A stretch of 64,000 nucleotides of DNA from Halostella limicola (lineage in GTDB: Archaea; Halobacteriota; Halobacteria; Halobacteriales; Natronoarchaeaceae). The stretch covers positions 372,001 to 436,000 of the forward strand of contig NZ_RCDI01000004.1 of the NCBI RefSeq assembly GCF_003675875.1. Reading direction: 5' to 3'. Below, piece by piece: positions 1 through 64,000 of the stretch (its first letter is position 1; each line of letters starts with the position of its first letter). A program made the position numbers and the translations under genes. The notes beneath the pieces are model-generated. The model ran no database searches, was not told the origin of the DNA, and saw nothing but the letters and a program-made list of their open reading frames with translations.

Positions 1-599
1 TCGTCGTCGCGGAAGACGGCCGTTACAGCCTCAGCCTCCGGTATCTCGGGCTGGGCGAGACGGTGCGGAACCGGATCGAGGCCGTCGACGTGGTCGAGGC
101 GGAGCTCGCAGGGCTCGCGAGCGAGTTCGGCGAACGTGCCCAGTTCGGGATGCCGGAGGGCGGCAGAGCCGTCTACGTCCACCGCGAGACGGGATCCGAG
201 GCGGTGAACTCGACGTTTCGCGTCGGCGACTACGAGTACCTCCACGCCGTCGCGCTCGGAAAGGCGATGCTCGCGCACCTCCCCGACGAGCGGGTCGACG
301 CCGCGGTGGACGAGCACGGGCTTCCGGCGTACACGGAAAACACCGTCGCGACGCGAGCGGAGCTTGACGAGCACCTGGAGCGGATCCGGGAGCGAGGGTA
401 CGCGGTCGACGACGAGGAGCGGGTCCGTGGCGTCCGATGTCTCGCCGTGCCGGTGCTTCGCGACGGCGGCGACGTCGTCGGCGCGATGAGCGTCTCCGGG
501 CCGAAGCGACGGATGACCGACGAGCGGCTGGAAGGGGAAATTCTGGACGGCCTCCGACGTGCCGTCAACGTGGTCGAGGTGAACGCCCAGCTGTCGTAA
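1..599 (+). CDS. IclR-family transcriptional regulator, C-terminal part (cut by window edge)
   Basis: The reading frame is open from base 3 to the TAA at 597-599 (about 198 residues), so the start and the N-terminal helix-turn-helix lie outside the window. The visible part begins with the linker typical of IclR proteins (DGRYSLSLRYLGLG) and continues with the GAF-like effector domain, including the HAVALGKAMLAHLP helix and the GAMSVSGP strand. IclR proteins bind a small metabolite and control catabolic operons as dimers. The stop abuts the stop of the convergent CoA-transferase gene (no gap), and a neighbouring catabolic gene is the likely target. The effector cannot be read from sequence. 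A GTG at 63 is internal and is not the start. Confidence 0.9.
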   Translation, partial: VVAEDGRYSLSLRYLGLGETVRNRIEAVDVVEAELAGLASEFGERAQFGMPEGGRAVYVHRETGSEAVNSTFRVGDYEYLHAVALGKAMLAHLPDERVDAAVDEHGLPAYTENTVATRAELDEHLERIRERGYAVDDEERVRGVRCLAVPVLRDGGDVVGAMSVSGPKRRMTDERLEGEILDGLRRAVNVVEVNAQLS

Positions 600-1838
600 C
601 TACTCCGGCGGCGCGACCACGTCCTCGTCGACGAGCCGGTCGACGGTCGCGTCGTCGTACCCCGCCGCGGTCAGGATCTCCCGCGTGTGTTCGCCGAGCA
701 GCGGCGGATACCGTCGGATCGACGTCGGCGTTCGGGAGAAGTGCATCGGCGACCCCGGCATCTCCACCTCGCCGGCGGTCGGGTGCTCGACGGACCGGCG
801 CATGCCGCGGGCCTTCACCTGCGGGTCGTCGAACACGTCCGCCATGTCGCGGACGTCGCTGGCGGGAACGCCGTGTTCGTCCATGACGTCGAGGAACGCG
901 TCCGTCGAATACGTGGCAATCTCCTCGGCGAGGAGGGCGTCGAGGTCGTCGCGGTTGTCCACGCGGTCGGCGTTGGTCGCGAAGCGGTCGTCGTCCGCCA
1001 GTTCCTCGCGACCGATCGCCTCGCAGAACCGCGGCCAGATGTTCTCGGACGCGACGGCGACGACGACGTACCCGTCGCACGTCTCGAACGCTTGATACGG
1101 GGCGATCGTGGGGTGCTTGCTCCCCATCCGTCCCGGCGGATCGCCGGTCGCGAAGTAGTTCGAGGCCATGTACGTCATCCACGCCACCTGCCCGTCGAGG
1201 AGGCTGACGTCGATCTTCTGGCCGCCCCCGCCACCGATCTCTCGCTCAAGCAGCGCCGCCAGAACGGCCTGCGTCGCGTACATCCCCGCGCCGATGTCGG
1301 CGATGGCGACGCCCACCCGGACCGGTATGCTGTCCTCCGCGCCGGTGATGCTCATGAGCCCGCCCTCCGCCTGCATGATGATGTCGTACGCCGGGCGGTC
1401 CCGGTCCGGCCCCCACTCGCCGTAGCCCGACAGCGAGCAGTAGATCAGTTCGGGGTTTCGCTCCCGCAGGTCCTCGTAGCCGAGACCCCACTCGTCCATC
1501 TTCCCGACGCGGAAGTTCTCGACGACGACGTCGGCGTCGGCCGCGAGGTCCCGGAACACGTCCCGACCCTCCTCGCTGGCCAGGTTCAGCGCTATCGAGC
1601 GCTTGTTCCGGTTGACGCTCAGGTAGTACGCCGCCTCGTCGCTCTCGCCGTACGTCGGCGGGTGCCAGCCGCGGGTCTGGTCGCCGACGCCGGGTCGCTC
1701 GACCTTGATCACGTCCGCGCCGAGGTCGCCCAGCTGCATCGTGCAGAACGGGCCGACGAGGACGCGGGACGCGTCGAGGACGGTCAGGCCGTCGAGCGGT
1801 CCCGCGTCGCCGTCCGGGTCTCTCGCTTCGCCGGTCAT
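600..1838 (-). CDS. Class III (CaiB/BaiF, formyl-CoA transferase-like) CoA-transferase
   Basis: About 412 residues, the normal length for family III CoA-transferases, which move CoA between acyl-CoA and a free carboxylate through an Asp-bound intermediate. The N-terminus carries the typical LDGLTVLDASRVLVGPFCTM opening, followed by GDLGADVIKVERPGVGD. The nucleophilic Asp is probably the one in ADIGAGMYATQAV, followed by the KIDVSLLDG strand. I chose the ATG at 1838 because the family signature starts about 10 residues later; an upstream ATG at 1862 would add eight residues. The gene meets the IclR regulator tail to tail. The next gene upstream on the same strand is a TPP enzyme (218 bp away), so the two may serve one acyl-CoA or oxo-acid pathway. 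The substrate is unknown. Confidence 0.9.
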   Translation of the reverse strand: MTGEARDPDGDAGPLDGLTVLDASRVLVGPFCTMQLGDLGADVIKVERPGVGDQTRGWHPPTYGESDEAAYYLSVNRNKRSIALNLASEEGRDVFRDLAADADVVVENFRVGKMDEWGLGYEDLRERNPELIYCSLSGYGEWGPDRDRPAYDIIMQAEGGLMSITGAEDSIPVRVGVAIADIGAGMYATQAVLAALLEREIGGGGGQKIDVSLLDGQVAWMTYMASNYFATGDPPGRMGSKHPTIAPYQAFETCDGYVVVAVASENIWPRFCEAIGREELADDDRFATNADRVDNRDDLDALLAEEIATYSTDAFLDVMDEHGVPASDVRDMADVFDDPQVKARGMRRSVEHPTAGEVEMPGSPMHFSRTPTSIRRYPPLLGEHTREILTAAGYDDATVDRLVDEDVVAPPE

Positions 1839-2055
1839 GATCGCTGACTGCGCGGGCCCCACAGATGTTTCTCCCGGTTTCCGATCCTGGTTGCCGACGC
1901 GCGAGAAGGAACGTACAGTTCGTTAACACTTGGTTAATTAGGGGACGGCTCCGCGTAGCAACGGCGACCCTATCCCACGGCGTCGGCCGAAGCACACGAG
2001 TGGGGACGCTCGCGGACGGACTACTTGCGTCGCCAGGTACGGAACGGGTGACGCG

Positions 2056-3693
2056 TCAGTCCCGCATCCATTCGCTCGCCTGCGGTTCTGCAGGGTCCGT
2101 CCGGACCTCGACGAGTTCCGGGTCGTCGGAGGCCAGGGCCTCGTCGAGCGCCGCGCGGATCTCGGCGGGCGTGTCGGCCCGCGTCGCGTTCACGTTCATC
2201 CCCTCGGCGACGGCGACGAAGTCGAGGGGAGCGTCGCCCCAGCCGTACTCCTGCGGCGCGAGGTCGTAGCTCCGGCCGGCCTCCTCGCTGATGATGGCGT
2301 AGTCGTCGTTGTTGAAGACGACCACGACGACGGGGAGGTCTTCGGCGGCCGCCGTGTGGAGTTCGTGGACGCACATCATCAGCCCGCCGTCGCCGGTCAG
2401 CGCGACCGACGGGCGGTCCGGATCCGCCGCTGCGGCCCCGATCGCGGACGGGAGCGCGGTCCCCATCGTCGCCCACGATCCGGGGTTGACGTAGCGCCGC
2501 GGTCCGTACGCCTCGAAGACGTTCAGGCCCCAGACGCGGAAGCCGCCGGCGTCGGCGGTCACGACGGCGTCCCGCGGCAGGGCCTCGCGGACTTCTCGGA
2601 GCGCCCGGACGGAGGTGAGCGGCTCGTCGTCGAGCAGCGATTCGATCCGTTCCTCGGTCGCGGCGCGGACCGATCGAGCGCGGTCGGCTCCGCCCGATGC
2701 GCGGATCTCGCGGTCGGCGAGCGCGTCGTCGAGCGCCGCCAGCGCGTCGGCGGCGTCAGCGACGATGCCGACGGTCGGGTCGTAGGCGGTGCCTACGTCG
2801 TCGGGGTCGAGCGTGACGTGGACGAACTCCGACGGGAGTTCGACGGAGAAGTTCCGGGTGCCGACCGCGTCGAGGTCGGTGCCGACGCCCAGCAGCGTCT
2901 CGGCCGAGGCCAGTTCGTCCAGCAGTTCCGGCGGCGCGCTGCCGCTCAGACACCCCGCGGCGAGTTCGTGGTCGTCCGGGATCGTCCCCTTCCCCTTGTA
3001 CGTGGTCACGACGGGCGCGTCGAGGCGTTCGGCGACGCTCAGGAGTTCCGGCGTCGCCTCCGCGGCCCGAACGCCGCCGCCGGCAACGACGATAGGTGAC
3101 GGGGAGTCCGCGAGCAGGTTCGCGGCCGTCGCGACGGCGTCCGCCGGGACGTCCGCGGCCTGCGGCGATCGATCGACGCTCGCCGCCGCGAGTGGGACGT
3201 CCATCCGCAGGAAGTTCTTCGGGACGCCGACGCGGACCGGCCCCTTCGGCGGCGTCCGGGCCGTCTCGACGGCGCGTTCGAGAACGGCGGTGGTCGACTC
3301 CGGGTTCTTCACGACGACGTTCTCCTTCACGACGTTGTCGTACGTGTCCGGCGGCGTCTCGTGGATCGCGTCGCCGCCGCGGAGCTCGGGCTCCGTCTCT
3401 ATCGCGACGTGCAGCAGCGGCGTGCAGTCGTTCAGCGCGTTTTTCAGCCCGTTCATCGCGTTCATGTCGCCAGGCCCGGGGATGACGACGGTGGCAGCCA
3501 TCTCGCCGCTCGACTCGGCAAACCCCCAGGCCTGATGGGACACAGCGGTCTCGTGGCGTGCGACGACGAACTCGATATCGTCGCGGCCGCCGATTCCCTC
3601 GTTCAGCGGCAGCGACTGCTTCCCGGGGATGCCGAACACCGTGTCGATCCCGAGCGATACCAGCTTCTCCACGACCGCGTCGCTGACGTCCAT
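2056..3693 (-). CDS. Thiamine pyrophosphate enzyme, acetolactate synthase / 2-oxoacid decarboxylase-like
   Basis: About 545 residues with the three-domain layout of the pyruvate oxidase/acetolactate synthase superfamily. The N-terminal PYR domain holds the catalytic Glu in the ARHETA motif (near residue 48). The central domain is Rossmann-like. The C-terminal PP domain has the metal/TPP motif starting GDGGLMM and ending in NNDDYAII. The ATG at 3693 was preferred over one at 3765 because MDVSDAVVEKLVSLGIDTVFGIPG aligns with the usual N-terminus. The nearby CoA-transferase recalls oxalyl-CoA decarboxylase plus formyl-CoA transferase, but I see no specific oxalyl-CoA features. The substrate (acetolactate, sulfopyruvate, benzoylformate or another oxo-acid) is not settled. 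FAD-binding residues cannot be judged reliably. Confidence 0.88.
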   Translation of the reverse strand: MDVSDAVVEKLVSLGIDTVFGIPGKQSLPLNEGIGGRDDIEFVVARHETAVSHQAWGFAESSGEMAATVVIPGPGDMNAMNGLKNALNDCTPLLHVAIETEPELRGGDAIHETPPDTYDNVVKENVVVKNPESTTAVLERAVETARTPPKGPVRVGVPKNFLRMDVPLAAASVDRSPQAADVPADAVATAANLLADSPSPIVVAGGGVRAAEATPELLSVAERLDAPVVTTYKGKGTIPDDHELAAGCLSGSAPPELLDELASAETLLGVGTDLDAVGTRNFSVELPSEFVHVTLDPDDVGTAYDPTVGIVADAADALAALDDALADREIRASGGADRARSVRAATEERIESLLDDEPLTSVRALREVREALPRDAVVTADAGGFRVWGLNVFEAYGPRRYVNPGSWATMGTALPSAIGAAAADPDRPSVALTGDGGLMMCVHELHTAAAEDLPVVVVVFNNDDYAIISEEAGRSYDLAPQEYGWGDAPLDFVAVAEGMNVNATRADTPAEIRAALDEALASDDPELVEVRTDPAEPQASEWMRD

Positions 3694-4299
3694 ACTCCGC
3701 CCTCTTTCGCCGGCGGTAATTAAGGTCCCTTCTTCGCCGCCCAACCAGTCGTTCGTCGATATCAAACAGTGTGCCGGGCTAAGGATTGGGGAAGATCGAC
3801 AGTCTGCGACACAAGTGGTCGATAATGGCTATTTAGGGCGAGGAAACCCACTGACCCAGAACCCCCAGTGCGTTCGAAAGTATCAAACAAATATCGAGGC
3901 GCACTGTTCGGGACCAGGATCAGCGGCGCGTAATGCCTCGGTTCAGGCTCGATCGATGGAACTGACTGGCGGAAGAGCGCGCTGGTGCAGCAGCGCCCGG
4001 GGTCGAAGCAATCGAACCCCGAAAAGGATTTGAAATTATCAAACAAATTCGTCCGGCTGTCGTATCGAGGATGTCGTGTCAAACCGATCGCCCGACGAGA
4101 AGAAGCGTCTGATCCGTCGTGCTCGGATTACATACTTACGGTTGTAAACACGTCGCAATGTAAAGTGAGCAGTAAGCTTACAATCGGAGCGGATGTTGAC
4201 AGATATACAATTATTTACATTAGCGAGTAACACCAGCCGAGCGCGCCGAGACGATCCGCTTCAGATGATTACTTTGCCACAGACCTACTTGGCCCGCCC
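3694..4299. other. Intergenic region between divergent TPP-enzyme and dehydrogenase genes
   Basis: This 606-bp stretch separates two divergent catabolic genes. It is much richer in A+T than its flanks from about 3760 to 4295. I see no convincing protein: open frames through it lack haloarchaeal composition. It holds three copies of TATCAAACA (listed separately) and near 4140-4190 several TTGTAA/TTACAA-type words, so it is probably a double promoter/operator region. Confidence 0.5.
3760..4045. repeat. Three direct copies of TATCAAACA in a divergent promoter region
   Basis: TATCAAACA occurs at 3760-3768, 3881-3889 and 4037-4045, always on the plus strand. The last two copies extend to TATCAAACAAAT. 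Spacing is 121 and 156 bp. A nine-base word three times in 290 bp of intergenic DNA suggests binding sites for a regulator of the flanking TPP-enzyme or dehydrogenase genes; that role is an inference. Confidence 0.4.
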
Positions 4300-5523
4300 A
4301 TGAGCGATCCTGACGACGCGACCGTCACGGAACGGTTCGAGTACGACCCGGGCGTGATACGGGTGGGGCGAGGAAGCGTCAGCCGACTGGACGAGGAACT
4401 CGACTCTCAGGGGATCGACCGCGCGCTCGTCGTCTGCGGGACGACCGTCGGTTCGACGCCGCCGGTGATCGATCCGGTGAAGGCCGGACTGGGCGAAACG
4501 CTCGCAGGAGTCTTCGACGAGACGACGCCCGCGAAGCAGCTGTCGACGGCCTTCGACGCCGCGAAGGCGTTCCGCGCGGCTGACGCGGACGCTATTGTGA
4601 GCCTCGGCGGCGGCAGTAGCCTCGACACGGCGAAGGTGGCGAGCGTCATCGCCGCCGCGGACCGGTCGCGGGAGGCAATCGGCCGGGAATTCGCGGAGCG
4701 GGGGACGATCACCGTCCCCGAGGGCGACCTCCCGCCGGTCGCGGCGGTACCGACGACGCTCGCGGGCGCGGACCTCTCGCAGCTGGCCGGGATCACGGCG
4801 TCCCCGGAAAACGGCCTCGTCGACGAGTCGGTCGGCGGGGGCGTCGGCGACCCGAAGCTCATGCCGGCCGCGGTGGTGTACGACCCCGACCTGTTCGAAA
4901 CGACGCCGTACGAGGTTCTGGCAGGCTCCGCGATGAACGGGTTCGACAAAGGTATCGAGACGCTGTACGCGCGCAACGCCACCCCCATCACGGACGCGAC
5001 GGCCGCTCGGGGGCTCTCGCTGCTGCGTTCTGGACTGCCCGCACTCCGCGAGGACGAGGACAGCGAGGTGATGGAACGGGTGGTCGAAGGGATCCTCCTC
5101 GTCCAGTACGGGATCTCTCGACCGGGCGAAACGACGCTCTCGCTGATCCACGCGTTCGGCCACGGCCTGACGGCTCACTCGGACGTGCAGCAGGGGCGGG
5201 CACACGCCATCGTCGCACCGCACGCGCTCCGCTACCTGTTCGACGAGGTCGACGGTCGCCGGGACCTGCTGGCCGACGCGCTCGGCGTGCCGACCGAGGG
5301 GCGGAGCGACGAGGCGGTCGCGAAGGGCGTCGTCGCCGTCGTGGAAGACGTCCGCGACGCGCTGGACATGCCGTCGCGTCTCCGATCCATCGGCGATCTT
5401 GACCGAGCCGATCTCGACGCCGTCGCCCAGACGACGGCGGACGACGGGCTACTTTCGAACGCGCCCGCCGGCCTCGACCCGACGCCGGCGGAACTGGAGC
5501 GAGTCCTCGACGCGGCCTGGTAG
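4300..5523 (+). CDS. Iron-containing alcohol dehydrogenase superfamily protein, maleylacetate reductase-like
   Basis: A 407-residue NAD(P)-dependent dehydrogenase fold. The dinucleotide-binding LGGGSSLDTAK motif lies near residue 102. The metal-binding region is altered. Where Fe-ADHs have Asp and His in a GMDALxHAIE motif, this protein reads AMNGFDKGIE (Asn213, Lys217). The later HAFGH His (284/288) is kept, but the PHG His is replaced by Gln298. The SAMN...LYA pattern resembles maleylacetate reductases, which work without iron, so a metal-independent oxidoreductase of a ring-cleavage or dicarboxylate pathway is possible. The start ATG follows a CCGCCC leader. The gene ends two bases before the stop of the convergent substrate-binding protein gene. 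Confidence 0.82.
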   Translation: MSDPDDATVTERFEYDPGVIRVGRGSVSRLDEELDSQGIDRALVVCGTTVGSTPPVIDPVKAGLGETLAGVFDETTPAKQLSTAFDAAKAFRAADADAIVSLGGGSSLDTAKVASVIAAADRSREAIGREFAERGTITVPEGDLPPVAAVPTTLAGADLSQLAGITASPENGLVDESVGGGVGDPKLMPAAVVYDPDLFETTPYEVLAGSAMNGFDKGIETLYARNATPITDATAARGLSLLRSGLPALREDEDSEVMERVVEGILLVQYGISRPGETTLSLIHAFGHGLTAHSDVQQGRAHAIVAPHALRYLFDEVDGRRDLLADALGVPTEGRSDEAVAKGVVAVVEDVRDALDMPSRLRSIGDLDRADLDAVAQTTADDGLLSNAPAGLDPTPAELERVLDAAW

Positions 5524-5524
5524 C

Positions 5525-6658
5525 CTACACGTCGCCCGCGACGATGTCGGCCACGGCCTGCCGGTCGAACAGTTCCTCCTCGACGCCGTACACCTGCCGC
5601 GCCGCGCGCTCGGTGAGAACGAGGTTCGTGATCGGCCCCTGATAGAGGGGTCCGCCGCGGTACACGTCGCCGTTCTGGACGGCGGTCATTTCGCTAGCCA
5701 CGTTGTGGTCCTCCATGAACGCCCGCACGGTGTTCGCGAACTCGTCGGCCGTCTTGTTCTCCTGTCCGCGGAGGAGCAAGACGTCGGGATCGACGTCGAG
5801 CAGCGTCTCGTAGTCGATCTCGCCGCGGTTGCTGTGGAAGTCCTTCACGTCAGTGTCCGCGAGCGCGTCGTTCACCTGCAGGTCGCGCCACTGCTTGAAG
5901 CTCGTCCCCTCGTCGATGATGTACGGGCTGAAACTCTCGGGTTCGTCGCCGCTCGCCCAGAGGACGGCGACAGAGGGCCGCTCCTCCGCCGGCGGGACAA
6001 CGTCCGAGAGCGTCGACTGGAACTCCTCGTGCAGCGAGACGAACGCCTCGTACCGGTCCGTCCGCTGGAACACCTCGGCGAGCTTTCCGAACGCCTCGTA
6101 GAGGGAGTAGTACTTGTAGTCGTCGTGCCAGGTGTACCCCCGCGAGAAGATGCTGTTCCCGAAAAACGGTCCGATCTGACTCTCCACTTCGTCGATGTCC
6201 TCCTGTTCCCAGTCGTCGGCGCGGTTCAGCAGGAAGTTGGGGTCCATCACGTGGACGTCAGCGTCCACCTCGTAGTACAGCTCCTTGTCGACCCCTTGGT
6301 CGAAGAAGCTGATCATGTCGCCCTTGTCCACGGAGACTCCGTCGATCGCGTCGTAGTACTGTGTGCGATAGCGGCGGGCGAGCCAGAGGCCCTCGGGCGG
6401 TTCGAGGCCGAGCGCGATACCCATGTCCGCCCAGCTACCGTTGTTCGCCACCCACGTCTCCGGGACGGCGTCGAACGTCACGTCGCCGACGGGTTCCATC
6501 GATACCGTGTACGAGTCCCCCGAGTTATCCGCGTCGCCGCCGCTGTCGCCGGAGACCGAGTCGAGACAGCCCGAGAGGAGGCCGGTCGCCGCAAGCGCTC
6601 CACCGGTTGCGAGTACCTGCCGCCGCGTCGACTGCGTGTCGTCGGATCGTGCCATCAC
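5525..6658 (-). CDS. ABC transporter substrate-binding lipoprotein (iron/siderophore or corrinoid type)
   Basis: 377 residues. The N-terminus has a twin-arginine motif (STRRQVLATGG) and a lipobox ending LLSGC near residue 31, then a Ser/Gly/Asp-rich linker, so it is exported by Tat and lipid-anchored outside the cell. The body resembles cluster A-II (FepB/BtuF) binding proteins: a DVTFDAVPETWV entry, a long helix, and IDYETLLDVDPDVLLLRG in the C-lobe. No permease or ATPase gene is adjacent, so it must work with a transporter encoded elsewhere. Two TTTAGG-N4-CCTAAA palindromes directly in front of the start suggest iron repression. The first ATG (6658) is followed at once by a second (6655); either could be used. 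Confidence 0.87.
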   Translation of the reverse strand: MMARSDDTQSTRRQVLATGGALAATGLLSGCLDSVSGDSGGDADNSGDSYTVSMEPVGDVTFDAVPETWVANNGSWADMGIALGLEPPEGLWLARRYRTQYYDAIDGVSVDKGDMISFFDQGVDKELYYEVDADVHVMDPNFLLNRADDWEQEDIDEVESQIGPFFGNSIFSRGYTWHDDYKYYSLYEAFGKLAEVFQRTDRYEAFVSLHEEFQSTLSDVVPPAEERPSVAVLWASGDEPESFSPYIIDEGTSFKQWRDLQVNDALADTDVKDFHSNRGEIDYETLLDVDPDVLLLRGQENKTADEFANTVRAFMEDHNVASEMTAVQNGDVYRGGPLYQGPITNLVLTERAARQVYGVEEELFDRQAVADIVAGDV

Positions 6659-6660
6659 TC

Positions 6661-6712
6661 TTTAGGGCTGCCTAAACCTACGTAAGTGCTTCGATGTTTA
6701 GGCACTCCTAAA
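6661..6712 (-). promoter_or_regulatory. Two iron-box-like operators (TTTAGG-N4-CCTAAA) over the binding-protein promoter
   Basis: Perfect 6-bp inverted repeats TTTAGGGCTGCCTAAA (6661-6676) and TTTAGGCACTCCTAAA (6697-6712) lie 36 bp apart centre to centre. The first ends three bases before the start codon of the iron-type binding protein. A TATA-like CTTACGTA (minus strand, about 6681-6688) lies between them. The shape matches DtxR/IdeR-family iron boxes. Repression by a SirR/Idr-type metalloregulator is inferred. Confidence 0.72.
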
Positions 6713-6810
6713 CCCTGGGAGGCTGCAAACGAGGCCGGATCGGGCGTCAGCGACCGGCGGCGAAAACCGGAAAACCGCTCCGAACGCCGGTCGAAGATCG
6801 CGAGAGCGCT

Positions 6811-8256
6811 TTAGTCGTCCGAGGGCACCGTTTCGGGGTCCGGCGCGGGCGCACCCGCAGTCAAGCCCTTGCCGGTCACCGCCATCGCGACGAGGACCAG
6901 CGGTGAGAGGAACGCGAAGAAGTAGTAGGGAGCGTACTCCAGCGTCGGCACTTCGAGGACGGTCGCCATGAAGACGCCGCCGGCGTGCCACGGGATGAGG
7001 GCGCCGGTCGGCGTCCCGACGGACTCGATGGACTTCGACAGCAGCGTCCTGTCGAGTCCGTACTCGTCGTAGAGGTCTCGAAGCGTCATCCCCGGCACTA
7101 CGATGCTCATGTACTGCTGGGCGGAGAACAGGTTCACCGCGAACGCGGACGCGCCCGTCCCGACGACCAGCGACGCGCGGCCCCGGACCGCCTGAGCGAG
7201 GCGGTGCGCGAGCACGGCGATGACGCCCGTCTCTTCCAGAAGACCGCCGAGCGACAGCGCCGCGACGACGACGCTGATCGTCCACGCGGACCCGGAGAGG
7301 CCGTCGCTGGCCAGCAGTTCGTTCACGAGGTCGGCGCCCGTCTCCGGGCTCGTCCCGTAGAGGAACACGTCCCACGCGGCCGTGAACGCGACGCCCTGCA
7401 GGAGGATCGTCGTGCCGACACCGGCGAACACGCCGGCGACGAGGGTCGGGAGCGCGGGATACCCGTAGAGGGCGAGGCCGAACGTGACGACCAGCGGCAG
7501 GAACACGAGCGCGGAGAGTTCGTACGAGCCCGCGAGGGCGGTCTGGATGGTCTCGACGCGACCGGCGGGGATCGCGCCGCCGGCGCGGATCCCGAGGATC
7601 GCGTAGAGGACGACGGAGAGACCGAGCGCGACGGCCGTCCCGAGCCGCATCCCGCGGATGTGGTCGTAGAGGTTCGTGTTCGTCACCGCGGCCGCTAGGT
7701 TCGTCGTGTCCGACAGCGGCGACTGCTTGTCGCCGGCGTACGCACCGGTGAGGATCGCACCGGCCGTCATCGGCTCGGGGACGCCCAGCCCCGAACCGAT
7801 GCCGATGAACGCGACGCCGAGCGTCCCCGCGGTGGTCCACGATGACCCGATCGAGAAGGCCACCACGGCCGCGAGCAGCGCGGTCACCGGGAGGAACACC
7901 TGCGGCGTGAGCAGCGACAGGCCGTAGTACATCAGGCCGGGGATGGTGCCGGCGCTGACCCAGGTGGCGATGAGCGCGTAGATCACGAACAGGATGAGGA
8001 TCGCCTCGAGCCCCATCAGGAGGCTCCGGGCGATGCCGTCGTACAGGTCGTCCCACGAGAGGTCGAACCAGTACCGGCCGACGACGCCTGTCAGAACGAT
8101 GCTCCAGAGCAGCGGCCCGTGCGGGTCGAGTTTGAGATACCCGGACCCGACGCCGAGGAAGACGATGACGCCGAGAATCGGCACCAGCGCCTGTCCCAGC
8201 GACGAGTGCCGGTCCGCGTCGAACGCCTCGAACGACGGGGAGTCGGTGGATGCCAT
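6811..8256 (-). CDS. nhaC: Na+/H+ antiporter, NhaC family
   Basis: 481 residues with about eleven hydrophobic segments. The family hallmark is in the middle: GAYAGDKQSPLSDTTNLAAAV, with the Asp and Ser/Thr residues thought to line the ion path. NhaC proteins sit in the cytoplasmic membrane and exchange external H+ for internal Na+, or carry malate/lactate (MleN branch), so substrate is not certain from sequence alone. The start ATG at 8256 precedes a hydrophilic acidic tail typical of haloarchaea. It is transcribed towards the iron-type binding protein with 152 bp between, and diverges from the creatininase gene. It appears to be monocistronic. Confidence 0.9.
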   Translation of the reverse strand: MASTDSPSFEAFDADRHSSLGQALVPILGVIVFLGVGSGYLKLDPHGPLLWSIVLTGVVGRYWFDLSWDDLYDGIARSLLMGLEAILILFVIYALIATWVSAGTIPGLMYYGLSLLTPQVFLPVTALLAAVVAFSIGSSWTTAGTLGVAFIGIGSGLGVPEPMTAGAILTGAYAGDKQSPLSDTTNLAAAVTNTNLYDHIRGMRLGTAVALGLSVVLYAILGIRAGGAIPAGRVETIQTALAGSYELSALVFLPLVVTFGLALYGYPALPTLVAGVFAGVGTTILLQGVAFTAAWDVFLYGTSPETGADLVNELLASDGLSGSAWTISVVVAALSLGGLLEETGVIAVLAHRLAQAVRGRASLVVGTGASAFAVNLFSAQQYMSIVVPGMTLRDLYDEYGLDRTLLSKSIESVGTPTGALIPWHAGGVFMATVLEVPTLEYAPYYFFAFLSPLVLVAMAVTGKGLTAGAPAPDPETVPSDD

Positions 8257-8467
8257 GTGTAGCGCTGCTAATTACCTGAGGGCATTAAGAGCTACGGTTT
8301 AATTCATGATATGCATTACCAAACCGTGGGATAGAGCCGGAAAACCGCATCCAGACGGGATGGTCCGGCCCCGATCGATTCAGACGCGGAACGGCGGCTC
8401 ACGGCCGACGTTCCCCCTGTTCGTCGGCCCCATCGTTCAAGCGTCGCGAGCGCATTTGTCCGACAGG

Positions 8468-9238
8468 ATGTACCTCGGCGACAACGCCTGGCCGGACCTG
8501 GGGTCGTACTTCGAAAACGAATCGCTCGCGCTCGTGCCGCTGGGTTCGACGGAGCAGCACGGGCCACACCTGCCGGAGGCGACGGACCACCTGATCGCCG
8601 AGGCGTTCGCCCGCGAGGCGGCGGACCGCGCCGGCGTCCTCTGCACTCCGACGGTGAACGTCGGCGTCAGCTCCCACCACCGCCAGTTCCACGGCACCAT
8701 GTGGGTCAGCCCGACGGCGTTCCGCGAGTACGTCGAGTCACTCACGCGTAATCTCACCTACCACGGGATCGACCGCGTCGTCTACGTGAACGCCCACGGT
8801 GGCAACGTTCCCCACCTCCGGGAGGTAGGGCGTCGCCTCCGCGAGGATCACGAAGCCTACGCCGTCGAGTGGATGTGGAACGAGAGCGTCCCGGAGCTGG
8901 TCGACGACCTGTTCGCCCAGAACGGCCCCCACGCCGGGCCGAAGGAGACCGCCCTGATCCAGCATCTCGCGCCCGAACTCGTCCACGACGACCGCTTAGA
9001 GGACGCGCGCGATGGGGGCATCGCCAGCGTCGCGGAGGCGGGGACGGTGGTCCACGGCGCGCGGACGTTCTACGACGCCGCAGACAACACCGACAACGGC
9101 GCGCTCGGCGACCAGACCGACGCCACCGCCGAGAAGGGAGAGGAACTGTTCGAGGCCGCGTGCGAGCAACTCGTCGCGCTCTGCGACTGGCTGAACGACC
9201 GGGAGTTCGAGGCCCTGCTCCCCCGCGAGCACGTCTGA
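8468..9238 (+). CDS. Creatininase-family amidohydrolase
   Basis: 256 residues from the ATG at 8468 (MYLGDNAWPDLG), the usual length for this family. Metal-ligand motifs are present: the STEQHGPHLPEATDH segment near residue 20 (Glu, His, Asp ligands) and NAHGGN near residue 106, plus a later PKETAL Glu. Family members hydrolyse cyclic amides such as creatinine or act on formamido precursors (ArfB, MftE), so the substrate is open. An in-frame ATG at 8306 would add 54 residues with no family similarity and is rejected. The gene stands alone, divergent from nhaC. Confidence 0.88.
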   Translation: MYLGDNAWPDLGSYFENESLALVPLGSTEQHGPHLPEATDHLIAEAFAREAADRAGVLCTPTVNVGVSSHHRQFHGTMWVSPTAFREYVESLTRNLTYHGIDRVVYVNAHGGNVPHLREVGRRLREDHEAYAVEWMWNESVPELVDDLFAQNGPHAGPKETALIQHLAPELVHDDRLEDARDGGIASVAEAGTVVHGARTFYDAADNTDNGALGDQTDATAEKGEELFEAACEQLVALCDWLNDREFEALLPREHV

Positions 9239-9642
9239 CGCGACGGCGAAGGGCGGCCGATCATCCAAGGGTAACCCGCGAGTTTTTCAAACATAAAGTT
9301 GGGTATAGGACAGAGTAGTTATAATATATATTATATAATCGGGCCTATTCATCAGTATCGATGCAGGTGAATTGGATTGAGAGGCGAAAGACGCATCTGT
9401 AATGTCTTGTCGCGGGATCTGCTCATTGAGGGACTGTAACGAGGTAAGCGTCGTTCATAGTCGAGTATAGGCCCTTTTACGGCAATCACTGCTTTATATC
9501 CCGTGGAACGTCTTCGAACACTGGGACTACTCTCTGCAACTTGTATCAGAAATATTCTATAGACACATCCGAGATAGATAGACCATCAGTCGAACGATTG
9601 GAGTCGATCGTTGCCGCCGAGAAACGGACTTCGAAAACGGAA
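9239..9642. other. AT-rich intergenic region
   Basis: 404 bp between two convergent genes. The stretch from about 9285 to 9345 is strongly AT-rich and contains the 16-bp perfect palindrome TATAATATATATTATA. No protein or stable RNA is supported. It may simply hold two facing terminators. Confidence 0.4.
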
Positions 9643-11586
9643 TTACGCGCCGATGTCTGCCACGGTGTGGTGGTCGACCTCCAGCGCTTCGGCGTCCTCC
9701 TGGAGGAGAGCGACCACGAGGTAGTCGACGTAGGATTCGAAGTACTCGACGAGTGCGGCGATGCGGTCGGAGTCGATCGGTTCGAGGGCGTCCATGATCA
9801 TACACGGGACCTGCTCGTGGAGATCGTGGACCAGATAGCCCGCGAGCGCGAACACCAGTCCGGTGACCTCGCGCTCGCTCTCGCTGAGGTGGTCGACGGT
9901 GTCCTCGTAGGCGACGCCGCCGTCGCTGCTGCGGACTACGTGCAGTTCGAACGCGTTCTGCTGGACCTTCCGGCGGCCCTCGCGGACCTCCTTCTCGACG
10001 ATCTCGATCCAGATGCGCTCGATGTTCTCGTAGTCGAGGATCGTCAGCACCTCGTCCATGTGCTCGTTGAACTCCTCGACGGCGTTCTCCTCGATGCGGT
10101 CGATCTTCGTCCGGAGGTCGACGAGTTCATCCTGTATCTCCTCGCGCCGGTCCTCGATCTCGTCCTCGCGCTCGATCTCCGCCTCGATCTCCTCGATCTC
10201 CTCGACGACGTCGTCGCGCTCGCTTTCGAGCTTCCCGAGCTCGTACTCGAGTTCGTTCGCGTTCCGGTGGAGGTCGAGCACCTCCTCGTAGGTCTCCGAC
10301 TCCAGCTCCTCGACCTCGGCCTCCAGTCGCTCGACCTCGTCCATCAGCTCGCCCTTGCGGTCTGTGAGTCGGTCGAGCGCCGACTCGGTGGACTCGATCT
10401 CGGTCTCGGTCCGGGCGATCCGCTGGCGGACCTGTTCGACGTTCTGGCGTCGGCGCTCGTAGTCGCGCTTGCGCTCCTTGTACTCGTCTAGCTCCGACTC
10501 GAGGTCGTCCTTGTCGTCGAGCTTCTGGCGGCGCAGGTCGCGGAGGTTCTGGAGCGTGTCCTCGATGCGGTCGATGTCGACCTCGGAGCCGCAGGTCCAG
10601 CAGACCGTCTCCTGGTTCTCTTCCAGCAGTCGGTCGGTGAGCGCCCCCTCCTCGCCGCCGTCGGGCGCGGTCTGGATCGCGGGGTGGGTCCCCTCGCGCG
10701 CGTCGTCGATCATCTTCTCGTTGAAGCGGATCGTGTTCTGGAGCTCGCTTATCTCCGCGTCGAGCGACTGCTTCTGGCGGCGCAGGTCGTCGATGTGGTC
10801 CTCCAAGGTCTCCAGCTCTGCCTCGGGAACGGCGTCGAGGTCCTCCTCGCGCTCTTCGAGTTCGCGGCGCTCCTCCTGGAGCGAGTCACGGCTCTCCCGC
10901 TTCGTCTCGATGTCGTAGCGGACGTCTTCCAGTTCGGACCGCACCTCGCTGAGCTCCGACAGCTTCTCCTCCAGTTCGTCCTTCTCCTCGCGGCGGTCCT
11001 CGACCGACGCGTCGACGTCGTCGAGTTCCTCCTCCGCCGCTTCGAGCTCTTCCCGCGTCGACTCGATGTCGTCCTCGATGGACTGCTTTCGCTGTTCCAG
11101 GTCCGGGAGCCGCTGTTTCAGCGACTGCACCTCGGACAACTCGTCGTCGAGCCGCGACTTCTCCTCCTGCAGCCGTTCGATCTCGCTCTGGATGGCGTCG
11201 GTGTCGACCGGTCGCATGATGAGTTCGCGGAGGTCCGCCCCCGCCTCGACGGCGCGGCGGGCCTCGTTCGACTTCAGCAGAAACGCGAACAGGTCGGCGA
11301 GTTCGGGGTCGTCGAGGTAGCGGTCCCCGGAGACGGAGACGCCCGATCCCGTTCGCGTGAACGTGCGCTCGTACGTCTCCCCGTGGAGGTCGAGTTCGAC
11401 GCGACCCTCGTCCGCGTCGGCTTTCAGCGATATCTGGTCGCTCCCGAGCCCGGCCATGACGGCCTGGAGGAACGACGTCTTGTTAGAGGCGTTCGGGCCG
11501 GCGAGGACCGTCACCCCCGGCGGCAGCTCCGCTTCCGCGGATTCGATACCGCCGATGTTCTCTACAGTAAGTCTAGCCGGTTCCAT
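9643..11586 (-). CDS. Archaea-specific SMC-related protein (Sph/Rad50-like ATPase)
   Basis: 647 residues, about half the size of a true SMC. The N-terminal head has Walker A AGPNASNKTS near residue 31. It is followed by a long charged coiled coil, a central CWTCGSEV with a CxxC pair near residue 330 that may be a zinc-hook-like hinge, a second coiled coil rich in Glu/Arg/Asp, and a C-terminal head with SESERE (signature region) and PCMIMDALEPID (Walker B). This plan fits the archaea-specific SMC-related proteins of haloarchaea, thought to act in chromosome structure or repair. The start MEPARLTVENIGGI is at the family-typical place. It is isolated, with no ScpA/ScpB or nuclease gene beside it. 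Confidence 0.87.
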   Translation of the reverse strand: MEPARLTVENIGGIESAEAELPPGVTVLAGPNASNKTSFLQAVMAGLGSDQISLKADADEGRVELDLHGETYERTFTRTGSGVSVSGDRYLDDPELADLFAFLLKSNEARRAVEAGADLRELIMRPVDTDAIQSEIERLQEEKSRLDDELSEVQSLKQRLPDLEQRKQSIEDDIESTREELEAAEEELDDVDASVEDRREEKDELEEKLSELSEVRSELEDVRYDIETKRESRDSLQEERRELEEREEDLDAVPEAELETLEDHIDDLRRQKQSLDAEISELQNTIRFNEKMIDDAREGTHPAIQTAPDGGEEGALTDRLLEENQETVCWTCGSEVDIDRIEDTLQNLRDLRRQKLDDKDDLESELDEYKERKRDYERRRQNVEQVRQRIARTETEIESTESALDRLTDRKGELMDEVERLEAEVEELESETYEEVLDLHRNANELEYELGKLESERDDVVEEIEEIEAEIEREDEIEDRREEIQDELVDLRTKIDRIEENAVEEFNEHMDEVLTILDYENIERIWIEIVEKEVREGRRKVQQNAFELHVVRSSDGGVAYEDTVDHLSESEREVTGLVFALAGYLVHDLHEQVPCMIMDALEPIDSDRIAALVEYFESYVDYLVVALLQEDAEALEVDHHTVADIGA

Positions 11587-12143
11587 GATAGAACCAAGGG
11601 ATGAGGTTCACAAATAGATTCGGGTTTCGTCAGCGCCGAACGGGCGCCGCGAACGCTCCGGGTTCGCCGGCGGGCCAGCGGGATCGGTTTCTCACTGAAA
11701 CCTCTTTACACCCCTAATTTTGTAATCCCCACCGGTGGGTCCGACGCCCTCGCGCTCGGGGATGCCGCGCGTCCGGCCCTTCCGCGTTTCCCTATAGTGA
11801 ACCCCGAATCGGCGTCTCGGACCGGCGCAGGGGAATATTTCCGTCCCCTCGGTCAGGGATCGTTCGCTAGGACGTTCGCATCTGGCTAACAGGCGTTCTA
11901 TGTGTGTTAACGCGGGCACCGTCGGTGCTACCTGAGGTTCGTCAATATCGTAACCTCGTTTTCTATTACCGAACAACTAGGTGTCGATAGTAGCGACACT
12001 TTAGAACAATTCGGAGACAGTCTCGTCATGGGCATGTATGACGCGGTTCAGGGGGGCAGTATCGTCGGAGTCGCGTCGACGGCACGCCGGATCGGTTCGT
12101 CTCACTCGGACTATCTTTTGCCAATGACGAACGCCGGCCGTCG
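11587..12143. other. Intergenic region with a short inverted repeat
   Basis: 557 bp with no supported gene. Frames through it have Arg/Ser-rich composition typical of antisense reading. An inverted repeat GTGTCG-N7-CGACAC lies at 11981-11999, followed by TTTAG; it could be a terminator or operator. The rest contains nothing I can name. Confidence 0.4.
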
Positions 12144-13007
12144 CTACACGTCGACGACGGGATTCGCGAGTTCGCCGATGTCCTCGATGCGGATGCTGAC
12201 CTCGTCGTCCGCTCGGAGGGTGAACCCCTCCTCCGGAACGAGCGAGGTACCGGTGAGTAGGACGCCGAGTTCGGGAACGGTGTCGTGGGCGCGCCACCAG
12301 TCGACGAGTTCCTCGCACGTCCGGGCCATCTCGCCGGTCGAGGTTTCGTCCTCGTAGACGACGTCCCCGTCGCGGCGGATCTCCATCGACATCGTCAGGT
12401 CGTGCGGGTCGACGCTCTCCGCGGCGGTGACGCAGGGCCCGATCGAACAGCACCTGTCGTACACCTTCGCCTGCGGGAGGTAGAGGGGGTTCGCGCCCTC
12501 GATCTCGCGGCTGCTCACGTCGTTCCCGACCGTGTACCCGACGATCCGGCCGTCGTAGAGGACGATCCCCAGTTCGGGCTCCGGTACGTCCCACGACGAG
12601 TCCTCACGGACGCCGACGGCCTCGCCCGGGCCGACCGTCCGGCTCGGGGTCGCCTTGAAGAAGATCTCGGGGCGTTCGGCCTCGTACACGTCCAGGTACA
12701 TCTCGGGCATGCCGCTTTCCTCCTCGCGGGCGGCCTCGCTTATCTCGTAGGTGACGCCCGCGGCCCACACCTCTTCGGGGACGACGGGACGGACCGCCTC
12801 GTCGAGCGACGCCCGGTCGACGGTCGGGGCGGCGTCGATCAGGTCATCGGCCAGGTCGTTCACGCCGGTCCCCGCGACGTCCGCCGCCGCCGCGAGATCG
12901 CCGAAGCCGTCGAGTCGCGGCTTCGCGGCCGTGAGGTCGTACGCTGCGTCGCCGTCGTCCGCGACGAGACGGGAGCCGTCGCCGTCGGGAAGGCGAAAGT
13001 ATCGCAT
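12144..13007 (-). CDS. FAH-family 2-keto-3-deoxypentonate dehydratase (XacE-like)
   Basis: 287 residues of the fumarylacetoacetate hydrolase fold. The metal triad appears as EPELG (two Glu) near residue 146 and a later NDVSSRE Asp/Glu. In Haloferax a FAH-family enzyme dehydrates 2-keto-3-deoxy-xylonate or -arabinonate to alpha-ketoglutarate semialdehyde. Here it diverges from the aldehyde dehydrogenase that would use that product, with a shared 129-bp promoter region, and the dehydrogenase and sugar-acid dehydratase genes follow. That neighbourhood makes the KDX-dehydratase call more likely than an acylpyruvase. The start MRYFRLPDGDG is normal for the family. Confidence 0.84.
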   Translation of the reverse strand: MRYFRLPDGDGSRLVADDGDAAYDLTAAKPRLDGFGDLAAAADVAGTGVNDLADDLIDAAPTVDRASLDEAVRPVVPEEVWAAGVTYEISEAAREEESGMPEMYLDVYEAERPEIFFKATPSRTVGPGEAVGVREDSSWDVPEPELGIVLYDGRIVGYTVGNDVSSREIEGANPLYLPQAKVYDRCCSIGPCVTAAESVDPHDLTMSMEIRRDGDVVYEDETSTGEMARTCEELVDWWRAHDTVPELGVLLTGTSLVPEEGFTLRADDEVSIRIEDIGELANPVVDV

Positions 13008-13136
13008 GGTGCCACCGACGGTCTAGGTCTTCATAAATCTCCCGTCGGCGCGGGACCGCGGCACCGACCCGCGAAGGCGGCGACAAATGATCGCGATCGC
13101 AAAGGGTTTTGCCCCCACGGAACGACTAGGTCACGT

Positions 13137-14576
13137 ATGCCCGACGAGCGCCTGAACTACGTGAACGGCGAATGGCGAGAAGCGAACACCGGAGAGACGT
13201 TCGAGACGTACGACCCGGCGAACCCCTCCGAGGCCGTCGCGACCTACCCGCAGTCCGACGCCGACGACGCCGCGGAGGCCATCGAGGCCGCCGCCGCGGC
13301 GAGCGAGGAGTGGGGCACCACTCCCGGCCCCGAGCGCGGTCGTATCCTCTCGCGCACCGGCGCCCTGCTCGCGGAGCGAAAGGAGGAACTCACCGAACTC
13401 CTCGTCAAAGAGGAGGGGAAGACCCGCAGCGAGGCCGGCGGCGAGGTCCAACGCGCGATCGACATCTTCGACTACTACGGCGCGAAGGCCAGCGACCTCG
13501 GCGGCACGGTCAAGGGGTCCAGCTCACGGAACACGAACCTCTACACGAAGAACGAGCCGGTGGGCGTCGCCGGCCTGATCACGCCGTGGAACTACCCCAT
13601 CGCCATCCCGGCCTGGAAGATCGCGCCCGCGCTGGCGGCCGGCAACGCCGCAGTCATCAAGCCCGCGTCGCTCGCCCCCGGCGTCGTCCACGAGATGGCC
13701 GAGGCCCTGGACGAGGCCGGCCTCCCGGACGGAGCCCTCAACGTCGTCACCGGCCCCGGCAGCGAGGTCGGCGACACCATCGCCAGCCACCCCGACGTCG
13801 ACGCCGTCTCCTTCACCGGCAGCACGAAGGTCGGCAACCAGGTGTACGACACCGCGACCGACGACGGCAAGCGCGTTCAGCTCGAGATGGGCGGGAAGAA
13901 CCCGACCGTCGTCTCCGACAGCGCGGACGTCGAGGAGGCCGCGGACATCGTCGCGTCCGGGGCGTTCGGCGTCACCGGCCAGGCCTGTACCGCCTGCTCC
14001 CGCGCGATCGTCTACGAGGAGGTGTACGACGAGTTCGTCGACGCCGTCGTCGAGCGCGCCGAGGCGATCGAACCGGGCCACGGCCTCGACGACCCGGACA
14101 TGGGCCCGCACGTCAGCGAGTCCGAACTGGAGAGCACGGTCGACTACGTCGAGGTCGGCGAGCGCGAGGGCGCGACCCTCGAAACCGGCGGCGCGGCGAT
14201 CGACGGCGACGGCTACTTCGTCGAGCCCGCCGTCTTCTCCGACGTCGACCCCGACTACCGCATCGCGCAGGAGGAGATCTTCGGTCCGGTGCTGTCGGTC
14301 ATCCCCGTAAGCGGCTACGAGGAAGCCCTCGAAGTCGCTAACGGCGTCGAGTACGGGCTCTCGGCCAGCATCGTCACCGACGACCACACCGAGGCCAACC
14401 GCTTCGTCAACGAGGCCGAGTCCGGCGTCGTGAAGATCAACGAGAAGACGACCGGGCTGGAACTGCACGTCCCGTTCGGCGGGATGAAGGCGTCCTCCAG
14501 CGAGACGTACCGCGAACAGGGCGACGCCGGGCTCGACTTCTACACCATCAGCAAGACGGTGTACGACAACTACTGA
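13137..14576 (+). CDS. Aldehyde dehydrogenase, probable alpha-ketoglutarate semialdehyde dehydrogenase (XacF-like)
   Basis: 479 residues, full-length ALDH. Motifs in order: PWNYPIAIPAWKIAPALAAG near residue 145, FTGSTKVG for cofactor binding, catalytic Glu in LEMGGKNP, catalytic Cys in GQACTACSRA (near 285), and QEEIFGPVLSV. It oxidises an aldehyde with NAD(P)+. In the oxidative pentose route the substrate would be alpha-ketoglutarate semialdehyde, giving 2-oxoglutarate for the TCA cycle. The divergent FAH dehydratase and the downstream sugar dehydrogenase support this. The ATG at 13137 directly precedes MPDERLNYVNGEW, the usual opening. ALDH specificity is hard to read from sequence, so the substrate is inferred from context. 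Confidence 0.88.
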   Translation: MPDERLNYVNGEWREANTGETFETYDPANPSEAVATYPQSDADDAAEAIEAAAAASEEWGTTPGPERGRILSRTGALLAERKEELTELLVKEEGKTRSEAGGEVQRAIDIFDYYGAKASDLGGTVKGSSSRNTNLYTKNEPVGVAGLITPWNYPIAIPAWKIAPALAAGNAAVIKPASLAPGVVHEMAEALDEAGLPDGALNVVTGPGSEVGDTIASHPDVDAVSFTGSTKVGNQVYDTATDDGKRVQLEMGGKNPTVVSDSADVEEAADIVASGAFGVTGQACTACSRAIVYEEVYDEFVDAVVERAEAIEPGHGLDDPDMGPHVSESELESTVDYVEVGEREGATLETGGAAIDGDGYFVEPAVFSDVDPDYRIAQEEIFGPVLSVIPVSGYEEALEVANGVEYGLSASIVTDDHTEANRFVNEAESGVVKINEKTTGLELHVPFGGMKASSSETYREQGDAGLDFYTISKTVYDNY

Positions 14577-14641
14577 ACGGGTCGGGCTTCCCCCGTTTTA
14601 CCGACGCAACGCCTATTACGGCCGGCCGAGAGGGTACCCGC

Positions 14642-15724
14642 ATGGAGCTAGAAGCGCTCGCCGACGACTTCGAGCGACGGGACTGGCAGGAGATCACCGA
14701 GACGGACGACCCGGTCCGCTTCGCCATGATCGGCGTCGGGTGGTGGACCCGCGAACAGGCGATGCCGGCCGTGGCGAACGGCGACCTCTGCGAGACGACG
14801 GTACTGGTCAGCGGGGACCGCGAGAAGGCCGAGGAGGTCGCCGAGGGCTCGCCCACCGTCGAGCGCGCGATCACGTACGAGGAGTTCCACGACGGCGCTG
14901 CGAGCGACGCGTACGACGCTGTCTACGTGGTCACGCCGAACGCGCTCCATCTCCCCTTCGTCGAGACGGCCGCGGAACTGGGCAAGGCGATACTCTGCGA
15001 GAAGCCGATGGAGGCGACGATCGAGCGCGCGGAGCGGATGGTCGAGGTCTGCGAGGAGCACGACGCGACGCTGATGATCGCCTACCGGATGCACACCGAG
15101 CCGGCGGTCCGGCGCGCGAAAGACCTCATCGACGAGGGGGTGATCGGCGACCCGGTCTTCGTCAACGGCAACATGACCGAGCCGATCCTCGATCTCGTTC
15201 CCGACCCTGACCAGTGGCGGCTCGACGGCGAGCTATCGGGCGGGTGTGCGGTCATGGACATCGGACTGTACCCGCTGAACACCAGCCGGTTCCTGCTCGG
15301 CGAGGACCCGGTCCGGGTGCGCGGCACGGTCGCGTCCGTGCAGGAGGAGTTCGAGGACGTGCCGGACGAGCACGGCGCGTTCCAGCTCGACTTCCCGGGC
15401 CACGTGTACGCGGTCTGTACCGCCAGCCAGAACGCCTACATGGCGAGCCACATCTCGGTCATCGGGACCGAGGGGCGTGTCCGCGTCGAACCGGCCTTCT
15501 ACCCGTGGGACGACCGCGGGCTCACCGTCTCGCGCGGTGGGACGACGTTCGACGTGGACTTCGAGGGCATAGACCAGATGGAGGAGGAGTTCGAGTACTT
15601 CTCGCACTGCCTGCTCGCCGGCGAGGAGCCGTATCCGGACGGGGAGCACGGGCTGGTCGACATCGAGGCGATCAAGGCGGTGTACGAGGCCGCCGAGACG
15701 GAGTCGACTGTCGAACTGGACTGA
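14642..15724 (+). CDS. gfo6: Gfo/Idh/MocA dehydrogenase, probable D-xylose (pentose) 1-dehydrogenase (Gfo6/XacA-like)
   Basis: 360 residues. The N-terminal Rossmann domain begins RFAMIGVGWWTRE, with GxGxW in place of the usual GxGxxG. The conserved Lys is in CEKPME near residue 121, and the C-terminal domain carries VMDIGLYPLNTSRFLLG. The WWT segment and the YRMHTEPAVRRAKDLI block are what I associate with the NADP-dependent haloarchaeal xylose dehydrogenases that make pentonolactone. Its own promoter region is short (65 bp after the aldehyde dehydrogenase). It lies in line with the lactonase candidate and sugar-acid dehydratase, so it should catalyse the first step. A paralogue lies at 18104-19174. 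Confidence 0.87.
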   Translation: MELEALADDFERRDWQEITETDDPVRFAMIGVGWWTREQAMPAVANGDLCETTVLVSGDREKAEEVAEGSPTVERAITYEEFHDGAASDAYDAVYVVTPNALHLPFVETAAELGKAILCEKPMEATIERAERMVEVCEEHDATLMIAYRMHTEPAVRRAKDLIDEGVIGDPVFVNGNMTEPILDLVPDPDQWRLDGELSGGCAVMDIGLYPLNTSRFLLGEDPVRVRGTVASVQEEFEDVPDEHGAFQLDFPGHVYAVCTASQNAYMASHISVIGTEGRVRVEPAFYPWDDRGLTVSRGGTTFDVDFEGIDQMEEEFEYFSHCLLAGEEPYPDGEHGLVDIEAIKAVYEAAETESTVELD

Positions 15725-15864
15725 GAGCGACCCGTCGCCGCACCCCCTCGAACACCGCGGCCTCGAACACCTCAGGAGAGACCGAGCCCGCGCTCGTGCG
15801 CGTGCCCCAGGACGAACATGCACGGCACCAATATTTTTGCACCGTCCCGCCGAAGCTCCGCGAC

Positions 15865-16731
15865 ATGATACGTTCGACATGGGGCGACTGGTTCGTCCGC
15901 GACGAGATCGAAGCGGCCGACCCCGGCGACGGGGTGATAGTCTGGTACCTCGGCTGTAACGGCTTCGTCATCCGGTCGCGGTCGACGACGCTGTACGTCG
16001 ACCCGTACTTCGGGGCGGGCGACCCGCCGAACATCGTCCGCATGATCCCGGTGCCGATGGACCCGGCCGACGCGACCGACTGCGACGGCGTGCTCGTCAC
16101 CCACGAGCACATCGACCACATGCACCCACCGTCGTACGGCCCGCTGGTGAACGACCTCGGCGCGGACCTGTACGCGCCGGCCGCGTCCTACGAGTCGCCG
16201 GACTACGAGGACGACCTCCGAGCGCCCGACGACCAAAGCAACGAGATCGCCGCTGGCGACGACTTCGAGGTCGGCGACTTCACCGTCCACGTACGGGGCG
16301 CGAACGACCCGGACGCGATCGAACCGGTGAGCTACGTCGTCGAGCACGACGCCGGCACGTTCTTCCACGGCGGCGACAGCCGCCCGGCCGAGGCGTTCGA
16401 AGCGGTCGCCGGGGAGTTCGACGTGGACGTGGGCGCGCTCGCGTTCGGCTCCGTCGGAGAGATCTACAAGCCGGAACTGGGCCGCGGCGAGCGGACGCGC
16501 TGGTACATGGACGAGAACCAGGTGATCGAGGCGGCCAACCAGCTAGAACTGATGCGGCTGGTCCCCTCACACCACGACATGTGGCAGGGCGTCGGTGCCG
16601 ATCCGAAGGTGCTCCACGAGCACGCGGCGTCCCACGAGTACCCTCGGGTCATCGAACCGCCGCACGTCGGCTGTTCGTTCAGGCTGTCCGAGCCCGGGAT
16701 CCGCCGGATCGGCGCGCTCGACGGGGACTGA
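15865..16731 (+). CDS. MBL-fold metallohydrolase, candidate pentonolactonase (UlaG-like)
   Basis: 288 residues. The metal-binding HEHIDHMHP motif (HxHxDH) is near residue 81, with a later Asp in HGGDSRP and His in PSHHDMW. MBL-fold lactonases such as UlaG have this layout. In this cluster it lies between the sugar 1-dehydrogenase and the sugar-acid dehydratase, exactly where a lactone-opening step is needed. The start ATG at 15865 follows a TATA-like AATATTTTTG about 30 bp upstream, suggesting a near-leaderless transcript. Lactonase activity is an inference from position and family; a generic hydrolase cannot be excluded. Confidence 0.82.
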   Translation: MIRSTWGDWFVRDEIEAADPGDGVIVWYLGCNGFVIRSRSTTLYVDPYFGAGDPPNIVRMIPVPMDPADATDCDGVLVTHEHIDHMHPPSYGPLVNDLGADLYAPAASYESPDYEDDLRAPDDQSNEIAAGDDFEVGDFTVHVRGANDPDAIEPVSYVVEHDAGTFFHGGDSRPAEAFEAVAGEFDVDVGALAFGSVGEIYKPELGRGERTRWYMDENQVIEAANQLELMRLVPSHHDMWQGVGADPKVLHEHAASHEYPRVIEPPHVGCSFRLSEPGIRRIGALDGD

Positions 16732-16840
16732 GCTGCCGGACGCAGCCGGGCGGACACCACCCATCGCGGCCGGTCGATTCGCCGCGACCCCGACGCGCGC
16801 GACGATGCTTTTAATACCACCACTGCGGAATCGTGGCGGT

Positions 16841-18016
16841 ATGGCACCGACGATAACGAAGATCGAGAGCACGGAGTTCCAGTACCCGCTGGAGGACGTG
16901 GGTACGGACGAACACGGCTTCAACCTCGTGTACGAGCCCGGGGAGACGACGATGCGGAAGCTGTTCGGTATCAAGATCCACACCGACGAGGGGATCACCG
17001 GCGAGTACGTCGGCGGGAACTCGCCCGCCGCCGCGCAGTACAACATCATCGCGCAGTACCTCGTGGGGAAGAACCCGCTCAAGCGCGAGAAGCACTGGTC
17101 CGAGATCAAACGCGCCCTCCGGAAGTACGACCGGATGGGGATCGGCCCGATCGACATCGCGCTGTGGGACTTCGCCGGCAAGTACTACGACGCGCCGATC
17201 CACGAACTCCTCGGCACCTACCGCGAGCGTATCCCCGCGTACGCCTCGACGTACCACGGCGACGACGCCGGCGGACTCGACTCGCCCGAGGCGTTCGCGG
17301 AGTTCGCCGAGGACTGCCGCGACCGCGGCTTCGGCGGCTTCAAGATCCACGGTTGGGGCGGCGGCGACCAGCTCCGCAACCTCGACCGCGAGATCGAGGC
17401 CGTCCGGGCGGTCGGCGAGGCCGTGGGCGACGACATGGACCTGATGCACGACCCGGCCTGCGAGCTGGAGACGTTCGCCGACGCGCTCGAACTCGGGCGC
17501 GCGCTCGACGAACAGGACTTCTTCTGGTACGAGGACCCCTACCGCGACGGCGGCATCTCCCAGCACGCCCACCGGAAGCTCGCCCAGAAGCTCGACACGC
17601 CGATCCTCCAGACCGAGCACGTCCGCGGGCTCGAACTCAAGTCCGACTTCGCCAAGCACGACGGCACGGACTTCCTGCGCGCAGACCCGGAGTACGACGC
17701 GGGCATCACCGGCGCGATGAAGGTGGCACACATGGCCGAGGCGTACGGCCTGGACGTGGAGTTCCACGCGCCCGGCCCCGCCCAGCGCCACTGCATCGCC
17801 GCCTGCCGGAACTCCAACTACTACGAGATGGCGCTGGTCCACCCGCACTGCCAGAACACCCAGCCGCCGGTGTACGAGGGCGGCTACTCCGACATGATGG
17901 ACGCCGTCGACGACGACGGCACCGTGACGGTGCCGGACGGTCCCGGCCTCGGCGTCGACTACGACTGGGACTACATCGAGTCGAACAGCACGGGCAGCAC
18001 CCACGTCTACGAGTAG
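16841..18016 (+). CDS. Enolase-superfamily sugar-acid dehydratase (xylonate/arabinonate dehydratase, XacD-like)
   Basis: 391 residues of the mandelate racemase/muconate lactonizing group. The capping domain comes first, then the barrel with GFKIHGWGGGD (Lys/His region, near 170), metal ligands in LMHDPACE, WYEDPYRDG and QTEHVRG, and the C-terminal EFHAPGPAQRHC. Enzymes of this group dehydrate pentonates to 2-keto-3-deoxypentonates, the substrate of the FAH enzyme at 12144. A TATA-like CTTTTAATACC lies about 27 bp before the ATG at 16841, so the transcript is probably leaderless. The exact sugar acid (xylonate, arabinonate or gluconate) cannot be set from sequence. Confidence 0.88.
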   Translation: MAPTITKIESTEFQYPLEDVGTDEHGFNLVYEPGETTMRKLFGIKIHTDEGITGEYVGGNSPAAAQYNIIAQYLVGKNPLKREKHWSEIKRALRKYDRMGIGPIDIALWDFAGKYYDAPIHELLGTYRERIPAYASTYHGDDAGGLDSPEAFAEFAEDCRDRGFGGFKIHGWGGGDQLRNLDREIEAVRAVGEAVGDDMDLMHDPACELETFADALELGRALDEQDFFWYEDPYRDGGISQHAHRKLAQKLDTPILQTEHVRGLELKSDFAKHDGTDFLRADPEYDAGITGAMKVAHMAEAYGLDVEFHAPGPAQRHCIAACRNSNYYEMALVHPHCQNTQPPVYEGGYSDMMDAVDDDGTVTVPDGPGLGVDYDWDYIESNSTGSTHVYE

Positions 18017-18103
18017 CGGCGGCCGATCCCCGCTCGTCCCCTTTTTCGCCGCGGCGATCGGAAGACGCGGAGGTTTTTGGTTCGACCGCGAGTACGTCTA
18101 TCC

Positions 18104-19174
18104 ATGAAAGAGTGGATCGACGGTTTCGACGAGCGGACCTGGCAGACCGCGGACGACGGCACCGTCCGGTACGCGCTGCTCGGACTGGGCTGGTGGACGG
18201 TCGACGTCGCCATCCCGGCCATCGAGTCCTCGGACCTGAGCGAGGTAACGGTGCTGGTGAGCAGTTCGACGGAGAAGGCCGAGCGCGTCGCCGACGAGAA
18301 CGGCGTCGGCCGCGGCATCAGCTACGACGAGTTCCACGACGGCGAGGCGACCGACGAGTACGACGCGGTGTACGTCGGCACGCCGAACGCCTACCACCTA
18401 GAGTACGTCGAGACGGCCGCGGACCTGGGAAAACCGGTGCTCTGCGAGAAGCCGATGGAGGCGAGCGTCGAACGGGCGGAGGAGATGGTCGAAGTCTGTG
18501 CGGACGCCGACGTGCCGCTGATGATCGCGTACCGAATGCACACCGACCCGACCGTCCAGCGCGCACGCGAACTGATCGAGGACGGCTTCCTCGGGGAGCC
18601 CGTCTCCGTGTACGGCAACAACAGCCAGCCGCTGCTGGAGATGATCCCGGACCCAGACCAGTGGCGGCTCGACCCCGACGTGTCGGGGTACGGATCCTCG
18701 GTGATGGACCTGGGGCTGTACTCCATCAACACGACGCGGTTCCTCCTCCGCAGGGAGCCCACGACCGTCCAGTCCCGGATGGCCTCGCTCCACGAGGCGT
18801 TCGAGGACGTGCCGGACGAGCGCGCCGCATCGCTGTTCGTCTTCGAGGACGACGTGCAGATGGTCTCGACGTCGAGCCAGCACGCCGCCGAGGACACCCA
18901 GCTCAAGATCGTCGGCACGGAGGGGACGATCGAACTGGACCCGGCGTTCCACGGCGAACCGACGCTCCGCCTCTCGCGGGACGGCGTCTCGGTCACGGTC
19001 GAACACGAGGGGACCGACGCCGAGCGCGAGATGCTGGAGGAGTTCGACTACTTCGCCGACCGCGTGCTGACAGGCGCGGACGTGTACCCCGACGGCCGCC
19101 ACGGTCTTCAGGACATGCGGATCATCGAGGCGCTCCACGAGTCCGCCGAGAGAGAGGAACCGGTGGATCTCTAG
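18104..19174 (+). CDS. Second Gfo/Idh/MocA sugar dehydrogenase, paralogue of the 14642 gene
   Basis: 356 residues, clearly duplicated from the same ancestor as the first dehydrogenase. Shared blocks include LGWWTVD, CEKPMEASVERAEEMVEVC, IAYRMHTDPTVQRARELI and PDPDQWRLD. The two differ in the C-terminal substrate-binding sheet: this one has VMDLGLYSINTTRFLLRREP and no equivalent of the first copy's cysteine-containing GGCAVMD. The second copy may handle another pentose or epimer, or a different cofactor. Start ATG 18104 was chosen over 18077, since the paralogue aligns from the following residues. It ends the pathway cluster; an inverted repeat follows at 19227. Confidence 0.86.
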   Translation: MKEWIDGFDERTWQTADDGTVRYALLGLGWWTVDVAIPAIESSDLSEVTVLVSSSTEKAERVADENGVGRGISYDEFHDGEATDEYDAVYVGTPNAYHLEYVETAADLGKPVLCEKPMEASVERAEEMVEVCADADVPLMIAYRMHTDPTVQRARELIEDGFLGEPVSVYGNNSQPLLEMIPDPDQWRLDPDVSGYGSSVMDLGLYSINTTRFLLRREPTTVQSRMASLHEAFEDVPDERAASLFVFEDDVQMVSTSSQHAAEDTQLKIVGTEGTIELDPAFHGEPTLRLSRDGVSVTVEHEGTDAEREMLEEFDYFADRVLTGADVYPDGRHGLQDMRIIEALHESAEREEPVDL

Positions 19175-19555
19175 GCGGTCGCAGTACGTCACTCGCGCGT
19201 ACTGATCCGCGAATTAACTATCAGTTGTTAATTTCCGCTTCGAAATTAACTGAGGCGTCTTCGGATGGTGGATCCTCGATAGCGCCGTACTACACCCGAA
19301 TACCGTCAGATAGAGCACTATCGCCGTAGAAGTACTCGATGAGAGTATCCGAATCGATCAAACGGATTCTACGGACGGTTGATGATCGCTGCTCTCCTCT
19401 CTATCCCTACAGATCCTACCGAGAGCGTTTCAGAGAACGACAGATTCATAGGATATCTGCTATAGTAAATATCTGTATATTTAGCGGACAAATACGGACC
19501 AGTCGTCCCTCCCGCGACGACTAGCGTTTTCAGCGTTCGCGCCGTAGCCGAAAGT
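19175..19555. other. Intergenic region with inverted repeats after the pentose cluster
   Basis: 381 bp with no supported gene. It holds GTTAATTTC-N6-GAAATTAAC at 19227-19250, with a further ATTAAC at 19213-19218, and turns AT-rich near 19440-19490, just before the cupin gene. Confidence 0.45.
19227..19250. promoter_or_regulatory. Perfect 9-bp inverted repeat GTTAATTTC-N6-GAAATTAAC
   Basis: The arms are at 19227-19235 and 19242-19250, 53 bp downstream of the second sugar dehydrogenase stop. The preceding ATTAAC at 19213-19218 can pair with the GTTAAT in the left arm, giving overlapping dyads. AT-rich arms without a following T-run fit an operator better than a terminator. The role is not known. 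Confidence 0.4.
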
Positions 19556-19876
19556 ATGTCACACACCAAGGTCAACAGCGACGACGTCGACCCGGTCGGC
19601 GGCGGACTGCGCTTCCTGCGCGACCCGCTCGACGCCGAGAACCTCGGTCTCACGGTCGTCGAGGTCGAACCGGGCTGGACCGGCAAGGAGCACGACCACG
19701 CGGACGAAGGCCACGAAGAGATCTACTACCTCGTCGAGGGCTCCGCCACGGTTACGATCGACGGGGAGGACGTGGACCTGGAGTCGGGCGACGCCGTCCG
19801 CATCTCGCCCGACGCGTCGCGGCGGATCCGCAACGGCGACGAGGAGAGCACGTTCGTCATGGCGGGCGCGCCGTAG
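19556..19876 (+). CDS. Small cupin-domain protein
   Basis: 106 residues forming one cupin barrel. Motif 1 is present as GKEHDHADEGHEEIYYLVEG, giving three His and a Glu for metal binding. Motif 2 reads SGDAVRISPDASRRIRN, where the usual His is absent. Such stand-alone cupins may be isomerases, dioxygenases or sensors. No partner gene is adjacent: the next gene converges on it with 39 bp between stops. The specific function is unknown. Confidence 0.85.
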   Translation: MSHTKVNSDDVDPVGGGLRFLRDPLDAENLGLTVVEVEPGWTGKEHDHADEGHEEIYYLVEGSATVTIDGEDVDLESGDAVRISPDASRRIRNGDEESTFVMAGAP

Positions 19877-19915
19877 ATCGGGACGTTCCGCGGACTTCCC
19901 GCGGAGTCCGCTCGC

Positions 19916-20848
19916 TCACTCCGCCCGCGGGAGGTCGATCGGGGGGAGCTGTCCCTCGATCATCTCTCGGTCCTCCTCGAACCACGGCGGGAGCCGGAGC
20001 GACGCACCGAACTCGGCCGGGTCCTCGTCGACCGCGAAGCCCGGTTCGTCCGACGCGATCTCGAAGAGGATCCCGCCCGGTTCGCGCACGTACACCGACT
20101 CGAAGTAGAAGCGGTCCTTGATCCGGGTCGGCTCCATACCGGCGTCGTCCAGCCGGTCGCGCCACTCGGCGAGCGACGCGTCCCCTCGCCGGAACGCCAC
20201 GTGGTGGACGGTGCCGGCGCCCTCCTTCCCGTACTCGGCGTCGACGTCTAACAGGTCCACGACCGCGGCTGCGTCGCCGGGCGCGCGGTAGCGGACGCGG
20301 TCGCCCTCCTGATCGACCAGTTCGTAGCCGAGCACCTCCAGGGCGCTGGCGGTGTGGTAGACGCTCGCCGAGAGGAGCGTGACGCCGTGGAAACCGCGGA
20401 TCGCGTGCTCCGTCGGCACCGACTCGTCGGTCGTCCGCGGTAGCGGCGAGTCGGCGGTGACGAGTTCGAGGCTGTTCCCGTCGTGGTCGCGGAACGCGAC
20501 GACCGTCTCGTCGAACCGTTCGGTCGGCGAGTCGACGTCGACGCCGCGGGATTCGAGGCGCTCGTGCCAGTACTCCGCGGAGCCAGCGGGGATCGCGAAC
20601 GCCGTGGTCTGGGGCTGGGGCTTCCCCACTCGGCCCACCTGCCCGCGCTCGAACGGAAAGAACGTCAGCAGGGTCCCCGGCGTCCCCGCGGCGTCGCCGT
20701 AGTAGAGGTGATACATGAACTTCTCGTCGAAGTTCACGGTCCGCTTCACCGGGTGCAGTCCCAGCGTCTCGACGTAGAAGTCGACGTTCTCCTGCGGGTC
20801 GCCGGCGATAGCGGAGACGTGGTGGAGTCCGGGAGTTGTCGGCGTCAT
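19916..20848 (-). CDS. Ring-cleaving dioxygenase, two-VOC-domain (MhqO/MhqA-like)
   Basis: 310 residues from the ATG at 20848. Two glyoxalase/VOC modules are visible. The first starts PGLHHVSAIAGDPQENVDFY, with its Glu ligand in DGNSLELVT. The second starts RGFHGVTLLSASVYHT, with HHVAF and Glu in GILFEIASD. The His/Glu arrangement fits an Fe(II) extradiol dioxygenase. The hydrolase gene immediately upstream (13-bp gap) repeats the mhqO-mhqD pairing of Bacillus subtilis, which detoxifies hydroquinones and catechols, so a quinone-stress role is likely. An ATG at 20878 would lengthen the protein into the hydrolase gene and is less likely. Confidence 0.85.
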   Translation of the reverse strand: MTPTTPGLHHVSAIAGDPQENVDFYVETLGLHPVKRTVNFDEKFMYHLYYGDAAGTPGTLLTFFPFERGQVGRVGKPQPQTTAFAIPAGSAEYWHERLESRGVDVDSPTERFDETVVAFRDHDGNSLELVTADSPLPRTTDESVPTEHAIRGFHGVTLLSASVYHTASALEVLGYELVDQEGDRVRYRAPGDAAAVVDLLDVDAEYGKEGAGTVHHVAFRRGDASLAEWRDRLDDAGMEPTRIKDRFYFESVYVREPGGILFEIASDEPGFAVDEDPAEFGASLRLPPWFEEDREMIEGQLPPIDLPRAE

Positions 20849-20861
20849 CTGACCGGCCCCC

Positions 20862-21500
20862 TCACTCCAGGAGACCACGGACCATCTCCGAGACGCGGTC
20901 GATCTCGTCGTCGTTGATCCCGTGGCCCAGGTCGTCGTAGATCCGCTTCGTCACGTCGGCGTCGAGGCGCTCGAACGCCTCCGCGGTCTCGTGAACGCGC
21001 TCCTGCGGGATGTGCGGGTCGTCGGCGTCGCAGCCGAGGAACACCGGCGTCCCGTCGACCGACCCCTCGTACGCCGCGGGGTCGACTTGGGGGCCGATGA
21101 GGCCGCCGGAGAGGACGGCGAGGCCGCCGTACCGTCGCGGGTTGCGCGCGACGAACTCGCTCGCGAGGCAGGCCCCCTGCGAGAAGCCGAGCAGCATGAC
21201 GCGCTCCGTCGGGACGCCGACGTCGTTCGCCTCGTCGATCGCGTCGCGGATCGCCTGCAGGCCCGACGAGCGCCCCGGCTCGTTGCGTTCGACCGGCGCG
21301 AGAAACGAGTTCGGGTACCACGTGTTCCGCGCGGCCTGCGGCGCGAGGAAGGCGACGCCGTGCTCGTGGAACTCGTCGGCCATCCGGACGATGCTCCGCG
21401 CGGTGGCCCCGCGGCCGTGAACCAGTACGACGGCCGCCTCGGCAGCGTCGAGCGGCGCGCCGGCGGTCACGAGGGGCTGGTCCTGATGCGGACCGGACAC
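20862..21500 (-). CDS. Alpha/beta hydrolase, phospholipase/carboxylesterase family (MhqD-like)
   Basis: 212 residues. The oxyanion region is VVLVHGRGATARS near residue 26, the nucleophile Ser is in LGFSQGAC (near 112), the acid is Asp in LGCDADDPHI, and the catalytic His is in DDLGHGI. Together with the downstream dioxygenase this forms a two-gene operon equivalent to mhqD-mhqO, where the hydrolase probably processes quinone ring-cleavage products or thioester/ester adducts. The start at 21500 directly precedes MSGPHQDQPLV. No MarR-type regulator gene is adjacent. Confidence 0.86.
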   Translation of the reverse strand: MSGPHQDQPLVTAGAPLDAAEAAVVLVHGRGATARSIVRMADEFHEHGVAFLAPQAARNTWYPNSFLAPVERNEPGRSSGLQAIRDAIDEANDVGVPTERVMLLGFSQGACLASEFVARNPRRYGGLAVLSGGLIGPQVDPAAYEGSVDGTPVFLGCDADDPHIPQERVHETAEAFERLDADVTKRIYDDLGHGINDDEIDRVSEMVRGLLE

Positions 21501-21619
21501 GTCAGCGCACCTCCCGAGGAGATCGCGTAGTCATGCGTGCGGCTAGCCGTTTCGCACACTTGAACCGCGGCATCACGGCCAGGTTTGAGGGGTATCCGTC
21601 GAGACGGGTCCCCGCGGCG

Positions 21620-23470
21620 CTACTGTCTGCCGAAGAGGCGGCCGAGGAAGCTCCGACCGGTGCCGCGCTCGGCGAGCAGGACCGAGCTATCGACCTCCTC
21701 GACGGCGGAGAGTTGCAGCGACCCGCGGACCAAGCGGGAGAGGACGCCGCGGTCGGTGGCACCGATCACGATGAGCGTGTGGTCGTCGGACTCCCGCATG
21801 ATCGCCCTCTCGAAGTCGCCGGAGTCGTCCACTTTCATCGTCGCGTCTGCGAGGTCGTGGTCCGCGGCCCAGTCGGTGAGCCACTGTTCGGCGTCCTGCC
21901 GGTCGTCCGGGCTGTCGGCCACGCTCAGGAGCGTTATCTCCGAGCCCGCTACCGCCCGAAGCGTCCGGGCGACTTCCGCGCTCAGGTCGAAGTTCGGAGC
22001 GTCCTTCGCTGGCACGAGGACGCGCGACGTGTCCAGATCCCGGTCCTTGAGGACGAGGAAGTCACAGGGGAGTTGCGTGGTCAGGTCGCTCAGCCGGCGG
22101 TCGGAACGGGCGGCGCCCCACAGTCCCTTCTCGCCCCAGCCCATCACGACGAGATCCGCGTTCTTGCGGTCGGCGACCTCGAAGATCTCCTGGAACGACC
22201 GGTGCGAGACGACGGTCGAGGACTCGCACTCGATGTCGAAGCTCTCCACCGTCTCGCGGAAGTCCTCCATCAGCGCCTCTGACTCCCGGATTATCTGCTG
22301 GTTCTGGTTGGGACCGTAGCCCGACGACGCGTGTTCGGGCGTCTGGACGATGTGCGCGATGTGGACGGTGGCGTTCTCCTTGTCGCTGGCGAGGCGACTG
22401 GCGAACTCGACGGTGCGGGTCTCGGTGCGCGGGTTCGAGATCGGCACCACCACGCGGTAGGACTCGTCCTCCTCTCCCGCCTCCTCGACGGTGTCGACCA
22501 GCGGCACGTACGACTTGCCGACGAAGCCGCCGTAGAACCACTCCCCCACCGAGAGCTGTCGTTCGCCGCCGTCGAACCGCGCAGATTCGAGACGCTCCTC
22601 GGTCGTCTGGAAGTAGTTGACGACGGTCACCAGCACCACGCCGCCGATAGTGTTCCCCAGCAGGACCGGGAGAACGAACTGGGTCAGGCCGGTGAAGATG
22701 GCGAGGTCGCCGAGGAGCACGAGGTAGGCCATCTCGGTGAACGAGACGACCGAGTGGTACAGGCCACCGAGCGGGATCGCGAGGAACGCGAGATACACTA
22801 CCACGAGGCGGGAGATCGTATCGCGAGCGGCGTACTCGACCCAGACGACGCCTGCGACGATTAGCCCCGCGAACGCGGCCTTCGAGAACAGGGGCCACCA
22901 GCCGGTCTTGACGCCTTTCTGGCCGAGGTCCGCCGCGACGGTCGCCGCCTCGGGCGAGAGGACGCCGCCGAAGGCGAGCGCTGCCGCGCCGAGCGCGCCG
23001 CCGGTGAAGTTGCCGGCGAGGACGACGCCCCAGTTGCGAAACAGCGCCGGGAGGCTGGCGAGGCGTTCGAGGGTCAGCGCCACCGGTGGGAGGGTGTTCT
23101 CGGTGTACAGCTGGTAGCCACCGATGATTATGTAGATGAAGCCGAGCGGATAGAGAAGCACGCTCAACACCGGATCGCCGCCGGTGGTCGCCGTCATCGT
23201 GACCAGCAACATGAACGTGATCGTGATGGCGAACCCGCCGGCCAGCGCGCTGAAGAACAGCTCGCGGCTGCCGGACGTGATCTCCTCGTCCGCCGCGGCG
23301 AGGATGCGCTGGAACACCTCGTCGCTCGAGAAGCGGTCGCGGACGACTTTGCCGACCGCCGGCGCGCCGCTCCGCGACACTTCCACCGCCTCTCGCACCG
23401 ATTCCTCCGGATCGCGTTCGTCCGGTTCGCGTCGACCCGGAACGCGTTCGTCTGCTTCGGGGTCGGCCAT
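21620..23470 (-). CDS. Formate/nitrite transporter (FNT) channel fused to two universal-stress (UspA) domains
   Basis: 616 residues. After an acidic tail, residues about 60-300 form the six-helix FNT pore, with the conserved GNTIGGVVLVTVVNYF end and an AGNFTGGALGA helix break. Residues about 335-470 and 475-605 are two UspA modules. Both keep glycine-rich ATP-loop pieces (VVMGWGEKG and VIGATDRG). FNT proteins pass formate, nitrite, hydrosulfide or similar anions. The cytoplasmic Usp tandem may couple the pore to nucleotide or stress state. The gene is single, with 119 bp to the mhqD-like gene. The fusion is the notable feature; anion choice is unknown. Confidence 0.87.
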   Translation of the reverse strand: MADPEADERVPGRREPDERDPEESVREAVEVSRSGAPAVGKVVRDRFSSDEVFQRILAAADEEITSGSRELFFSALAGGFAITITFMLLVTMTATTGGDPVLSVLLYPLGFIYIIIGGYQLYTENTLPPVALTLERLASLPALFRNWGVVLAGNFTGGALGAAALAFGGVLSPEAATVAADLGQKGVKTGWWPLFSKAAFAGLIVAGVVWVEYAARDTISRLVVVYLAFLAIPLGGLYHSVVSFTEMAYLVLLGDLAIFTGLTQFVLPVLLGNTIGGVVLVTVVNYFQTTEERLESARFDGGERQLSVGEWFYGGFVGKSYVPLVDTVEEAGEEDESYRVVVPISNPRTETRTVEFASRLASDKENATVHIAHIVQTPEHASSGYGPNQNQQIIRESEALMEDFRETVESFDIECESSTVVSHRSFQEIFEVADRKNADLVVMGWGEKGLWGAARSDRRLSDLTTQLPCDFLVLKDRDLDTSRVLVPAKDAPNFDLSAEVARTLRAVAGSEITLLSVADSPDDRQDAEQWLTDWAADHDLADATMKVDDSGDFERAIMRESDDHTLIVIGATDRGVLSRLVRGSLQLSAVEEVDSSVLLAERGTGRSFLGRLFGRQ

Positions 23471-23781
23471 TACCGGATAAACCCGCTTTAGGAACTAAAC
23501 GCTATCCGTATCGGTCGGTCCGGCGGGGGGTTTTCGCGGACTCGAAGTCGCGCGGGAACGCGACGGCCACGCCGAGCCGGTGCGAAACCCCCGTCCCTTT
23601 CGCCGCGGCCATCACATTTAGTCCCGTCTCGCACCTCCTCTACCGTGGTGCTCACCCTCCGTCTCGAGAACTCGCGGACGCTCTCCCTCCGACGGCCAGT
23701 CGTACCGTCGCCTGCTGCCGCCGCAACGATCGCCCGAGCATCGTACGGCGTCGAGAACGTCGGCCACTACTCCGTCGGAAC
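23471..23781. other. Intergenic region between divergent FNT-Usp and MFS genes
   Basis: 311 bp of GC-rich DNA. I see no gene, repeat or clear operator. It must carry both promoters; a TTTCGCC/CATTTAG segment near 23598-23620 is the only AT-leaning part. Confidence 0.35.
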
Positions 23782-24948
23782 GTGAGCCGGGGTTGGCGCG
23801 CCGTCCTCGTCGTCGCGGCCTGGCAGACGGCCGCGAGCCTCTGCTATTACAGCGTCTTCGCCGCGACCGCGTTCGTCCGGACGGGCTTTGACCTCTCCCG
23901 GGCGCTCGTCGGCCTTTTCCTGACCGCCGCGACGCTCGGGTACACGCTGAACTTGTTTCCCAGCGGCGCGGCGGTCGACGGCTTCGGCGAGCGGAGTGTG
24001 ATGATCGTCGCCCTGCTCGCCCTGGCGACGGGGGCAGTGCTCGTGACCGCAGCGCCGACGTTTCCGCTGCTCCTCGTCGCCAGTGGGTTACTCGGGGCGG
24101 CGTACGCGCCCGCGATGCCCGCCTCGAACAAGGGTATCGTCGCCGCGGCACCGCGCGGTCGGGAGAACCTCGCGATGGGCATCAAGCAGGTCGGCGTCAC
24201 CGCCGGGAGCGGGGCCGCCTCGGTCGTCGTGACCGGCGTCGCCGCCCTCGCGTTCTGGCGGGCGGGGTTCTGGACTATCGCGGCGATAGCGGTCGCCTAC
24301 GCCGCCGCGTTCGCCCTGCTGTACGACGGGGGCGACGGCGACCGGCGGTTCCAGTGGCCCGACCTCTCGGGGCCGGCCGAGGACCGCGCGTACCTGCTGC
24401 TGGTCACCGCCGGCCTCTTCGTCGGGGCGACCATCTACACGATGCTCGGCTACGTTATCCTCTACGTCGAGGACGTGGTCGGTGCCGGTGCCGCGGTCGG
24501 CGGCGTCGTGCTCGCGCTGACGCAGGTGACCGGGAGCGCCGGCCGCGTCGGCGCCGGGAGCCTGGCGGACCGCGTCGGCGGTCCGCGGGGGGCCGCGACG
24601 GTTGCCTTCGCGCAGGTCGCCGCCGCGGCGCTCATCTTCGCGGGGTTCTCGGTCGGCGTGGCGAGCGTGTCCGCCGCCGCCGTCGCGTTCGTCGGCCTCG
24701 GCGCGACCATCCTCGGGAGCACCGGCGTCTACTACTCCTGCCTGAGCGAGCTCGTCGACCCCGACGACGTCGGTGCCGCCTCCGCCGGCGGCCAGACCGC
24801 GATAAACGTCGGTGGGCTGGCCGTCCCGCCGTTGTTCGGGTACCTCGCTGACTCCGCGTCGTACGGTCACGGGTGGGCGGTGCTCTCCGCACTGGCGGGC
24901 GTCGGCGCCGCGCTGCTGTGGGTCGTCCGTTGCGAGATCGATCCTTGA
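23782..24948 (+). CDS. Major facilitator superfamily transporter
   Basis: 388 residues with twelve predicted membrane spans. The loop 2-3 motif is degenerate (SGAAVDGFGERSVM) and a second-half counterpart is present (GSLADRVGGPRGA). Residues SNKGIVAAAPRGRENLAMGIKQVG resemble nitrate/oxalate-type and cyanate-type MFS carriers. The start is the GTG at 23782. It is not clustered with a pathway gene. The closest neighbour downstream is the partition-like locus, with unrelated function. The substrate is unknown. Confidence 0.82.
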   Translation: MSRGWRAVLVVAAWQTAASLCYYSVFAATAFVRTGFDLSRALVGLFLTAATLGYTLNLFPSGAAVDGFGERSVMIVALLALATGAVLVTAAPTFPLLLVASGLLGAAYAPAMPASNKGIVAAAPRGRENLAMGIKQVGVTAGSGAASVVVTGVAALAFWRAGFWTIAAIAVAYAAAFALLYDGGDGDRRFQWPDLSGPAEDRAYLLLVTAGLFVGATIYTMLGYVILYVEDVVGAGAAVGGVVLALTQVTGSAGRVGAGSLADRVGGPRGAATVAFAQVAAAALIFAGFSVGVASVSAAAVAFVGLGATILGSTGVYYSCLSELVDPDDVGAASAGGQTAINVGGLAVPPLFGYLADSASYGHGWAVLSALAGVGAALLWVVRCEIDP

Positions 24949-25035
24949 TTCCGGTCGGTCCCGACCCCAGCTGCTGCGATTCGATCAAGCGTACTTTCCG
25001 CGTTCGTCGCGTGTGCTTCGGGTAGAACTTCGCCT

Positions 25036-25087
25036 CAGTGTTATTCTACAGTGTGACTGTACAGTGTTGCTGTTCAGTAGCACTGAG
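25036..25087. repeat. Iteron array A: four tandem 13-bp units, CAGT-N3-ACTG type
   Basis: Units in exact 13-bp register are CAGTGTTATTCTA, CAGTGTGACTGTA, CAGTGTTGCTGTT and CAGTAGCACTGAG. Each contains a CAGT/ACTG dyad separated by three bases, so each unit is itself a small palindrome. Such arrays in front of parA genes are typical partition (centromere) or autoregulation sites. Direct binding by the ParA partner is inferred. Confidence 0.8.
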
Positions 25088-25222
25088 ATGGCTGGTTGCA
25101 GCATAACACTTCACACCCCCTCAGAGAGTAGACGTTGTCAGGGTCAGAGGCTACAGTCAGGGAAGTTGTGCGGTAGTACTACTAAGCGGCACTGACGGAT
25201 GCAACTCCGGGGTTGTTTCATC

Positions 25223-25326
25223 CAGTGTTTTTGCGCAGCCGGCTTCTCCAGGATAACCATTCAGTGTTACTGTTCAGTATAACTTTCCAGTCATACTCTC
25301 CAGCAACACTGTGAAGTGTGAGTGGG
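25223..25326. repeat. Iteron array B: up to eight 13-bp units ending at the parA TATA box
   Basis: In one continuous 13-bp register from 25223: CAGTGTTTTTGCG, CAGCCGGCTTCTC, CAGGATAACCATT, CAGTGTTACTGTT, CAGTATAACTTTC, CAGTCATACTCTC, CAGCAACACTGTG, AAGTGTGAGTGGG. Units 4-7 fit CAGTNNNACTNNN best; the flanking ones are decayed. The array stops directly before TTTTATAA at 25327, so a bound protein would control parA transcription. Confidence 0.78.
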
Positions 25327-25357
25327 TTTTATAACTCCTCAATTGATCTGTCCAGCC

Positions 25358-26206
25358 ATGATAACGTACACAACGTACTCCGAGGCGGGCGGGGTCGGCA
25401 AGACGACGACCGCGGCGAACCTCGCGGTCGCGCACGCGCGAAACGGGCACGACGTACTCTGCATCGACCTCGACCCGCAGGAGGGGAGCCTGAGCTACCT
25501 ATTCGACGTCGACGGCGAGCGCTCCGACGGCACGGCGGACAACATCGTCCGCCACCTCATCGGGCGACCGAAAGGAGACTTCCGGGACCTGATCCGCGAG
25601 ACCGAGGAGGAGGGCGTGGACGTGATACCGAGTCACAACATGCTCGAGAACCTCACGAGGAACCTGATGAAGGCCGCGGAGATCGAGGAGGACATGCACC
25701 CGGACGACGACTTCGAGTGGCCGAAACACGAGCAGCTCCTCCGGGTGCTGAAGGAAAACGGCGTGCCGGGCGACTACGACGTGATAATCTGCGACCCGCA
25801 GGCGACGCCGGGCGACGCGCTGAACAACGCCATCTTCGCGACGCGGTCGGTCCTCCTGCCGGTCGAACTCTCGGGGAAAGGGGCGCTGAGCATCCGGGGC
25901 CTCGACGACCTGGTGTCCGGCCTCGAAGGCGAGGTCGGCATCCAGGTGGGCGTGCTCGGCGTCGTTCCGGTCGGGTTCAAGCGGACGAACACCCAGCAGT
26001 CGCGGCTCGAAGAACTGGAGTCGTCGGAGTTCGACATGCCGGTGGTGTTCAAGGAGCGCGCCAGCCTCATGCAGAACATGTGGGACTACCAGACCTCGGC
26101 CTACGGAGTGCTGGAGGACAAGCGGGAACCCAACGGGGAGTACGAACTGGAGACCCTGGAGAAGTACGACGACCTCGCGGCCGAAATCGAGGGTGAGTTC
26201 GAATGA
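25358..26206 (+). CDS. ParA/Soj-family partition ATPase
   Basis: 282 residues of the deviant-Walker-A family. The P-loop is EAGGVGKTTTAANLA at residue 8: the 'signature' lysine of KGGVGKT is replaced by Ala, while the second Lys is present. Next come Walker A' CIDLDPQEGSLS and Walker B IICDPQATPGDALNN. These ATPases move plasmids or chromosome origins on the nucleoid, or position complexes, with a DNA-binding partner. ATG 25358 was chosen because a TATA box lies 25 bp upstream (leaderless) and the family motif starts right after it; an ATG at 25322 would overlap the iterons. It overlaps the next gene by four bases (ATGA). Confidence 0.9.
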   Translation: MITYTTYSEAGGVGKTTTAANLAVAHARNGHDVLCIDLDPQEGSLSYLFDVDGERSDGTADNIVRHLIGRPKGDFRDLIRETEEEGVDVIPSHNMLENLTRNLMKAAEIEEDMHPDDDFEWPKHEQLLRVLKENGVPGDYDVIICDPQATPGDALNNAIFATRSVLLPVELSGKGALSIRGLDDLVSGLEGEVGIQVGVLGVVPVGFKRTNTQQSRLEELESSEFDMPVVFKERASLMQNMWDYQTSAYGVLEDKREPNGEYELETLEKYDDLAAEIEGEFE

Positions 26207-26805
26207 AGTCCGGCGCCGGCGACGACCCCTTCGCGGACGACCCATTCGACGAGGACGAGGCGGACGACCAAGCGGACCCGGAGACAGAAACCGCTGCCGA
26301 AGCCGAAGCGGAAGAACCCGAACCGGATGAGTCGGGACAGACGCGAGGCCGGGACTCGAAAGCCAGCGAGGACGTCGACGAGAGCACGGACGACAGCGAC
26401 GCCGCGGACGGGGACGACGGCCGAACTGGCGGGACCGGAGAACGAGTGTCGACGGGGAGCGGACAGCCTGCGAACGAACAGCCGACGGGCGAGACGAGTT
26501 CCTCGGAAGACGGCGGCGGAGGCGAGGACGAGAGCGACGATTCGGACGCCGCGGCGACGCAGGACATCCCGTGGGTGCTCCGACGCTCCCGCGTCAAGGA
26601 GGACCGGGACAACGTCCACCAGTTCTTCCTCCGCGACGAGTACTCGAAGGCGGAGGACGACATCATCGCCGCGGTCGCCGAGGAGCTTGACGTCCGCGAG
26701 AAGCAACTGAAGAAACTGGACGTGCGGGAGGCGATGGTCGCGACCGCCGACGCCGAGGCGATCGCCGAGACGCTGTCGGAGTGGGGCTACGAGTACGTGG
26801 ACTGA
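26203..26805 (+). CDS. Acidic partner protein of ParA (putative ParB/CBP-like)
   Basis: 200 residues. Residues 1 to about 112 are a low-complexity acidic tail (Asp/Glu/Ser/Gly-rich), probably disordered. Residues about 115-200 form a compact alpha-rich domain starting DIPWVLRRSRVKEDRD, then HQFFLRDEYSKAEDDIIAAVAEELD. The four-base overlap with parA and the position match type Ib/SegAB-style cassettes, in which a small downstream protein binds the centromere and activates the ATPase. No classical ParB, HTH or ribbon-helix-helix signature was recognised, so DNA binding is inferred from the context and the upstream iterons. Confidence 0.75.
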   Translation: MKSGAGDDPFADDPFDEDEADDQADPETETAAEAEAEEPEPDESGQTRGRDSKASEDVDESTDDSDAADGDDGRTGGTGERVSTGSGQPANEQPTGETSSSEDGGGGEDESDDSDAAATQDIPWVLRRSRVKEDRDNVHQFFLRDEYSKAEDDIIAAVAEELDVREKQLKKLDVREAMVATADAEAIAETLSEWGYEYVD

Positions 26806-27196
26806 CTCGCCGCGAATTTATATCATCATCAGTACCTTTTTCAGGACCCTATCTCTGGTCGATCTAAGGCGAAAGTAGGGAACGCAAACCCGCTTCTCGA
26901 CGCGGAGAGTGCGTGCGCGAGCCGTCCTAAAACCTCCGTATACGGCACCTAATCCGCGGTATACGGCCAATACCGGTGTCGTAGATGGCGTCTTCTCAGA
27001 CCGAATACGGTCCATTACAATGTATACGCTAGCAGAAATATCGAGGCGGAGATGTCATGAATCGGAACATCGAAATCGGAGCGGACAGTAGCGGCGGAGA
27101 CGGGCGTTTACGGCCCCGCGGCGCCGCAACTCTCGCGCGCGAGACGTGCGAGGGGAAGAGAGGACAGCCGATATGGGCGACGAGAGGTGGGCGACC
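26806..27196. other. Intergenic region with repeated ATACGG operators
   Basis: 391 bp between the partition locus and the PKD surface protein. A T-run (CCTTTTTCAGG near 26834) soon after the partner gene may end transcription. Three copies of a CCGNATACGG-like word follow (separate entry). No gene is seen. Confidence 0.45.
26936..27010. promoter_or_regulatory. Three ATACGG palindromic sites upstream of the PKD protein gene
   Basis: CCGTATACGG (26936-26945, perfect palindrome), CGGTATACGG (26957-26966) and CCGAATACGG (27001-27010) are spaced 21 and 44 bp start to start, about two and four helical turns. This helical phasing suggests cooperative binding of one regulator on a single DNA face. 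The controlled gene is most likely the PKD protein starting at 27197. Confidence 0.5.
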
Positions 27197-30100
27197 ATGA
27201 CCTCGCGGAGAGACAAACTCCGGAGCGCGGCGCTCGCCCTCCTGATGGTGACCTCGGTGTTCGCCACGGTCAACGTCGCGGCGCTCGGGTTCGTCGGAAC
27301 GGCGGAGGCCGCGCCGGGCGACCCAGCGACGTTCGCCGTCACGCAGAACGGTCAGTGCTTCGAGGTCTCGTCGTTCGGCGACGGGACGCAGTCGGTCGAG
27401 AACTTCTACGACTACCGCCCGACGAGTTCCGGGGCCTACAGCTCGCACGGCACGACGGAGTTCCAGGAGAACGATACGACCCAGATGTTCCTCTACAACG
27501 GGTCCGAAGGCGTCAGCCTGGTCGTCGTGCACGACAAGCTGAACGGGGACGACTCCGGCGGGAACGTGACGTTCAACGTCTCCGGCGTTCCGTCCGGAAG
27601 CGAGTGGGCCGTCAGAGACGATTACTACGAGAACAACGACGGCGAGCAAGCGGATACGAACTACGACAACTTCAGCATCGACGGCGACACGGCCCACGCC
27701 GACTGGTTCTGGGTGGACGACCGCACCGACGGCGGCGCCCTGCGTGCCCCGCAAGGCGCGGAGTTCAGCATGACCGTCACCCCGGCGTTCAACGAGGACG
27801 CCCATCACGACCACCCCGACGGCCGGTACAACGGCGGGCAGATCACGACGTGGAACGTCCGGTCGCCCGACGGCACCGCGGGCGGGGGAGCGACCGAACT
27901 CGACATGAGCCAGCCGGTGTCGATCGAGACCGGCGGCTGCGGCTCCGCGCCCGACGCGAGCCTCGACGCGACGCCGGCGAACGCGTCCATCGGCGAGAAC
28001 GTCACCTTCGACGCGAGCGGCTCGGTCGACGAGGACGGCGACATCGCCGAGTACCGCTGGGACTTCGACGGCGACGGACAGGTCGACCGCACGACCCAGG
28101 GAGCGACGACGCAGGCCGCCTACGACGCGGCCGGCGAGTACGAAGCCTCCGTCACCGTCGTCGACGAGGAGGACCGGAGCGACACGGCGACCGCGAACGT
28201 CTCCGTCAGCGAATCGCTGACGGCGCATGCGGACGTTCCGTCCGGGGTCGAGGTGAACGAGACGTTCACCGCCGACGGCTCGAACAGCACCGGCGACGTA
28301 CGGACCTACGAGTGGGACTTCGGCGACGGTACCACACGATCGGGCGAGACCGTCGACCACGCCTACGACCAGACCGGCACGTACACGGTCACACTGACGG
28401 TCTCCGACGGGTCCGGTGACGAGGACACCACGACCGCCGAGGTGACGGTGACCGAACCCGACGAGACGCCGCCGAACGCGTCGCTGACGGCGACGCCGGA
28501 GAACGCGTCGCTCGGCGAGAACGTCACCTTCGACGCCGGCGACTCGTCCGACGACGGCACCATCGCGGAGTACCGCTGGGACTTCGACGGCGACGGGCAG
28601 GTCGACCGCACGACCCAGGGGGCGACGACGCAGACCGCCTACGACGCGGCCGGCGAGTACGAAGCCTCCGTCACCGTCGTCGACACCGGCGACAACGAGG
28701 ACACGGCGACGGCGACGGTCACGGTCTCGGACGAGACGCCGCCGAACGCCAGCGCGAACGTTCCCTCCCGAGTCGCGGTCGGTGATACGTTCACCGCCGA
28801 CGGGTCGGACAGCACCGATAACGGCGAGATCGTCAGCTACGAGTGGGACTTCGGCGACGGCGCCAACGCTACCGGCCAGAGCGTCACCCACGCGTACGAC
28901 GAGAACGGGACCTACGAGGTCACCCTGACCGTCACCGACGCCGCCGGGAACGCGGACAGCGACACGGTCACCGTCGAGGCGGTCGACGCCGACGAGGACG
29001 CCGCGCCCAACGCGAGCCTCGACGCGACGCCGTCCACCGCGAACACCGGCGAGACGGTCACCTTCGACGCCAGCGGCTCCTCGGACGACGACGGCATCAT
29101 CGAGTACCGCTGGGACTTCGACGGCGACGGCAAGGTCGACCGCACGACCGAGTCGGCGACGGCGGAGAAGACCTACGAGCACGCCGGCGAGTACGGGGCG
29201 ACGGTCACCGTCGTCGACACCGCCGGCCAGACGGACACCGCCTCAGCCACCGTAACCGTCGAGGACTCCGACGACGGCGGCGACGGCGGCGACGCGCCGC
29301 CGACGGCCGCGGTCACCGCGCCGGAGACGGTCGTCGTGAACGAGACGTTCGAGATAGACGCCAGCGGGTCGACCGACGACGACGGCATCGTCGAGTACCG
29401 CTGGGACTTCAACGACGACGGCAAGATCGACCGGACCACGACCGAGGCGAAGACGATCAAGGTGTACAACCGGCCGAAGACCTTCACCACGGAGGTCACC
29501 GTGGTCGACGCTTCGGGACAGACCGACTCGGCGACCGTGACCATCGAGGCCACGGAGCCAGACGACGAGGCCCCGACCGGTGACGTGCACGCGCCGGAGA
29601 CGGTCAACGTCGGCGAGGAGTTCGCCGTCAACGTGACGAACGTGCACGACGAGAGCGGCATCGCGCACGTCTGCTGGTACTTCGACGGCGAGAAGGGGCC
29701 CGACGGGCGGAGCGCGACGGTCGCGTTCGACTCGGCGGGCACCCACACCGTCTCGGTGCTGCTGCGAGACGAGGAGGGCAACGAACGCACCATCTCCACG
29801 CAGGTGGAGGTCGTCGCGGAGGACGACGGCGGTGACTCCGGTGGCGACGGCGGAAACTCCGGCGGCAACACCGGTGGTAACACCGGGGGTAGCGCTGGCG
29901 GCAACACCGGAGGCCACACCGGCGGCAGCGCCGGGAGCGCGGACGACGGCGACGAGTCCGACGGCTCGTCGATGGAGACCGAGGTCGACACCTCCGCGGC
30001 GAACGTCGTCGCGCTCTCCGTCACCGGCGCCGACGCCGGCGACCACGCGACGGTCGCCATTCCCGCCGACAACTGGACCGAGGCCCTGACGTTCGACGGG

Positions 30101-30910
30101 ATGACGACGACGTTCGACGCCGCGGGCGACTACGACTTGACGGTCGAGTCGAGCGCCGACGCCCCCGAGAACGTCACCGCGCCGACGGTCGAGGGCGACG
30201 GCTTCGCGCCGCAGGCGTACCTCACCGTCGACCATCCGAACGTGAACGACGAGGACGTGCGCAACGCCTCGATCACGTTCACTGTTCAGAAGGACCTGCT
30301 CGACCGGACTGACGCCGAGCCCGACGCCGTCGGGCTCTACCGCGCGACCAACGGCTCCTGGGAGCGGGTCGAGGTCGAGCACCTCGGCGAGAACGGCTCG
30401 GTCCACGAGTTCCGCGCGAACCTGACCGAGCTGTCGACGTTCGCCGCGGGCGTCGACCGGCCCTCGACGGCCGTGACGGAGGTCGCGATCGACGACACCG
30501 ACGTCAAGGCGGGCGACGTTATCGAGGTCACGGCGACCGTCGCGAACGACGGTCGCGCCGACGGGACGGTCGCCGCCGAGCTGACGGTCGACGGCACGGT
30601 CGTCGCGAGCGAGAACGTGAGCGTCGCCGCCGGCGAGACGGCGACGGTCGCCTTCGAGCACGAACTGGCGAGCGCCGGCACGCTGACCGTCGGCGTCAAC
30701 GGCGAGACGACCGACCTCTCCGTCGCGTCGGTCGAGACCGACGACTCCGACGACGCGACCGAGAGCACGACCGAAGCGGGCGACGGCTCGTCGGACGACT
30801 CCGACGACCCCGACGAGTCCAACTCGCTCGGCCAGCCCGGCATGGGCGTCGGCGCCGCGCTCGTCGCGCTGCTGTGCGCGTCGCTGGTGGCGCTGCGCCG
30901 GCGGGACTGA
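27197..30910 (+). CDS. Large secreted PKD-repeat surface protein with PGF-CTERM-like anchor
   Basis: About 1237 residues. A Sec-type signal (LALLMVTSVFATVNVAALGF, then AEA-AP) starts at residue 10. A 220-residue N-terminal domain with WFWVDD and HHDHPDG follows. Next come six clear PKD domains (repeated YRWDFDGDG or YEWDFGDG cores) and a seventh degenerate one. A Gly/Asn-rich hinge (about residues 880-915) leads to a PGF-pre-PGF-like domain and a CARDB-like domain. The tail reads GQPGMGVGAALVALL...RRRD, which resembles the archaeosortase PGF-CTERM signal with Met in place of Phe. The protein is probably exported, N-glycosylated (many NxS/T) and anchored outside. ATG 27173 is an alternative start. 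Confidence 0.87.
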   Translation: MTSRRDKLRSAALALLMVTSVFATVNVAALGFVGTAEAAPGDPATFAVTQNGQCFEVSSFGDGTQSVENFYDYRPTSSGAYSSHGTTEFQENDTTQMFLYNGSEGVSLVVVHDKLNGDDSGGNVTFNVSGVPSGSEWAVRDDYYENNDGEQADTNYDNFSIDGDTAHADWFWVDDRTDGGALRAPQGAEFSMTVTPAFNEDAHHDHPDGRYNGGQITTWNVRSPDGTAGGGATELDMSQPVSIETGGCGSAPDASLDATPANASIGENVTFDASGSVDEDGDIAEYRWDFDGDGQVDRTTQGATTQAAYDAAGEYEASVTVVDEEDRSDTATANVSVSESLTAHADVPSGVEVNETFTADGSNSTGDVRTYEWDFGDGTTRSGETVDHAYDQTGTYTVTLTVSDGSGDEDTTTAEVTVTEPDETPPNASLTATPENASLGENVTFDAGDSSDDGTIAEYRWDFDGDGQVDRTTQGATTQTAYDAAGEYEASVTVVDTGDNEDTATATVTVSDETPPNASANVPSRVAVGDTFTADGSDSTDNGEIVSYEWDFGDGANATGQSVTHAYDENGTYEVTLTVTDAAGNADSDTVTVEAVDADEDAAPNASLDATPSTANTGETVTFDASGSSDDDGIIEYRWDFDGDGKVDRTTESATAEKTYEHAGEYGATVTVVDTAGQTDTASATVTVEDSDDGGDGGDAPPTAAVTAPETVVVNETFEIDASGSTDDDGIVEYRWDFNDDGKIDRTTTEAKTIKVYNRPKTFTTEVTVVDASGQTDSATVTIEATEPDDEAPTGDVHAPETVNVGEEFAVNVTNVHDESGIAHVCWYFDGEKGPDGRSATVAFDSAGTHTVSVLLRDEEGNERTISTQVEVVAEDDGGDSGGDGGNSGGNTGGNTGGSAGGNTGGHTGGSAGSADDGDESDGSSMETEVDTSAANVVALSVTGADAGDHATVAIPADNWTEALTFDGMTTTFDAAGDYDLTVESSADAPENVTAPTVEGDGFAPQAYLTVDHPNVNDEDVRNASITFTVQKDLLDRTDAEPDAVGLYRATNGSWERVEVEHLGENGSVHEFRANLTELSTFAAGVDRPSTAVTEVAIDDTDVKAGDVIEVTATVANDGRADGTVAAELTVDGTVVASENVSVAAGETATVAFEHELASAGTLTVGVNGETTDLSVASVETDDSDDATESTTEAGDGSSDDSDDPDESNSLGQPGMGVGAALVALLCASLVALRRRD
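28049..28684 (+). repeat. Near-identical 117-bp PKD repeat units within the surface protein gene
   Basis: The segments 28049-28165 and 28568-28684 differ at only three of 117 positions, while the other PKD units of the same gene are far more diverged. Recent duplication or gene conversion explains this. Confidence 0.8.
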
Positions 30911-30932
30911 GGAGCGATTTCGGCTGCAGTTC

Positions 30933-30938
30933 TTTTTT
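30933..30938 (+). terminator. T-run after the PKD protein gene
   Basis: A run of six T (TTCTTTTTTCG) 23 bp after the stop fits an archaeal U-tract terminator. No strong hairpin is needed or seen. Confidence 0.35.
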
Positions 30939-31023
30939 CGCTGCCGTCAGGTCGATAGTCCCGACGGCGCGGTCGGCGTGCGTAGCGGACTGTCGGGACG
31001 GCAGCGTGCGCCACTGCAGATAG

Positions 31024-31051
31024 GTACACACTATCTGTATCTATTGTACAC
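31024..31051 (+). promoter_or_regulatory. Shared island motif, site 1, upstream of the ectoine-hydrolase-like gene
   Basis: GTACACACTATCTG at 31024-31037 is followed by a second GTACAC half at 31046-31051. Related words lie in front of four other promoters of the island (34665, 41346, 43168, 47439). The site lies 50-77 bp before the start codon. Confidence 0.6.
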
Positions 31052-31100
31052 GAAAAGCTTTTGCTCGTCGTGGCCGATCCGTTATCCGAGCTTCGTTACC

Positions 31101-32279
31101 ATGTCACTAGACGTCTTCGGCGACGCCGAGTACGAGCGGCGGATCTCCCGGGCGAAAGAGCGGATGCAAGAGGAGGAGTTGGACGCGCTGGTCGTCTCCG
31201 ACCCCGCGAACATGAACTACCTCTCCGGCTACGACGGGTGGTCGTTCTACGTGCACCAGGCGGTGATCCTCACCGCGGACGCCGACGAACCGGTGTGGGT
31301 CGGCCGCGGGATGGACGCGAACGGCGCGCGGGCCACGACGTGGCTCTCTGAGGCGAACATCCGGGCGTACAGCGACGACCACGTCCACTCGCCGCGCGAC
31401 CTCCACCCGATGGACTACGTCGCGGGCGTGCTGGAGGACCTGGGCGTCGCGGACGGGCGCATCGGCCTGGAGATGGACGCCTCCTACTTCACGGCGAAGT
31501 CGTACACGCGCCTGCTGTCGAACCTCCCCGAGGCGGAGTTCGAGGACGCGACGCTACTGGTCAACTGGGTCCGCGTGAAGAAGTCCGAGCGGGAACTCGA
31601 CTACATGCGCGAGGCCGCGCGGATCTCTGAGGAGGCGATGGCCGCCGGCCTCGACGCCATCGAGGCGGGCGTCCCCGAGTACGAGGCCGCAGCCGCCGTT
31701 TACGACGCGCTGATCACCGGCACCGACGAGTACGGCGGCGACTACCCGGCCATCGTCCCGCTGATGCCGTCCGGCGACCACACCGGGACGCCGCACCTCA
31801 CCTGGACGGACCGCGAGTTCGAGGAGGGCGACCCCGTGATCATCGAACTCTCCGGTTGTCGCCACCGCTACCACTCGCCGCTCGCGCGGACGACGTTCGT
31901 CGGCGACCCGCCGGAGGAGATACAGCGCACCGCCGACGTGGTCGTCGAGGGGCTGGAGGCCGCGCTCGACGCCGCGGAGCCGGGCGTCACCTGCGAGGCC
32001 GTCGAGAAGGCCTGGCGAGAGACAATAGCGAAGTACGACATCGAGAAGGAAGACCGGATCGGCTACTCGATGGGACTGGGCTACCCGCCGGACTGGGGCG
32101 AGCACACCGCCAGCCTCCGGCCCGGCGACGAGACGGTGCTGGAGGAGGACATGACGTTCCACATGATACCCGGCATCTGGGGCGACGACTTCGGCGTCGA
32201 GATCAGCGAGACGTTCCACGTGACGAGCGACGGCGCGGAGGCGCTCGCCGACTTCCCGCGGGAGCTGTTCACGACGTAG
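31101..32279 (+). CDS. doeA: Ectoine hydrolase (DoeA/EutD-like, M24 pita-bread fold)
   Basis: 392 residues. The N-terminal creatinase-type domain has GYDGWSFYVHQAVIL (near 44) and GRGMDANGAR, then HPMDYVAG. The C-terminal pita-bread domain has GGDYPAIVPLMPSGDHTG, HLTW, YPPDWGEHTASLRPGDE and FHMIPGIWGDDFG. This string of blocks matches what I remember of bacterial DoeA/EutD, which opens the ectoine ring to N-acetyl-2,4-diaminobutyrate, better than Xaa-Pro aminopeptidases. The usual metal Asp pair is not obvious (ELSGCRHRYHSPL instead), as in creatinase-like M24 members. It heads an island with deacylases, aminotransferases and a BCCT carrier. Methionine 31101 is the only sensible start. Confidence 0.85.
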   Translation: MSLDVFGDAEYERRISRAKERMQEEELDALVVSDPANMNYLSGYDGWSFYVHQAVILTADADEPVWVGRGMDANGARATTWLSEANIRAYSDDHVHSPRDLHPMDYVAGVLEDLGVADGRIGLEMDASYFTAKSYTRLLSNLPEAEFEDATLLVNWVRVKKSERELDYMREAARISEEAMAAGLDAIEAGVPEYEAAAAVYDALITGTDEYGGDYPAIVPLMPSGDHTGTPHLTWTDREFEEGDPVIIELSGCRHRYHSPLARTTFVGDPPEEIQRTADVVVEGLEAALDAAEPGVTCEAVEKAWRETIAKYDIEKEDRIGYSMGLGYPPDWGEHTASLRPGDETVLEEDMTFHMIPGIWGDDFGVEISETFHVTSDGAEALADFPRELFTT

Positions 32280-32364
32280 GGCCGTGACGGAGCTTGCGGT
32301 GTGAAAGCCCCGGAACTCGCTGGTTCGCTCTCAGCCCACAGCGGGAGTTAGTAGGACCCCTCGA

Positions 32365-32844
32365 TCAGCAAAGACAATCTCGAGTCCTGGTCAACTCGAC
32401 GACCTCCGCGTGTAGTTTCGTGGCCAACTCGTACGTCGTTCGGGCGCGGTATTCGCCGGCAATGCCGGTCCGGTAGTACGACTCCGACCGATTCTCACGC
32501 CAGAGTTCCCGCAGCCGGTCGGCAACGTCGCGAGAGAAGAGCCCCGCTCGGACGCCTAGTCCGTAGACTTCGGTGTGGGACTGCCCGGGAACGTCGTACC
32601 CTTTCTCCTCGACGTAAAACTGAATCGACCGCTCGATCGCGACGAACGAGGCCTCGATGATCACGGTGATGTGACCGTTCCGGTCGAACAGGAACCCTGC
32701 GGCATCGAGGAGGCGGCACGCTTTGCGCAGCTGGAGGACGGCCGCGTCGGCGACGTGCTCCAGTCCGACTTCCGGATGCTCCGGTCGCCGTTGGAAGGCG
32801 TCTTCGGCGTCGGTGAGCGCTTCTTCGAGGTCCTGCGAGGTCAT
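32365..32844 (-). CDS. HEPN-domain protein (putative toxin RNase of a HEPN-MNT pair)
   Basis: 159 residues, all-helical. The RELWRENRSESYYRTG segment near residue 117 corresponds to the Arg/polar region of HEPN domains, and the SFVAIERSIQFY helix is also typical. It overlaps the upstream nucleotidyltransferase gene by four bases (ATGA), the standard antitoxin-toxin arrangement. HEPN proteins in such pairs are RNases silenced when the MNT partner adenylylates or binds them. A clean R-x4-6-H motif is not present, so catalytic competence is uncertain. Confidence 0.78.
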   Translation of the reverse strand: MTSQDLEEALTDAEDAFQRRPEHPEVGLEHVADAAVLQLRKACRLLDAAGFLFDRNGHITVIIEASFVAIERSIQFYVEEKGYDVPGQSHTEVYGLGVRAGLFSRDVADRLRELWRENRSESYYRTGIAGEYRARTTYELATKLHAEVVELTRTRDCLC

Positions 32845-33500
32845 TTCGACTCACCGCCGAACACGGCCCGTTTGGCGCGGTCGAACGCTGCGCTCGAGTA
32901 CAACACGATCCCCTTCCGGAAGATCTCCTGCACGTCGCTGCTGCGCTTGCGAACGCTCTCGGCGGACTCGACGAAGGTCTCGAACTCGTACCGATCGCCG
33001 TCGAAGGGCCGCTCCTCGAGGTCTCGCTTGGCGTCCGCGACGGCGCGCCGCGTACGTACCACCGCGTCGTCATCGTCGACGAGCACGAACACGTCGATGT
33101 CGCTCGCCCGGTCGGCCTCGCCGCGGGCGACGCTGCCGAAACAGACGACGCCCGCGACGTGGGAGCAGTCGTCGGTGATTCGGTCGACGAACGCCTGTAG
33201 CGGTTTCCGGAACTCGGACTGGGGCACATCGAAGATCGGGTCGTCGGCTTCGTGAAGGCGGTCCTCGTCGATCTGGTAGAGCGTCTTCCGGCCGACGTCG
33301 CGGCGGACGACCAGGCCCAGATCCTGCAGCAACGAGAGGGCCTTCGAGACGCTCGGCCCGCCGAAGCCGGTGAGCTCCTGAAGGTCGCGATTCGAGAACT
33401 CGTCCGCGGGGTTCTGTGCCGTTATTTCGAGGATGTCGTCCATCGCTTCGTACCGGAATATCTGCTCGTCGGGGAGCGGCAGTCGGAGGTCGACGTGCAT
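32841..33500 (-). CDS. MNT-type nucleotidyltransferase with N-terminal winged helix (antitoxin)
   Basis: 219 residues. Residues about 15-85 form a winged helix (FSNRDLQELTGFGGPSVSKALSLLQDLGLVV). Residues about 105-200 form a minimal nucleotidyltransferase with CFGSVARGEADRASDIDVFVLV, i.e. the GS...DxD catalytic signature. It is transcribed first, overlapping the HEPN gene. The wHTH suggests it represses its own operon. The matching operator is the inverted repeat TACTGTTATA/TATAACAGTA that begins at its start codon. Confidence 0.84.
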   Translation of the reverse strand: MHVDLRLPLPDEQIFRYEAMDDILEITAQNPADEFSNRDLQELTGFGGPSVSKALSLLQDLGLVVRRDVGRKTLYQIDEDRLHEADDPIFDVPQSEFRKPLQAFVDRITDDCSHVAGVVCFGSVARGEADRASDIDVFVLVDDDDAVVRTRRAVADAKRDLEERPFDGDRYEFETFVESAESVRKRSSDVQEIFRKGIVLYSSAAFDRAKRAVFGGESK

Positions 33501-33543
33501 ACTGTTATACTATACGTAATTGTTTATTCAGTATATAACAGTA
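33500..33543 (-). promoter_or_regulatory. Inverted repeat TACTGTTATA-N24-TATAACAGTA at the HEPN-MNT promoter
   Basis: Perfect 10-bp arms at 33500-33509 and 33534-33543 flank the AT-rich core promoter; the left arm touches the start codon. The spacing of arm centres (34 bp) is about three helical turns. It is a natural target for the wHTH domain of the MNT protein. Confidence 0.62.
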
Positions 33544-33611
33544 CCGCTCGTTCGGCCACGGATTATCGGGCTGAGAAACCGAACTGATGCAGACCGCGGA
33601 GAGTGAGTCGG

Positions 33612-34580
33612 TCAGTCACCGGGCGCGACCACCAGATTCACCAACTCGTCGCCGGACTCCAGCGCGGCGACGTTCTCCGCGACGATGTTGGCGAGTCGGT
33701 CCCAGTGCTTCGGCGTGTGACCGCCGGTGTGGGGCGTGATCAGGCAGTTCTCCAGGTCCCAGAGCGGGTGGTCCGCCGGCAGCGGTTCGGGGTCGGTGAC
33801 GTCCAGCGCCGCGCCGCGGATCTTGTTCGACTGCAGCGCCGCGACGAGCGCGTCGGTGTCGACGATGCCGCCGCGGGCGGCGTTGACGAGGACGGCGTTC
33901 GGCGGGAGCGTCGCGAACTCGTCCGCGCCGACGAGGCCGCGCGTGAGGTCGGTGAGCGGGCAGGCGATCACGACGTAGTCGCTCCGGGAGAACGCGTCGT
34001 GGATCGCCTCGTCGTCGAAGCCGACCACCTCGTCGGTCGGACCGCCTTTCTCCGGCGAGTACCGGACGCCGACCGTCTCCACCTCGAACCCCTTCAGGCG
34101 CTGCGCGACGGCCTGCCCGATGGAGCCGAGGCCGACGATCGTCACGGTGCTGCCGGCGAACTCGTGGGACTGGAAGTGCCGCCACTCGGCGTTCTGCTTG
34201 CGCCGCCACCCCTCGTGCAGGCGGCGGGCGAACACGAGCACGTTCCCGATCGCCTGCTCGGCGATGCCCGGCGCGTGGATGCCGCCGGCGTTGGTCACCG
34301 CGACGCCGCGGTCGGCGAGCGCGTCCGTCGGGACGTGGTCGGTACCGGCGAAGGTGCACGCGAACAGCTCCAGCCGCTCCGCGCCCGCGATCAGCGACTC
34401 CTCAACGGTGATCCCCGTCACGACGCGGGCGCCCGAAACGAGTTCGCGCTCCTGCTGGGGCGTCCTCGCGTGCGCAACGGTGTAGTCGGGGAGACGCTCA
34501 CGGAGCGCCTCCGCGTACGATGCCATCGAGAGTCCCTCGGTCCCCTCGCGGAGGACCGCGATGTCTGGTTGCGTGCTCAT
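33612..34580 (-). CDS. D-2-hydroxyacid dehydrogenase (NAD-dependent)
   Basis: 322 residues. The Rossmann motif GLGSIGQAVAQRL is near residue 150. The catalytic Arg is in NAARGG, Glu in DVTDPEPLPADHPLW and His in TPHTGGH, in the right order for the D-isomer-specific 2-hydroxyacid family. It reduces 2-oxoacids or oxidises D-2-hydroxyacids in the cytoplasm. It diverges from the M20 deacylase gene, and their shared 129-bp region holds the island motif, suggesting co-regulation with the ectoine-type genes. Its substrate there is not known; a hydroxylated intermediate of hydroxyectoine breakdown is one possibility. Confidence 0.87.
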   Translation of the reverse strand: MSTQPDIAVLREGTEGLSMASYAEALRERLPDYTVAHARTPQQERELVSGARVVTGITVEESLIAGAERLELFACTFAGTDHVPTDALADRGVAVTNAGGIHAPGIAEQAIGNVLVFARRLHEGWRRKQNAEWRHFQSHEFAGSTVTIVGLGSIGQAVAQRLKGFEVETVGVRYSPEKGGPTDEVVGFDDEAIHDAFSRSDYVVIACPLTDLTRGLVGADEFATLPPNAVLVNAARGGIVDTDALVAALQSNKIRGAALDVTDPEPLPADHPLWDLENCLITPHTGGHTPKHWDRLANIVAENVAALESGDELVNLVVAPGD

Positions 34581-34664
34581 GTGGTGTCTCCCGCGTCGGT
34601 CGACGCGGACGGATGACGGTACGATCGGTCGTATCGAACTTAATCTTTCGTGTATGGTATTAAC

Positions 34665-34678
34665 GACTACTGTGTACA
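34665..34678 (-). promoter_or_regulatory. Shared island motif, site 2, in the divergent D-2HDH / M20 promoter
   Basis: On the minus strand the site reads GTACACAGTAGTCG, matching the first half of the motif exactly and the second half poorly. A further GTGTAT (minus: ATACAC) lies at 34651-34656. It is positioned 32 bp before the M20 gene and 85 bp before the dehydrogenase gene. Confidence 0.5.
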
Positions 34679-34709
34679 GTTAAGGTCGTGGAGCACGTTA
34701 CCGGATCGC

Positions 34710-35990
34710 ATGAACGAGCCGAGCCGAGACGGGTTCGCGTCCGTGCGCCGCGGCTTCCACACCCACCCGGAACCGGCGTGGCGCGAGTTCTACACCACCG
34801 CGCGGATCGTCGAGGAACTGCGCGACGTCGGCGTCGACGAACTGGCGGTCGGACCGGACGCGTACGACCCGGACGACCGGATGGCGGTGCCCGACGACGA
34901 CGAGATCGCCCCCTGGCGGGAGCGAGCGCGAGAACGGGGGGCCGACGAGGCCCTGCTCGACCGGATGGCCGGCGGCAACACCGGCGCGGTCGCCGTCCTC
35001 GACCGGGGCGAGGGGCCGGCGGTCGGCCTGCGGGTCGACATCGACGGGCTGTTCATCGAGGAATCGACGGACGAGGGGCACCGCCCGGCGGACGAGGGGT
35101 TCCGCTCGGAGATCGACGGGACGATGCACGCCTGCGGCCACGACGCCCACGTGACGTGGGGGCTGGGCGTGCTCGAAGCGATACGGGAGAGCGAGTTCGC
35201 CGGCCGCTTCGTGGTCTTTTTCCAGCCGGCCGAGGAGACCGGCGGCGGCGGCCGCCCGATGGCCGAGAGCCGCTACGCCGCGGATCTCGATTACCTCTTC
35301 GCGGCCCACGTCGGCCTCGACCACCCGACCGGCGAGGTCGTCGCCGGCATCGAGAAGCCGCTCGCCATGTGCCACGTCGACGCGACGTTCCGGGGGACCT
35401 CCGCCCACGCCGGCAAGGCCCCGAACCAGGGCGACAACGCGATGCAGGCGCTCGGGACGGCGATCCAGAACGCCTACGGCATCCCCCGCCACGAGGACGG
35501 GATGACCCGGGTCAACGTCGGGAAGGCCGAGGCCGGTACCGCGAGCAACGTCATCGCCGAGCGCGCGCACGTCGAGGCCGAGGCCCGCGGCGAGACGACC
35601 GCGCTCAAGGAGTACGCGAAGCGCCGCCTCCGACGCACCTTCCGGCACTCGGCGGAGATGCACGGCTGCGACCTGGAGTTCGACGTGGTCAGCGAGTCGC
35701 CCCGCGCCGACAGCGATCCCGAACTCGCCGAGGTGATCGCCGGCGTCGCGAGCGGCGTCGACGGCGTCGACACGGTCGTCCCGAGCGCCGACTTCGGCGC
35801 GAGCGAGGACGCGACGTTCCTGATGAAGCGCGTGCAGGAGGACGGCGGGCTCGCCGCCTACCTCATCGTCGGCACCGACCACCCGACGAGCCACCACACG
35901 CCCACGTTCGACGTGGACGAGCGCAGCCTCGCCACCGGCGTCGACGTCCTGACGAACTCCATCCTCGCCGTCGCGGAGGACGGGCCGTGA
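34710..35990 (+). CDS. M20D amidohydrolase, candidate N-acetyl-diaminobutyrate deacetylase (copy 1)
   Basis: 426 residues. The metal site motif is MHACGHDAHVTW near residue 139 (Cys/His ligands), then FFQPAEETGGGG with the base/ligand Glu pair, a dimerisation lid containing GTSAHAGKAPNQGDNAMQ, and the C-terminal His in HHTPTFDVDE. M20D enzymes cleave N-acyl amino acids. In this island the expected substrate would be N-acetyl-2,4-diaminobutyrate made by the DoeA-like hydrolase. The usual DoeB (AstE-type) is absent from the window. A close paralogue lies at 44190. Its stop overlaps the next gene start (GTGA), so the two are translationally coupled. Confidence 0.82.
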   Translation: MNEPSRDGFASVRRGFHTHPEPAWREFYTTARIVEELRDVGVDELAVGPDAYDPDDRMAVPDDDEIAPWRERARERGADEALLDRMAGGNTGAVAVLDRGEGPAVGLRVDIDGLFIEESTDEGHRPADEGFRSEIDGTMHACGHDAHVTWGLGVLEAIRESEFAGRFVVFFQPAEETGGGGRPMAESRYAADLDYLFAAHVGLDHPTGEVVAGIEKPLAMCHVDATFRGTSAHAGKAPNQGDNAMQALGTAIQNAYGIPRHEDGMTRVNVGKAEAGTASNVIAERAHVEAEARGETTALKEYAKRRLRRTFRHSAEMHGCDLEFDVVSESPRADSDPELAEVIAGVASGVDGVDTVVPSADFGASEDATFLMKRVQEDGGLAAYLIVGTDHPTSHHTPTFDVDERSLATGVDVLTNSILAVAEDGP

Positions 35991-37288
35991 GCGGGGACGG
36001 GGACGCTGACGGTCGGGCGAGCGACGGCGAACCCGACGACGCCTCCGCGGTCGTCACGTACGAGGACGTTCACGACGCCCGCGAACGCGTCGCGGACGTC
36101 GTCCACCGGACGCCGCTCGACCGCTCGACGACGTTCGCGGAGATGACCGGGGCCGACGCCGTGGGCCTGAAACTCGAAAACGCCCAGCGGACGGGGTCGT
36201 TCAAGATCCGCGGCGCGTACAACGCGATGGCGCAGCTCTCCCCGGCGGAGCGCGAGCGGGGCGTCGTCGCCGCGAGCGCGGGCAACCACGCGCAGGGGGT
36301 CGCGCTCGCCGGCGACCTCCTCGGGATCGACGCGACCGTCGTCGTCCCCGAGGTCACTCCCGCCGCGAAGATCGACGCCGCCCGGGGGTACGGCGCGGAG
36401 GTCGTCGTCGAGGGCGACATCTACGAGCGCTCCTACGAGCACGCCCTCGACCTGGCCGATCGGGAGGGTCTGGTCTTCGTTCACCCGTTCGACGACGCAC
36501 GGATCATCGCGGGGCAGGGGACCGTCGGGGTCGAACTGCTCGAGCAGTTCCCCGAACTCGACACCGCCCTCGTCGCGATCGGCGGCGGCGGGCTGATCGC
36601 CGGGATCGCGACGGTCCTGAAAGCCCACGACCCGGAGGTCCGCGTCGTCGGCGTCCAGCCGGAGGGGGCGCTCCACGCCAAGCCGTCGCTGGCGGAGGAC
36701 CGCATCCGCGAACTCCCCGACGTAGACACCGTCGCGGAGGGGATCGCCGACACACGTCTGCTCGAACGGACCTTCGCGGTCCTCCGCGAGCGCGTCGACG
36801 CGGTGGTCGGCGTCACGGACCGCGAGATGGCCGTCGCGGTCGCCCTGCTCGCAGAACGGGCGAAGACCGTCGCGGAACCGGCCGGCGCGGCCCCGGTCGC
36901 CGCAGCGCTCTCCGGCGCGGTGAACGTCGAGGGCGAGAGCGTCGCCTGCGTCGTCTCCGGCGGCAACGTGAACCTGACCGACCACGCCGAGCTCTCGCGC
37001 GTCGGCCTGCTGGCGCTCGATCGGTACGTCGAAGCCCGGCTGGCGCTCACCGACTGGCCGTCAGCCCTCGGCGACGTGGCCGACGCGGTGGCGTCTCGCG
37101 GCGGCGAACTCGACGCGGTCGAGCGCGTCGGCCCGAGCGCGGGCGACCACCCGAACCGGACACCGGTCTCGATCGGCGTCGAAGGGAGCGGACCGGACCA
37201 CCTCTCGGCGGTGCTGGACGCGCTCGACGCGCTGGACGGCGTATCGGTCGTCTCGTCGGCCCTCGACGGCCCGCCTTCGGATCGGTAG
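35987..37288 (+). CDS. PLP-dependent threonine ammonia-lyase / EutB-like dehydratase with C-terminal ACT domain
   Basis: 433 residues from the GTG at 35987, coupled to the preceding M20 gene by a four-base overlap. The PLP lysine is in RTGSFKIRGAYNA (near 72). The Asn motif ASAGNHAQGVA and the phosphate loop GGGGLIAG follow, and the last 75 residues look like an ACT-type regulatory module. Such enzymes deaminate threonine or serine. In bacterial hydroxyectoine clusters the homologue EutB acts with EutC, but no EutC-like cyclodeaminase is visible here. So threonine ammonia-lyase and EutB are both possible. The reactive enamine released would be a RidA substrate. Confidence 0.83.
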   Translation: MSGDGDADGRASDGEPDDASAVVTYEDVHDARERVADVVHRTPLDRSTTFAEMTGADAVGLKLENAQRTGSFKIRGAYNAMAQLSPAERERGVVAASAGNHAQGVALAGDLLGIDATVVVPEVTPAAKIDAARGYGAEVVVEGDIYERSYEHALDLADREGLVFVHPFDDARIIAGQGTVGVELLEQFPELDTALVAIGGGGLIAGIATVLKAHDPEVRVVGVQPEGALHAKPSLAEDRIRELPDVDTVAEGIADTRLLERTFAVLRERVDAVVGVTDREMAVAVALLAERAKTVAEPAGAAPVAAALSGAVNVEGESVACVVSGGNVNLTDHAELSRVGLLALDRYVEARLALTDWPSALGDVADAVASRGGELDAVERVGPSAGDHPNRTPVSIGVEGSGPDHLSAVLDALDALDGVSVVSSALDGPPSDR

Positions 37289-37350
37289 GTGACAGTTCCG
37301 CCGTGCGGCAGACCTTTGTGAGAGGGTCTCAATGCACTAATCGGATCGAC

Positions 37351-37620
37351 ATGAAACCGTGCCAGAACTGTCAGGCGGTCATCGACGAGTACGTCTTGGA
37401 CAAACAGCTCGAACCCCTGCGCGAGCTCACGGTCGACGACTTCAACGTCTGCGGCGACTGCGCGACCATCGTCGACGACGCGTGCGTGGAGTGCGGCGGC
37501 GCGGTCTACGTTCCTCGCGACGCGGCCGTCACCCCCGATTACTGCCCGGCGTGCCGATCCGACCTCATCGACCGCACCGGTACCGATCCCGGGTGGACGC
37601 TCGACGCGACGTCCGCCTGA
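37351..37620 (+). CDS. Small multi-CxxC zinc-finger protein
   Basis: 89 residues with four CxxC pairs: CQNC (residue 4), CGDC (34), CVEC (45) and CPAC (65), enough for two zinc ribbons. Such mini zinc-finger proteins are very common in haloarchaea and mostly uncharacterised. The ATG at 37351 was chosen because the first CxxC follows immediately; an ATG at 37303 would add 16 unsupported residues. It lies 62 bp after the dehydratase in the same direction and may be co-transcribed. Confidence 0.78.
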   Translation: MKPCQNCQAVIDEYVLDKQLEPLRELTVDDFNVCGDCATIVDDACVECGGAVYVPRDAAVTPDYCPACRSDLIDRTGTDPGWTLDATSA

Positions 37621-37761
37621 AGACGGGTAGCCGTCCGCGGGCGGTTCCCGGTCGCTTTTCTTCGGACTCGCCGCTATCGCGGAGAGGGATCAATGCTACA
37701 GGAGGCGCTCACCGGCATCCGGGGAGAGCCTTCGGCGCCGACCGCGCGGACGACCGTCGAC

Positions 37762-38154
37762 TCACTCGTCGCCGTGGCGTTGCAGATACGCCTCGCGGTT
37801 GCCGACGAGGTGCTCGTCGAGCCACGTCTCCGGGAGCGCCGTCGTCTCCATCGCCGCGAGGTAGTTCTCGCCGGGTTCGCGCACCCAGGCCTCGGCAACG
37901 GTTCTGGTCATCGTACCGACTTCGAGCGGGACGTCGATCGGTTCCTCCTCCGTGATGACCTCGGCGTGGCCGGCGTCCCGCAGCGTCTCGAGGGCGTCCA
38001 TGACGGCGTCGTAGCTGAGCGTGGTCCGCTTGACCAGTTCGTCGCTGGTCGTCTCGCCGCGGTCCAGACACCACAGCACGGTGAACGCGACCGGAGAGAT
38101 GTCGCGCTCGGACGCGGCGACGGGAGAGTCGTGGGATGGGCTTCGAGAGTTCAT
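37762..38154 (-). CDS. Winged-helix transcriptional regulator (MarR/TrmB-like)
   Basis: 130 residues from the ATG at 38154. The core is a wHTH: VAFTVLWCLDRGETTSDELVKRTTLSYDAVMDALETLRDAGHAEV (residues about 20-66). A helical tail includes EAWVREPGENYLAAMETTALPETWL. Upstream in-frame sequence (to 39066) is antisense to the sugar dehydrogenase and is not part of the gene. It diverges from that dehydrogenase over 366 bp and sits inside the catabolic island, so it may regulate either. Confidence 0.75.
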   Translation of the reverse strand: MNSRSPSHDSPVAASERDISPVAFTVLWCLDRGETTSDELVKRTTLSYDAVMDALETLRDAGHAEVITEEEPIDVPLEVGTMTRTVAEAWVREPGENYLAAMETTALPETWLDEHLVGNREAYLQRHGDE

Positions 38155-38520
38155 TGTCGTACTGGCGGCGAGTTCGGCAGATCGGCAGTCGATCGCGTCT
38201 GTGGGAGCGCGGCCGGACGGCCGACGGTAGCGTCGCCGCCGCGCCCCGACAGCGCAGTGCTCGTACAGACGCTCGATCCCCCGCCCTCGTAAACCCAGTG
38301 ATACCCGAAAACGGGGTAGAAAACGACTGATACCTGTAAATAGCAGTTTCACGATAGGAGAGGGATCCGCGTCGGTGTGGACGATCGGCACCACGCTCCC
38401 GAGCGTACCAAATATGTTAGCATACGGTTCTATAGGATGAACTATCATATACGCTCGGTGAAAAAGATGTGTGAACGACCACCAAGACTGACCGTTCCGC
38501 CGACGCGGTAGGAAGCGAGT
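38155..38520. other. Intergenic region between divergent wHTH and sugar dehydrogenase genes
   Basis: 366 bp, moderately AT-rich from 38310. It contains GTTTCACGATAGGAGAG near 38346 and TATAGGATGAACTATCATATA near 38430, the latter with partial dyad symmetry. No gene was recognised; it probably carries both promoters. Confidence 0.4.
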
Positions 38521-39918
38521 ATGGACTTCGAGGAGTCGAGGTTCACCCGTCGCCAGTTTCTGGGTGCCGGGATCGCCTCGGTCGTCGGGACCGCGGCGGG
38601 AATGCGGTTGCAGAGCCCCCGCTGGGGACTGAGCCGCGGTGAGACGAGCCCCGTCGTCGAGGGTCCGGAGGTCGGTCTCGAACCGGTCGTTTCCGACCTG
38701 TATCAGCCTATCGCGATGGCCTTTCCCCGCGGCGATCCGTCGGTGTGCCTCATCGCGGAGAAGACGGGCGTCGTCCGCCGCCACGACGCGGACGGCCTCC
38801 GAGACGAACCGTTCCTCGACGTTTCCGACCAGCTCGCCGAGCCCGAGACGTGGGAGATGGGGTTTCTCGGCTTCGAACTTCACCCCGACTTCGCGGCCAA
38901 CGGGAAGTGCTACGCCCGCTACAGCGCTCCGCTGTCGTCGGACGCGCCCGACCACTACTCCCACACGTTCGTCCTCTCGGAGTTCACCGCACCCGGGGAC
39001 CGACGCCGCGCGGACCCCGCGACCGAGCGCGTTCTCCTCGCCATCCCAGAACCGGGGACGAACCACAACGCGGGGGCGATCGCCTTCGGCCCCGACGGAT
39101 ACCTATACGTCGCCACCGGCGACGGGAGATCTGGAGACATGGGGGCGGGGCGCGGCCACGCCGACGACTGGTACGTCCTGAATCGGGGCGGAAATGGTCA
39201 GGACACCGAGGAGAACCTCCACGGAAGCGTCCTGCGCATCGACGTCGACGACCGCGACGACGGGAAACCCTACGCCGTCCCCGACGACAACCCGCTCGTG
39301 GGCGAAGCAGGGCTCGACGAACACTGGGCGTGGGGATTTCGGAACCCGTACCAGATATCGTTCGGCCCGGACGGTCGGCTGTTCGTCGGGGACGTGGGAT
39401 CGAACCGCTTCGAGGAGGTAAACGTGGTCCGTCGCGGCGGCAACTACGGCTGGAACGTCCGCGAAGGCAAGCGCTGCGTCGCGAACCGCTACGTGAACTA
39501 CGCGCTCGCGAAGCTCCCCTTCGCCCGGAACAACTGGCCGGCCTGTCCGAGCGCCACGTCCGACGGGGAGCCGCTCGTCGACCCCGTCGTCATCTATCCC
39601 CACCAGCGCGACGGCGAACCGTTCGGTCGGGCCGTCATCGGCGGACGGGTCCACGACGGCGACGCACTGCCCGACCTCCAGGGGAAGTACGTGTTCGGCG
39701 ACTTCCTGGGCGACGGCCGGGCAGGTCAGCTGTTCGCCGCGTCGCCGGACGACGACCCCCTCTGGACGATGCAGGAGCTCCGCCCGACCGTCGACGGCGA
39801 GCCCTTCGAGAAGTACGTCCTCTCGTTCGCCGGCGGTCCCAGCGGCGAGACCTACGTCCTCGCGTCGAGAATGGCGGAGGAATCGGGGGCCGTGTATCGC
39901 CTTACCGACCCGCCGTAG
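38521..39918 (+). CDS. PQQ-dependent sugar dehydrogenase (sorbosone/glucose dehydrogenase family), Tat-exported
   Basis: 465 residues. The N-terminus has a Tat motif (FTRRQFLGAG), so the protein is exported folded. The body is a six-bladed propeller of the GDH/YliI/hedgehog-like type: YQPIAMAFP, GFLGFELHPDFAANGKCYA, EPGTNHNAGAIAFGPDGYLYVATGDG, then WAWGFRNPYQISFGPDGRLFVGDVGSNRFEEVN with the residues that usually contact PQQ and calcium. It would oxidise an aldose outside the membrane if PQQ is available. No PQQ biosynthesis gene is seen nearby. The function may instead be an adhesin or sugar-lactone enzyme. Confidence 0.86.
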   Translation: MDFEESRFTRRQFLGAGIASVVGTAAGMRLQSPRWGLSRGETSPVVEGPEVGLEPVVSDLYQPIAMAFPRGDPSVCLIAEKTGVVRRHDADGLRDEPFLDVSDQLAEPETWEMGFLGFELHPDFAANGKCYARYSAPLSSDAPDHYSHTFVLSEFTAPGDRRRADPATERVLLAIPEPGTNHNAGAIAFGPDGYLYVATGDGRSGDMGAGRGHADDWYVLNRGGNGQDTEENLHGSVLRIDVDDRDDGKPYAVPDDNPLVGEAGLDEHWAWGFRNPYQISFGPDGRLFVGDVGSNRFEEVNVVRRGGNYGWNVREGKRCVANRYVNYALAKLPFARNNWPACPSATSDGEPLVDPVVIYPHQRDGEPFGRAVIGGRVHDGDALPDLQGKYVFGDFLGDGRAGQLFAASPDDDPLWTMQELRPTVDGEPFEKYVLSFAGGPSGETYVLASRMAEESGAVYRLTDPP

Positions 39919-39998
39919 TGGTTCTGTACCGGGCCGGAGCACGTCCCGGCCGCGCGGAGTCGTCAACGATACCCGGCGACGCGAGACGACGCGACCGG

Positions 39999-41342
39999 CT
40001 ACGCGGCCGCCGCGGCGGCGCGGAGGAAGATGCCGACGCCGAGTTCGATCTCGCGGTGAGACGAGTCGAGCGGCGGGAGGAGCCGTATCGTCTTCCGGCC
40101 GCACCCGAGCGTGAGCAGGCCGCGTTCGAGCGACTCCCGGACCACGGCGTCCCGGCGCGCCTTGTCGTCGAACTCGACCGCGAGCATCAGGCCCTTGCCG
40201 CGGACGTCGACCACGTGGTCCGGCGCGTCGTCGCGGAGGATCTCCTTCGCCTGCCGACCGCGGGCGGTCGCGTTGTCGAGCAGGTCGTGCTCCTCGATCG
40301 CCTCCAGCGTGAACGCGCCCTGCATCGACGAGAGGACGTCGCCGCCCCCGAACGTCGACCCGAGGCGGTTCTTCTCCGAGGGAAAGACGTCGGAGCGAGA
40401 GACCGTCGCGCCGACGCGCAGCGCCTTCGCGCTGGCGATGACGTCGGGTTCGAGGTCGTAGTGGTCCGAGGCCCAGATCTCCCCCGTGCGGCCGATCCCG
40501 GACTGGATCTCGTCGACGACCAGCGGGATGTCGTACTCGTCGGTGACGGCCCCGACCTCCCGCATGAACGCCTCGCTCGGGAACCGGTAGCCGCCGACGC
40601 CCTGGATCGGTTCGAGGACCGCGAACGCCACCTCATCGGGGTTGACGTGGCCGCCCTCGGGCGCGAGCGAACTGCGGAGCTGCGAACTGCCACCGGCGAA
40701 GAACCCGCAGTCGCAGCTGTCGGGGTCGCAGGCGCGGTCCGCGCAGAACGGGACCTCCCTGATGCCCGCGATCTCCGGGTAGTACCGGGTGTACACCTCC
40801 TTCGAGCGCGTGACCGAGAGGGTTCCCAGCGTCCGGCCGTGGAAGCTTCCGGTGAACGCGTAGCCGTACTTGGCGGCTGGGGCGTGGTCGTGGGTGATCT
40901 TCATCGCGTTCTCGACGGCCTCCGCGCCGGAGTTCGAGAGGAAGACCGTGTCCATCCCGTACTGCTCGGAGACCTCGACGAGCTTGTCCATCAGGTGACT
41001 GGCGCCGGGGAACTCCGCCGAATCGGGGTCCGGACCGGCGCCGTAGTACATGTCCTGTCCCGCGATCTTCATCGGCTCCACGAGGTCGAACTCGCGGAGC
41101 TTGTCGAGGACCTTCTCGTTGTTGTAGCCGAGCGGCGCGGCCCCGATGTGGCAGGTGAAATCGAGCAGCACGTTCCCGTCCACGTCCGTGACGAAGGGGC
41201 CGTCGGCCTCGGCCGTCACGTCCCAGACGAACTCGTGGGAGTACTCGCTCGGGGCGGCGTTCTCCCGGTGGAACTCGATCCACTTCCGCGCGTTCGGACC
41301 GGGGAGCGCGTCGGCGTCCGGTTCGGCTGTTGCCCTGTCCAT
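39999..41342 (-). CDS. Class III PLP aminotransferase (candidate diaminobutyrate transaminase, copy 1)
   Basis: 447 residues. Cofactor motifs: SNSGAEAVENAMK near 137, FHGRTLGTLSVT, the Asp loop LVVDEIQSGIGRTG, and the Schiff-base Lys in ASAKALRVG. A cysteine-rich insertion (CADRACDPDSCDCGFF) may bind metal; it resembles Thermococcus/Pyrococcus-type omega-aminotransferases and amino-acid racemases. In the ectoine island it could convert 2,4-diaminobutyrate to aspartate semialdehyde (DoeD role). The start ATG (41342-41340) lies within an ATACAC-N7-GTGTAT palindrome. A TATA-like ATTAATG 25 bp upstream suggests a leaderless transcript. Confidence 0.84.
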   Translation of the reverse strand: MDRATAEPDADALPGPNARKWIEFHRENAAPSEYSHEFVWDVTAEADGPFVTDVDGNVLLDFTCHIGAAPLGYNNEKVLDKLREFDLVEPMKIAGQDMYYGAGPDPDSAEFPGASHLMDKLVEVSEQYGMDTVFLSNSGAEAVENAMKITHDHAPAAKYGYAFTGSFHGRTLGTLSVTRSKEVYTRYYPEIAGIREVPFCADRACDPDSCDCGFFAGGSSQLRSSLAPEGGHVNPDEVAFAVLEPIQGVGGYRFPSEAFMREVGAVTDEYDIPLVVDEIQSGIGRTGEIWASDHYDLEPDVIASAKALRVGATVSRSDVFPSEKNRLGSTFGGGDVLSSMQGAFTLEAIEEHDLLDNATARGRQAKEILRDDAPDHVVDVRGKGLMLAVEFDDKARRDAVVRESLERGLLTLGCGRKTIRLLPPLDSSHREIELGVGIFLRAAAAAA

Positions 41343-41359
41343 ACACAGTAAACGTGTAT
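41341..41359 (-). promoter_or_regulatory. Shared island motif, site 3: palindrome ATACAC-N7-GTGTAT over the aminotransferase start
   Basis: On the plus strand the site is ATACACAGTAAACGTGTAT; read on the minus strand, 41346-41359 is ATACACGTTTACTG, which fits the island motif. It overlaps the start codon and probable transcription start, so binding here should repress. Confidence 0.65.
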
Positions 41360-41446
41360 GACGTACATTAATCTTGGTGTAGATGGCCGATCCGACACGT
41401 CGGGTCTGGCTCGAAAAACGTCGGGAAACCGCTGTCGAGAAGCGGT

Positions 41447-43072
41447 TCAGTCGTCGTCGGCGACGACCTCGTCGCTCTGGCGCGACCGCTTCGACCTGGA
41501 CCCGAAGATCCAGGCGTCCTCCTGCAGCAGCACGCGGCCGTACCGCGAGCTGAACTCCTTGATCAGCCCCAGCCCGGCGAGCAGGCAGACGAACGCGAAC
41601 GGGCCGCCCGTGATGATGGCCGCGGACTGCAGCGCCTCGACGCCGCCGAGGGTCATGAGGATCGCGGCGGTCATGCCGAGGACGACGCCCCAGAAGATCC
41701 GGTTGATGCTCGACGGCTTGGCCTTGCCGCCCGTGGTCATCATCGAGACGGCGAGCGTCGAGGAGTCGGCGGACGTGATGAAGAACGTCGTCACGAGGAT
41801 CATGAAGGCGATCATGAACACGGAGCCGAGCGGGAACGCCTCGAACAGCGCGAACCCGGCGACCGACGCGCCGTTCTCCCCGACGGGGCCGAGGATGTCC
41901 GTGACGCCGTTGTGCTGGGCCCAGACAGCGGAGCCGCCGACGAAGGTGAACCACGGGATGGTCGCGGCCGAGGTCGCGAAGATGCCGGTGAAGGCGACTT
42001 CGCGGACGGTGCGCCCGCGGGAGATGCGGGCGATGAACAGGCCCGCGAACGGCGACCACGAGAGCGCCCACGCCCAGTAGAACACGGTCCAGGCGTTGGC
42101 CCACTCCGTGCCGCCCTCGACGCCGGCGCCGGTGAACAGGCTCATCGACACGAAGTCGGTGACCATCCCGCCCACGGCCTGCGTGCCGAGCAGGAGGAGG
42201 AAGGCGGTCGGGCCGACGATGAACGTCGCCACCATGAGCACGATGAACAGGGCCATGTTGAAGTTCGAGAGGCGGCGGATCCCCTTGTCGACGCCGAGTA
42301 CCATCGACACCGTGAACAACAGGGTCATCATCGTCACGACGGCGATGATACCGGTGGTGCCGAGGTCGATCCCCCACTGGTAGTCGAGACCGGTGACGAA
42401 CTGGCTCCCGATGAAACCGAGCGACGTCGCGACGCCGCCGATGGTCGCGAAGACGGCGAGGACGTCGATGGCCTTCGCGGCGGGACCGTCGAGGTTATCG
42501 CGACCGAGCAGCGGCGTGAGCGCCGACGACACCCGCAGGGGGACATCGTCGTAGTTGTACGCGAAGTAGCCGATGGCGATCCCCATGATAGTGAAGACCG
42601 CGAGCTGCGGGAGCGCCCAGTGGAACAGGGTCTGCTGGACGGCGATGGTCATCGCCTCGGCCGACCCGCCGGAGACGTCGAACAGGGGCGACGGGCTGTC
42701 GTAGTAGAACAGCGCCTCGGTCGGCCCCCAGAAGACGACGCCGGCCGCGAAGCCAGCCGAGTAGAGCATGGTGAAAAAGGAGAAGAAGCTGTACTCGGGC
42801 TTCTCGTCGCCGAACTTGATCTTCCCCCACGGGCCGACGATCAGATACAGCAGGAAGAGGACGACGAGGAAGACGATCAGCAGCAGCGCCCAGTTGAGAT
42901 ACCCCAGCAGCACGTCGTTAGCGGTCGCGATGGCGCTCTCGACCGTGCTCGGACTGACGAAGTACAGCAGGATGAGCCCCACCGTCAGCCCCGCGCCGAA
43001 CAGGAAGACGACCGGGTCGAGTTCCTCGCGGAACGCTTCGACTGCGCCCGCGTCGGCGTCGGCGTCGCTCAT
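41447..43072 (-). CDS. BCCT-family transporter (betaine/choline/carnitine/ectoine type)
   Basis: 541 residues, twelve membrane spans. The BCCT signature WAWALSWSPFAGLFIARISRGRTVREV is near residue 340, together with the GVVFWGPTEAL helix and the SADSSTLAVSMMTTGG region of helix 10. BCCT carriers import quaternary amines or ectoines, driven by Na+ or H+. In this island ectoine/hydroxyectoine uptake for catabolism is the natural guess. The C-terminal tail is short, unlike BetP osmosensors, which suggests a nutritional rather than osmotic role. The promoter region has the island motif at 43168 and a 14-bp palindrome at 43144. Confidence 0.9.
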   Translation of the reverse strand: MSDADADAGAVEAFREELDPVVFLFGAGLTVGLILLYFVSPSTVESAIATANDVLLGYLNWALLLIVFLVVLFLLYLIVGPWGKIKFGDEKPEYSFFSFFTMLYSAGFAAGVVFWGPTEALFYYDSPSPLFDVSGGSAEAMTIAVQQTLFHWALPQLAVFTIMGIAIGYFAYNYDDVPLRVSSALTPLLGRDNLDGPAAKAIDVLAVFATIGGVATSLGFIGSQFVTGLDYQWGIDLGTTGIIAVVTMMTLLFTVSMVLGVDKGIRRLSNFNMALFIVLMVATFIVGPTAFLLLLGTQAVGGMVTDFVSMSLFTGAGVEGGTEWANAWTVFYWAWALSWSPFAGLFIARISRGRTVREVAFTGIFATSAATIPWFTFVGGSAVWAQHNGVTDILGPVGENGASVAGFALFEAFPLGSVFMIAFMILVTTFFITSADSSTLAVSMMTTGGKAKPSSINRIFWGVVLGMTAAILMTLGGVEALQSAAIITGGPFAFVCLLAGLGLIKEFSSRYGRVLLQEDAWIFGSRSKRSRQSDEVVADDD

Positions 43073-43143
43073 CCGCCATCACCCCCGCTGCGGCGGTCGT
43101 TCAGGTGTCTCCGCCCGTTACCCCGCGGCTGATTACCGGCATG

Positions 43144-43157
43144 CACCATGCATGGTG
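43144..43157. promoter_or_regulatory. Perfect 14-bp palindrome CACCATGCATGGTG upstream of the BCCT gene
   Basis: It lies 72 bp before the BCCT start codon and 11 bp from the island motif at 43168. A symmetrical site next to the motif suggests a second regulator, for example one sensing the transported solute. Confidence 0.45.
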
Positions 43158-43167
43158 GTGACATGCC

Positions 43168-43181
43168 ATACACAATTACTG
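43168..43181 (+). promoter_or_regulatory. Shared island motif, site 4, upstream of the BCCT gene
   Basis: ATACACAATTACTG is a strong match to RTACACANTTACTG, followed by an AT-rich stretch with a likely promoter. It lies 96 bp before the BCCT start and points away from it. Confidence 0.6.
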
Positions 43182-43343
43182 ATAATGGTATAAGTTTTTT
43201 CTTTCCGTACCTGCCATATACAGATAGCGTTTACCATGGGGCGTCGCGAGCGGAAGCGCGATCGGGCGGGAAAGCGCTCGAAAAGCGCTGTCAGTACGTC
43301 GTGGATGAAAAGCGAGAGTCGATACCGAAAAGGAGCCGCGGAG

Positions 43344-43991
43344 CTACTTCGTGAGGTCTTCGACCGCGCGCTCGCGGGTCTCGGCGCTCTCCGTCACGCG
43401 CTCGGCGAACTCGTCGACGCTGTCTTTGATCTCCTCGCGCGTCGCCTCCGGCGAGAACTCGTCCGACATCGTCAGCAGGCGGACGAACGCGCGGAGCTCC
43501 TCGTCGGTGATCTGGGCGAACTCCTCCTTCTCCAGCTTCTCGACGACCTCGTCGACGTCGATCTGGCCGACCGGATCGACGTTGAACTCGACGTTGACCA
43601 TCCGATAGTTGGAGTCGGCGAGGCGCTGTTCGGCCTTGCCGACGCCCTCGGACAGCATGTCCTTGAACGGCGTGTAGTAGCCCATCGTGCCGAGATGGAG
43701 GAAGGCGAGCATGTCCGTGATCCCCTGCGTGAGCGCCTCGCGGTCCTCGTCGTCCGGGTCGAAGACGGTGTTGCGGTCGCGGTCTTCGAGGTACTCGAAG
43801 AGGATGCTGAAATCGAGCATCGCGTTGCTGACACGGCGGCGTATCCGGTTTCGCTTCTGCTTTTTCGAGTGCTCCGTGTAGTCGGTCTTGCGACCCAGCA
43901 GGAAATCGCGGTCCGACGGCGTCAGAATGCCCCGCGGTCGGTCCGAGTCGGCCGCCCTCGCTAACTCCTCCGGCACGTCGTCCTGACTCAT
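43344..43991 (-). CDS. Haloarchaeal conserved protein of unknown function
   Basis: 215 residues from the ATG at 43991 (MSQDDVPEEL). An N-terminal block GILTPSDRDFLLGRKTDYTEHSKKQKRNRIRRRVSNAMLDF is basic and looks nucleic-acid- or membrane-associated. A helical region and an acidic C-terminal helix (ITDEELRAFVRLLTMSDEF...ESAETRERAVEDLTK) follow. I recall many paralogues of the ILTPxDRxFL...KxRxRIRxRVxNAxLDF block in haloarchaeal genomes, without known function. An ATG at 44063 would add residues unlike the family. It lies between the BCCT and the second M20 gene, on the same strand, and may be part of the island regulon. Confidence 0.72.
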   Translation of the reverse strand: MSQDDVPEELARAADSDRPRGILTPSDRDFLLGRKTDYTEHSKKQKRNRIRRRVSNAMLDFSILFEYLEDRDRNTVFDPDDEDREALTQGITDMLAFLHLGTMGYYTPFKDMLSEGVGKAEQRLADSNYRMVNVEFNVDPVGQIDVDEVVEKLEKEEFAQITDEELRAFVRLLTMSDEFSPEATREEIKDSVDEFAERVTESAETRERAVEDLTK

Positions 43992-44189
43992 ACACGGAAA
44001 GCGGTTATCGGACGGATTAATGCTTGCGGTAGGCGACGGTTTCCGGACGGGTCCCGCGGCCAACAGAAGAGATCACCGACAGTCTTTGGACGGTTCCGCC
44101 CGTGACGAGTCTCGACGGTCGCTACGAGCGCCGTCCACAGTTACTGTGGCCGCCGGACCGACGCCGGGGCTCCTCGGGCGGGACGACGA

Positions 44190-45470
44190 TCAAGGCTGAC
44201 GCCGGGACAGTTCGACGACGCTGTCGGCGAGCAGGTCGACGCCGATGCCGAGGCTGCGCTCGTCCACGTCGAAGGTGGGCGTGTGGTGGTTCGTCGGATG
44301 GTCGGTGCCGACGACGAGGTAGGTCGCGAGGCCGCCCGACGACTGCACGCGCTCCATGAAGTACGTCGCGTCCTCGCTCGCGCCGAAGTCGGCGCTCGGG
44401 ACGACCGTGTCGACGCCCCGGACCCCCTCCGCAACCTCGCCGACGAGCGCCCGGAGTTCGGGGTCGCTATCGGCGCGGGGCGACTCGCTCGTCACCCTGA
44501 CCGTGACGTCGCAGTCGTGCATCTCGGCGGCGGCGTAGAGGACGCGTTCGAGTTCGGTCCTCGTGTACTCCATCAGCGCCGTCGTCTCGCCGCGGACCTC
44601 GCCTTTGAGCGTTATCTCCTCGGCGATGACGTTGCTCGCGGTGCCGCCCTCGACGCAGCCGAAGTTCACCCGGGTCATCCCGTCGGGGTGGCGCGGGATG
44701 GCGTAGGCGTTCTGCACCGCCGTCGCCATCGCCTGCATCGCGTTCGCCCCCTCGTTCGGCGCCTTCCCGGCGTGCGCGCTCGCGCCCTCGAACGTGGCGG
44801 TCAGGTGCGCCATCGCGAGCGGCTTCCGGACCCCCGCGACGATCGTCCCGGTCGGGTTCTCCAGACCGATGTGTAGCGCGAACAGGTAGTCGACGTCGTC
44901 GACGAGCCCGCTCTCGACCATTGGCTTGCCGCCGCCGGAGATCTCCTCCGCCGGCTGGAAGAACGCCTTGAACGTACCGGAGAACTCGCTTTCCTTCACC
45001 GCCTCGACCGTCCCGAGGGCGATGGCGGCGTGGGCGTCGTGGCCGCAGGCGTGCATGTAGCCGTCGTGTTCGGACCGAAAACCCTCGTCAGCCGGTCGGT
45101 GGCCGGGGTCGTCCGACTCCGCGAGCGAGATGCCGTCGAGGTCGACCCGGAGGCCGACGGTCGGTCCCTCCCCCTCGTCGAGCGTGGCGACGACGCCGGT
45201 GTGCCCGTCGGCGGTGCGCTCCAGAACGTCCCGGCGGACGTCTTCCCTGATCGCCCGGGCGAGCCACTCGTCCAGTTCGTCCTTCGAGGGCACCGCCATC
45301 CGCTCGTCCGCTGCGAGCGCCTCCTCGCCCACCGCGAGGTCGTCGACCCCGATCCGCTCCAGCTCGTCGACCACCCGCGCCGTGGTCCGCAGCTCGCACC
45401 ACCCGGGCTCCGGATGCCGGTGGAACTCCCGCCGCAGAGCCGACAGCCGGTTACGTACGTCGTGGGACAC
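44190..45470 (-). CDS. M20D amidohydrolase, candidate N-acetyl-diaminobutyrate deacetylase (copy 2)
   Basis: About 426 residues from the GTG at 45470; an ATG at 45497 would add nine. It is closely related to the protein at 34710 along its whole length: MHACGHDAHAAIAL, FFQPAEEISGGGKPM, SAHAGKAPNEGANAMQ, VPSADFGASEDATYFM and TDHPTNHHTPTFDVDERSL. All metal and catalytic motifs are intact. Two near-identical deacylases in one island suggest either two substrates (alpha- and gamma-N-acetyl isomers, or ectoine versus hydroxyectoine products) or a duplication under selection. The island motif is only weakly present upstream (GTATACAGTT near 45528). Confidence 0.82.
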   Translation of the reverse strand: MSHDVRNRLSALRREFHRHPEPGWCELRTTARVVDELERIGVDDLAVGEEALAADERMAVPSKDELDEWLARAIREDVRRDVLERTADGHTGVVATLDEGEGPTVGLRVDLDGISLAESDDPGHRPADEGFRSEHDGYMHACGHDAHAAIALGTVEAVKESEFSGTFKAFFQPAEEISGGGKPMVESGLVDDVDYLFALHIGLENPTGTIVAGVRKPLAMAHLTATFEGASAHAGKAPNEGANAMQAMATAVQNAYAIPRHPDGMTRVNFGCVEGGTASNVIAEEITLKGEVRGETTALMEYTRTELERVLYAAAEMHDCDVTVRVTSESPRADSDPELRALVGEVAEGVRGVDTVVPSADFGASEDATYFMERVQSSGGLATYLVVGTDHPTNHHTPTFDVDERSLGIGVDLLADSVVELSRRQP

Positions 45471-45608
45471 TTTCCCGGCCTTTCGGCGTGGAAGCACTTA
45501 ACGATAGTCGAATTTCGTATACAGTTCGTCCGGTATCGGTGTACGCATCGCCCCGGGCGCCGCAGCGGCGGAAGGTAGCCGGGAGCCGTCTCGTCGGCTT
45601 CGCCGCCG

Positions 45609-45997
45609 TCAGTCGAGGTACGCGACCGCGTCCATCTCGATCCGAACGTCGCCCGGGAGCCGCGACGCCTCGACGCAGACCCGCGCCGGCGGGTCGCCGT
45701 CGAACCGCGCGCCGTAGGCCTCGTTAATCCGCCCGTAGTCGTCTAAGTCCGCGAGATAGACGGTCACCTTGACCACGTCGTCGAGACCGTCGCCGCCGGC
45801 CTCGGCGACCACGGCGGCTACGTTGTCGAGCACCCGGTCCGTCTGGGCTTCGATGTTCCCGTCGACATCCTCGTCCGTCTCCGGGTCCACCGGACCGAGC
45901 CGGAGACGTAGAGCGTGTCCCCCGCGAGAACGCCCTGCGAGTAGGGGTTGTCGTTGCGCGGCGCGCCGTCCGCGACGATCCGGCGGGCGTCGCTCAC
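45609..45997 (-). pseudogene. ridA: RidA (YjgF/UK114) enamine/imine deaminase, frameshifted
   Basis: The gene begins at the GTG 45997, two bases after the aminotransferase stop, and reads VSDARRIVADGAPRNDNPYSQGVLAGDTLYVSGS. It then loses frame; PVDPETDEDVDGNIEAQTDRV to the end (VRIEMDAVAYLD) continues in another frame. One base (a C on the plus strand near 45895-45896) is missing where SGSGPVDPETD is expected. All RidA hallmarks are otherwise intact, including the Arg in ARVCVEASRLPGD. RidA hydrolyses reactive enamines from PLP dehydratases such as the one at 35987. Either a very recent inactivation or a sequencing error in a short run. Confidence 0.82.
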
Positions 45998-45999
45998 GG

Positions 46000-47382
46000 T
46001 CAGGTCGACCCCGTCGCCTCGGCGGTGACGTGCTCGATCGCGTCGACGACCACGTCGAGCGCCGTCTCGGCCAGGTCGTGGGTGATCACGAGCGGCGGGA
46101 GCAGGCGCAGGACGTTGCCGTGCCGACCCGCGGTCCAGACCAGCACGCCGCGCTCGAAGCAGTACTGCTGGACGGCGTCGACGGCGTCGCCGTCCGGGTG
46201 GCCGTCCGCGTCGACGAACTCCGCGCCGATGAAGAGACCGCGGCCGCGGACCTCCGCGAGGCGGTCGGTCGTCGCGTCGACCTCGCTCAAGCGGTCACGG
46301 ATGTACTCGCCGACCTCCCGGGCGTGCGAGAGGAGGTCGTGCGCCTGAATGTACTCGATGGCTCGGAGGCCGGCCCGCATCCCGACGACGTGACCGCGGT
46401 ACGTCCCCGCGTGGTCGCCGGACCCCCAGGTGTCCAGTTCCTCCTTGTAAATCGTCGCCGACAGCGGGAACCCGACGCCGCCGAGCGCTTTCGCCGTGGT
46501 CATCGCGTCCGGCGTGACGCCTTCCCAGTCGCAGGCCCACCACTCGCCGGAGCGGCCGAGGCCGCTCTGTATCTCGTCGAAGACCAGAGGGAGCCCGTTG
46601 TCGTCCGCGATGTCGCGCAGCCCCTGCAGGAACCCCTCCGGGGGCGTGACGACGCCGCCCTCCCCCTGAATGGGCTCGACGAAGATGCCGGCGGGGTTGG
46701 AGAGGCCGCCGTACGGGTCCTCCACGATCGCTTGAACCTCCTCGAGGGCGTGGTCGACCGCCTCCTGCGGCTCCTTCCCCTGCGCGAACGGATGCGGGTA
46801 CGGGGCGTGGACCGCGTCCGAGAGCAGCGGCGTGTAGTGACCCTTGAACTTCTTGTTGCCGGTGAGCGTCATCGCACCGGGCGTCGCGCCGTGATACGCC
46901 CCGCGGAAGGCGATCAGGCCGTCGCCACCGGTGTTGTACTTCGCGAGCTTGATCGACGCCTCGACGGCGTCGCTCCCGGTCGGCCCGCCGAAGACGACGC
47001 GGCTGTCCCCCCGCAGCCCGCTCGGGGCGATCTCGTCGAGCTTCTCGATGAGGTCGAGGCGAGCCTCGCTCGGGAAGTCCACCGTGTGGACGAGCTTGTC
47101 GGCCTGCTCGTGGACGGCTTCGAGCACGTACGGGTTCGCGTGGCCGACGTTCAGAACGCCGATGCCGGCAAAGAGGTCGATGAAGGTGTTGCCGTCGGCA
47201 TCCCGCACCGTCGCGCCCTTCCCCTCCTCGAAGGCGATCGGGATGTCCTCGGGGTACGCGACCGCGCTGCTGTCTATCTCCCGCTGCTTCTGCAGGAGCT
47301 GCTCGGTTTTCGGTCCGGGGACGTTGTCAACGTCCGGCGCATCATCGTAGTGGAGTTCCTCGATCGGTGGTCCTGCGGTCAT
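46000..47382 (-). CDS. Class III PLP aminotransferase (candidate diaminobutyrate/GABA-type transaminase, copy 2)
   Basis: 460 residues from the ATG at 47382, which is about 27 bp from a TATA-like CTATTTATTAG; an ATG at 47394 is possible. Motifs: [18 protein letters not shown] near 112, [33 protein letters not shown] and the PLP Lys in [10 protein letters not shown]. The [17 protein letters not shown] segment resembles GABA, diaminobutyrate and DoeD-type transaminases. Being in an operon with ridA and under the island motif (47439), it is the better candidate for the diaminobutyrate step; the other copy may serve a different amine. Confidence 0.85.
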
Positions 47383-48587
47383 ACCTGACACCATGTGAAA
47401 CGCTAATAAATAGCTTATCCACAATAACCATATAATACGTACACAGTTACTGAGTTAGTTCGCTCTGTATGTCCCAGAAGGGCGAGTAAACGTGTTGCGA
47501 ACGCCACTGTCTCGGTCACCCGACTGATCGTTACACGCAGAACCTCCGGATACCCACCGCCGGGCGCCGTCGAAGTAGTAATCGACCGGTTGTTTGAACG
47601 TTCTCGATCGTTCCCCTAGCGAGTGGTTGGGAATGGCCTTCTCGGATCGGCCATCGTAATTATTTTATTTATTATTATATCTCTAACGAGTGGTATGATT
47701 TACACATCTGGAAACGTTCCATTTTAATCTAATCAGGTATATAATATATAAATGGGATTGTACTGCGCCCCTAGTTTACGCTACAATACATATGAAATCC
47801 TTTTTCCGTAAATGAGCAGTTGTGGTCGCATATTCGATAGCTATAAATAACATATATTATTTTTATATTTTAATTTATAATTTATATAAGTATAGTACGG
47901 AGTCTCAGACTTTGCAGACCTCACTATCCAGCCGTGAAAATAGCACGTGTGGAGTAGGAAATGATTGACAGATACATATTATAGAAATACCTCAATAACG
48001 GCCCGAACACGTGAACTGCCGCGAGATCGGATCCCGGAGACTCTAGCTCTACGACGCGCTCCGAGGCCATCGAATAGGACGAGCCCGACGATGGCCGGAC
48101 ACGTCGGGCGATACGACTGCGTTATCGCCATCCGTACCCGGACAACTCTATTCCTCCCCTGGACGATGATCGGTTCGATGATGGACCCCTGGTGGGGAAC
48201 TGCTCCCCGAGCGCCCATGATCGCCAGCTCGCCGCGGTTGATCGTAGTAACCACCGCCGGTCGCCCGCTAGTCGCGACCTGGACAGGAGCGGGACCGACA
48301 ACGGGGAGGACGCTCCCGATTTCCCGGCGGCTGCGTCGCTACGGGAGAAATACCCGACGCGTTACCGGTGGGGCGCCTGGGCTCTCTTCGGAGATACCGG
48401 GCCGAGGAGTGCTTACGAAGCGGAATCGGGCCTCCGCGTCCGCTCGATAATACGATCGTAACCGATCCGTGGCAGTAAACGGTCTATGACACTTATTCCA
48501 GTCCCCGAGAAAGCGCATGGTCGGGACTTGGCGTTCCGGGCGGTATACCGCATCGTCGCGGCCGTCCGGGAAGGCTCAAGGAGGACC
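47383..48587. other. Long AT-rich region without genes
   Basis: 1205 bp. The part 47640-47990 is extremely AT-rich for this genome (ATTATTTTATTTATTATTAT, TTTATATTTTAATTTATAAT). From 48000 to 48580 the DNA is GC-rich again, but the frames there (for example 47965-48450 plus or 47979-48254 minus) have compositions unlike haloarchaeal proteins, so I call no gene. It may be a relic insertion, a divergent promoter region, or a structural/replication-related AT-rich element. Confidence 0.5.
47439..47452 (+). promoter_or_regulatory. Shared island motif, site 5, upstream of the second aminotransferase operon
   Basis: GTACACAGTTACTG fits the motif best of all five. It lies 57 bp before the start codon and about 25 bp upstream of the TATA-like element, an activator-like position, unlike the start-codon overlap at 41341. 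Confidence 0.62.
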
Positions 48588-50342
48588 ATGGACCACAAGG
48601 ACGAAACAACCGACGAGGGCACAGAACGACGCGCCGCGGCGGCGACGCGCCGCACGGTACTCTCAGTCGCCGCCGTCGGCGGCCCCTACGCGATGTTCGC
48701 CGGCGTCCACCGATCGACCGACCAGGAGAGCGCTCGGATCGAGCTCGGCGGCGAAACGCCCGGGTGGGTCGGCAGAGCGCCCGCCGACATCGAGGGCGAG
48801 ACGAACCCGACGCTGACGCTGACCGCCGGCGAGACGTACGAGCTCGTCTGGGAGAACGTCGACGGAGCGCCGCACAACGTCGTTATCGTGGACGGCGAGG
48901 GCTCCGAACTCGTCCGGAGCGAGATCATCAGCGAACAGGGCACGACCCAGACCGTCGAGTTCACGGCGAGCGAGGAGATGGCGGAGTACTACTGCGAGGT
49001 GCATCCGAACACGATGCACGGCGACGTCGCGGTAGAAGCCGAAACGACGGCAGAATCCGCCGTAGAAACGTCCGAAGGGGAAACCGACGAGGAAGAGGAG
49101 GAACTGGAACGACCGACGTTCGATCCGGACGTGGTCGAGGAACACCAGGGAGACGTGGCGACGATCGCCGTCTCCCTCGGCGATTACGACCGGTGCGACG
49201 TGGTCATCGGGTCACAGGAACTGAACTACAAGGTCGGATTCACCGCCATCGACGGCGTCGCCGCCGAGGAGGACGGAGACGGCCAAGGCGGTGAAGACGC
49301 CGCGAGCGGCGACGGAGCAGGGGACGGCGGCGACGAAGAACAGGCGGGAAGCGACGGACAACAAGACAGCAGCGACGGACAACAGGACGGTAGCGATAGC
49401 GGACAGGACGACGGCGACGCCGTCGAGGCCGACGGCGTGGTGAAGATAGCATTCGATTCCTTCGTCGCTGGGCGAGGGGACGAGTCCGGGATCAGGGCGG
49501 TGAACGAGGGGGATCGGATCCGAAACTACGAGCATGCGACCCCGGAACTTCCGTCACCCCTTGATCCAACTGCCTACCCGCTCGAGGCGTACGTCGAGGG
49601 GGAGTTAACGGCCTACGGCGCGTTGCTGCTGCAGCCCCGCGAGACGGTGGATGCGACCCCGGGGGTGGCACCGGACGGGTCGAGTCCCTCGTCATCGGAC
49701 GACTTCCCCGACCACGTCACTCGGCGCGAAGAGGTCGCGACGGGCGACTGGGCGGTAGTCGAAGTCGAGGCGTCGGGACTGTACGCCACGCTCGACGATA
49801 TCTCGGCGTTCGACGACGAATCGCTGGGATACGAGCTGAACATCGTACGGACCGACGTACCCAACCGCCGCGACACGATCCCGCTGGAGGAGGTCAGCGT
49901 CGTCACGGACGCCGAGAACGATCGCTTCTTCGTCGTCGCGGATACGGACTCACTCCAAATCGGCGCGGTCTACGAGACGATGTTCACCATCACGGACGCC
50001 AACCCGTACGTGCCCGACGGCGAGAGCGAGAGCGTTTCGACGTCGTTCACCGTCGTCGAACGGAGCGTCTCCTTCGACATCGACGGGGACGCGCTGACGG
50101 TGCCGCCGTCGGAAACGGAACTCACCGGGACGGCGTCGGTCGCACCCGGAACGCCTCTCACGGTGATGGTGGCAAGCACTCAAGAGATCCATCTCCGGGA
50201 AGCGGTACAGACCACGGTCGAAGAGGACGGCACGTGGGCCGCGACCGTCGACTTCTCCCGCTACGTTCCCGGTATGCGGTTCGTCGCGACCGTGCCCGAG
50301 TTGGACGCCAGGGTGGAAGGGGAGGTCGTGTCGGGGGAATAA
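48588..50342 (+). CDS. Exported cupredoxin-BGTF surface protein
   Basis: 584 residues. A Tat-like segment (ATRRTVLSVAAVGG) at residue 25 directs export. Residues about 70-150 form a halocyanin-like cupredoxin with ligands in GAPHNVVIVDG (His), EYYCEVHPNTMHG (Cys, His, Met). A BGTF-type surface domain starts near PTFDPDVVEEHQGDVATIAV. It is interrupted by a 45-residue Gly/Ser/Asp/Gln insert and followed by repeats and a C-terminal beta domain. No transmembrane anchor is obvious. The start ATG 48588 is preceded by AAGGAGGACC, an unusually strong ribosome site here. It could be an electron-transfer or copper-binding envelope protein. Confidence 0.82.
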   Translation: MDHKDETTDEGTERRAAAATRRTVLSVAAVGGPYAMFAGVHRSTDQESARIELGGETPGWVGRAPADIEGETNPTLTLTAGETYELVWENVDGAPHNVVIVDGEGSELVRSEIISEQGTTQTVEFTASEEMAEYYCEVHPNTMHGDVAVEAETTAESAVETSEGETDEEEEELERPTFDPDVVEEHQGDVATIAVSLGDYDRCDVVIGSQELNYKVGFTAIDGVAAEEDGDGQGGEDAASGDGAGDGGDEEQAGSDGQQDSSDGQQDGSDSGQDDGDAVEADGVVKIAFDSFVAGRGDESGIRAVNEGDRIRNYEHATPELPSPLDPTAYPLEAYVEGELTAYGALLLQPRETVDATPGVAPDGSSPSSSDDFPDHVTRREEVATGDWAVVEVEASGLYATLDDISAFDDESLGYELNIVRTDVPNRRDTIPLEEVSVVTDAENDRFFVVADTDSLQIGAVYETMFTITDANPYVPDGESESVSTSFTVVERSVSFDIDGDALTVPPSETELTGTASVAPGTPLTVMVASTQEIHLREAVQTTVEEDGTWAATVDFSRYVPGMRFVATVPELDARVEGEVVSGE

Positions 50343-50401
50343 ACTATTGGCGACGTTATCCTCTGGCGCGGCCGAGACGACTGCGATCAGCCGATAGTGA
50401 T

Positions 50402-50453
50402 TAGTATTACTGTTCAGTTTCACCAGCCAGTGTAACTAAGCAGTATTATCGGT
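50402..50453. repeat. Iteron array C: four 13-bp units like those of the partition locus
   Basis: Units in 13-bp register from 50402 are TAGTATTACTGTT, CAGTTTCACCAGC, CAGTGTAACTAAG and CAGTATTATCGGT. They share the CAGT-N3-A(C/T) core and period with arrays A and B, 25 kb away. The array ends 14 bp before the TATA-like TATAAAAA (50468-50475) of the acyl-CoA synthetase. Confidence 0.7.
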
Positions 50454-50527
50454 GAGGACCCCCCTACTATAAAAACGCTATTTTCGGTTCAAAATTTATG
50501 TGTATCCTCGTGGTAAGTGGCTTCGAA

Positions 50528-52201
50528 ATGGTCTCCGAACACAACCTACAAGATTACGAGGACGCACGGGGGAGCTTCTCCTGGGACGACCTGTACGACG
50601 CGGCCGACTGGGACGCGCCGGAACGACTGAACGTCGCCCACGAGACGGTCGACCGCCACGCCGAGGACCGGTCGAAGGTCGCGCTGTACTACCACGGAAC
50701 CGACGGGGAGCGCGAGACCGTCACGTTCTGGGAGCTGTCTGAGCGGTCGAACCGGTTCGCGAACGTCCTCGACGACCTGATCGACGAGGGCGACAGGGTG
50801 TTCTCCTACATGCCGCGGGTCCCGGAGCACTACGTCGCCATGATCGGGACGCTCAAGCGCGGCGCGGTGTGGGGGTCAGTCAACGAGCGGTTCGGACCGG
50901 ACGGCATCGCCTATCGCCTGGACGACTGCGACGCGAAGGTCGTCGTCACCACGCCGGAGAACCGCGACACCGTCGGGGAGGCGCTCGAAGACGCTCCGTC
51001 CGTCGAACACGTGATCGTGGTCAGCGACGATGGCACCGGAGTCCGGCCGGGCGATCTGAGCTACCACGGCGTCGTCGACGCCGCGGACCGCGAGTACGAC
51101 GCCGCCGAGACCGGCGGCGAGGACGACGCGCTCCTGTACTACACCTCGGGAACGACCGGTCCCGCGAAGGGCGTGTTGCACAAACAGCGGTGGGTCGCCG
51201 GCGTCGCGGCCACCCAGAAGTACGCCGTCGACCTGCAGGAGGGCGACCTCTACTGGTCGACCGGCGACCTCGGCTGGCTCACCGGAGCGATCAACACCCT
51301 CGGGGCGTGGTTCTGGGGCGCGTCGCTTTTTACCTACGAGGGCGAGTTCGACTCCGAGACGTGGGCCGACCTCCTCGACGAGTACCCGATCACGGTGCTG
51401 TTCTCGGTGCCGACCGCGTACCGCATGCTCCGGACCGACGACGAGGTGCTGTCGGACGCGTCGCTCGACCTCCGGCACGCGCTCTCGATCGGCGAGCCCC
51501 TCAGCGCCGGCGTCGTTGAGTGGGGCGAGGACACCCTCGGCGTGACCATCCACGACACCTACGGACAGACGGAGACGGGCAACATGATCATCAACAACTA
51601 CCCCTCGATGGAGGTCAAACCGGGGTCGATGGGGAAGCCGCTCCCCGGCATCGAGGCCGCCGTGGTCGATCCCGACGCCGGCGAGCGCCTGCCGCCGGGC
51701 GAGACCGGCGAGATCGCCCAGCGCGGCGACTACCCCTGCTTCTTCGCCGAATACTGGCAGAAGCCGGACAAGACCGCGGACTGCTTCGTCGACGGGCCGG
51801 ACGGCGAGTGGTACCTCTCGGGCGACCTCGCGCACACGGACGAGGACGGCTACTTCTGGTTCGAGGGCCGGGCCGACGACGTGATCATCTCCTCCGGCTA
51901 CCGGATCGGCCCCTTCGAGGTGGAGTCCTCGCTGGGCGAACACCCGGCGGTCGCCGAGGGCGCGGTCGTCCCGAAGCCCGACGAGCAGCGGGGGACCATC
52001 GTGAAGGCGTACGTCACCCTCACCGAGGACTACGAGCCCTCGGAGTCGCTCGTCGAGGAGATCCAGACCCACGTCAAGGAGGACCTCGCGGCCCACGAGT
52101 ACCCCCGGGAGATCGAGTTCGTCGAGGAGCTCCCCAAGACCGTCACCGGGAAGATCCGGCGGACGGAACTGCGCGACCGGACCGAGGACCCGACCAGTTA
52201 G
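50528..52201 (+). CDS. AMP-forming acyl-CoA synthetase (acetyl/medium-chain type)
   Basis: 557 residues from MVSEHNLQDYEDA. ANL motifs in order: YYTSGTTGPAKGVLHK (P-loop, near 207), TYGQTETG, WYLSGDLAHTDEDGY, DDVIISSGYRIGPFEVE, and the adenylation Lys in PKTVTGKIRR. It makes acyl-CoA, AMP and PPi from a short or medium carboxylic acid. An upstream in-frame ATG at 50498 is 24 bp from the TATA-like TATAAAAA, so a leaderless start adding ten residues is possible. Its promoter carries the partition-type iterons, which could place it under the ParA-partner system or simply mark a nearby centromere-like site. Confidence 0.87.
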   Translation: MVSEHNLQDYEDARGSFSWDDLYDAADWDAPERLNVAHETVDRHAEDRSKVALYYHGTDGERETVTFWELSERSNRFANVLDDLIDEGDRVFSYMPRVPEHYVAMIGTLKRGAVWGSVNERFGPDGIAYRLDDCDAKVVVTTPENRDTVGEALEDAPSVEHVIVVSDDGTGVRPGDLSYHGVVDAADREYDAAETGGEDDALLYYTSGTTGPAKGVLHKQRWVAGVAATQKYAVDLQEGDLYWSTGDLGWLTGAINTLGAWFWGASLFTYEGEFDSETWADLLDEYPITVLFSVPTAYRMLRTDDEVLSDASLDLRHALSIGEPLSAGVVEWGEDTLGVTIHDTYGQTETGNMIINNYPSMEVKPGSMGKPLPGIEAAVVDPDAGERLPPGETGEIAQRGDYPCFFAEYWQKPDKTADCFVDGPDGEWYLSGDLAHTDEDGYFWFEGRADDVIISSGYRIGPFEVESSLGEHPAVAEGAVVPKPDEQRGTIVKAYVTLTEDYEPSESLVEEIQTHVKEDLAAHEYPREIEFVEELPKTVTGKIRRTELRDRTEDPTS

Positions 52202-52273
52202 GCGCGTCCGGATCGTCACCGGTCCTCCCTGACGGCCGAACCCCGTCGGGGGCCTCGGCGCGACCGACGCGGT

Positions 52274-53029
52274 TCATTGCAGGATCGCTACCGCGTCGCG
52301 CAACCGCGCCAGCGCGCTGGCGGGGTCCTCTCGGATGCGGTAGTCGGCGGCCCCGTCCATCGGCGTGGGCCGTTCGCCGATCACGAGGAGGCCGGCCCCC
52401 GACTCGACCGCGTGCTCGGCGTTCTCAGCGGTCGGATCGACCGAGAGCCGCGTCCCCGCGGCGACGTAGACGTCGCACTTCTCGGCGCGGGCGTAGGCGG
52501 CCAGTCGGTCGTGTCGCGCCGGCGGCTCGCCCGCGAGCACGACGCCGGGACCCAGCGTCCCGCCGCACGCGTGACACCGGCGATGACCGGTTGTCCGCTC
52601 CGGCGCCACGTCGAACGTCCGCTCGCAGTACTCGCAGCGGGCGAGGTCGGCCCGGCCGTGGAACTCGATGCTGTCCTCCTCGGGCACGCCGGCGGCCCGA
52701 AGCTGGCCGAAGACGTTCTCGGTGAGGACCGACGAGACGTGACCGTCCGCGACCAGTTCGGCGACGCGCTCGTGGACCGGTCGCGGGTCGGCGCTCGCCG
52801 GGCCCGCGGCCGCGTCGTCCCAGAAATCGAGCCAGTCGTCCCAGACGCGTTCGGGGTGCTCCTCGAACCGCGCCATCGTGAACGAGCCGTCGGGGTCGCC
52901 CCAGAGCGACGCCGCCAGTTCGTCCGCCGGAACGTCGGTCCCGGCGAGCAGCTCCGGCCCGACGTGCAGGACCACCTCGTCGGCGTCGCGGACCAGGCGA
53001 GCGCCCTTTCGCAGCCGAGGATCGCTCAT
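52274..53029 (-). CDS. Divergent sirtuin (Sir2-family) protein
   Basis: 251 residues. Sirtuin pieces: a TENVFG segment at the TQNID position, catalytic His in EFHGRADL (near 124), two zinc pairs CEYC and CHAC, then VAAGTRLSVDPTAENA and GLLVIGERPTPMDGAAD. The NAD-binding GAGISAESG block is replaced by HVGPELLAGTDVPADE, with no GAGxS. So it may not bind NAD normally, or may act on a different nucleotide. It is convergent with the acyl-CoA synthetase, a frequent sirtuin target by deacylation, but that link is only positional. Confidence 0.78.
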   Translation of the reverse strand: MSDPRLRKGARLVRDADEVVLHVGPELLAGTDVPADELAASLWGDPDGSFTMARFEEHPERVWDDWLDFWDDAAAGPASADPRPVHERVAELVADGHVSSVLTENVFGQLRAAGVPEEDSIEFHGRADLARCEYCERTFDVAPERTTGHRRCHACGGTLGPGVVLAGEPPARHDRLAAYARAEKCDVYVAAGTRLSVDPTAENAEHAVESGAGLLVIGERPTPMDGAADYRIREDPASALARLRDAVAILQ

Positions 53030-53163
53030 TCGGGCGCGCTACGGGACGGGACGCTAAAACCGTCTCGCCGCTTGACACCGAGTCGAGAGGATCGGGGGAG
53101 CGGTGGGCAGCGCTCCCGATCTGCTGCCCGTACCGCTAAACCGCTGCGTCTCGAACCTCCCCC

Positions 53164-53622
53164 ATGCGAGTCGTCGTCGCCGGGACGTTCGGACCGATCC
53201 ACGACGGGCACCGCGCGCTGTTCACCGAGGCGCTGGAACGCGGCGACGAGGGCGTCGTGGTGGGTCTCACCAGCGACGCGCTCGCCCGCTCGTCGCGCGA
53301 GCGCGAAGTGCCGCCGTTCGAGGAGCGGCGGGAGCGCGTGCGCGCGGAGTTCGACCGGCTCGACGAGTGGGACCGAGACGTCGAGATCCGGCGGATCGAC
53401 GACGAGCGCGGGTTCGCCGCGACCGACCCGACGCTCGACGCGATCGTCGTCTCGCCCGAGACCGACGAGGCGGTCGCGTCGATCAACCGCCGCCGCGAGG
53501 AAAACGGGATGAATCCGCTGACCCAGATCGTCGTCCCGCACGTCCTCGCCGACGACGGCGACCCGATCTCCTCGACGCGTATCGTTCGCGGCGAGATAGA
53601 CGAGCACGGCAACGCCGAGTGA
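53164..53622 (+). CDS. coaD: Phosphopantetheine adenylyltransferase (archaeal CoaD type)
   Basis: 152 residues. The nucleotidyltransferase signature VAGTFGPIHDGHRALF (T/HxGH) is at residue 5 and ISSTRIVRGEID at the C-terminal end. The length and ISSTRI fit archaeal PPAT, which adenylates 4'-phosphopantetheine to dephospho-CoA. ATG 53164 is preceded by a short GC-rich leader. It diverges from the sirtuin gene and is single. Confusion with FMN adenylyltransferase (RibL) is possible, but the archaeal PPAT match is better. Confidence 0.88.
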   Translation: MRVVVAGTFGPIHDGHRALFTEALERGDEGVVVGLTSDALARSSREREVPPFEERRERVRAEFDRLDEWDRDVEIRRIDDERGFAATDPTLDAIVVSPETDEAVASINRRREENGMNPLTQIVVPHVLADDGDPISSTRIVRGEIDEHGNAE

Positions 53623-53710
53623 ACAGACGCGACGCCGCCCCGGCCGAACCACCAGACGACCAAACTGTCTAGGCAGTGTATACATCTGTGGCGGCGAGTT
53701 GGTAGGACAC

Positions 53711-53845
53711 GTGGGCGATTATATCGAATGTATAGAGTGCGGCTTCACGCTCCTATCCGAGAGTGCTTCGACCCCGCGACCGAAGCGATGGGACTCGTGT
53801 CCGGAGTGTGACGGAGCCGATTTCCAGTTCGTAGAGCGACGATAG
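53711..53845 (+). CDS. Mini zinc-finger protein, 44 residues
   Basis: GTG start. The protein is VGDYIECIECGFTLLSES...WDSCPECDGADFQFVERR, with CxxC at residues 7/10 and CPEC at about 30/33, enough for one zinc ribbon. This is a typical haloarchaeal small CxxC protein. Another with the same design lies at 58331. Function unknown; both are candidates for stress- or RNA-related roles. Confidence 0.66.
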   Translation: MGDYIECIECGFTLLSESASTPRPKRWDSCPECDGADFQFVERR

Positions 53846-53899
53846 GACCACTCGACGATATCTCGAAGCTTCCCAGCGCGTCGAAATCCGCCGCCGCGG

Positions 53900-54259
53900 T
53901 CAGCCGGCGTCGAACTGCGACCGGAGCCGACTGATCGTCCGCGCCAGCGCCGGCGTGTTCTCCGCCGGCGAGATGGTCTTCTCGCGGTCGTCGAACGCGA
54001 CCGCGTCGACCTCGGTCAGCTTGCTCATGTGGGCCTGATAGAGGCCCGTGTACACGCACTTGCGCTGGTCGCTCGTCAGCGCCGCCCTCTCGACGCCGTA
54101 CTGACGGGCCGCGACGCGCTCGGCGACCTCGGAGAGCGAGAGAGGACCATCGGTGTCGTGGATTATCTCGATCGTGAGGCGGCGGCGTTCGTTGCTGAGG
54201 CAGTCGAGGACGTCGTCGAGCGGGAGCGAGGCTGTGGTGGTCGCCGATCCTAGGGGCAT
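53900..54259 (-). CDS. Haloarchaeal small HTH protein (DUF7344-type)
   Basis: 119 residues. The wHTH core is LDDVLDCLSNERRRLTIEIIHDTDGPLSLSEVAERVAA (residues 14-51), then a helical YTGLYQAHMSKLTEVDAVAFDDREKTI segment. Haloarchaea have many such putative regulators, often regulating surface or metabolic genes. It diverges from the small wHTH gene at 54487 over 227 bp. Confidence 0.83.
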   Translation of the reverse strand: MPLGSATTTASLPLDDVLDCLSNERRRLTIEIIHDTDGPLSLSEVAERVAARQYGVERAALTSDQRKCVYTGLYQAHMSKLTEVDAVAFDDREKTISPAENTPALARTISRLRSQFDAG

Positions 54260-54486
54260 GTCTCTGGAAGCGTTTGTCGGAAACGCTTACCGGTACCATC
54301 GGAGGAGACCGATAAAAACTTTTTCACTACGAATGAGCGTTTACGGATATTTAGCCCCCTATAGTAGTACGGATCCGACAGAGTAATCCGGATATTGGCT
54401 TCAGTATTAAATCTGAACCCGGATTTCGGTTGACGATTCACAGATGCTATAACAAAGTCACCGGGCGGCGAACCGTCGACCGAAGG

Positions 54487-54708
54487 ATGTCCGCAACGAC
54501 CACCGCGTCGCACGTCTCGCTTCCGAACGACGTAGAATCGCCCCGAGCGAAACTCGTCTATCTGTACCTCCAGGTCGCCGGGGAGGCCACGGCCACCGAG
54601 CTCCGGGAGACGCTTGGCGTATCGAAACTCGCGGCGCTCGGCGTCCTCGATTCGCTCGAATCGAGCGGGCACGTCCGTCGGACGGAGAACGGGTATGCCT
54701 GCAGCTGA
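54487..54708 (+). CDS. Small winged-helix protein (73 residues)
   Basis: The protein is almost only a wHTH: PRAKLVYLYLQVAGEATATELRETLGVSKLAALGVLDSLESSGHVRR, ending YACS. It looks like the DNA-binding half of a TrmB/MarR regulator. ATG 54487 is chosen over 54430 because the first residues of the longer form are not conserved-looking. The next small gene overlaps it by 14 bp, suggesting a two-gene unit. Confidence 0.72.
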   Translation: MSATTTASHVSLPNDVESPRAKLVYLYLQVAGEATATELRETLGVSKLAALGVLDSLESSGHVRRTENGYACS

Positions 54709-54850
54709 CGGTGCCGGCTCGGTCGCGCACCGCGGGACGGAACGGCGCGTCGACCTGTATCTTCGGGACGGCGTCCCCACCGCGATCGCCGGAAGGGTCG
54801 AGTCGACGATAGACCGCGGCAAGGCGACCGCGGCGGTGGGTCGGCGGTAA
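54695..54850 (+). CDS. Hypothetical 51-residue protein coupled to the small wHTH gene
   Basis: Starts ATG 54695, overlapping the wHTH gene by 14 bp, and reads MPAADGAGSVAHRGTERRVDLYLRDGVPTAIAGRV, then STIDRGKATAAVGRR. RVDLYLRDGVP is a short beta strand plus a helix; I recall similar small proteins after small wHTH genes in haloarchaea, but cannot name the family. The function is unknown, and real coding status is moderately likely. Confidence 0.5.
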   Translation: MPAADGAGSVAHRGTERRVDLYLRDGVPTAIAGRVESTIDRGKATAAVGRR

Positions 54851-55056
54851 GACCGAGAGGAGCGACGGGAGTGACCATCGAGTAGCGAACACAAGGCGCA
54901 AGTTCGAGCCCCGACCCCTCTCGTCCTTCGCTCGACCTCGTCGGGTGGTTCCGTACCCTCTTCTCTACCCGGGACGGCAGGACCCGGAAAGCGCAAGCGA
55001 CCGATAACCGCATAATACTACCAAGTTATATTAGGATCGAGTGACGACTAACCCCC

Positions 55057-55722
55057 ATGAGCTTCACCGACGACCTGCGCGAGATCGGGGATCCGATCTG
55101 GGAGTCGATACTCGACCACCCGATGGTCCGGCGACTGGGCGAGGGGACGCTCGACGAGGAGCCGTTCAGGTACTGGGTGCGCCAGGACTACGTCTACCTG
55201 ATCGAGTACTCGCGGGTGTTCGCCCACGGCGCGGCGAGCGCTCCCGACCTGGAGCGCATGGGGACGTTCGCCGAACTGCTCGACTCGACCATCAACGCGG
55301 AGATGGACCTCCACCGGGAGTACGCCGCGGGGTTCGACATCTCCGAGGCCGAACTGGAGGCGACGGAGCCGTCGCCGACCACGCGGGCGTACACGGACTT
55401 CCTCGTTCGCACGGCGGCCGAGGGAACGTTCGGCGACCTCGTCGCCGCGCTCCTGCCGTGCATGTGGGGGTTCAACGTCACCGGGAAGCGCCTGGCCGAG
55501 CGGGGGACCCCCGACCACCAGCGGTACGCCGAGTGGATCGAGATGTACTCCGGCGACGAGTTCACCGAGCTCACGGCGTGGTGCAAGGACCTGATGGACG
55601 ACGTTGCTGCGGGGGCGTCCGAGCGCGACCGAGAGCGCTACCGCGACCTGTTCCGGACGTCGGCGCGGTACGAGTACCGGTTCTGGGACGCCGCGTGGCG
55701 GCAGGAGGGGTGGTCGGTGTGA
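55057..55722 (+). CDS. tenA: TenA family thiaminase II / HMP-salvage protein (copy 1)
   Basis: 221 residues, all alpha. It begins with FTDDLREIGDPIWESILDHPMVRRLGEGTL and has WVRQDYVYLIEYSR; a PCMWGFNVTGKRL segment supplies the nucleophilic Cys of TenA (TenA_C class). TenA hydrolyses degraded thiamine products (aminopyrimidine) so that HMP can be reused. It is the first gene of a four-gene unit with tenA2 (overlap GTGA), an SSS symporter and a tiny membrane protein, i.e. a thiamine-precursor salvage operon. I saw no THI riboswitch (CTGAGA, AGGGA elements) upstream; regulation is probably by a protein. Confidence 0.86.
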   Translation: MSFTDDLREIGDPIWESILDHPMVRRLGEGTLDEEPFRYWVRQDYVYLIEYSRVFAHGAASAPDLERMGTFAELLDSTINAEMDLHREYAAGFDISEAELEATEPSPTTRAYTDFLVRTAAEGTFGDLVAALLPCMWGFNVTGKRLAERGTPDHQRYAEWIEMYSGDEFTELTAWCKDLMDDVAAGASERDRERYRDLFRTSARYEYRFWDAAWRQEGWSV

Positions 55723-56495
55723 GCGCCGACGCGGCGACCGAACCGGTGCCCGCGTCGTTCGACGAGTACGCGGCCGACCGCGAGGACCCCCGCTTCACCG
55801 ACTGGCTCCGCGAGCGAACCGAGCCGGCGTGGACCGGAGCGACAGAGCACCGCTTCGCACGCGAACTGGTCCGCGACGACCTTGCTGACGACGCCTTCCG
55901 ACGGTATCTCGTGCAGGACTACGCCTTCGTGGAGACGCTCGTCGGCGTCTTCGGCCACGCCGTCGGAGAGGCCCCGGAGATGGCGGCGAAGTCCCGCCTC
56001 GTCGACTTCCTCGGCACGCTCACCGCCGACGAGAACGACTACTTCGAGCGGTCGTTCGACGCGCTCGGCGTCCCGGAAGCGGACCGCACGGACCCCGACC
56101 TGACGGAGACGACCCGAGCGTTCGAGGACCTGCTCGGCCGGGCGGCGCGGGAGGGCGGCTACGCCGAGACCCTCGCCGTGCTCGTACCGGCGGAGTGGGC
56201 GTACCTGGAGTGGGCGAGCGACGCCGACGGCAGGCCCGACCGGTTCTACCTCGCGGAGTGGGTCGACCTCCACGCTGGCCCGGGGTTCGAGTCGGTCGTC
56301 GACCTCCTGCGCCGCGAGCTCGACCGCGAGGGCGCGGTGGCCTCACCCCGGCGAAGGCGGCGGATCGAACGGCTCTTCCGACGGACCGTCGACCTGGAGG
56401 TCGCCTTCTTCGACGCCGCGTACGACCCCGACGGTGTCCGCGAACCGGCCGTCACCGGCGACGGACCGGGCGCCCCTGGGCAGGGTGGTCGGTGA
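55719..56495 (+). CDS. TenA-like protein, second paralogue (Glu-type)
   Basis: 258 residues from GTG 55719, which overlaps the tenA stop by four bases. The motif YLVQDYAFVETLVGVFGHAVGEAPEM resembles TenA, but the catalytic Cys is not present in the PAEWAYLEWAS segment, where Glu and Ala appear instead. This fits the TenA_E class. The C-terminal 25 residues (VREPAVTGDGPGAPG) are a low-complexity tail. Two different TenA classes in one operon suggest sequential or substrate-specific salvage. Confidence 0.82.
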   Translation: MSADAATEPVPASFDEYAADREDPRFTDWLRERTEPAWTGATEHRFARELVRDDLADDAFRRYLVQDYAFVETLVGVFGHAVGEAPEMAAKSRLVDFLGTLTADENDYFERSFDALGVPEADRTDPDLTETTRAFEDLLGRAAREGGYAETLAVLVPAEWAYLEWASDADGRPDRFYLAEWVDLHAGPGFESVVDLLRRELDREGAVASPRRRRRIERLFRRTVDLEVAFFDAAYDPDGVREPAVTGDGPGAPGQGGR

Positions 56496-58105
56496 TGGTC
56501 TCGACCGCGGTCGCGCTCGGCCTGACGGTGGTCACGCTCGTCGCCTTCACCGCGCTCGGCGTCTGGCACTCCCGCGGTTGCGTGGGGACCGTCGAGGACC
56601 TCATCACCGCCCGGGACTCCGCCGGCGAGGGGCGCATGACCGCGACGCTCGTGGCGTCGGTGATGGGCGTCTGGATCCTCCTGAGCGCGCCGGAGGCGGG
56701 GGCGAGTTTCGGCATCGCCGCGGTCCTGGGCTACGCCGTCGGCGAGGCCGTCCCGATGCTCGCGTACTCGAAGGTGGGACCGCGCGTCCGCGACCTCCTG
56801 CCGGACGGGCACTCGCTGACGGAGTACGCTCACGCCCGCTACGGGACGTCGATGTACGCCTTCGTCCTCGCGGTGAGCGCGCTGTACATGTTCGTCTTCC
56901 TCGCCGCGGAGCTGACCGGCATCGCCCGCGCGCTGGCGCTGGTCGCAGACGTTCCCCAGTGGCAGACCGCCGTCCTCGTCGGCGGATTCGTCCTCCTCTA
57001 CACCGGGTACGGCGGCCTGCGCGCGAGCATGCTCACGGACACGGTGCAGGCGCTGCTCGTCCTGCCGCTGCTCGTCGTCGTGTTCGCCGGGGCCGTGTTC
57101 GCTCTCGGCGGCGCGGGCGCGGTCCACGAGGGCGTCGCGAACGCGAACCCCGCCCTGCTCGACCCCGGCTTCGCGGCGGGCCTGCAGTTCGGCGTCGCGC
57201 TCGCGTTCGCCATCACCGGCGCCGAACTGATCAACCAGACGTGGTGGCAGCGCATCTACGCTGGGAAGGACGGCGAAACGGTGGAGCGCGGCTTCCGCGC
57301 GGCGTCGGTCGCCAACGCGCTGATCGTCTTCCTCGCGGCGCTGTTCGGCGTCGTCGCCGCCGGGAACGCCGTCATCGTCACCGACGTCGGCAGCGAGGCG
57401 TTCAACGCGGACGTCGCCTTCTTCGTCCTGCTGGAGACCGCCTTCCCCGACTGGATCGCGCTCGGCGTCGTCCTGCTGGCGCTCCTGCTGGTGATGAGCT
57501 CCGCCGACTCCCTGTTCAACGCGCTGTCGAGTCTCGTCACCGCCGACCTCCCCCGCGTCCTCGACGACCCAGACGACCGGACGCTCGTCCTCGGCGCGCG
57601 GGCGTTCACGGGCGTTGTGGCGCTCGCCGCGGTCTACGTCAGCCTGCGGGCCCGGAGCGTCCTCCGCCTGTTCTTCCTCGCCGACCTGCTCGGGACCGCC
57701 GTCGCGTTCCCGCTGGTCTACGGGCTCTACTCCCGGCGCATCACCGGCCTCGGCGCGCTCGCCAGCTGCGTCGGCGGGCTCGCGGTCGGCGTCGCCTACT
57801 TCCCACTACCGTTCGGCCTCCGCGGGACGCTTGAGTCGGTCCCGCTCCTCGGTCCGGCGCTCCCGGCGCCCGATCCCCTCTATCTCTCCGCGTTCGGCGG
57901 CGCGTTCCTCGTCTCGACCGGGCTCGCGGTCGCGTTCGCGCGCCTGCCCGGAGAGCCGACGGACCTCGACCGCCTCTCCCGCGACGTCCGACGGCTGGAC
58001 GACCGCGCGACCGACGGCAAAACGGCGACGGACGGCGGGCCGGACGTCGGTAGCGAGACGCCGACCGACGGATCCCCCGCAGGGGAGGTGACTGACGACG
58101 CATGA
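56495..58105 (+). CDS. Sodium:solute symporter, probable thiamine-precursor transporter (ThiV-like)
   Basis: 536 residues with about twelve to thirteen spans of the SSS (PanF/PutP) fold. Signature regions: SAPEAGASFGIAAVLGYAVGEA, TWWQRIYAGKDGETV and LVMSSADSLFNALSSLVTADL (the Na+ site Ser/Asp). ATG 56495 overlaps the tenA2 stop by one base. ThiV, an SSS carrier predicted for HMP or thiamine import and found beside tenA in haloarchaea, is the closest known analogue. A charged tail is followed at once by a 34-residue membrane protein. Confidence 0.84.
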   Translation: MVSTAVALGLTVVTLVAFTALGVWHSRGCVGTVEDLITARDSAGEGRMTATLVASVMGVWILLSAPEAGASFGIAAVLGYAVGEAVPMLAYSKVGPRVRDLLPDGHSLTEYAHARYGTSMYAFVLAVSALYMFVFLAAELTGIARALALVADVPQWQTAVLVGGFVLLYTGYGGLRASMLTDTVQALLVLPLLVVVFAGAVFALGGAGAVHEGVANANPALLDPGFAAGLQFGVALAFAITGAELINQTWWQRIYAGKDGETVERGFRAASVANALIVFLAALFGVVAAGNAVIVTDVGSEAFNADVAFFVLLETAFPDWIALGVVLLALLLVMSSADSLFNALSSLVTADLPRVLDDPDDRTLVLGARAFTGVVALAAVYVSLRARSVLRLFFLADLLGTAVAFPLVYGLYSRRITGLGALASCVGGLAVGVAYFPLPFGLRGTLESVPLLGPALPAPDPLYLSAFGGAFLVSTGLAVAFARLPGEPTDLDRLSRDVRRLDDRATDGKTATDGGPDVGSETPTDGSPAGEVTDDA

Positions 58106-58206
58106 TCGGCGAAGCGGCGTTCGCGGTCGTCCTCTGGGGCGCCATCGGAGGCGTCTTCCTCGTCTTCCTCTACGAGGCCGTTGTCGTCGCCCGAGACGCC
58201 GGCTGA
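58102..58206 (+). CDS. 34-residue single-span membrane protein, symporter small accessory subunit
   Basis: MIGEAAFAVVLWGAIGGVFL, then a hydrophobic VFLYEAVVVARDAG. It is one transmembrane helix that starts by overlapping the symporter stop (ATGA). Small single-span proteins next to SSS symporters are known as accessory subunits in other systems. The strict coupling suggests the same role here. No orthologue search was done. Confidence 0.66.
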   Translation: MIGEAAFAVVLWGAIGGVFLVFLYEAVVVARDAG

Positions 58207-58330
58207 CTCCGACGCCCGGTTCGCCGACCCCTCGTGTGCACGCGTCGTCGGGGATCACGTGGCTGAAAGGAGTCAATCGCCGGTGATTTTTTATTGTAAT
58301 TTGTAGTATCGATGAATTATAGCCGGTACA

Positions 58331-58483
58331 ATGCTGTCATCCGTGTTCCGAAGGCTCGTGTCCGGCACTGAAACCACCGACCTGCCCGGTTGCTTCTGTG
58401 TGGACTGTGGTCGGACGTTCGAAACGGACCACGCGGACTGCCCAGAGTGCGACGGCCACACCGTCGACCGCGTACAGCGGTGA
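58331..58483 (+). CDS. Mini zinc-finger protein, 50 residues
   Basis: ATG 58331 to TGA 58483. The sequence has a 20-residue N-terminal tail, then CFCVDCGRTF (CxC and CxxC) and CPECDGH, so four or five Cys can hold one zinc. It is the same design as the one at 53711 but with a longer tail. The role is unknown. It follows the thiamine operon by 124 bp of AT-rich spacer with its own likely promoter (TTTTTTATTGTAATTTGTAG). Confidence 0.66.
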   Translation: MLSSVFRRLVSGTETTDLPGCFCVDCGRTFETDHADCPECDGHTVDRVQR

Positions 58484-59056
58484 CGCCCGGCTGACGCCGC
58501 CGCGGCGTCACGCGGTTCGTCCGTACTCCTCAGGGTCGCTTCTCGGTGTGGAGGACGGACCCGTCGCGCCGTCGTGACCGCCCCGTCACCGTCTCACCCC
58601 CGGCGGCTACGGCGACCCGTCCCGAGAACTGCACCCTCTCGCTCGGCGGGCGGTTCGCCTTGGCCTCGGGCGGTGACGCCTCGGAGAGGACCTCGGGGCC
58701 GAACGTGTCGTCGAGATCGTTCGGACTGACAGTGCCCGCGTGGAGCGGCCCCACGACGTACTCGCGGAACGGCGAGAAGTCGGAGAACGGCGCGCTCGGG
58801 GTGGTAGTGATGCGCCGCGGCGTAGTGGACGTCTACCGTGAGCCAGTCGACGTTCTCCACCACCTCCTGCGGAGAGGCGAGAGTAGGGCCGCTATCTCCA
58901 GTTCTCGCCCGCGGGGCGGACCGACCCGATTCTACCGTGCGACCTGTATCGTTCCCCACCGATCGGGAGCGGAACCGAGACTGTGCAGTACCCCCGAGAA
59001 TTACGCATAGTATATAAGTTAATCTTTTGTCCTCGGTCGATGCAACATCTACCGCC
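58484..59056. other. Intergenic region carrying a phosphatase remnant and the glycerophosphodiesterase promoter
   Basis: 573 bp. The minus-strand remnant at 58530-58887 is the only coding trace. The AT-rich 59000-59050 (ATAGTATATAAGTTAATC) should be the promoter of the gene at 59057. Confidence 0.55.
58530..58887 (-). pseudogene. C-terminal remnant of a PhoD-like metallophosphatase, frameshifted
   Basis: Reading minus from 58875: SPQEVVENVDWLTVDVHYAA, then AHHYHPERA in one frame. From about 58790 on, FSDFSPFREYVVGPLHAGTV, SPNDLDDTFGPEV and ERVQFSGRVAVA continue in another frame to the stop at 58530. The blocks WLTxDVHYxAAHHY, FxxFxPFxEFVxGPLHAG and LDxTFGPEV are characteristic of the PhoD phosphatase C-terminus. 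The catalytic N-terminal two thirds are missing and the frame is broken by about two missing bases, so it is a relic. PhoD is a Tat-exported phosphodiesterase, so loss next to a Tat glycerophosphodiesterase is suggestive. Confidence 0.75.
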
Positions 59057-60088
59057 ATGTCAGAACCAGACGGGGGCGACGGGGACAGGTCTACGGACGC
59101 GCCGGGCGGAACGGCCGTGAGCAGACGCACGTTCGTCGCCGGCGCGAGCGCGGCGGCCGCCGGGTCCGCGATCGGGACCGGGACCGCCGACGCGGTCGCG
59201 ACCGACGGCGGCACCGACGACCGCAGCGAGGGCGGTGGGGGAGATCCCGCGGTTATCGCCCATCGCGGGTACGCAGGGCTGTATCCGGAGAACACGGTCG
59301 GCGCGGTGGAAGCCTCGTCCGCGGAGGGCGACGCGGACAGCGTGGCGCGGCAGCCGGCGGACATGATCGAGATCGACGTCGTACCGACCGCCGACGGCGA
59401 CGTGGTCGTGTTCCACGACGACCGCCTCGCCGAGCGCGACGGCGGGGAGCGTGGACTCACCGACGCCTCCGGGGTCGTGTGGGAGGAGCCGACCGACGTG
59501 GTCACGAGCGCGGAGGTCCTCGAAAGCGGCGAGACCGTCCCGCTCCTGACCGAGGTGATGGACGCCATCCCGCCCAGCGTCGGCGTCAACGTCGAGTTCA
59601 AGAACCCCGGCTCGTTCGACCTGGAGTTCGACGCCAAGCTCTCGGGGGACGCCCTCGAAGCACAGAAGGACGTCTGGCGGCCGTTCACGGAGGGCGTCCT
59701 CGCGGTCGTCGAGGACTACGAGAACGATATCCTCGTCTCCTCGTTCTACGAGGCGGCCATCGCGACCGTCCGGGAGCGGTCCGGTATCCCGGTCGCGCCG
59801 CTGCTGTGGAACGGCATCGAGGACGGCCTCGCGATCGCCCGGGAGTACGACGCCGAGGCGATCCACCCGCCGTACAACATGATCGAGGGGACGCCGTTCT
59901 TCGCCGACCCGGTGTACACGGACACCGTGATGTGGGAGGACATCGACCTGCTCTCGGTCGCCCACGACGAGGGCCGCGACGTGAACGCGTTCACCGTCCA
60001 GACGTGGTACGAGGCCGAGCAGCTGGCGGCCGCCGGCGTCGACGGCATCATCGCGGACTACCCGGGGCTGCTGGGGTTCGTACAGTAG
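59057..60088 (+). CDS. Glycerophosphodiester phosphodiesterase, Tat-exported
   Basis: 343 residues from ATG 59057. Tat signal SRRTFVAGASAAAAGSA at residue 19. Catalytic domain: VIAHRGYAGLYPENT (His-Arg and Glu, near 72), EIDVVPTADGDVVVFHDDRL (Glu, Asp and the general-base His), NVEFKNPG and the terminal IIADYPGLLGF. It hydrolyses glycerophosphodiesters to glycerol-3-phosphate (or G1P) and alcohol outside the cell, providing phosphate or glycerol. The start was chosen over 59027 because SD-free leader sequence precedes it and the Tat motif is complete. Confidence 0.9.
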   Translation: MSEPDGGDGDRSTDAPGGTAVSRRTFVAGASAAAAGSAIGTGTADAVATDGGTDDRSEGGGGDPAVIAHRGYAGLYPENTVGAVEASSAEGDADSVARQPADMIEIDVVPTADGDVVVFHDDRLAERDGGERGLTDASGVVWEEPTDVVTSAEVLESGETVPLLTEVMDAIPPSVGVNVEFKNPGSFDLEFDAKLSGDALEAQKDVWRPFTEGVLAVVEDYENDILVSSFYEAAIATVRERSGIPVAPLLWNGIEDGLAIAREYDAEAIHPPYNMIEGTPFFADPVYTDTVMWEDIDLLSVAHDEGRDVNAFTVQTWYEAEQLAAAGVDGIIADYPGLLGFVQ

Positions 60089-60132
60089 CGCATCGGTGAG
60101 CGCTGGGCGGTCGAAGCGCCCCCGCCCACGCG

Positions 60133-60381
60133 CTACCGTTCGGGAGCCTCGTCGGGCGCGTACGTCTTCAGTTCGAGCGCGTGGATGTCGGTGGTCATGT
60201 GATCGCCGAGGGCGTCGTAGACGAGTTCGTGCTGCTCGACGAGCGACTTCCCCTCGAAAGCGGGCGAGACGACGAACGCGGCGAGGTGGTCCTCGTCGTC
60301 GTGTCCGCGGGGGTGCGTTACCTCCGCCTCCGCGTCGGGGAGGTTCGCTTCGATGAGGTCCGCGACTTCGCTTGCGTCCAT
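60133..60381 (-). CDS. BolA-family protein
   Basis: 82 residues, the normal length. DASEVADLIEANLPDAEAEV, then HLAAFVVSPAFEGKSLVEQHELVYDALGDHM. The H of the invariant QHELVY motif is present. BolA proteins pair with monothiol glutaredoxins in Fe-S trafficking or bind DNA as regulators. It diverges from the L-2-hydroxyglutarate oxidase and converges with the glycerophosphodiesterase. No glutaredoxin gene is near. Confidence 0.88.
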   Translation of the reverse strand: MDASEVADLIEANLPDAEAEVTHPRGHDDEDHLAAFVVSPAFEGKSLVEQHELVYDALGDHMTTDIHALELKTYAPDEAPER

Positions 60382-60539
60382 ACGCGGTCCGACGCGGCCG
60401 AGCGAAAAAACGTTGCCCCTCTCGGCGCGACGGCGGTGCGGTCCGCGGTTCCGGTGAGGGTCACGCAGTCGGCCCGAGGTCAGGGGGCGGAGGGAACGGT
60501 ATAAGGACGTGGTCCACGAACCCCCGGCGAACGACGATG

Positions 60540-61739
60540 ATGCGCCACGACGTCGCGGTCGTCGGGGGAGGGTGCGTCGGGCTGTCCGTCGCCAAGCACG
60601 TCGCCGAGGGGACCGACCTGGACGCGGCGGTCCTCGAGAAGGAGCACCACCTCGCGCAGCACCAGAGCGGCCGGAACTCCGGCGTGCTCCACCCCGGGTT
60701 CAACTACCCGCCGGGGTCGAAGAAGGCGCGGTTCGCGACGGAGGGGACCCGGCGGATGAAGGAGTACTGCGACGACCGCGGGGTCCCGTGCGAGGAGCTC
60801 GGCGTGCTCGTCGTGGCCCAGACCGACCGCGAGGAGGCCCACCTCGACGTGCTCGCGTCGAGAGCCGAGGCGAACGGCGTGGAGTACGAGCTACTGCGGT
60901 CGCGGGACGAGATCCGGGAGCACGAGCCCCACGCCGTCGGGCAGGCCGCGCTCTACGCGCCCGAGGCCGCCTCCGTGGACTCCCAGCAGTACGTCTACGC
61001 GCTGGCGCGGGACGTCCAGCGCGCGGGCGCCTCGCTGTACACGGGGCACGAAGTCACCGAGATCCGTCGCTCGGGGTCGGGGTACCGGATAGCGACCTCG
61101 AACGGCGAGATAGAGGCCGCGTGCCTCGTGAACGCCGCGGGGCTGCACGCCGACACGCTCGCCCACCAGCTCGGCGTGGGCGAGGGGTATCAGGTCGTCC
61201 CGTTCCGGGGCGAGTACTACGAGCTCGCGCCCGAACGAGCGCACCTCTGTCGAACGATGATCTACCCGACGCCCGACCCGGAGCTTCCCTTCCTCGGCGT
61301 CCACTACACGCGCCGGACCGACGGGAAGGTGATCGTCGGCCCGAGCGCCGTACTCGCGTTCGGCCGCGAGGCGTACGAGAACACGCAGGTCGACCCCAGA
61401 GACCTGCTGGAGACGCTCCGCTACGAGGGGTTCCGCAAGCTCCTCGCCTCCCGGACGATGCTCTCGGTCGCGTGGTCCGAACTGAACAAGTCCTACCGGA
61501 AGCCGAAGTTCGCGGCGGCGTCCCGGCGGCTGGTGCCGGAGGTCCGCGCGGACGACCTGACGAGAAGCTACGCGGGGATACGCGCGCAACTCGTCAGCGA
61601 CGACGGGGAACTCGTCGACGACCCGCTGTTCGTCGAGACCGAGGGCGCGGTCCACGTCCTCAACGCGGTCTCGCCGGGGCTGACCTCCTCCCTCCCCGTC
61701 GGTCAGCGGATCGCCGAGACGATCGAGGCGAAGGCGTAG
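60540..61739 (+). CDS. lhgO: L-2-hydroxyglutarate oxidase (FAD-dependent)
   Basis: 399 residues. FAD-binding VVGGGCVGLSVAKH at residue 7, then EKEHHLAQHQSGRNSGVLHPGFNYPPGS, typical of LhgO, and RGEYYEL, the PVGQRIAETIEA end. It oxidises L-2-hydroxyglutarate (an over-reduction side product of dehydrogenases) to 2-oxoglutarate. A second ATG directly before (60537) is possible. The 158-bp divergent region with bolA carries both promoters. Confidence 0.88.
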   Translation: MRHDVAVVGGGCVGLSVAKHVAEGTDLDAAVLEKEHHLAQHQSGRNSGVLHPGFNYPPGSKKARFATEGTRRMKEYCDDRGVPCEELGVLVVAQTDREEAHLDVLASRAEANGVEYELLRSRDEIREHEPHAVGQAALYAPEAASVDSQQYVYALARDVQRAGASLYTGHEVTEIRRSGSGYRIATSNGEIEAACLVNAAGLHADTLAHQLGVGEGYQVVPFRGEYYELAPERAHLCRTMIYPTPDPELPFLGVHYTRRTDGKVIVGPSAVLAFGREAYENTQVDPRDLLETLRYEGFRKLLASRTMLSVAWSELNKSYRKPKFAAASRRLVPEVRADDLTRSYAGIRAQLVSDDGELVDDPLFVETEGAVHVLNAVSPGLTSSLPVGQRIAETIEAKA

Positions 61740-61761
61740 GGGCGACGCTGGTCGAGCGGGG

Positions 61762-62217
61762 TTACAGGTCCAGCATCGACGCCAGGTCGTCCGCGTAGGC
61801 GGGGTTCAGCCGGTACTCGTTCTGTTCGCCGGTCCAGCGCTGCTCGTCGACGTCGAACCCGTCGCCGTACTTCCGCGTGAAGCCCGCGCGGATCCCCGAG
61901 ATGCTCTGGGGGCCGCCCGTTTCCACGCCGCGCTCGTCGGCCATTCGCTCGCGCACGGCCTCGTTGGTCAGCCACCCGTCCGCGTCGAGCAGCGTCCGCA
62001 CGTACGCCTCCTGCTTCCGACTGAGCCGCGAGACGAAGCTCTCGGGAAGCTCCGAAGCCGCTCCAGAGTTCTCGTCTTCGGGCTCGTCGTCCGTCGCTGC
62101 ATCGTCGCCTCCGGTATCGCCGGTCAGCGCGACCATCACGATATCTGCCGCTTGTGCCTCGTTAACCTCGCGTTCGAAATCGATCCCGTCGCCGGACAGC
62201 GTCACGGTGATAGCCAT
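61762..62217 (-). CDS. Haloarchaeal protein with C-terminal winged-helix-like domain, unknown function
   Basis: 151 residues. N-terminal beta segment MAITVTLSGDGIDFEREV, acidic linker DDAATDDEPEDENSGAAS, then RLSRKQEAYVRTLLDADGWLTNEAVRERMADERGVETGGPQ and SISGIRAGFTRKYGDGF with WTGEQNEYRLNPAY. The C-terminal part is probably a wHTH. The gene converges with lhgO (22-bp gap). I do not recognise a named family; regulatory function is likely but unproven. Confidence 0.72.
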   Translation of the reverse strand: MAITVTLSGDGIDFEREVNEAQAADIVMVALTGDTGGDDAATDDEPEDENSGAASELPESFVSRLSRKQEAYVRTLLDADGWLTNEAVRERMADERGVETGGPQSISGIRAGFTRKYGDGFDVDEQRWTGEQNEYRLNPAYADDLASMLDL

Positions 62218-62352
62218 ATTTCGACCTCGTAGGCGCAGACCATAAGTGTTCGTGGAGTACGTGGAGCTGCGCGCGGCCGGCGTCCCGACGAGCGCGACCG
62301 CACCCGCTCACCACAGCTACTTTACCCCGGTACCGCGGCACTAGAGGTACCG

Positions 62353-62550
62353 ATGGACGGAACGGTCGCAGTCCTCGCACTGGTCACTGGTCTGCTGGCG
62401 GGAGCGCTGTTCGGGTTCCTCCGGGTCCCGATCCCCGCGCCGCCCGAGTTGCCCGGCGTGCTAGGAATAGTCGGCATCTACCTCGGCTACAAGGCGATCG
62501 GATGGCTCGGCGTCGGGATCGACCTGCTGAGCGTGCTCGGGTTGCGCTGA
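62353..62550 (+). CDS. XapX-domain small membrane protein
   Basis: 65 residues with two hydrophobic helices (VAVLALVTGLLAGALFGFL and LGIVGIYLGYKAIGWLGVG) separated by RVPIPAPPELPG. The RVPxPAPPxLxG turn is the XapX signature. Function is unknown; the protein is likely membrane-embedded. It diverges from the wHTH-like gene. Confidence 0.8.
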   Translation: MDGTVAVLALVTGLLAGALFGFLRVPIPAPPELPGVLGIVGIYLGYKAIGWLGVGIDLLSVLGLR

Positions 62551-62658
62551 CGTCGTCGGGGGCGTCAATGGACCGGCGCGGAGCGACTGCGCGGTCGCGG
62601 AACGAACCATTGAAACACCGAAACTCGCCGGAATCGGCGGGCGCACCGCCGTCCCGAG

Positions 62659-63495
62659 TTACACCCGGTCCGCCGGGCTCTCGGAACTTGGTCCGCTCTC
62701 GACGACGTACAGGCTCCGGTTGATGATCAGGTCCGCGATCGCGTTGCTGTCCATGATCTCCGTCTCCGCGTCGGACGGGTCCGCGCCCTCGGGGTAGCGC
62801 CTGACCTCGAACGAGTCGAGGGCGTTGCGGTTCTCCGTGACCGGTTCGACCACCTCGATGCGCTCGCCGGTGACCTCGTTGCGGTACGTGGACCCGGCTT
62901 CGAAACCGACGGCGGGCACGTCCGCCGGCCAGTCCCACTGGAAGTTCCGGACGTACTGGTCGAACTGCCAGACGCGCTGTTCGACGTCCAGTTCCTCGTC
63001 CGCGCCCTCGGTGAACTGCTCGAGGTTGCGGTTCCAGTAGTCGATGACGCACTCCTTCAGGTCGCCCTGCAGGTCGTCGTCGACGAGGCGCTCCTCGATC
63101 GGATAGCCGATCTCGATCGCGATGATCGCGTGCTGGTCGAGGTGCGTGAGACAGCGCTGACACTCCATCTCGAAGATCGAGATGTCGACGGGGTTCTCCA
63201 GGGTGAGATGAGCGAGCTCGTTCCCGCAGTTCGGACACCAGAGAAAGAGGACGCCGTTGTCCGCGCTGTGCATCTCGTCGAGGACCGTGAGATCGTCGAA
63301 GGCCTTGTCCTCGGGCGGGCGCGGCTCCTCTTCCGTGGGCTCGTCGTCGATATCGGCGCCGTGGCCGGCGAACTTCGCCAGCTCGCGGTCCTTCAGCAGC
63401 GATTTGATAACGGAGTCGTGGGAGGAGTGGGATTCTTCTTCGAGAATCCTGTCGATCTGTTTTTTCGTCCAGTCCCGCACTCTAATCGTTGCCAT
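62659..63495 (-). CDS. Haloarchaeal hypothetical protein with ribbon-helix-like N-terminus and zinc ribbon
   Basis: 278 residues from ATG 63495; the longer form from 63618 adds an unsupported tail. The N-terminus MATIRVRDWTKKQIDRILEE, then SHDSVIKSLLKDRELAKF resembles antitoxin-type ribbon-helix-helix or anti-sigma segments. CPNC and CQRC pairs near residues 87 and 113 form a zinc site. The C-terminal half is an unusual WQFDQYVRNFQWDWPADVPAVGF region and ends in the charged ESGPSSESPADRV. It might recognise nucleic acid. No partner is visible and no family is known to me. Confidence 0.66.
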   Translation of the reverse strand: MATIRVRDWTKKQIDRILEEESHSSHDSVIKSLLKDRELAKFAGHGADIDDEPTEEEPRPPEDKAFDDLTVLDEMHSADNGVLFLWCPNCGNELAHLTLENPVDISIFEMECQRCLTHLDQHAIIAIEIGYPIEERLVDDDLQGDLKECVIDYWNRNLEQFTEGADEELDVEQRVWQFDQYVRNFQWDWPADVPAVGFEAGSTYRNEVTGERIEVVEPVTENRNALDSFEVRRYPEGADPSDAETEIMDSNAIADLIINRSLYVVESGPSSESPADRV

Positions 63496-64000
63496 TGCCC
63501 GTGGTATTCTTATACACTGCAATAACTGTTCCCCCCGCGATGGCTGGTACTGTTTAGTTTTGCTCGGCGTATCGACGGACGGGGATTCGGATCGGTGCTT
63601 CAGCGGCCAACCGATCAAAAGCGGATCGTGTTCTTTACATTTGAGGTATTTGCGTTCTTACCCTTCGGCAGACATGATCAGAGAGGGATGTGGTCCTCGG
63701 CGCCTCTCAAGAATTCCGGGTGAACCCTCGAATCGACCCGACGAGATCCGATACCGAACTTTCGCGACGGAGAGCCGGTTTCCGCGAAAGTTGTCGATCA
63801 GGAGATCGAGTTTCCGGCGACGTTCCGACAGTGGACCGCACCCGAGTCGTGTCAGAAGGAGCCACTGATAACGGAAGCGAGTGAACGGGGTTACGCATCC
63901 GACGACCCCCGGTCGGCGGCTCGTTCGGCCCGAGTAGTAGACGGGGGACTCATCAGCGATGGTGGTTGCGCTGTGACGAACGATAGTTGTGCGCTGTCGG
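63496..64000. other. Right-edge region without a supported gene
   Basis: 505 bp upstream of the hypothetical protein at 62659. The part 63510-63660 is AT-leaning and should carry its promoter. Frames beyond 63670 are Ser/Arg-rich and not convincing. A gene could begin past the edge. Confidence 0.4.

Follow-up and report, generated by a model that had tools for sequence, protein, structure and literature searches.

A distal array of palindromic 13-bp repeats on a Halostella limicola megaplasmid, a probable secondary site of a ParA/partner partition system

To gain insight into a repeat array in front of a metabolic gene of Halostella limicola we analysed a stretch of 64,000 nucleotides, in the following called the window, together with the contig it belongs to (C5), the whole genome and related haloarchaeal replicons. 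The window contains a parA gene, preceded by two repeat arrays and followed by an overlapping partner gene. A further array of the same kind is located 25 kb from these parA-proximal repeats, in front of a gene for an acyl-CoA synthetase. The features are, in window coordinates:

25036 to 25087, forward strand: parA-proximal array 1, four units (sequence and motif scans)
25249 to 25326, forward strand: parA-proximal array 2, four strong units at 25262-25313 with weaker units on both sides
25358 to 26206, forward strand: parA, Walker-type ATPase (PF13614, 4e-21; PF01656, 2e-14; family alignment)
26203 to 26805, forward strand: partner gene, candidate centromere-binding protein, the start of which overlaps the end of parA
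50402 to 50453, forward strand: distal array, four 13-bp units (sequence, matrix and pattern scans)
50468 to 50474, forward strand: TATA box of the synthetase promoter (from the sequence), 14 bp past the distal array
50528 to 52201, forward strand: AMP-binding acyl/acetyl-CoA synthetase (Pfam PF00501 and PF13193), with its ATG at 50528

Directly before the distal array the window encodes a 618-aa protein with a plastocyanin-type copper-binding domain and DUF7827 (48486-50342), for which no counterpart was found at the corresponding locus of the same-genus relative G004 (MAG QS_9_68_17).

The four units of the distal array start in 13-bp register at 50402 (TAGTATTACTGTT), 50415 (CAGTTTCACCAGC), 50428 (CAGTGTAACTAAG) and 50441 (CAGTATTATCGGT). 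Their sequence with the common core is exactly as quoted in a preliminary description of this DNA. Its placement of the array directly upstream of a TATA box (TATAAAA, starting at 50468) and its assignment of the gene behind the array to the acyl-CoA synthetases were likewise borne out. The units are imperfect 11-bp palindromes (consensus CAGTnnnACTG) with a 2-bp spacer, and their palindromic nature is absent from that description. Scored with a matrix trained solely with parA-proximal arrays from four species, the four units reached 49.5 bits. When the intergenic region that holds the array was shuffled 20,000 times, the highest score was 19.6 bits, and among 1,904 further AT-rich segments of the replicon it was 14.5 bits. 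With a uniform background the array scored 39.5 bits, corresponding to an expectation of the order of 1e-5 per genome. The array is real and lies far above chance.

At the par locus a TATA box is found at 25330, 16 bp from the strong units of proximal array 2. The partner protein has an acidic disordered N-terminus, beginning MKSGAGDDPFADD, and a conserved C-terminal domain with a QxFLR-like segment and helices. No Pfam, NCBIfam or PHROG model covers its family, the Pfam and NCBIfam searches revealed no ParB domain, and a profile of the family returned nothing meaningful when run against PDB sequences. A first structure model, built from 36 sequences, was mediocre and matched nothing in the PDB or in viral libraries. 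A second model of the family domain, built from 56 sequences, was confident (pLDDT 92.6) and consists of an extended segment followed by helices 24-41, 47-59 and 62-71, with no strand in the monomer. A fold search with Foldseek provided no significant match for the second model; the weak hits of the fold and profile searches include ParD, NikA and Reg576 at E above 5. The predicted domain is compatible with the monomer of a ribbon-helix-helix protein, and the partner may belong to this class. Directly after the partner gene the window contains an open reading frame of 1254 aa (27146-30910), which is found at the same place in G004 with 71% identity.

We compared 80 named haloarchaeal ParA loci, in 73 of which a partner of the same type lies beside parA. 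The upstream regions were analysed for 61 non-redundant loci. A dominant period of 13 or 26 was observed for 59 of these, and the autocorrelation over all 61 loci yielded z = 19.5, 14.4 and 13.0 at lags of 13, 26 and 39, respectively. No signal of a 13-bp periodicity was seen 4 kb away from parA. The motifs fall into classes that follow the groups of loci: CAGTnnnACTG, TAGTCTAACTA, TTAGGCTAA, CTTAGAT and TATAGCTATA. Motif learning at the level of the individual locus was noisy for many loci, and the class-level picture was used instead together with a Mantel test. When ParA identity was controlled for, the motif type covaried with the strand-like segment of the partner, which presumably reads the DNA (partial Mantel r of 0.31, compared to a maximum of 0.12 in 2,000 permutations). 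This covariation is our main reason for regarding the partner as the protein that would bind the arrays. With a ParA, a downstream partner and cis repeats all present, the C5 locus appears, as judged from its sequence, to be a system of the general kind in which a ParA and a centromere-binding protein act in partition.

To see how the arrays are distributed we searched the whole 4.1-Mb genome with a three-unit pattern allowing up to 3 mismatches; our genome-wide statements are based on pattern searches and on the full contigs of par replicons. All matches were confined to C5. They comprised the two parA arrays (25036 and 25249), the array at 50402 and one at C5:333669, and a matrix scan of the entire C5 contig concurred. 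The scan for further arrays that the preliminary description had proposed thus turned up a single addition and none beyond C5. The added array is shorter, lies 38 kb left of the window and 63 kb from the parA-proximal repeats and, having two good units, would be marginal by itself; it is credible because its position is conserved (see below). The ends of C5 share a perfect terminal overlap of 3,522 bp and the contig is therefore most simply read as a circular molecule of 445,983 bp, i.e. a megaplasmid and not the main chromosome. A search for orc1/cdc6-type initiators placed the genes closest to the distal arrays at distances of 78 and 166 kb, neither of them near, with 78 kb being the value for the 50402 array. 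The GC skew of C5 provided no clear origin near this array either.

Among four same-genus relatives (G001 to G004), G001, G003 and G004 have two proximal arrays at parA as well as distal arrays at distances of 22-72 kb, all on the parA contig only. The array at G004:C39:140216 adjoins the same small gene as C5:333669, and we take the two as orthologous on account of this shared neighbour. The arrays G001:241351 and G003:4488 are also orthologous, being located between the same convergent genes at 1.7-2.5 kb from an orc1/cdc6 gene. G002 possesses a different partner and motif, with five clusters that all lie no more than about 600 bp from parA; no distal array was found on its replicon. The 50402 array is missing from the orthologous locus of G004. 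Since it is not conserved there, it may be a copy that arose recently or that is dispensable.

Distal arrays were also present on other haloarchaeal replicons. On the Halomarina PSR21 plasmid (parA at 597.8 kb) they are found at 696.2-696.4 kb and at 722.8-722.9 kb, and the sole orc1/cdc6 gene of the replicon lies 1.9 kb from the second of these arrays. The Halomarina BND7 plasmid (parA at 342.4 kb) has arrays at 226.9 kb and 400.7 kb, the former only 0.1 kb from the plasmid's sole orc1/cdc6 gene. On the 94.5-kb plasmid of Halomarina BCD28 the distal array lies at 68.4 kb and parA itself adjoins orc1/cdc6, while in Halorubellus salinus a distal array is located 180 kb from parA. Arrays of a different motif occur on pHH400 of Haloarcula hispanica (2235-2279, 1.0 kb from orc1/cdc6) and on a plasmid of H. 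litorea (66.86 kb, 1.2 kb from orc1/cdc6). In several draft genomes proximal arrays only were detected. Overall, 6 of the 8 replicons whose parA lies away from orc carry an array 0.1-2.5 kb from orc1/cdc6. For this proximity we obtained P = 3e-9 with all replicons, and 8e-8 and 2.5e-6 after dropping relatives, summarised as about 1e-7, values that are to be read with the fact that the 3-kb cut-off was chosen post hoc, with the data already seen. Most distal arrays are situated 3' of genes or between convergent genes and not at promoters. The distal arrays of H. limicola are not beside an orc gene, such that an origin-linked rule fails to explain the position of the 50402 array itself.

As judged from comparison of the sequences, the 50402 array probably serves the ParA/partner partition system encoded by the megaplasmid itself, as a centromere-like site secondary to, and distant from, those at parA. 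The arrays are confined to the replicon that carries parA, recur in relatives and often lie beside the initiator gene, which points to scattered attachment points rather than to a switch of a metabolic gene. The idea that the array is a remote copy of the partition site, as expected of a megaplasmid centromere, was raised in the preliminary description and gains support from these observations and from the circular 446-kb form of the replicon. In such a system dimers of the partner (26203) would bind the palindromic 13-bp units side by side, and a nucleoprotein complex would form at each array, i.e. at the parA promoter, at 50402 and at C5:333669. The complexes could possibly be bridged to one another. 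Through its acidic N-terminal tail the partner would contact ATP-bound ParA on the host DNA, such that the complexes would be carried apart, and the complex at the parA promoter would additionally repress parA. The roles of the distal arrays in segregation and bridging, as well as autorepression, are thus predicted ones.

The spacing of 14 bp between the array and TATAAAA is close to the 16 bp found at parA, so that an effect on the synthetase promoter is possible. The preliminary description had offered as an alternative that the partner acts in a second role as transcription factor for the synthetase gene. In the strict form of this reading the array would be an operator of the promoter with no partition role. 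Comparison does not support this. The only synthetase ortholog within the family, that of G004 (89-90% identical), is preceded by neither an array nor a similar promoter, and G001 and G003 have distal arrays despite lacking the synthetase; the regulatory reading is therefore without comparative support. Other distal arrays mostly lie away from promoters, as described above, and the whole-genome pattern search found no promoter with an array outside C5. A purely regulatory array is thus very unlikely, and the synthetase is probably functionally unlinked to it. A partition site that at the same time modulates the synthetase in a position-dependent manner would agree with both the partition-type motif and the nearly parA-like spacing to the promoter; the promoter link is however not conserved, and we regard such a double role as a lesser possibility, though one to be kept in mind.

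The array might also be left over from recombination or duplication of a par region and have no function. C5 harbours two orc1/cdc6 genes of different type as well as a second parA operon, and rearrangements of the genes around par are seen between species, both of which would suit such an origin. A relic is nevertheless unlikely, given that the core and the register are retained in all four units, with scores little below those of the proximal arrays, that no further par-region sequence accompanies the array and that distal arrays recur independently. Tandem direct repeats, some of them near orc1/cdc6 in relatives, could finally be true replication iterons, i.e. initiator-binding repeats of an origin. 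The preliminary description had spoken of a third iteron array. The array is indeed the third of four genome-wide, but the word iteron is wrong: the units are palindromic, their type tracks the par partner, they are always present at parA, and up to 77 kb on either side of the 50402 array there is no orc1/cdc6 gene. Lacking an adjacent orc1/cdc6 initiator gene at 50402, the replication-iteron reading was rejected and is to be considered extremely improbable.

In the plasmid partition modules ParF-ParG and delta-omega (pSM19035) parA is combined with a small DNA-binding protein of the ribbon-helix-helix class, and tandem short repeats upstream serve as centromere and operator. The haloarchaeal loci resemble these modules in their parA-plus-partner operon and in the tandem short repeats upstream of it. 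They differ from them in that the partner has a long acidic N-terminus and belongs to no library family, and in that distal arrays lie tens to hundreds of kb away. The nearest precedent is SegAB of the Sulfolobales, where a ParA-type ATPase and an archaeal DNA-binding partner are encoded by overlapping genes (PMC12284271). SegB sites are 13-bp palindromes, concentrated close to segAB and also dispersed along the chromosome of the Sulfolobales (PMC12284271), such that, as here, the best sites are at the operon and further sites are spread over the replicon. The sites described here differ, being tandem arrays of 2-7 units in 13-bp register on secondary replicons, with 1-3 mostly intergenic distal sites that are often beside orc1/cdc6, whereas SegB sites are mostly single and intragenic. 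The SegB consensus TCTAGAsTCTAGA (PMC12284271) is also not that of the CAGTnnnACTG units, and library searches (Pfam, NCBIfam and PDB sequences) did not match the partner to SegB. Several centromere-like copies per replicon, clustered at the origin and the par genes, are a feature shared with bacterial multi-parS replicons, i.e. chromosomal ParABS, repABC megaplasmids (PMC9040568) and the secondary replicons of Deinococcus (PMC7671480). These replicons use ParB and parS, in contrast to the short repeat arrays and the partner without a ParB domain found here.

A review of archaeal segregation names three matters as open: the sorting of several replicons at the same time in halophilic archaea, the appearance of plasmid centromeres in archaea, and their clustered or dispersed arrangement (PMC5120986). 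Our analysis supplies candidates in the form of a widespread parA-partner family without library annotation, a uniform 13-bp architecture whose motifs differ by group, and dispersed sites adjoining the initiator gene in several replicons. No description of haloarchaeal arrays of this kind was found in the open-access literature that was searched. A wider proposal, which we put forward tentatively and regard as somewhat short of an even chance, is that haloarchaeal secondary replicons have multi-site centromeres made up of one array at the par operon, one at the replication initiator/origin and extra relocatable arrays such as 50402, served by the undescribed partner family with orthogonal motif/partner pairs on the different replicons of one cell, and that these arrays together may couple origin firing, folding and segregation. 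If true, orthogonal pairs would explain how several megaplasmids are sorted at once in halophiles. One case, pHH400 of Haloarcula hispanica, is found in a genetically tractable species. Plasmids with the pHH400 oriP are reported to be more stable than other ARS plasmids in this host (PMC4441112); speculatively, the pHH400 array beside orc1/cdc6 might bear on this stability.

C5 itself looks like a cointegrate of two replicons. At C5:54132-55652 it encodes an Orc1/Cdc6 of the G001/G003 type (86-92% identical), to which no array is adjacent on C5. The same megaplasmid has, at C5:247193-248484, another parA-partner operon, which belongs to a different motif class. The second orc1/cdc6 gene (C5:227576-228841) lies about 19 kb from this second parA and is 92% identical to that of the G002 replicon. 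This second par system also has a candidate distal array, at C5:268387-268425 (ATCTTAGATATCTTAGTTAGATCTCTAAG), 21 kb from the parA at C5:247193.
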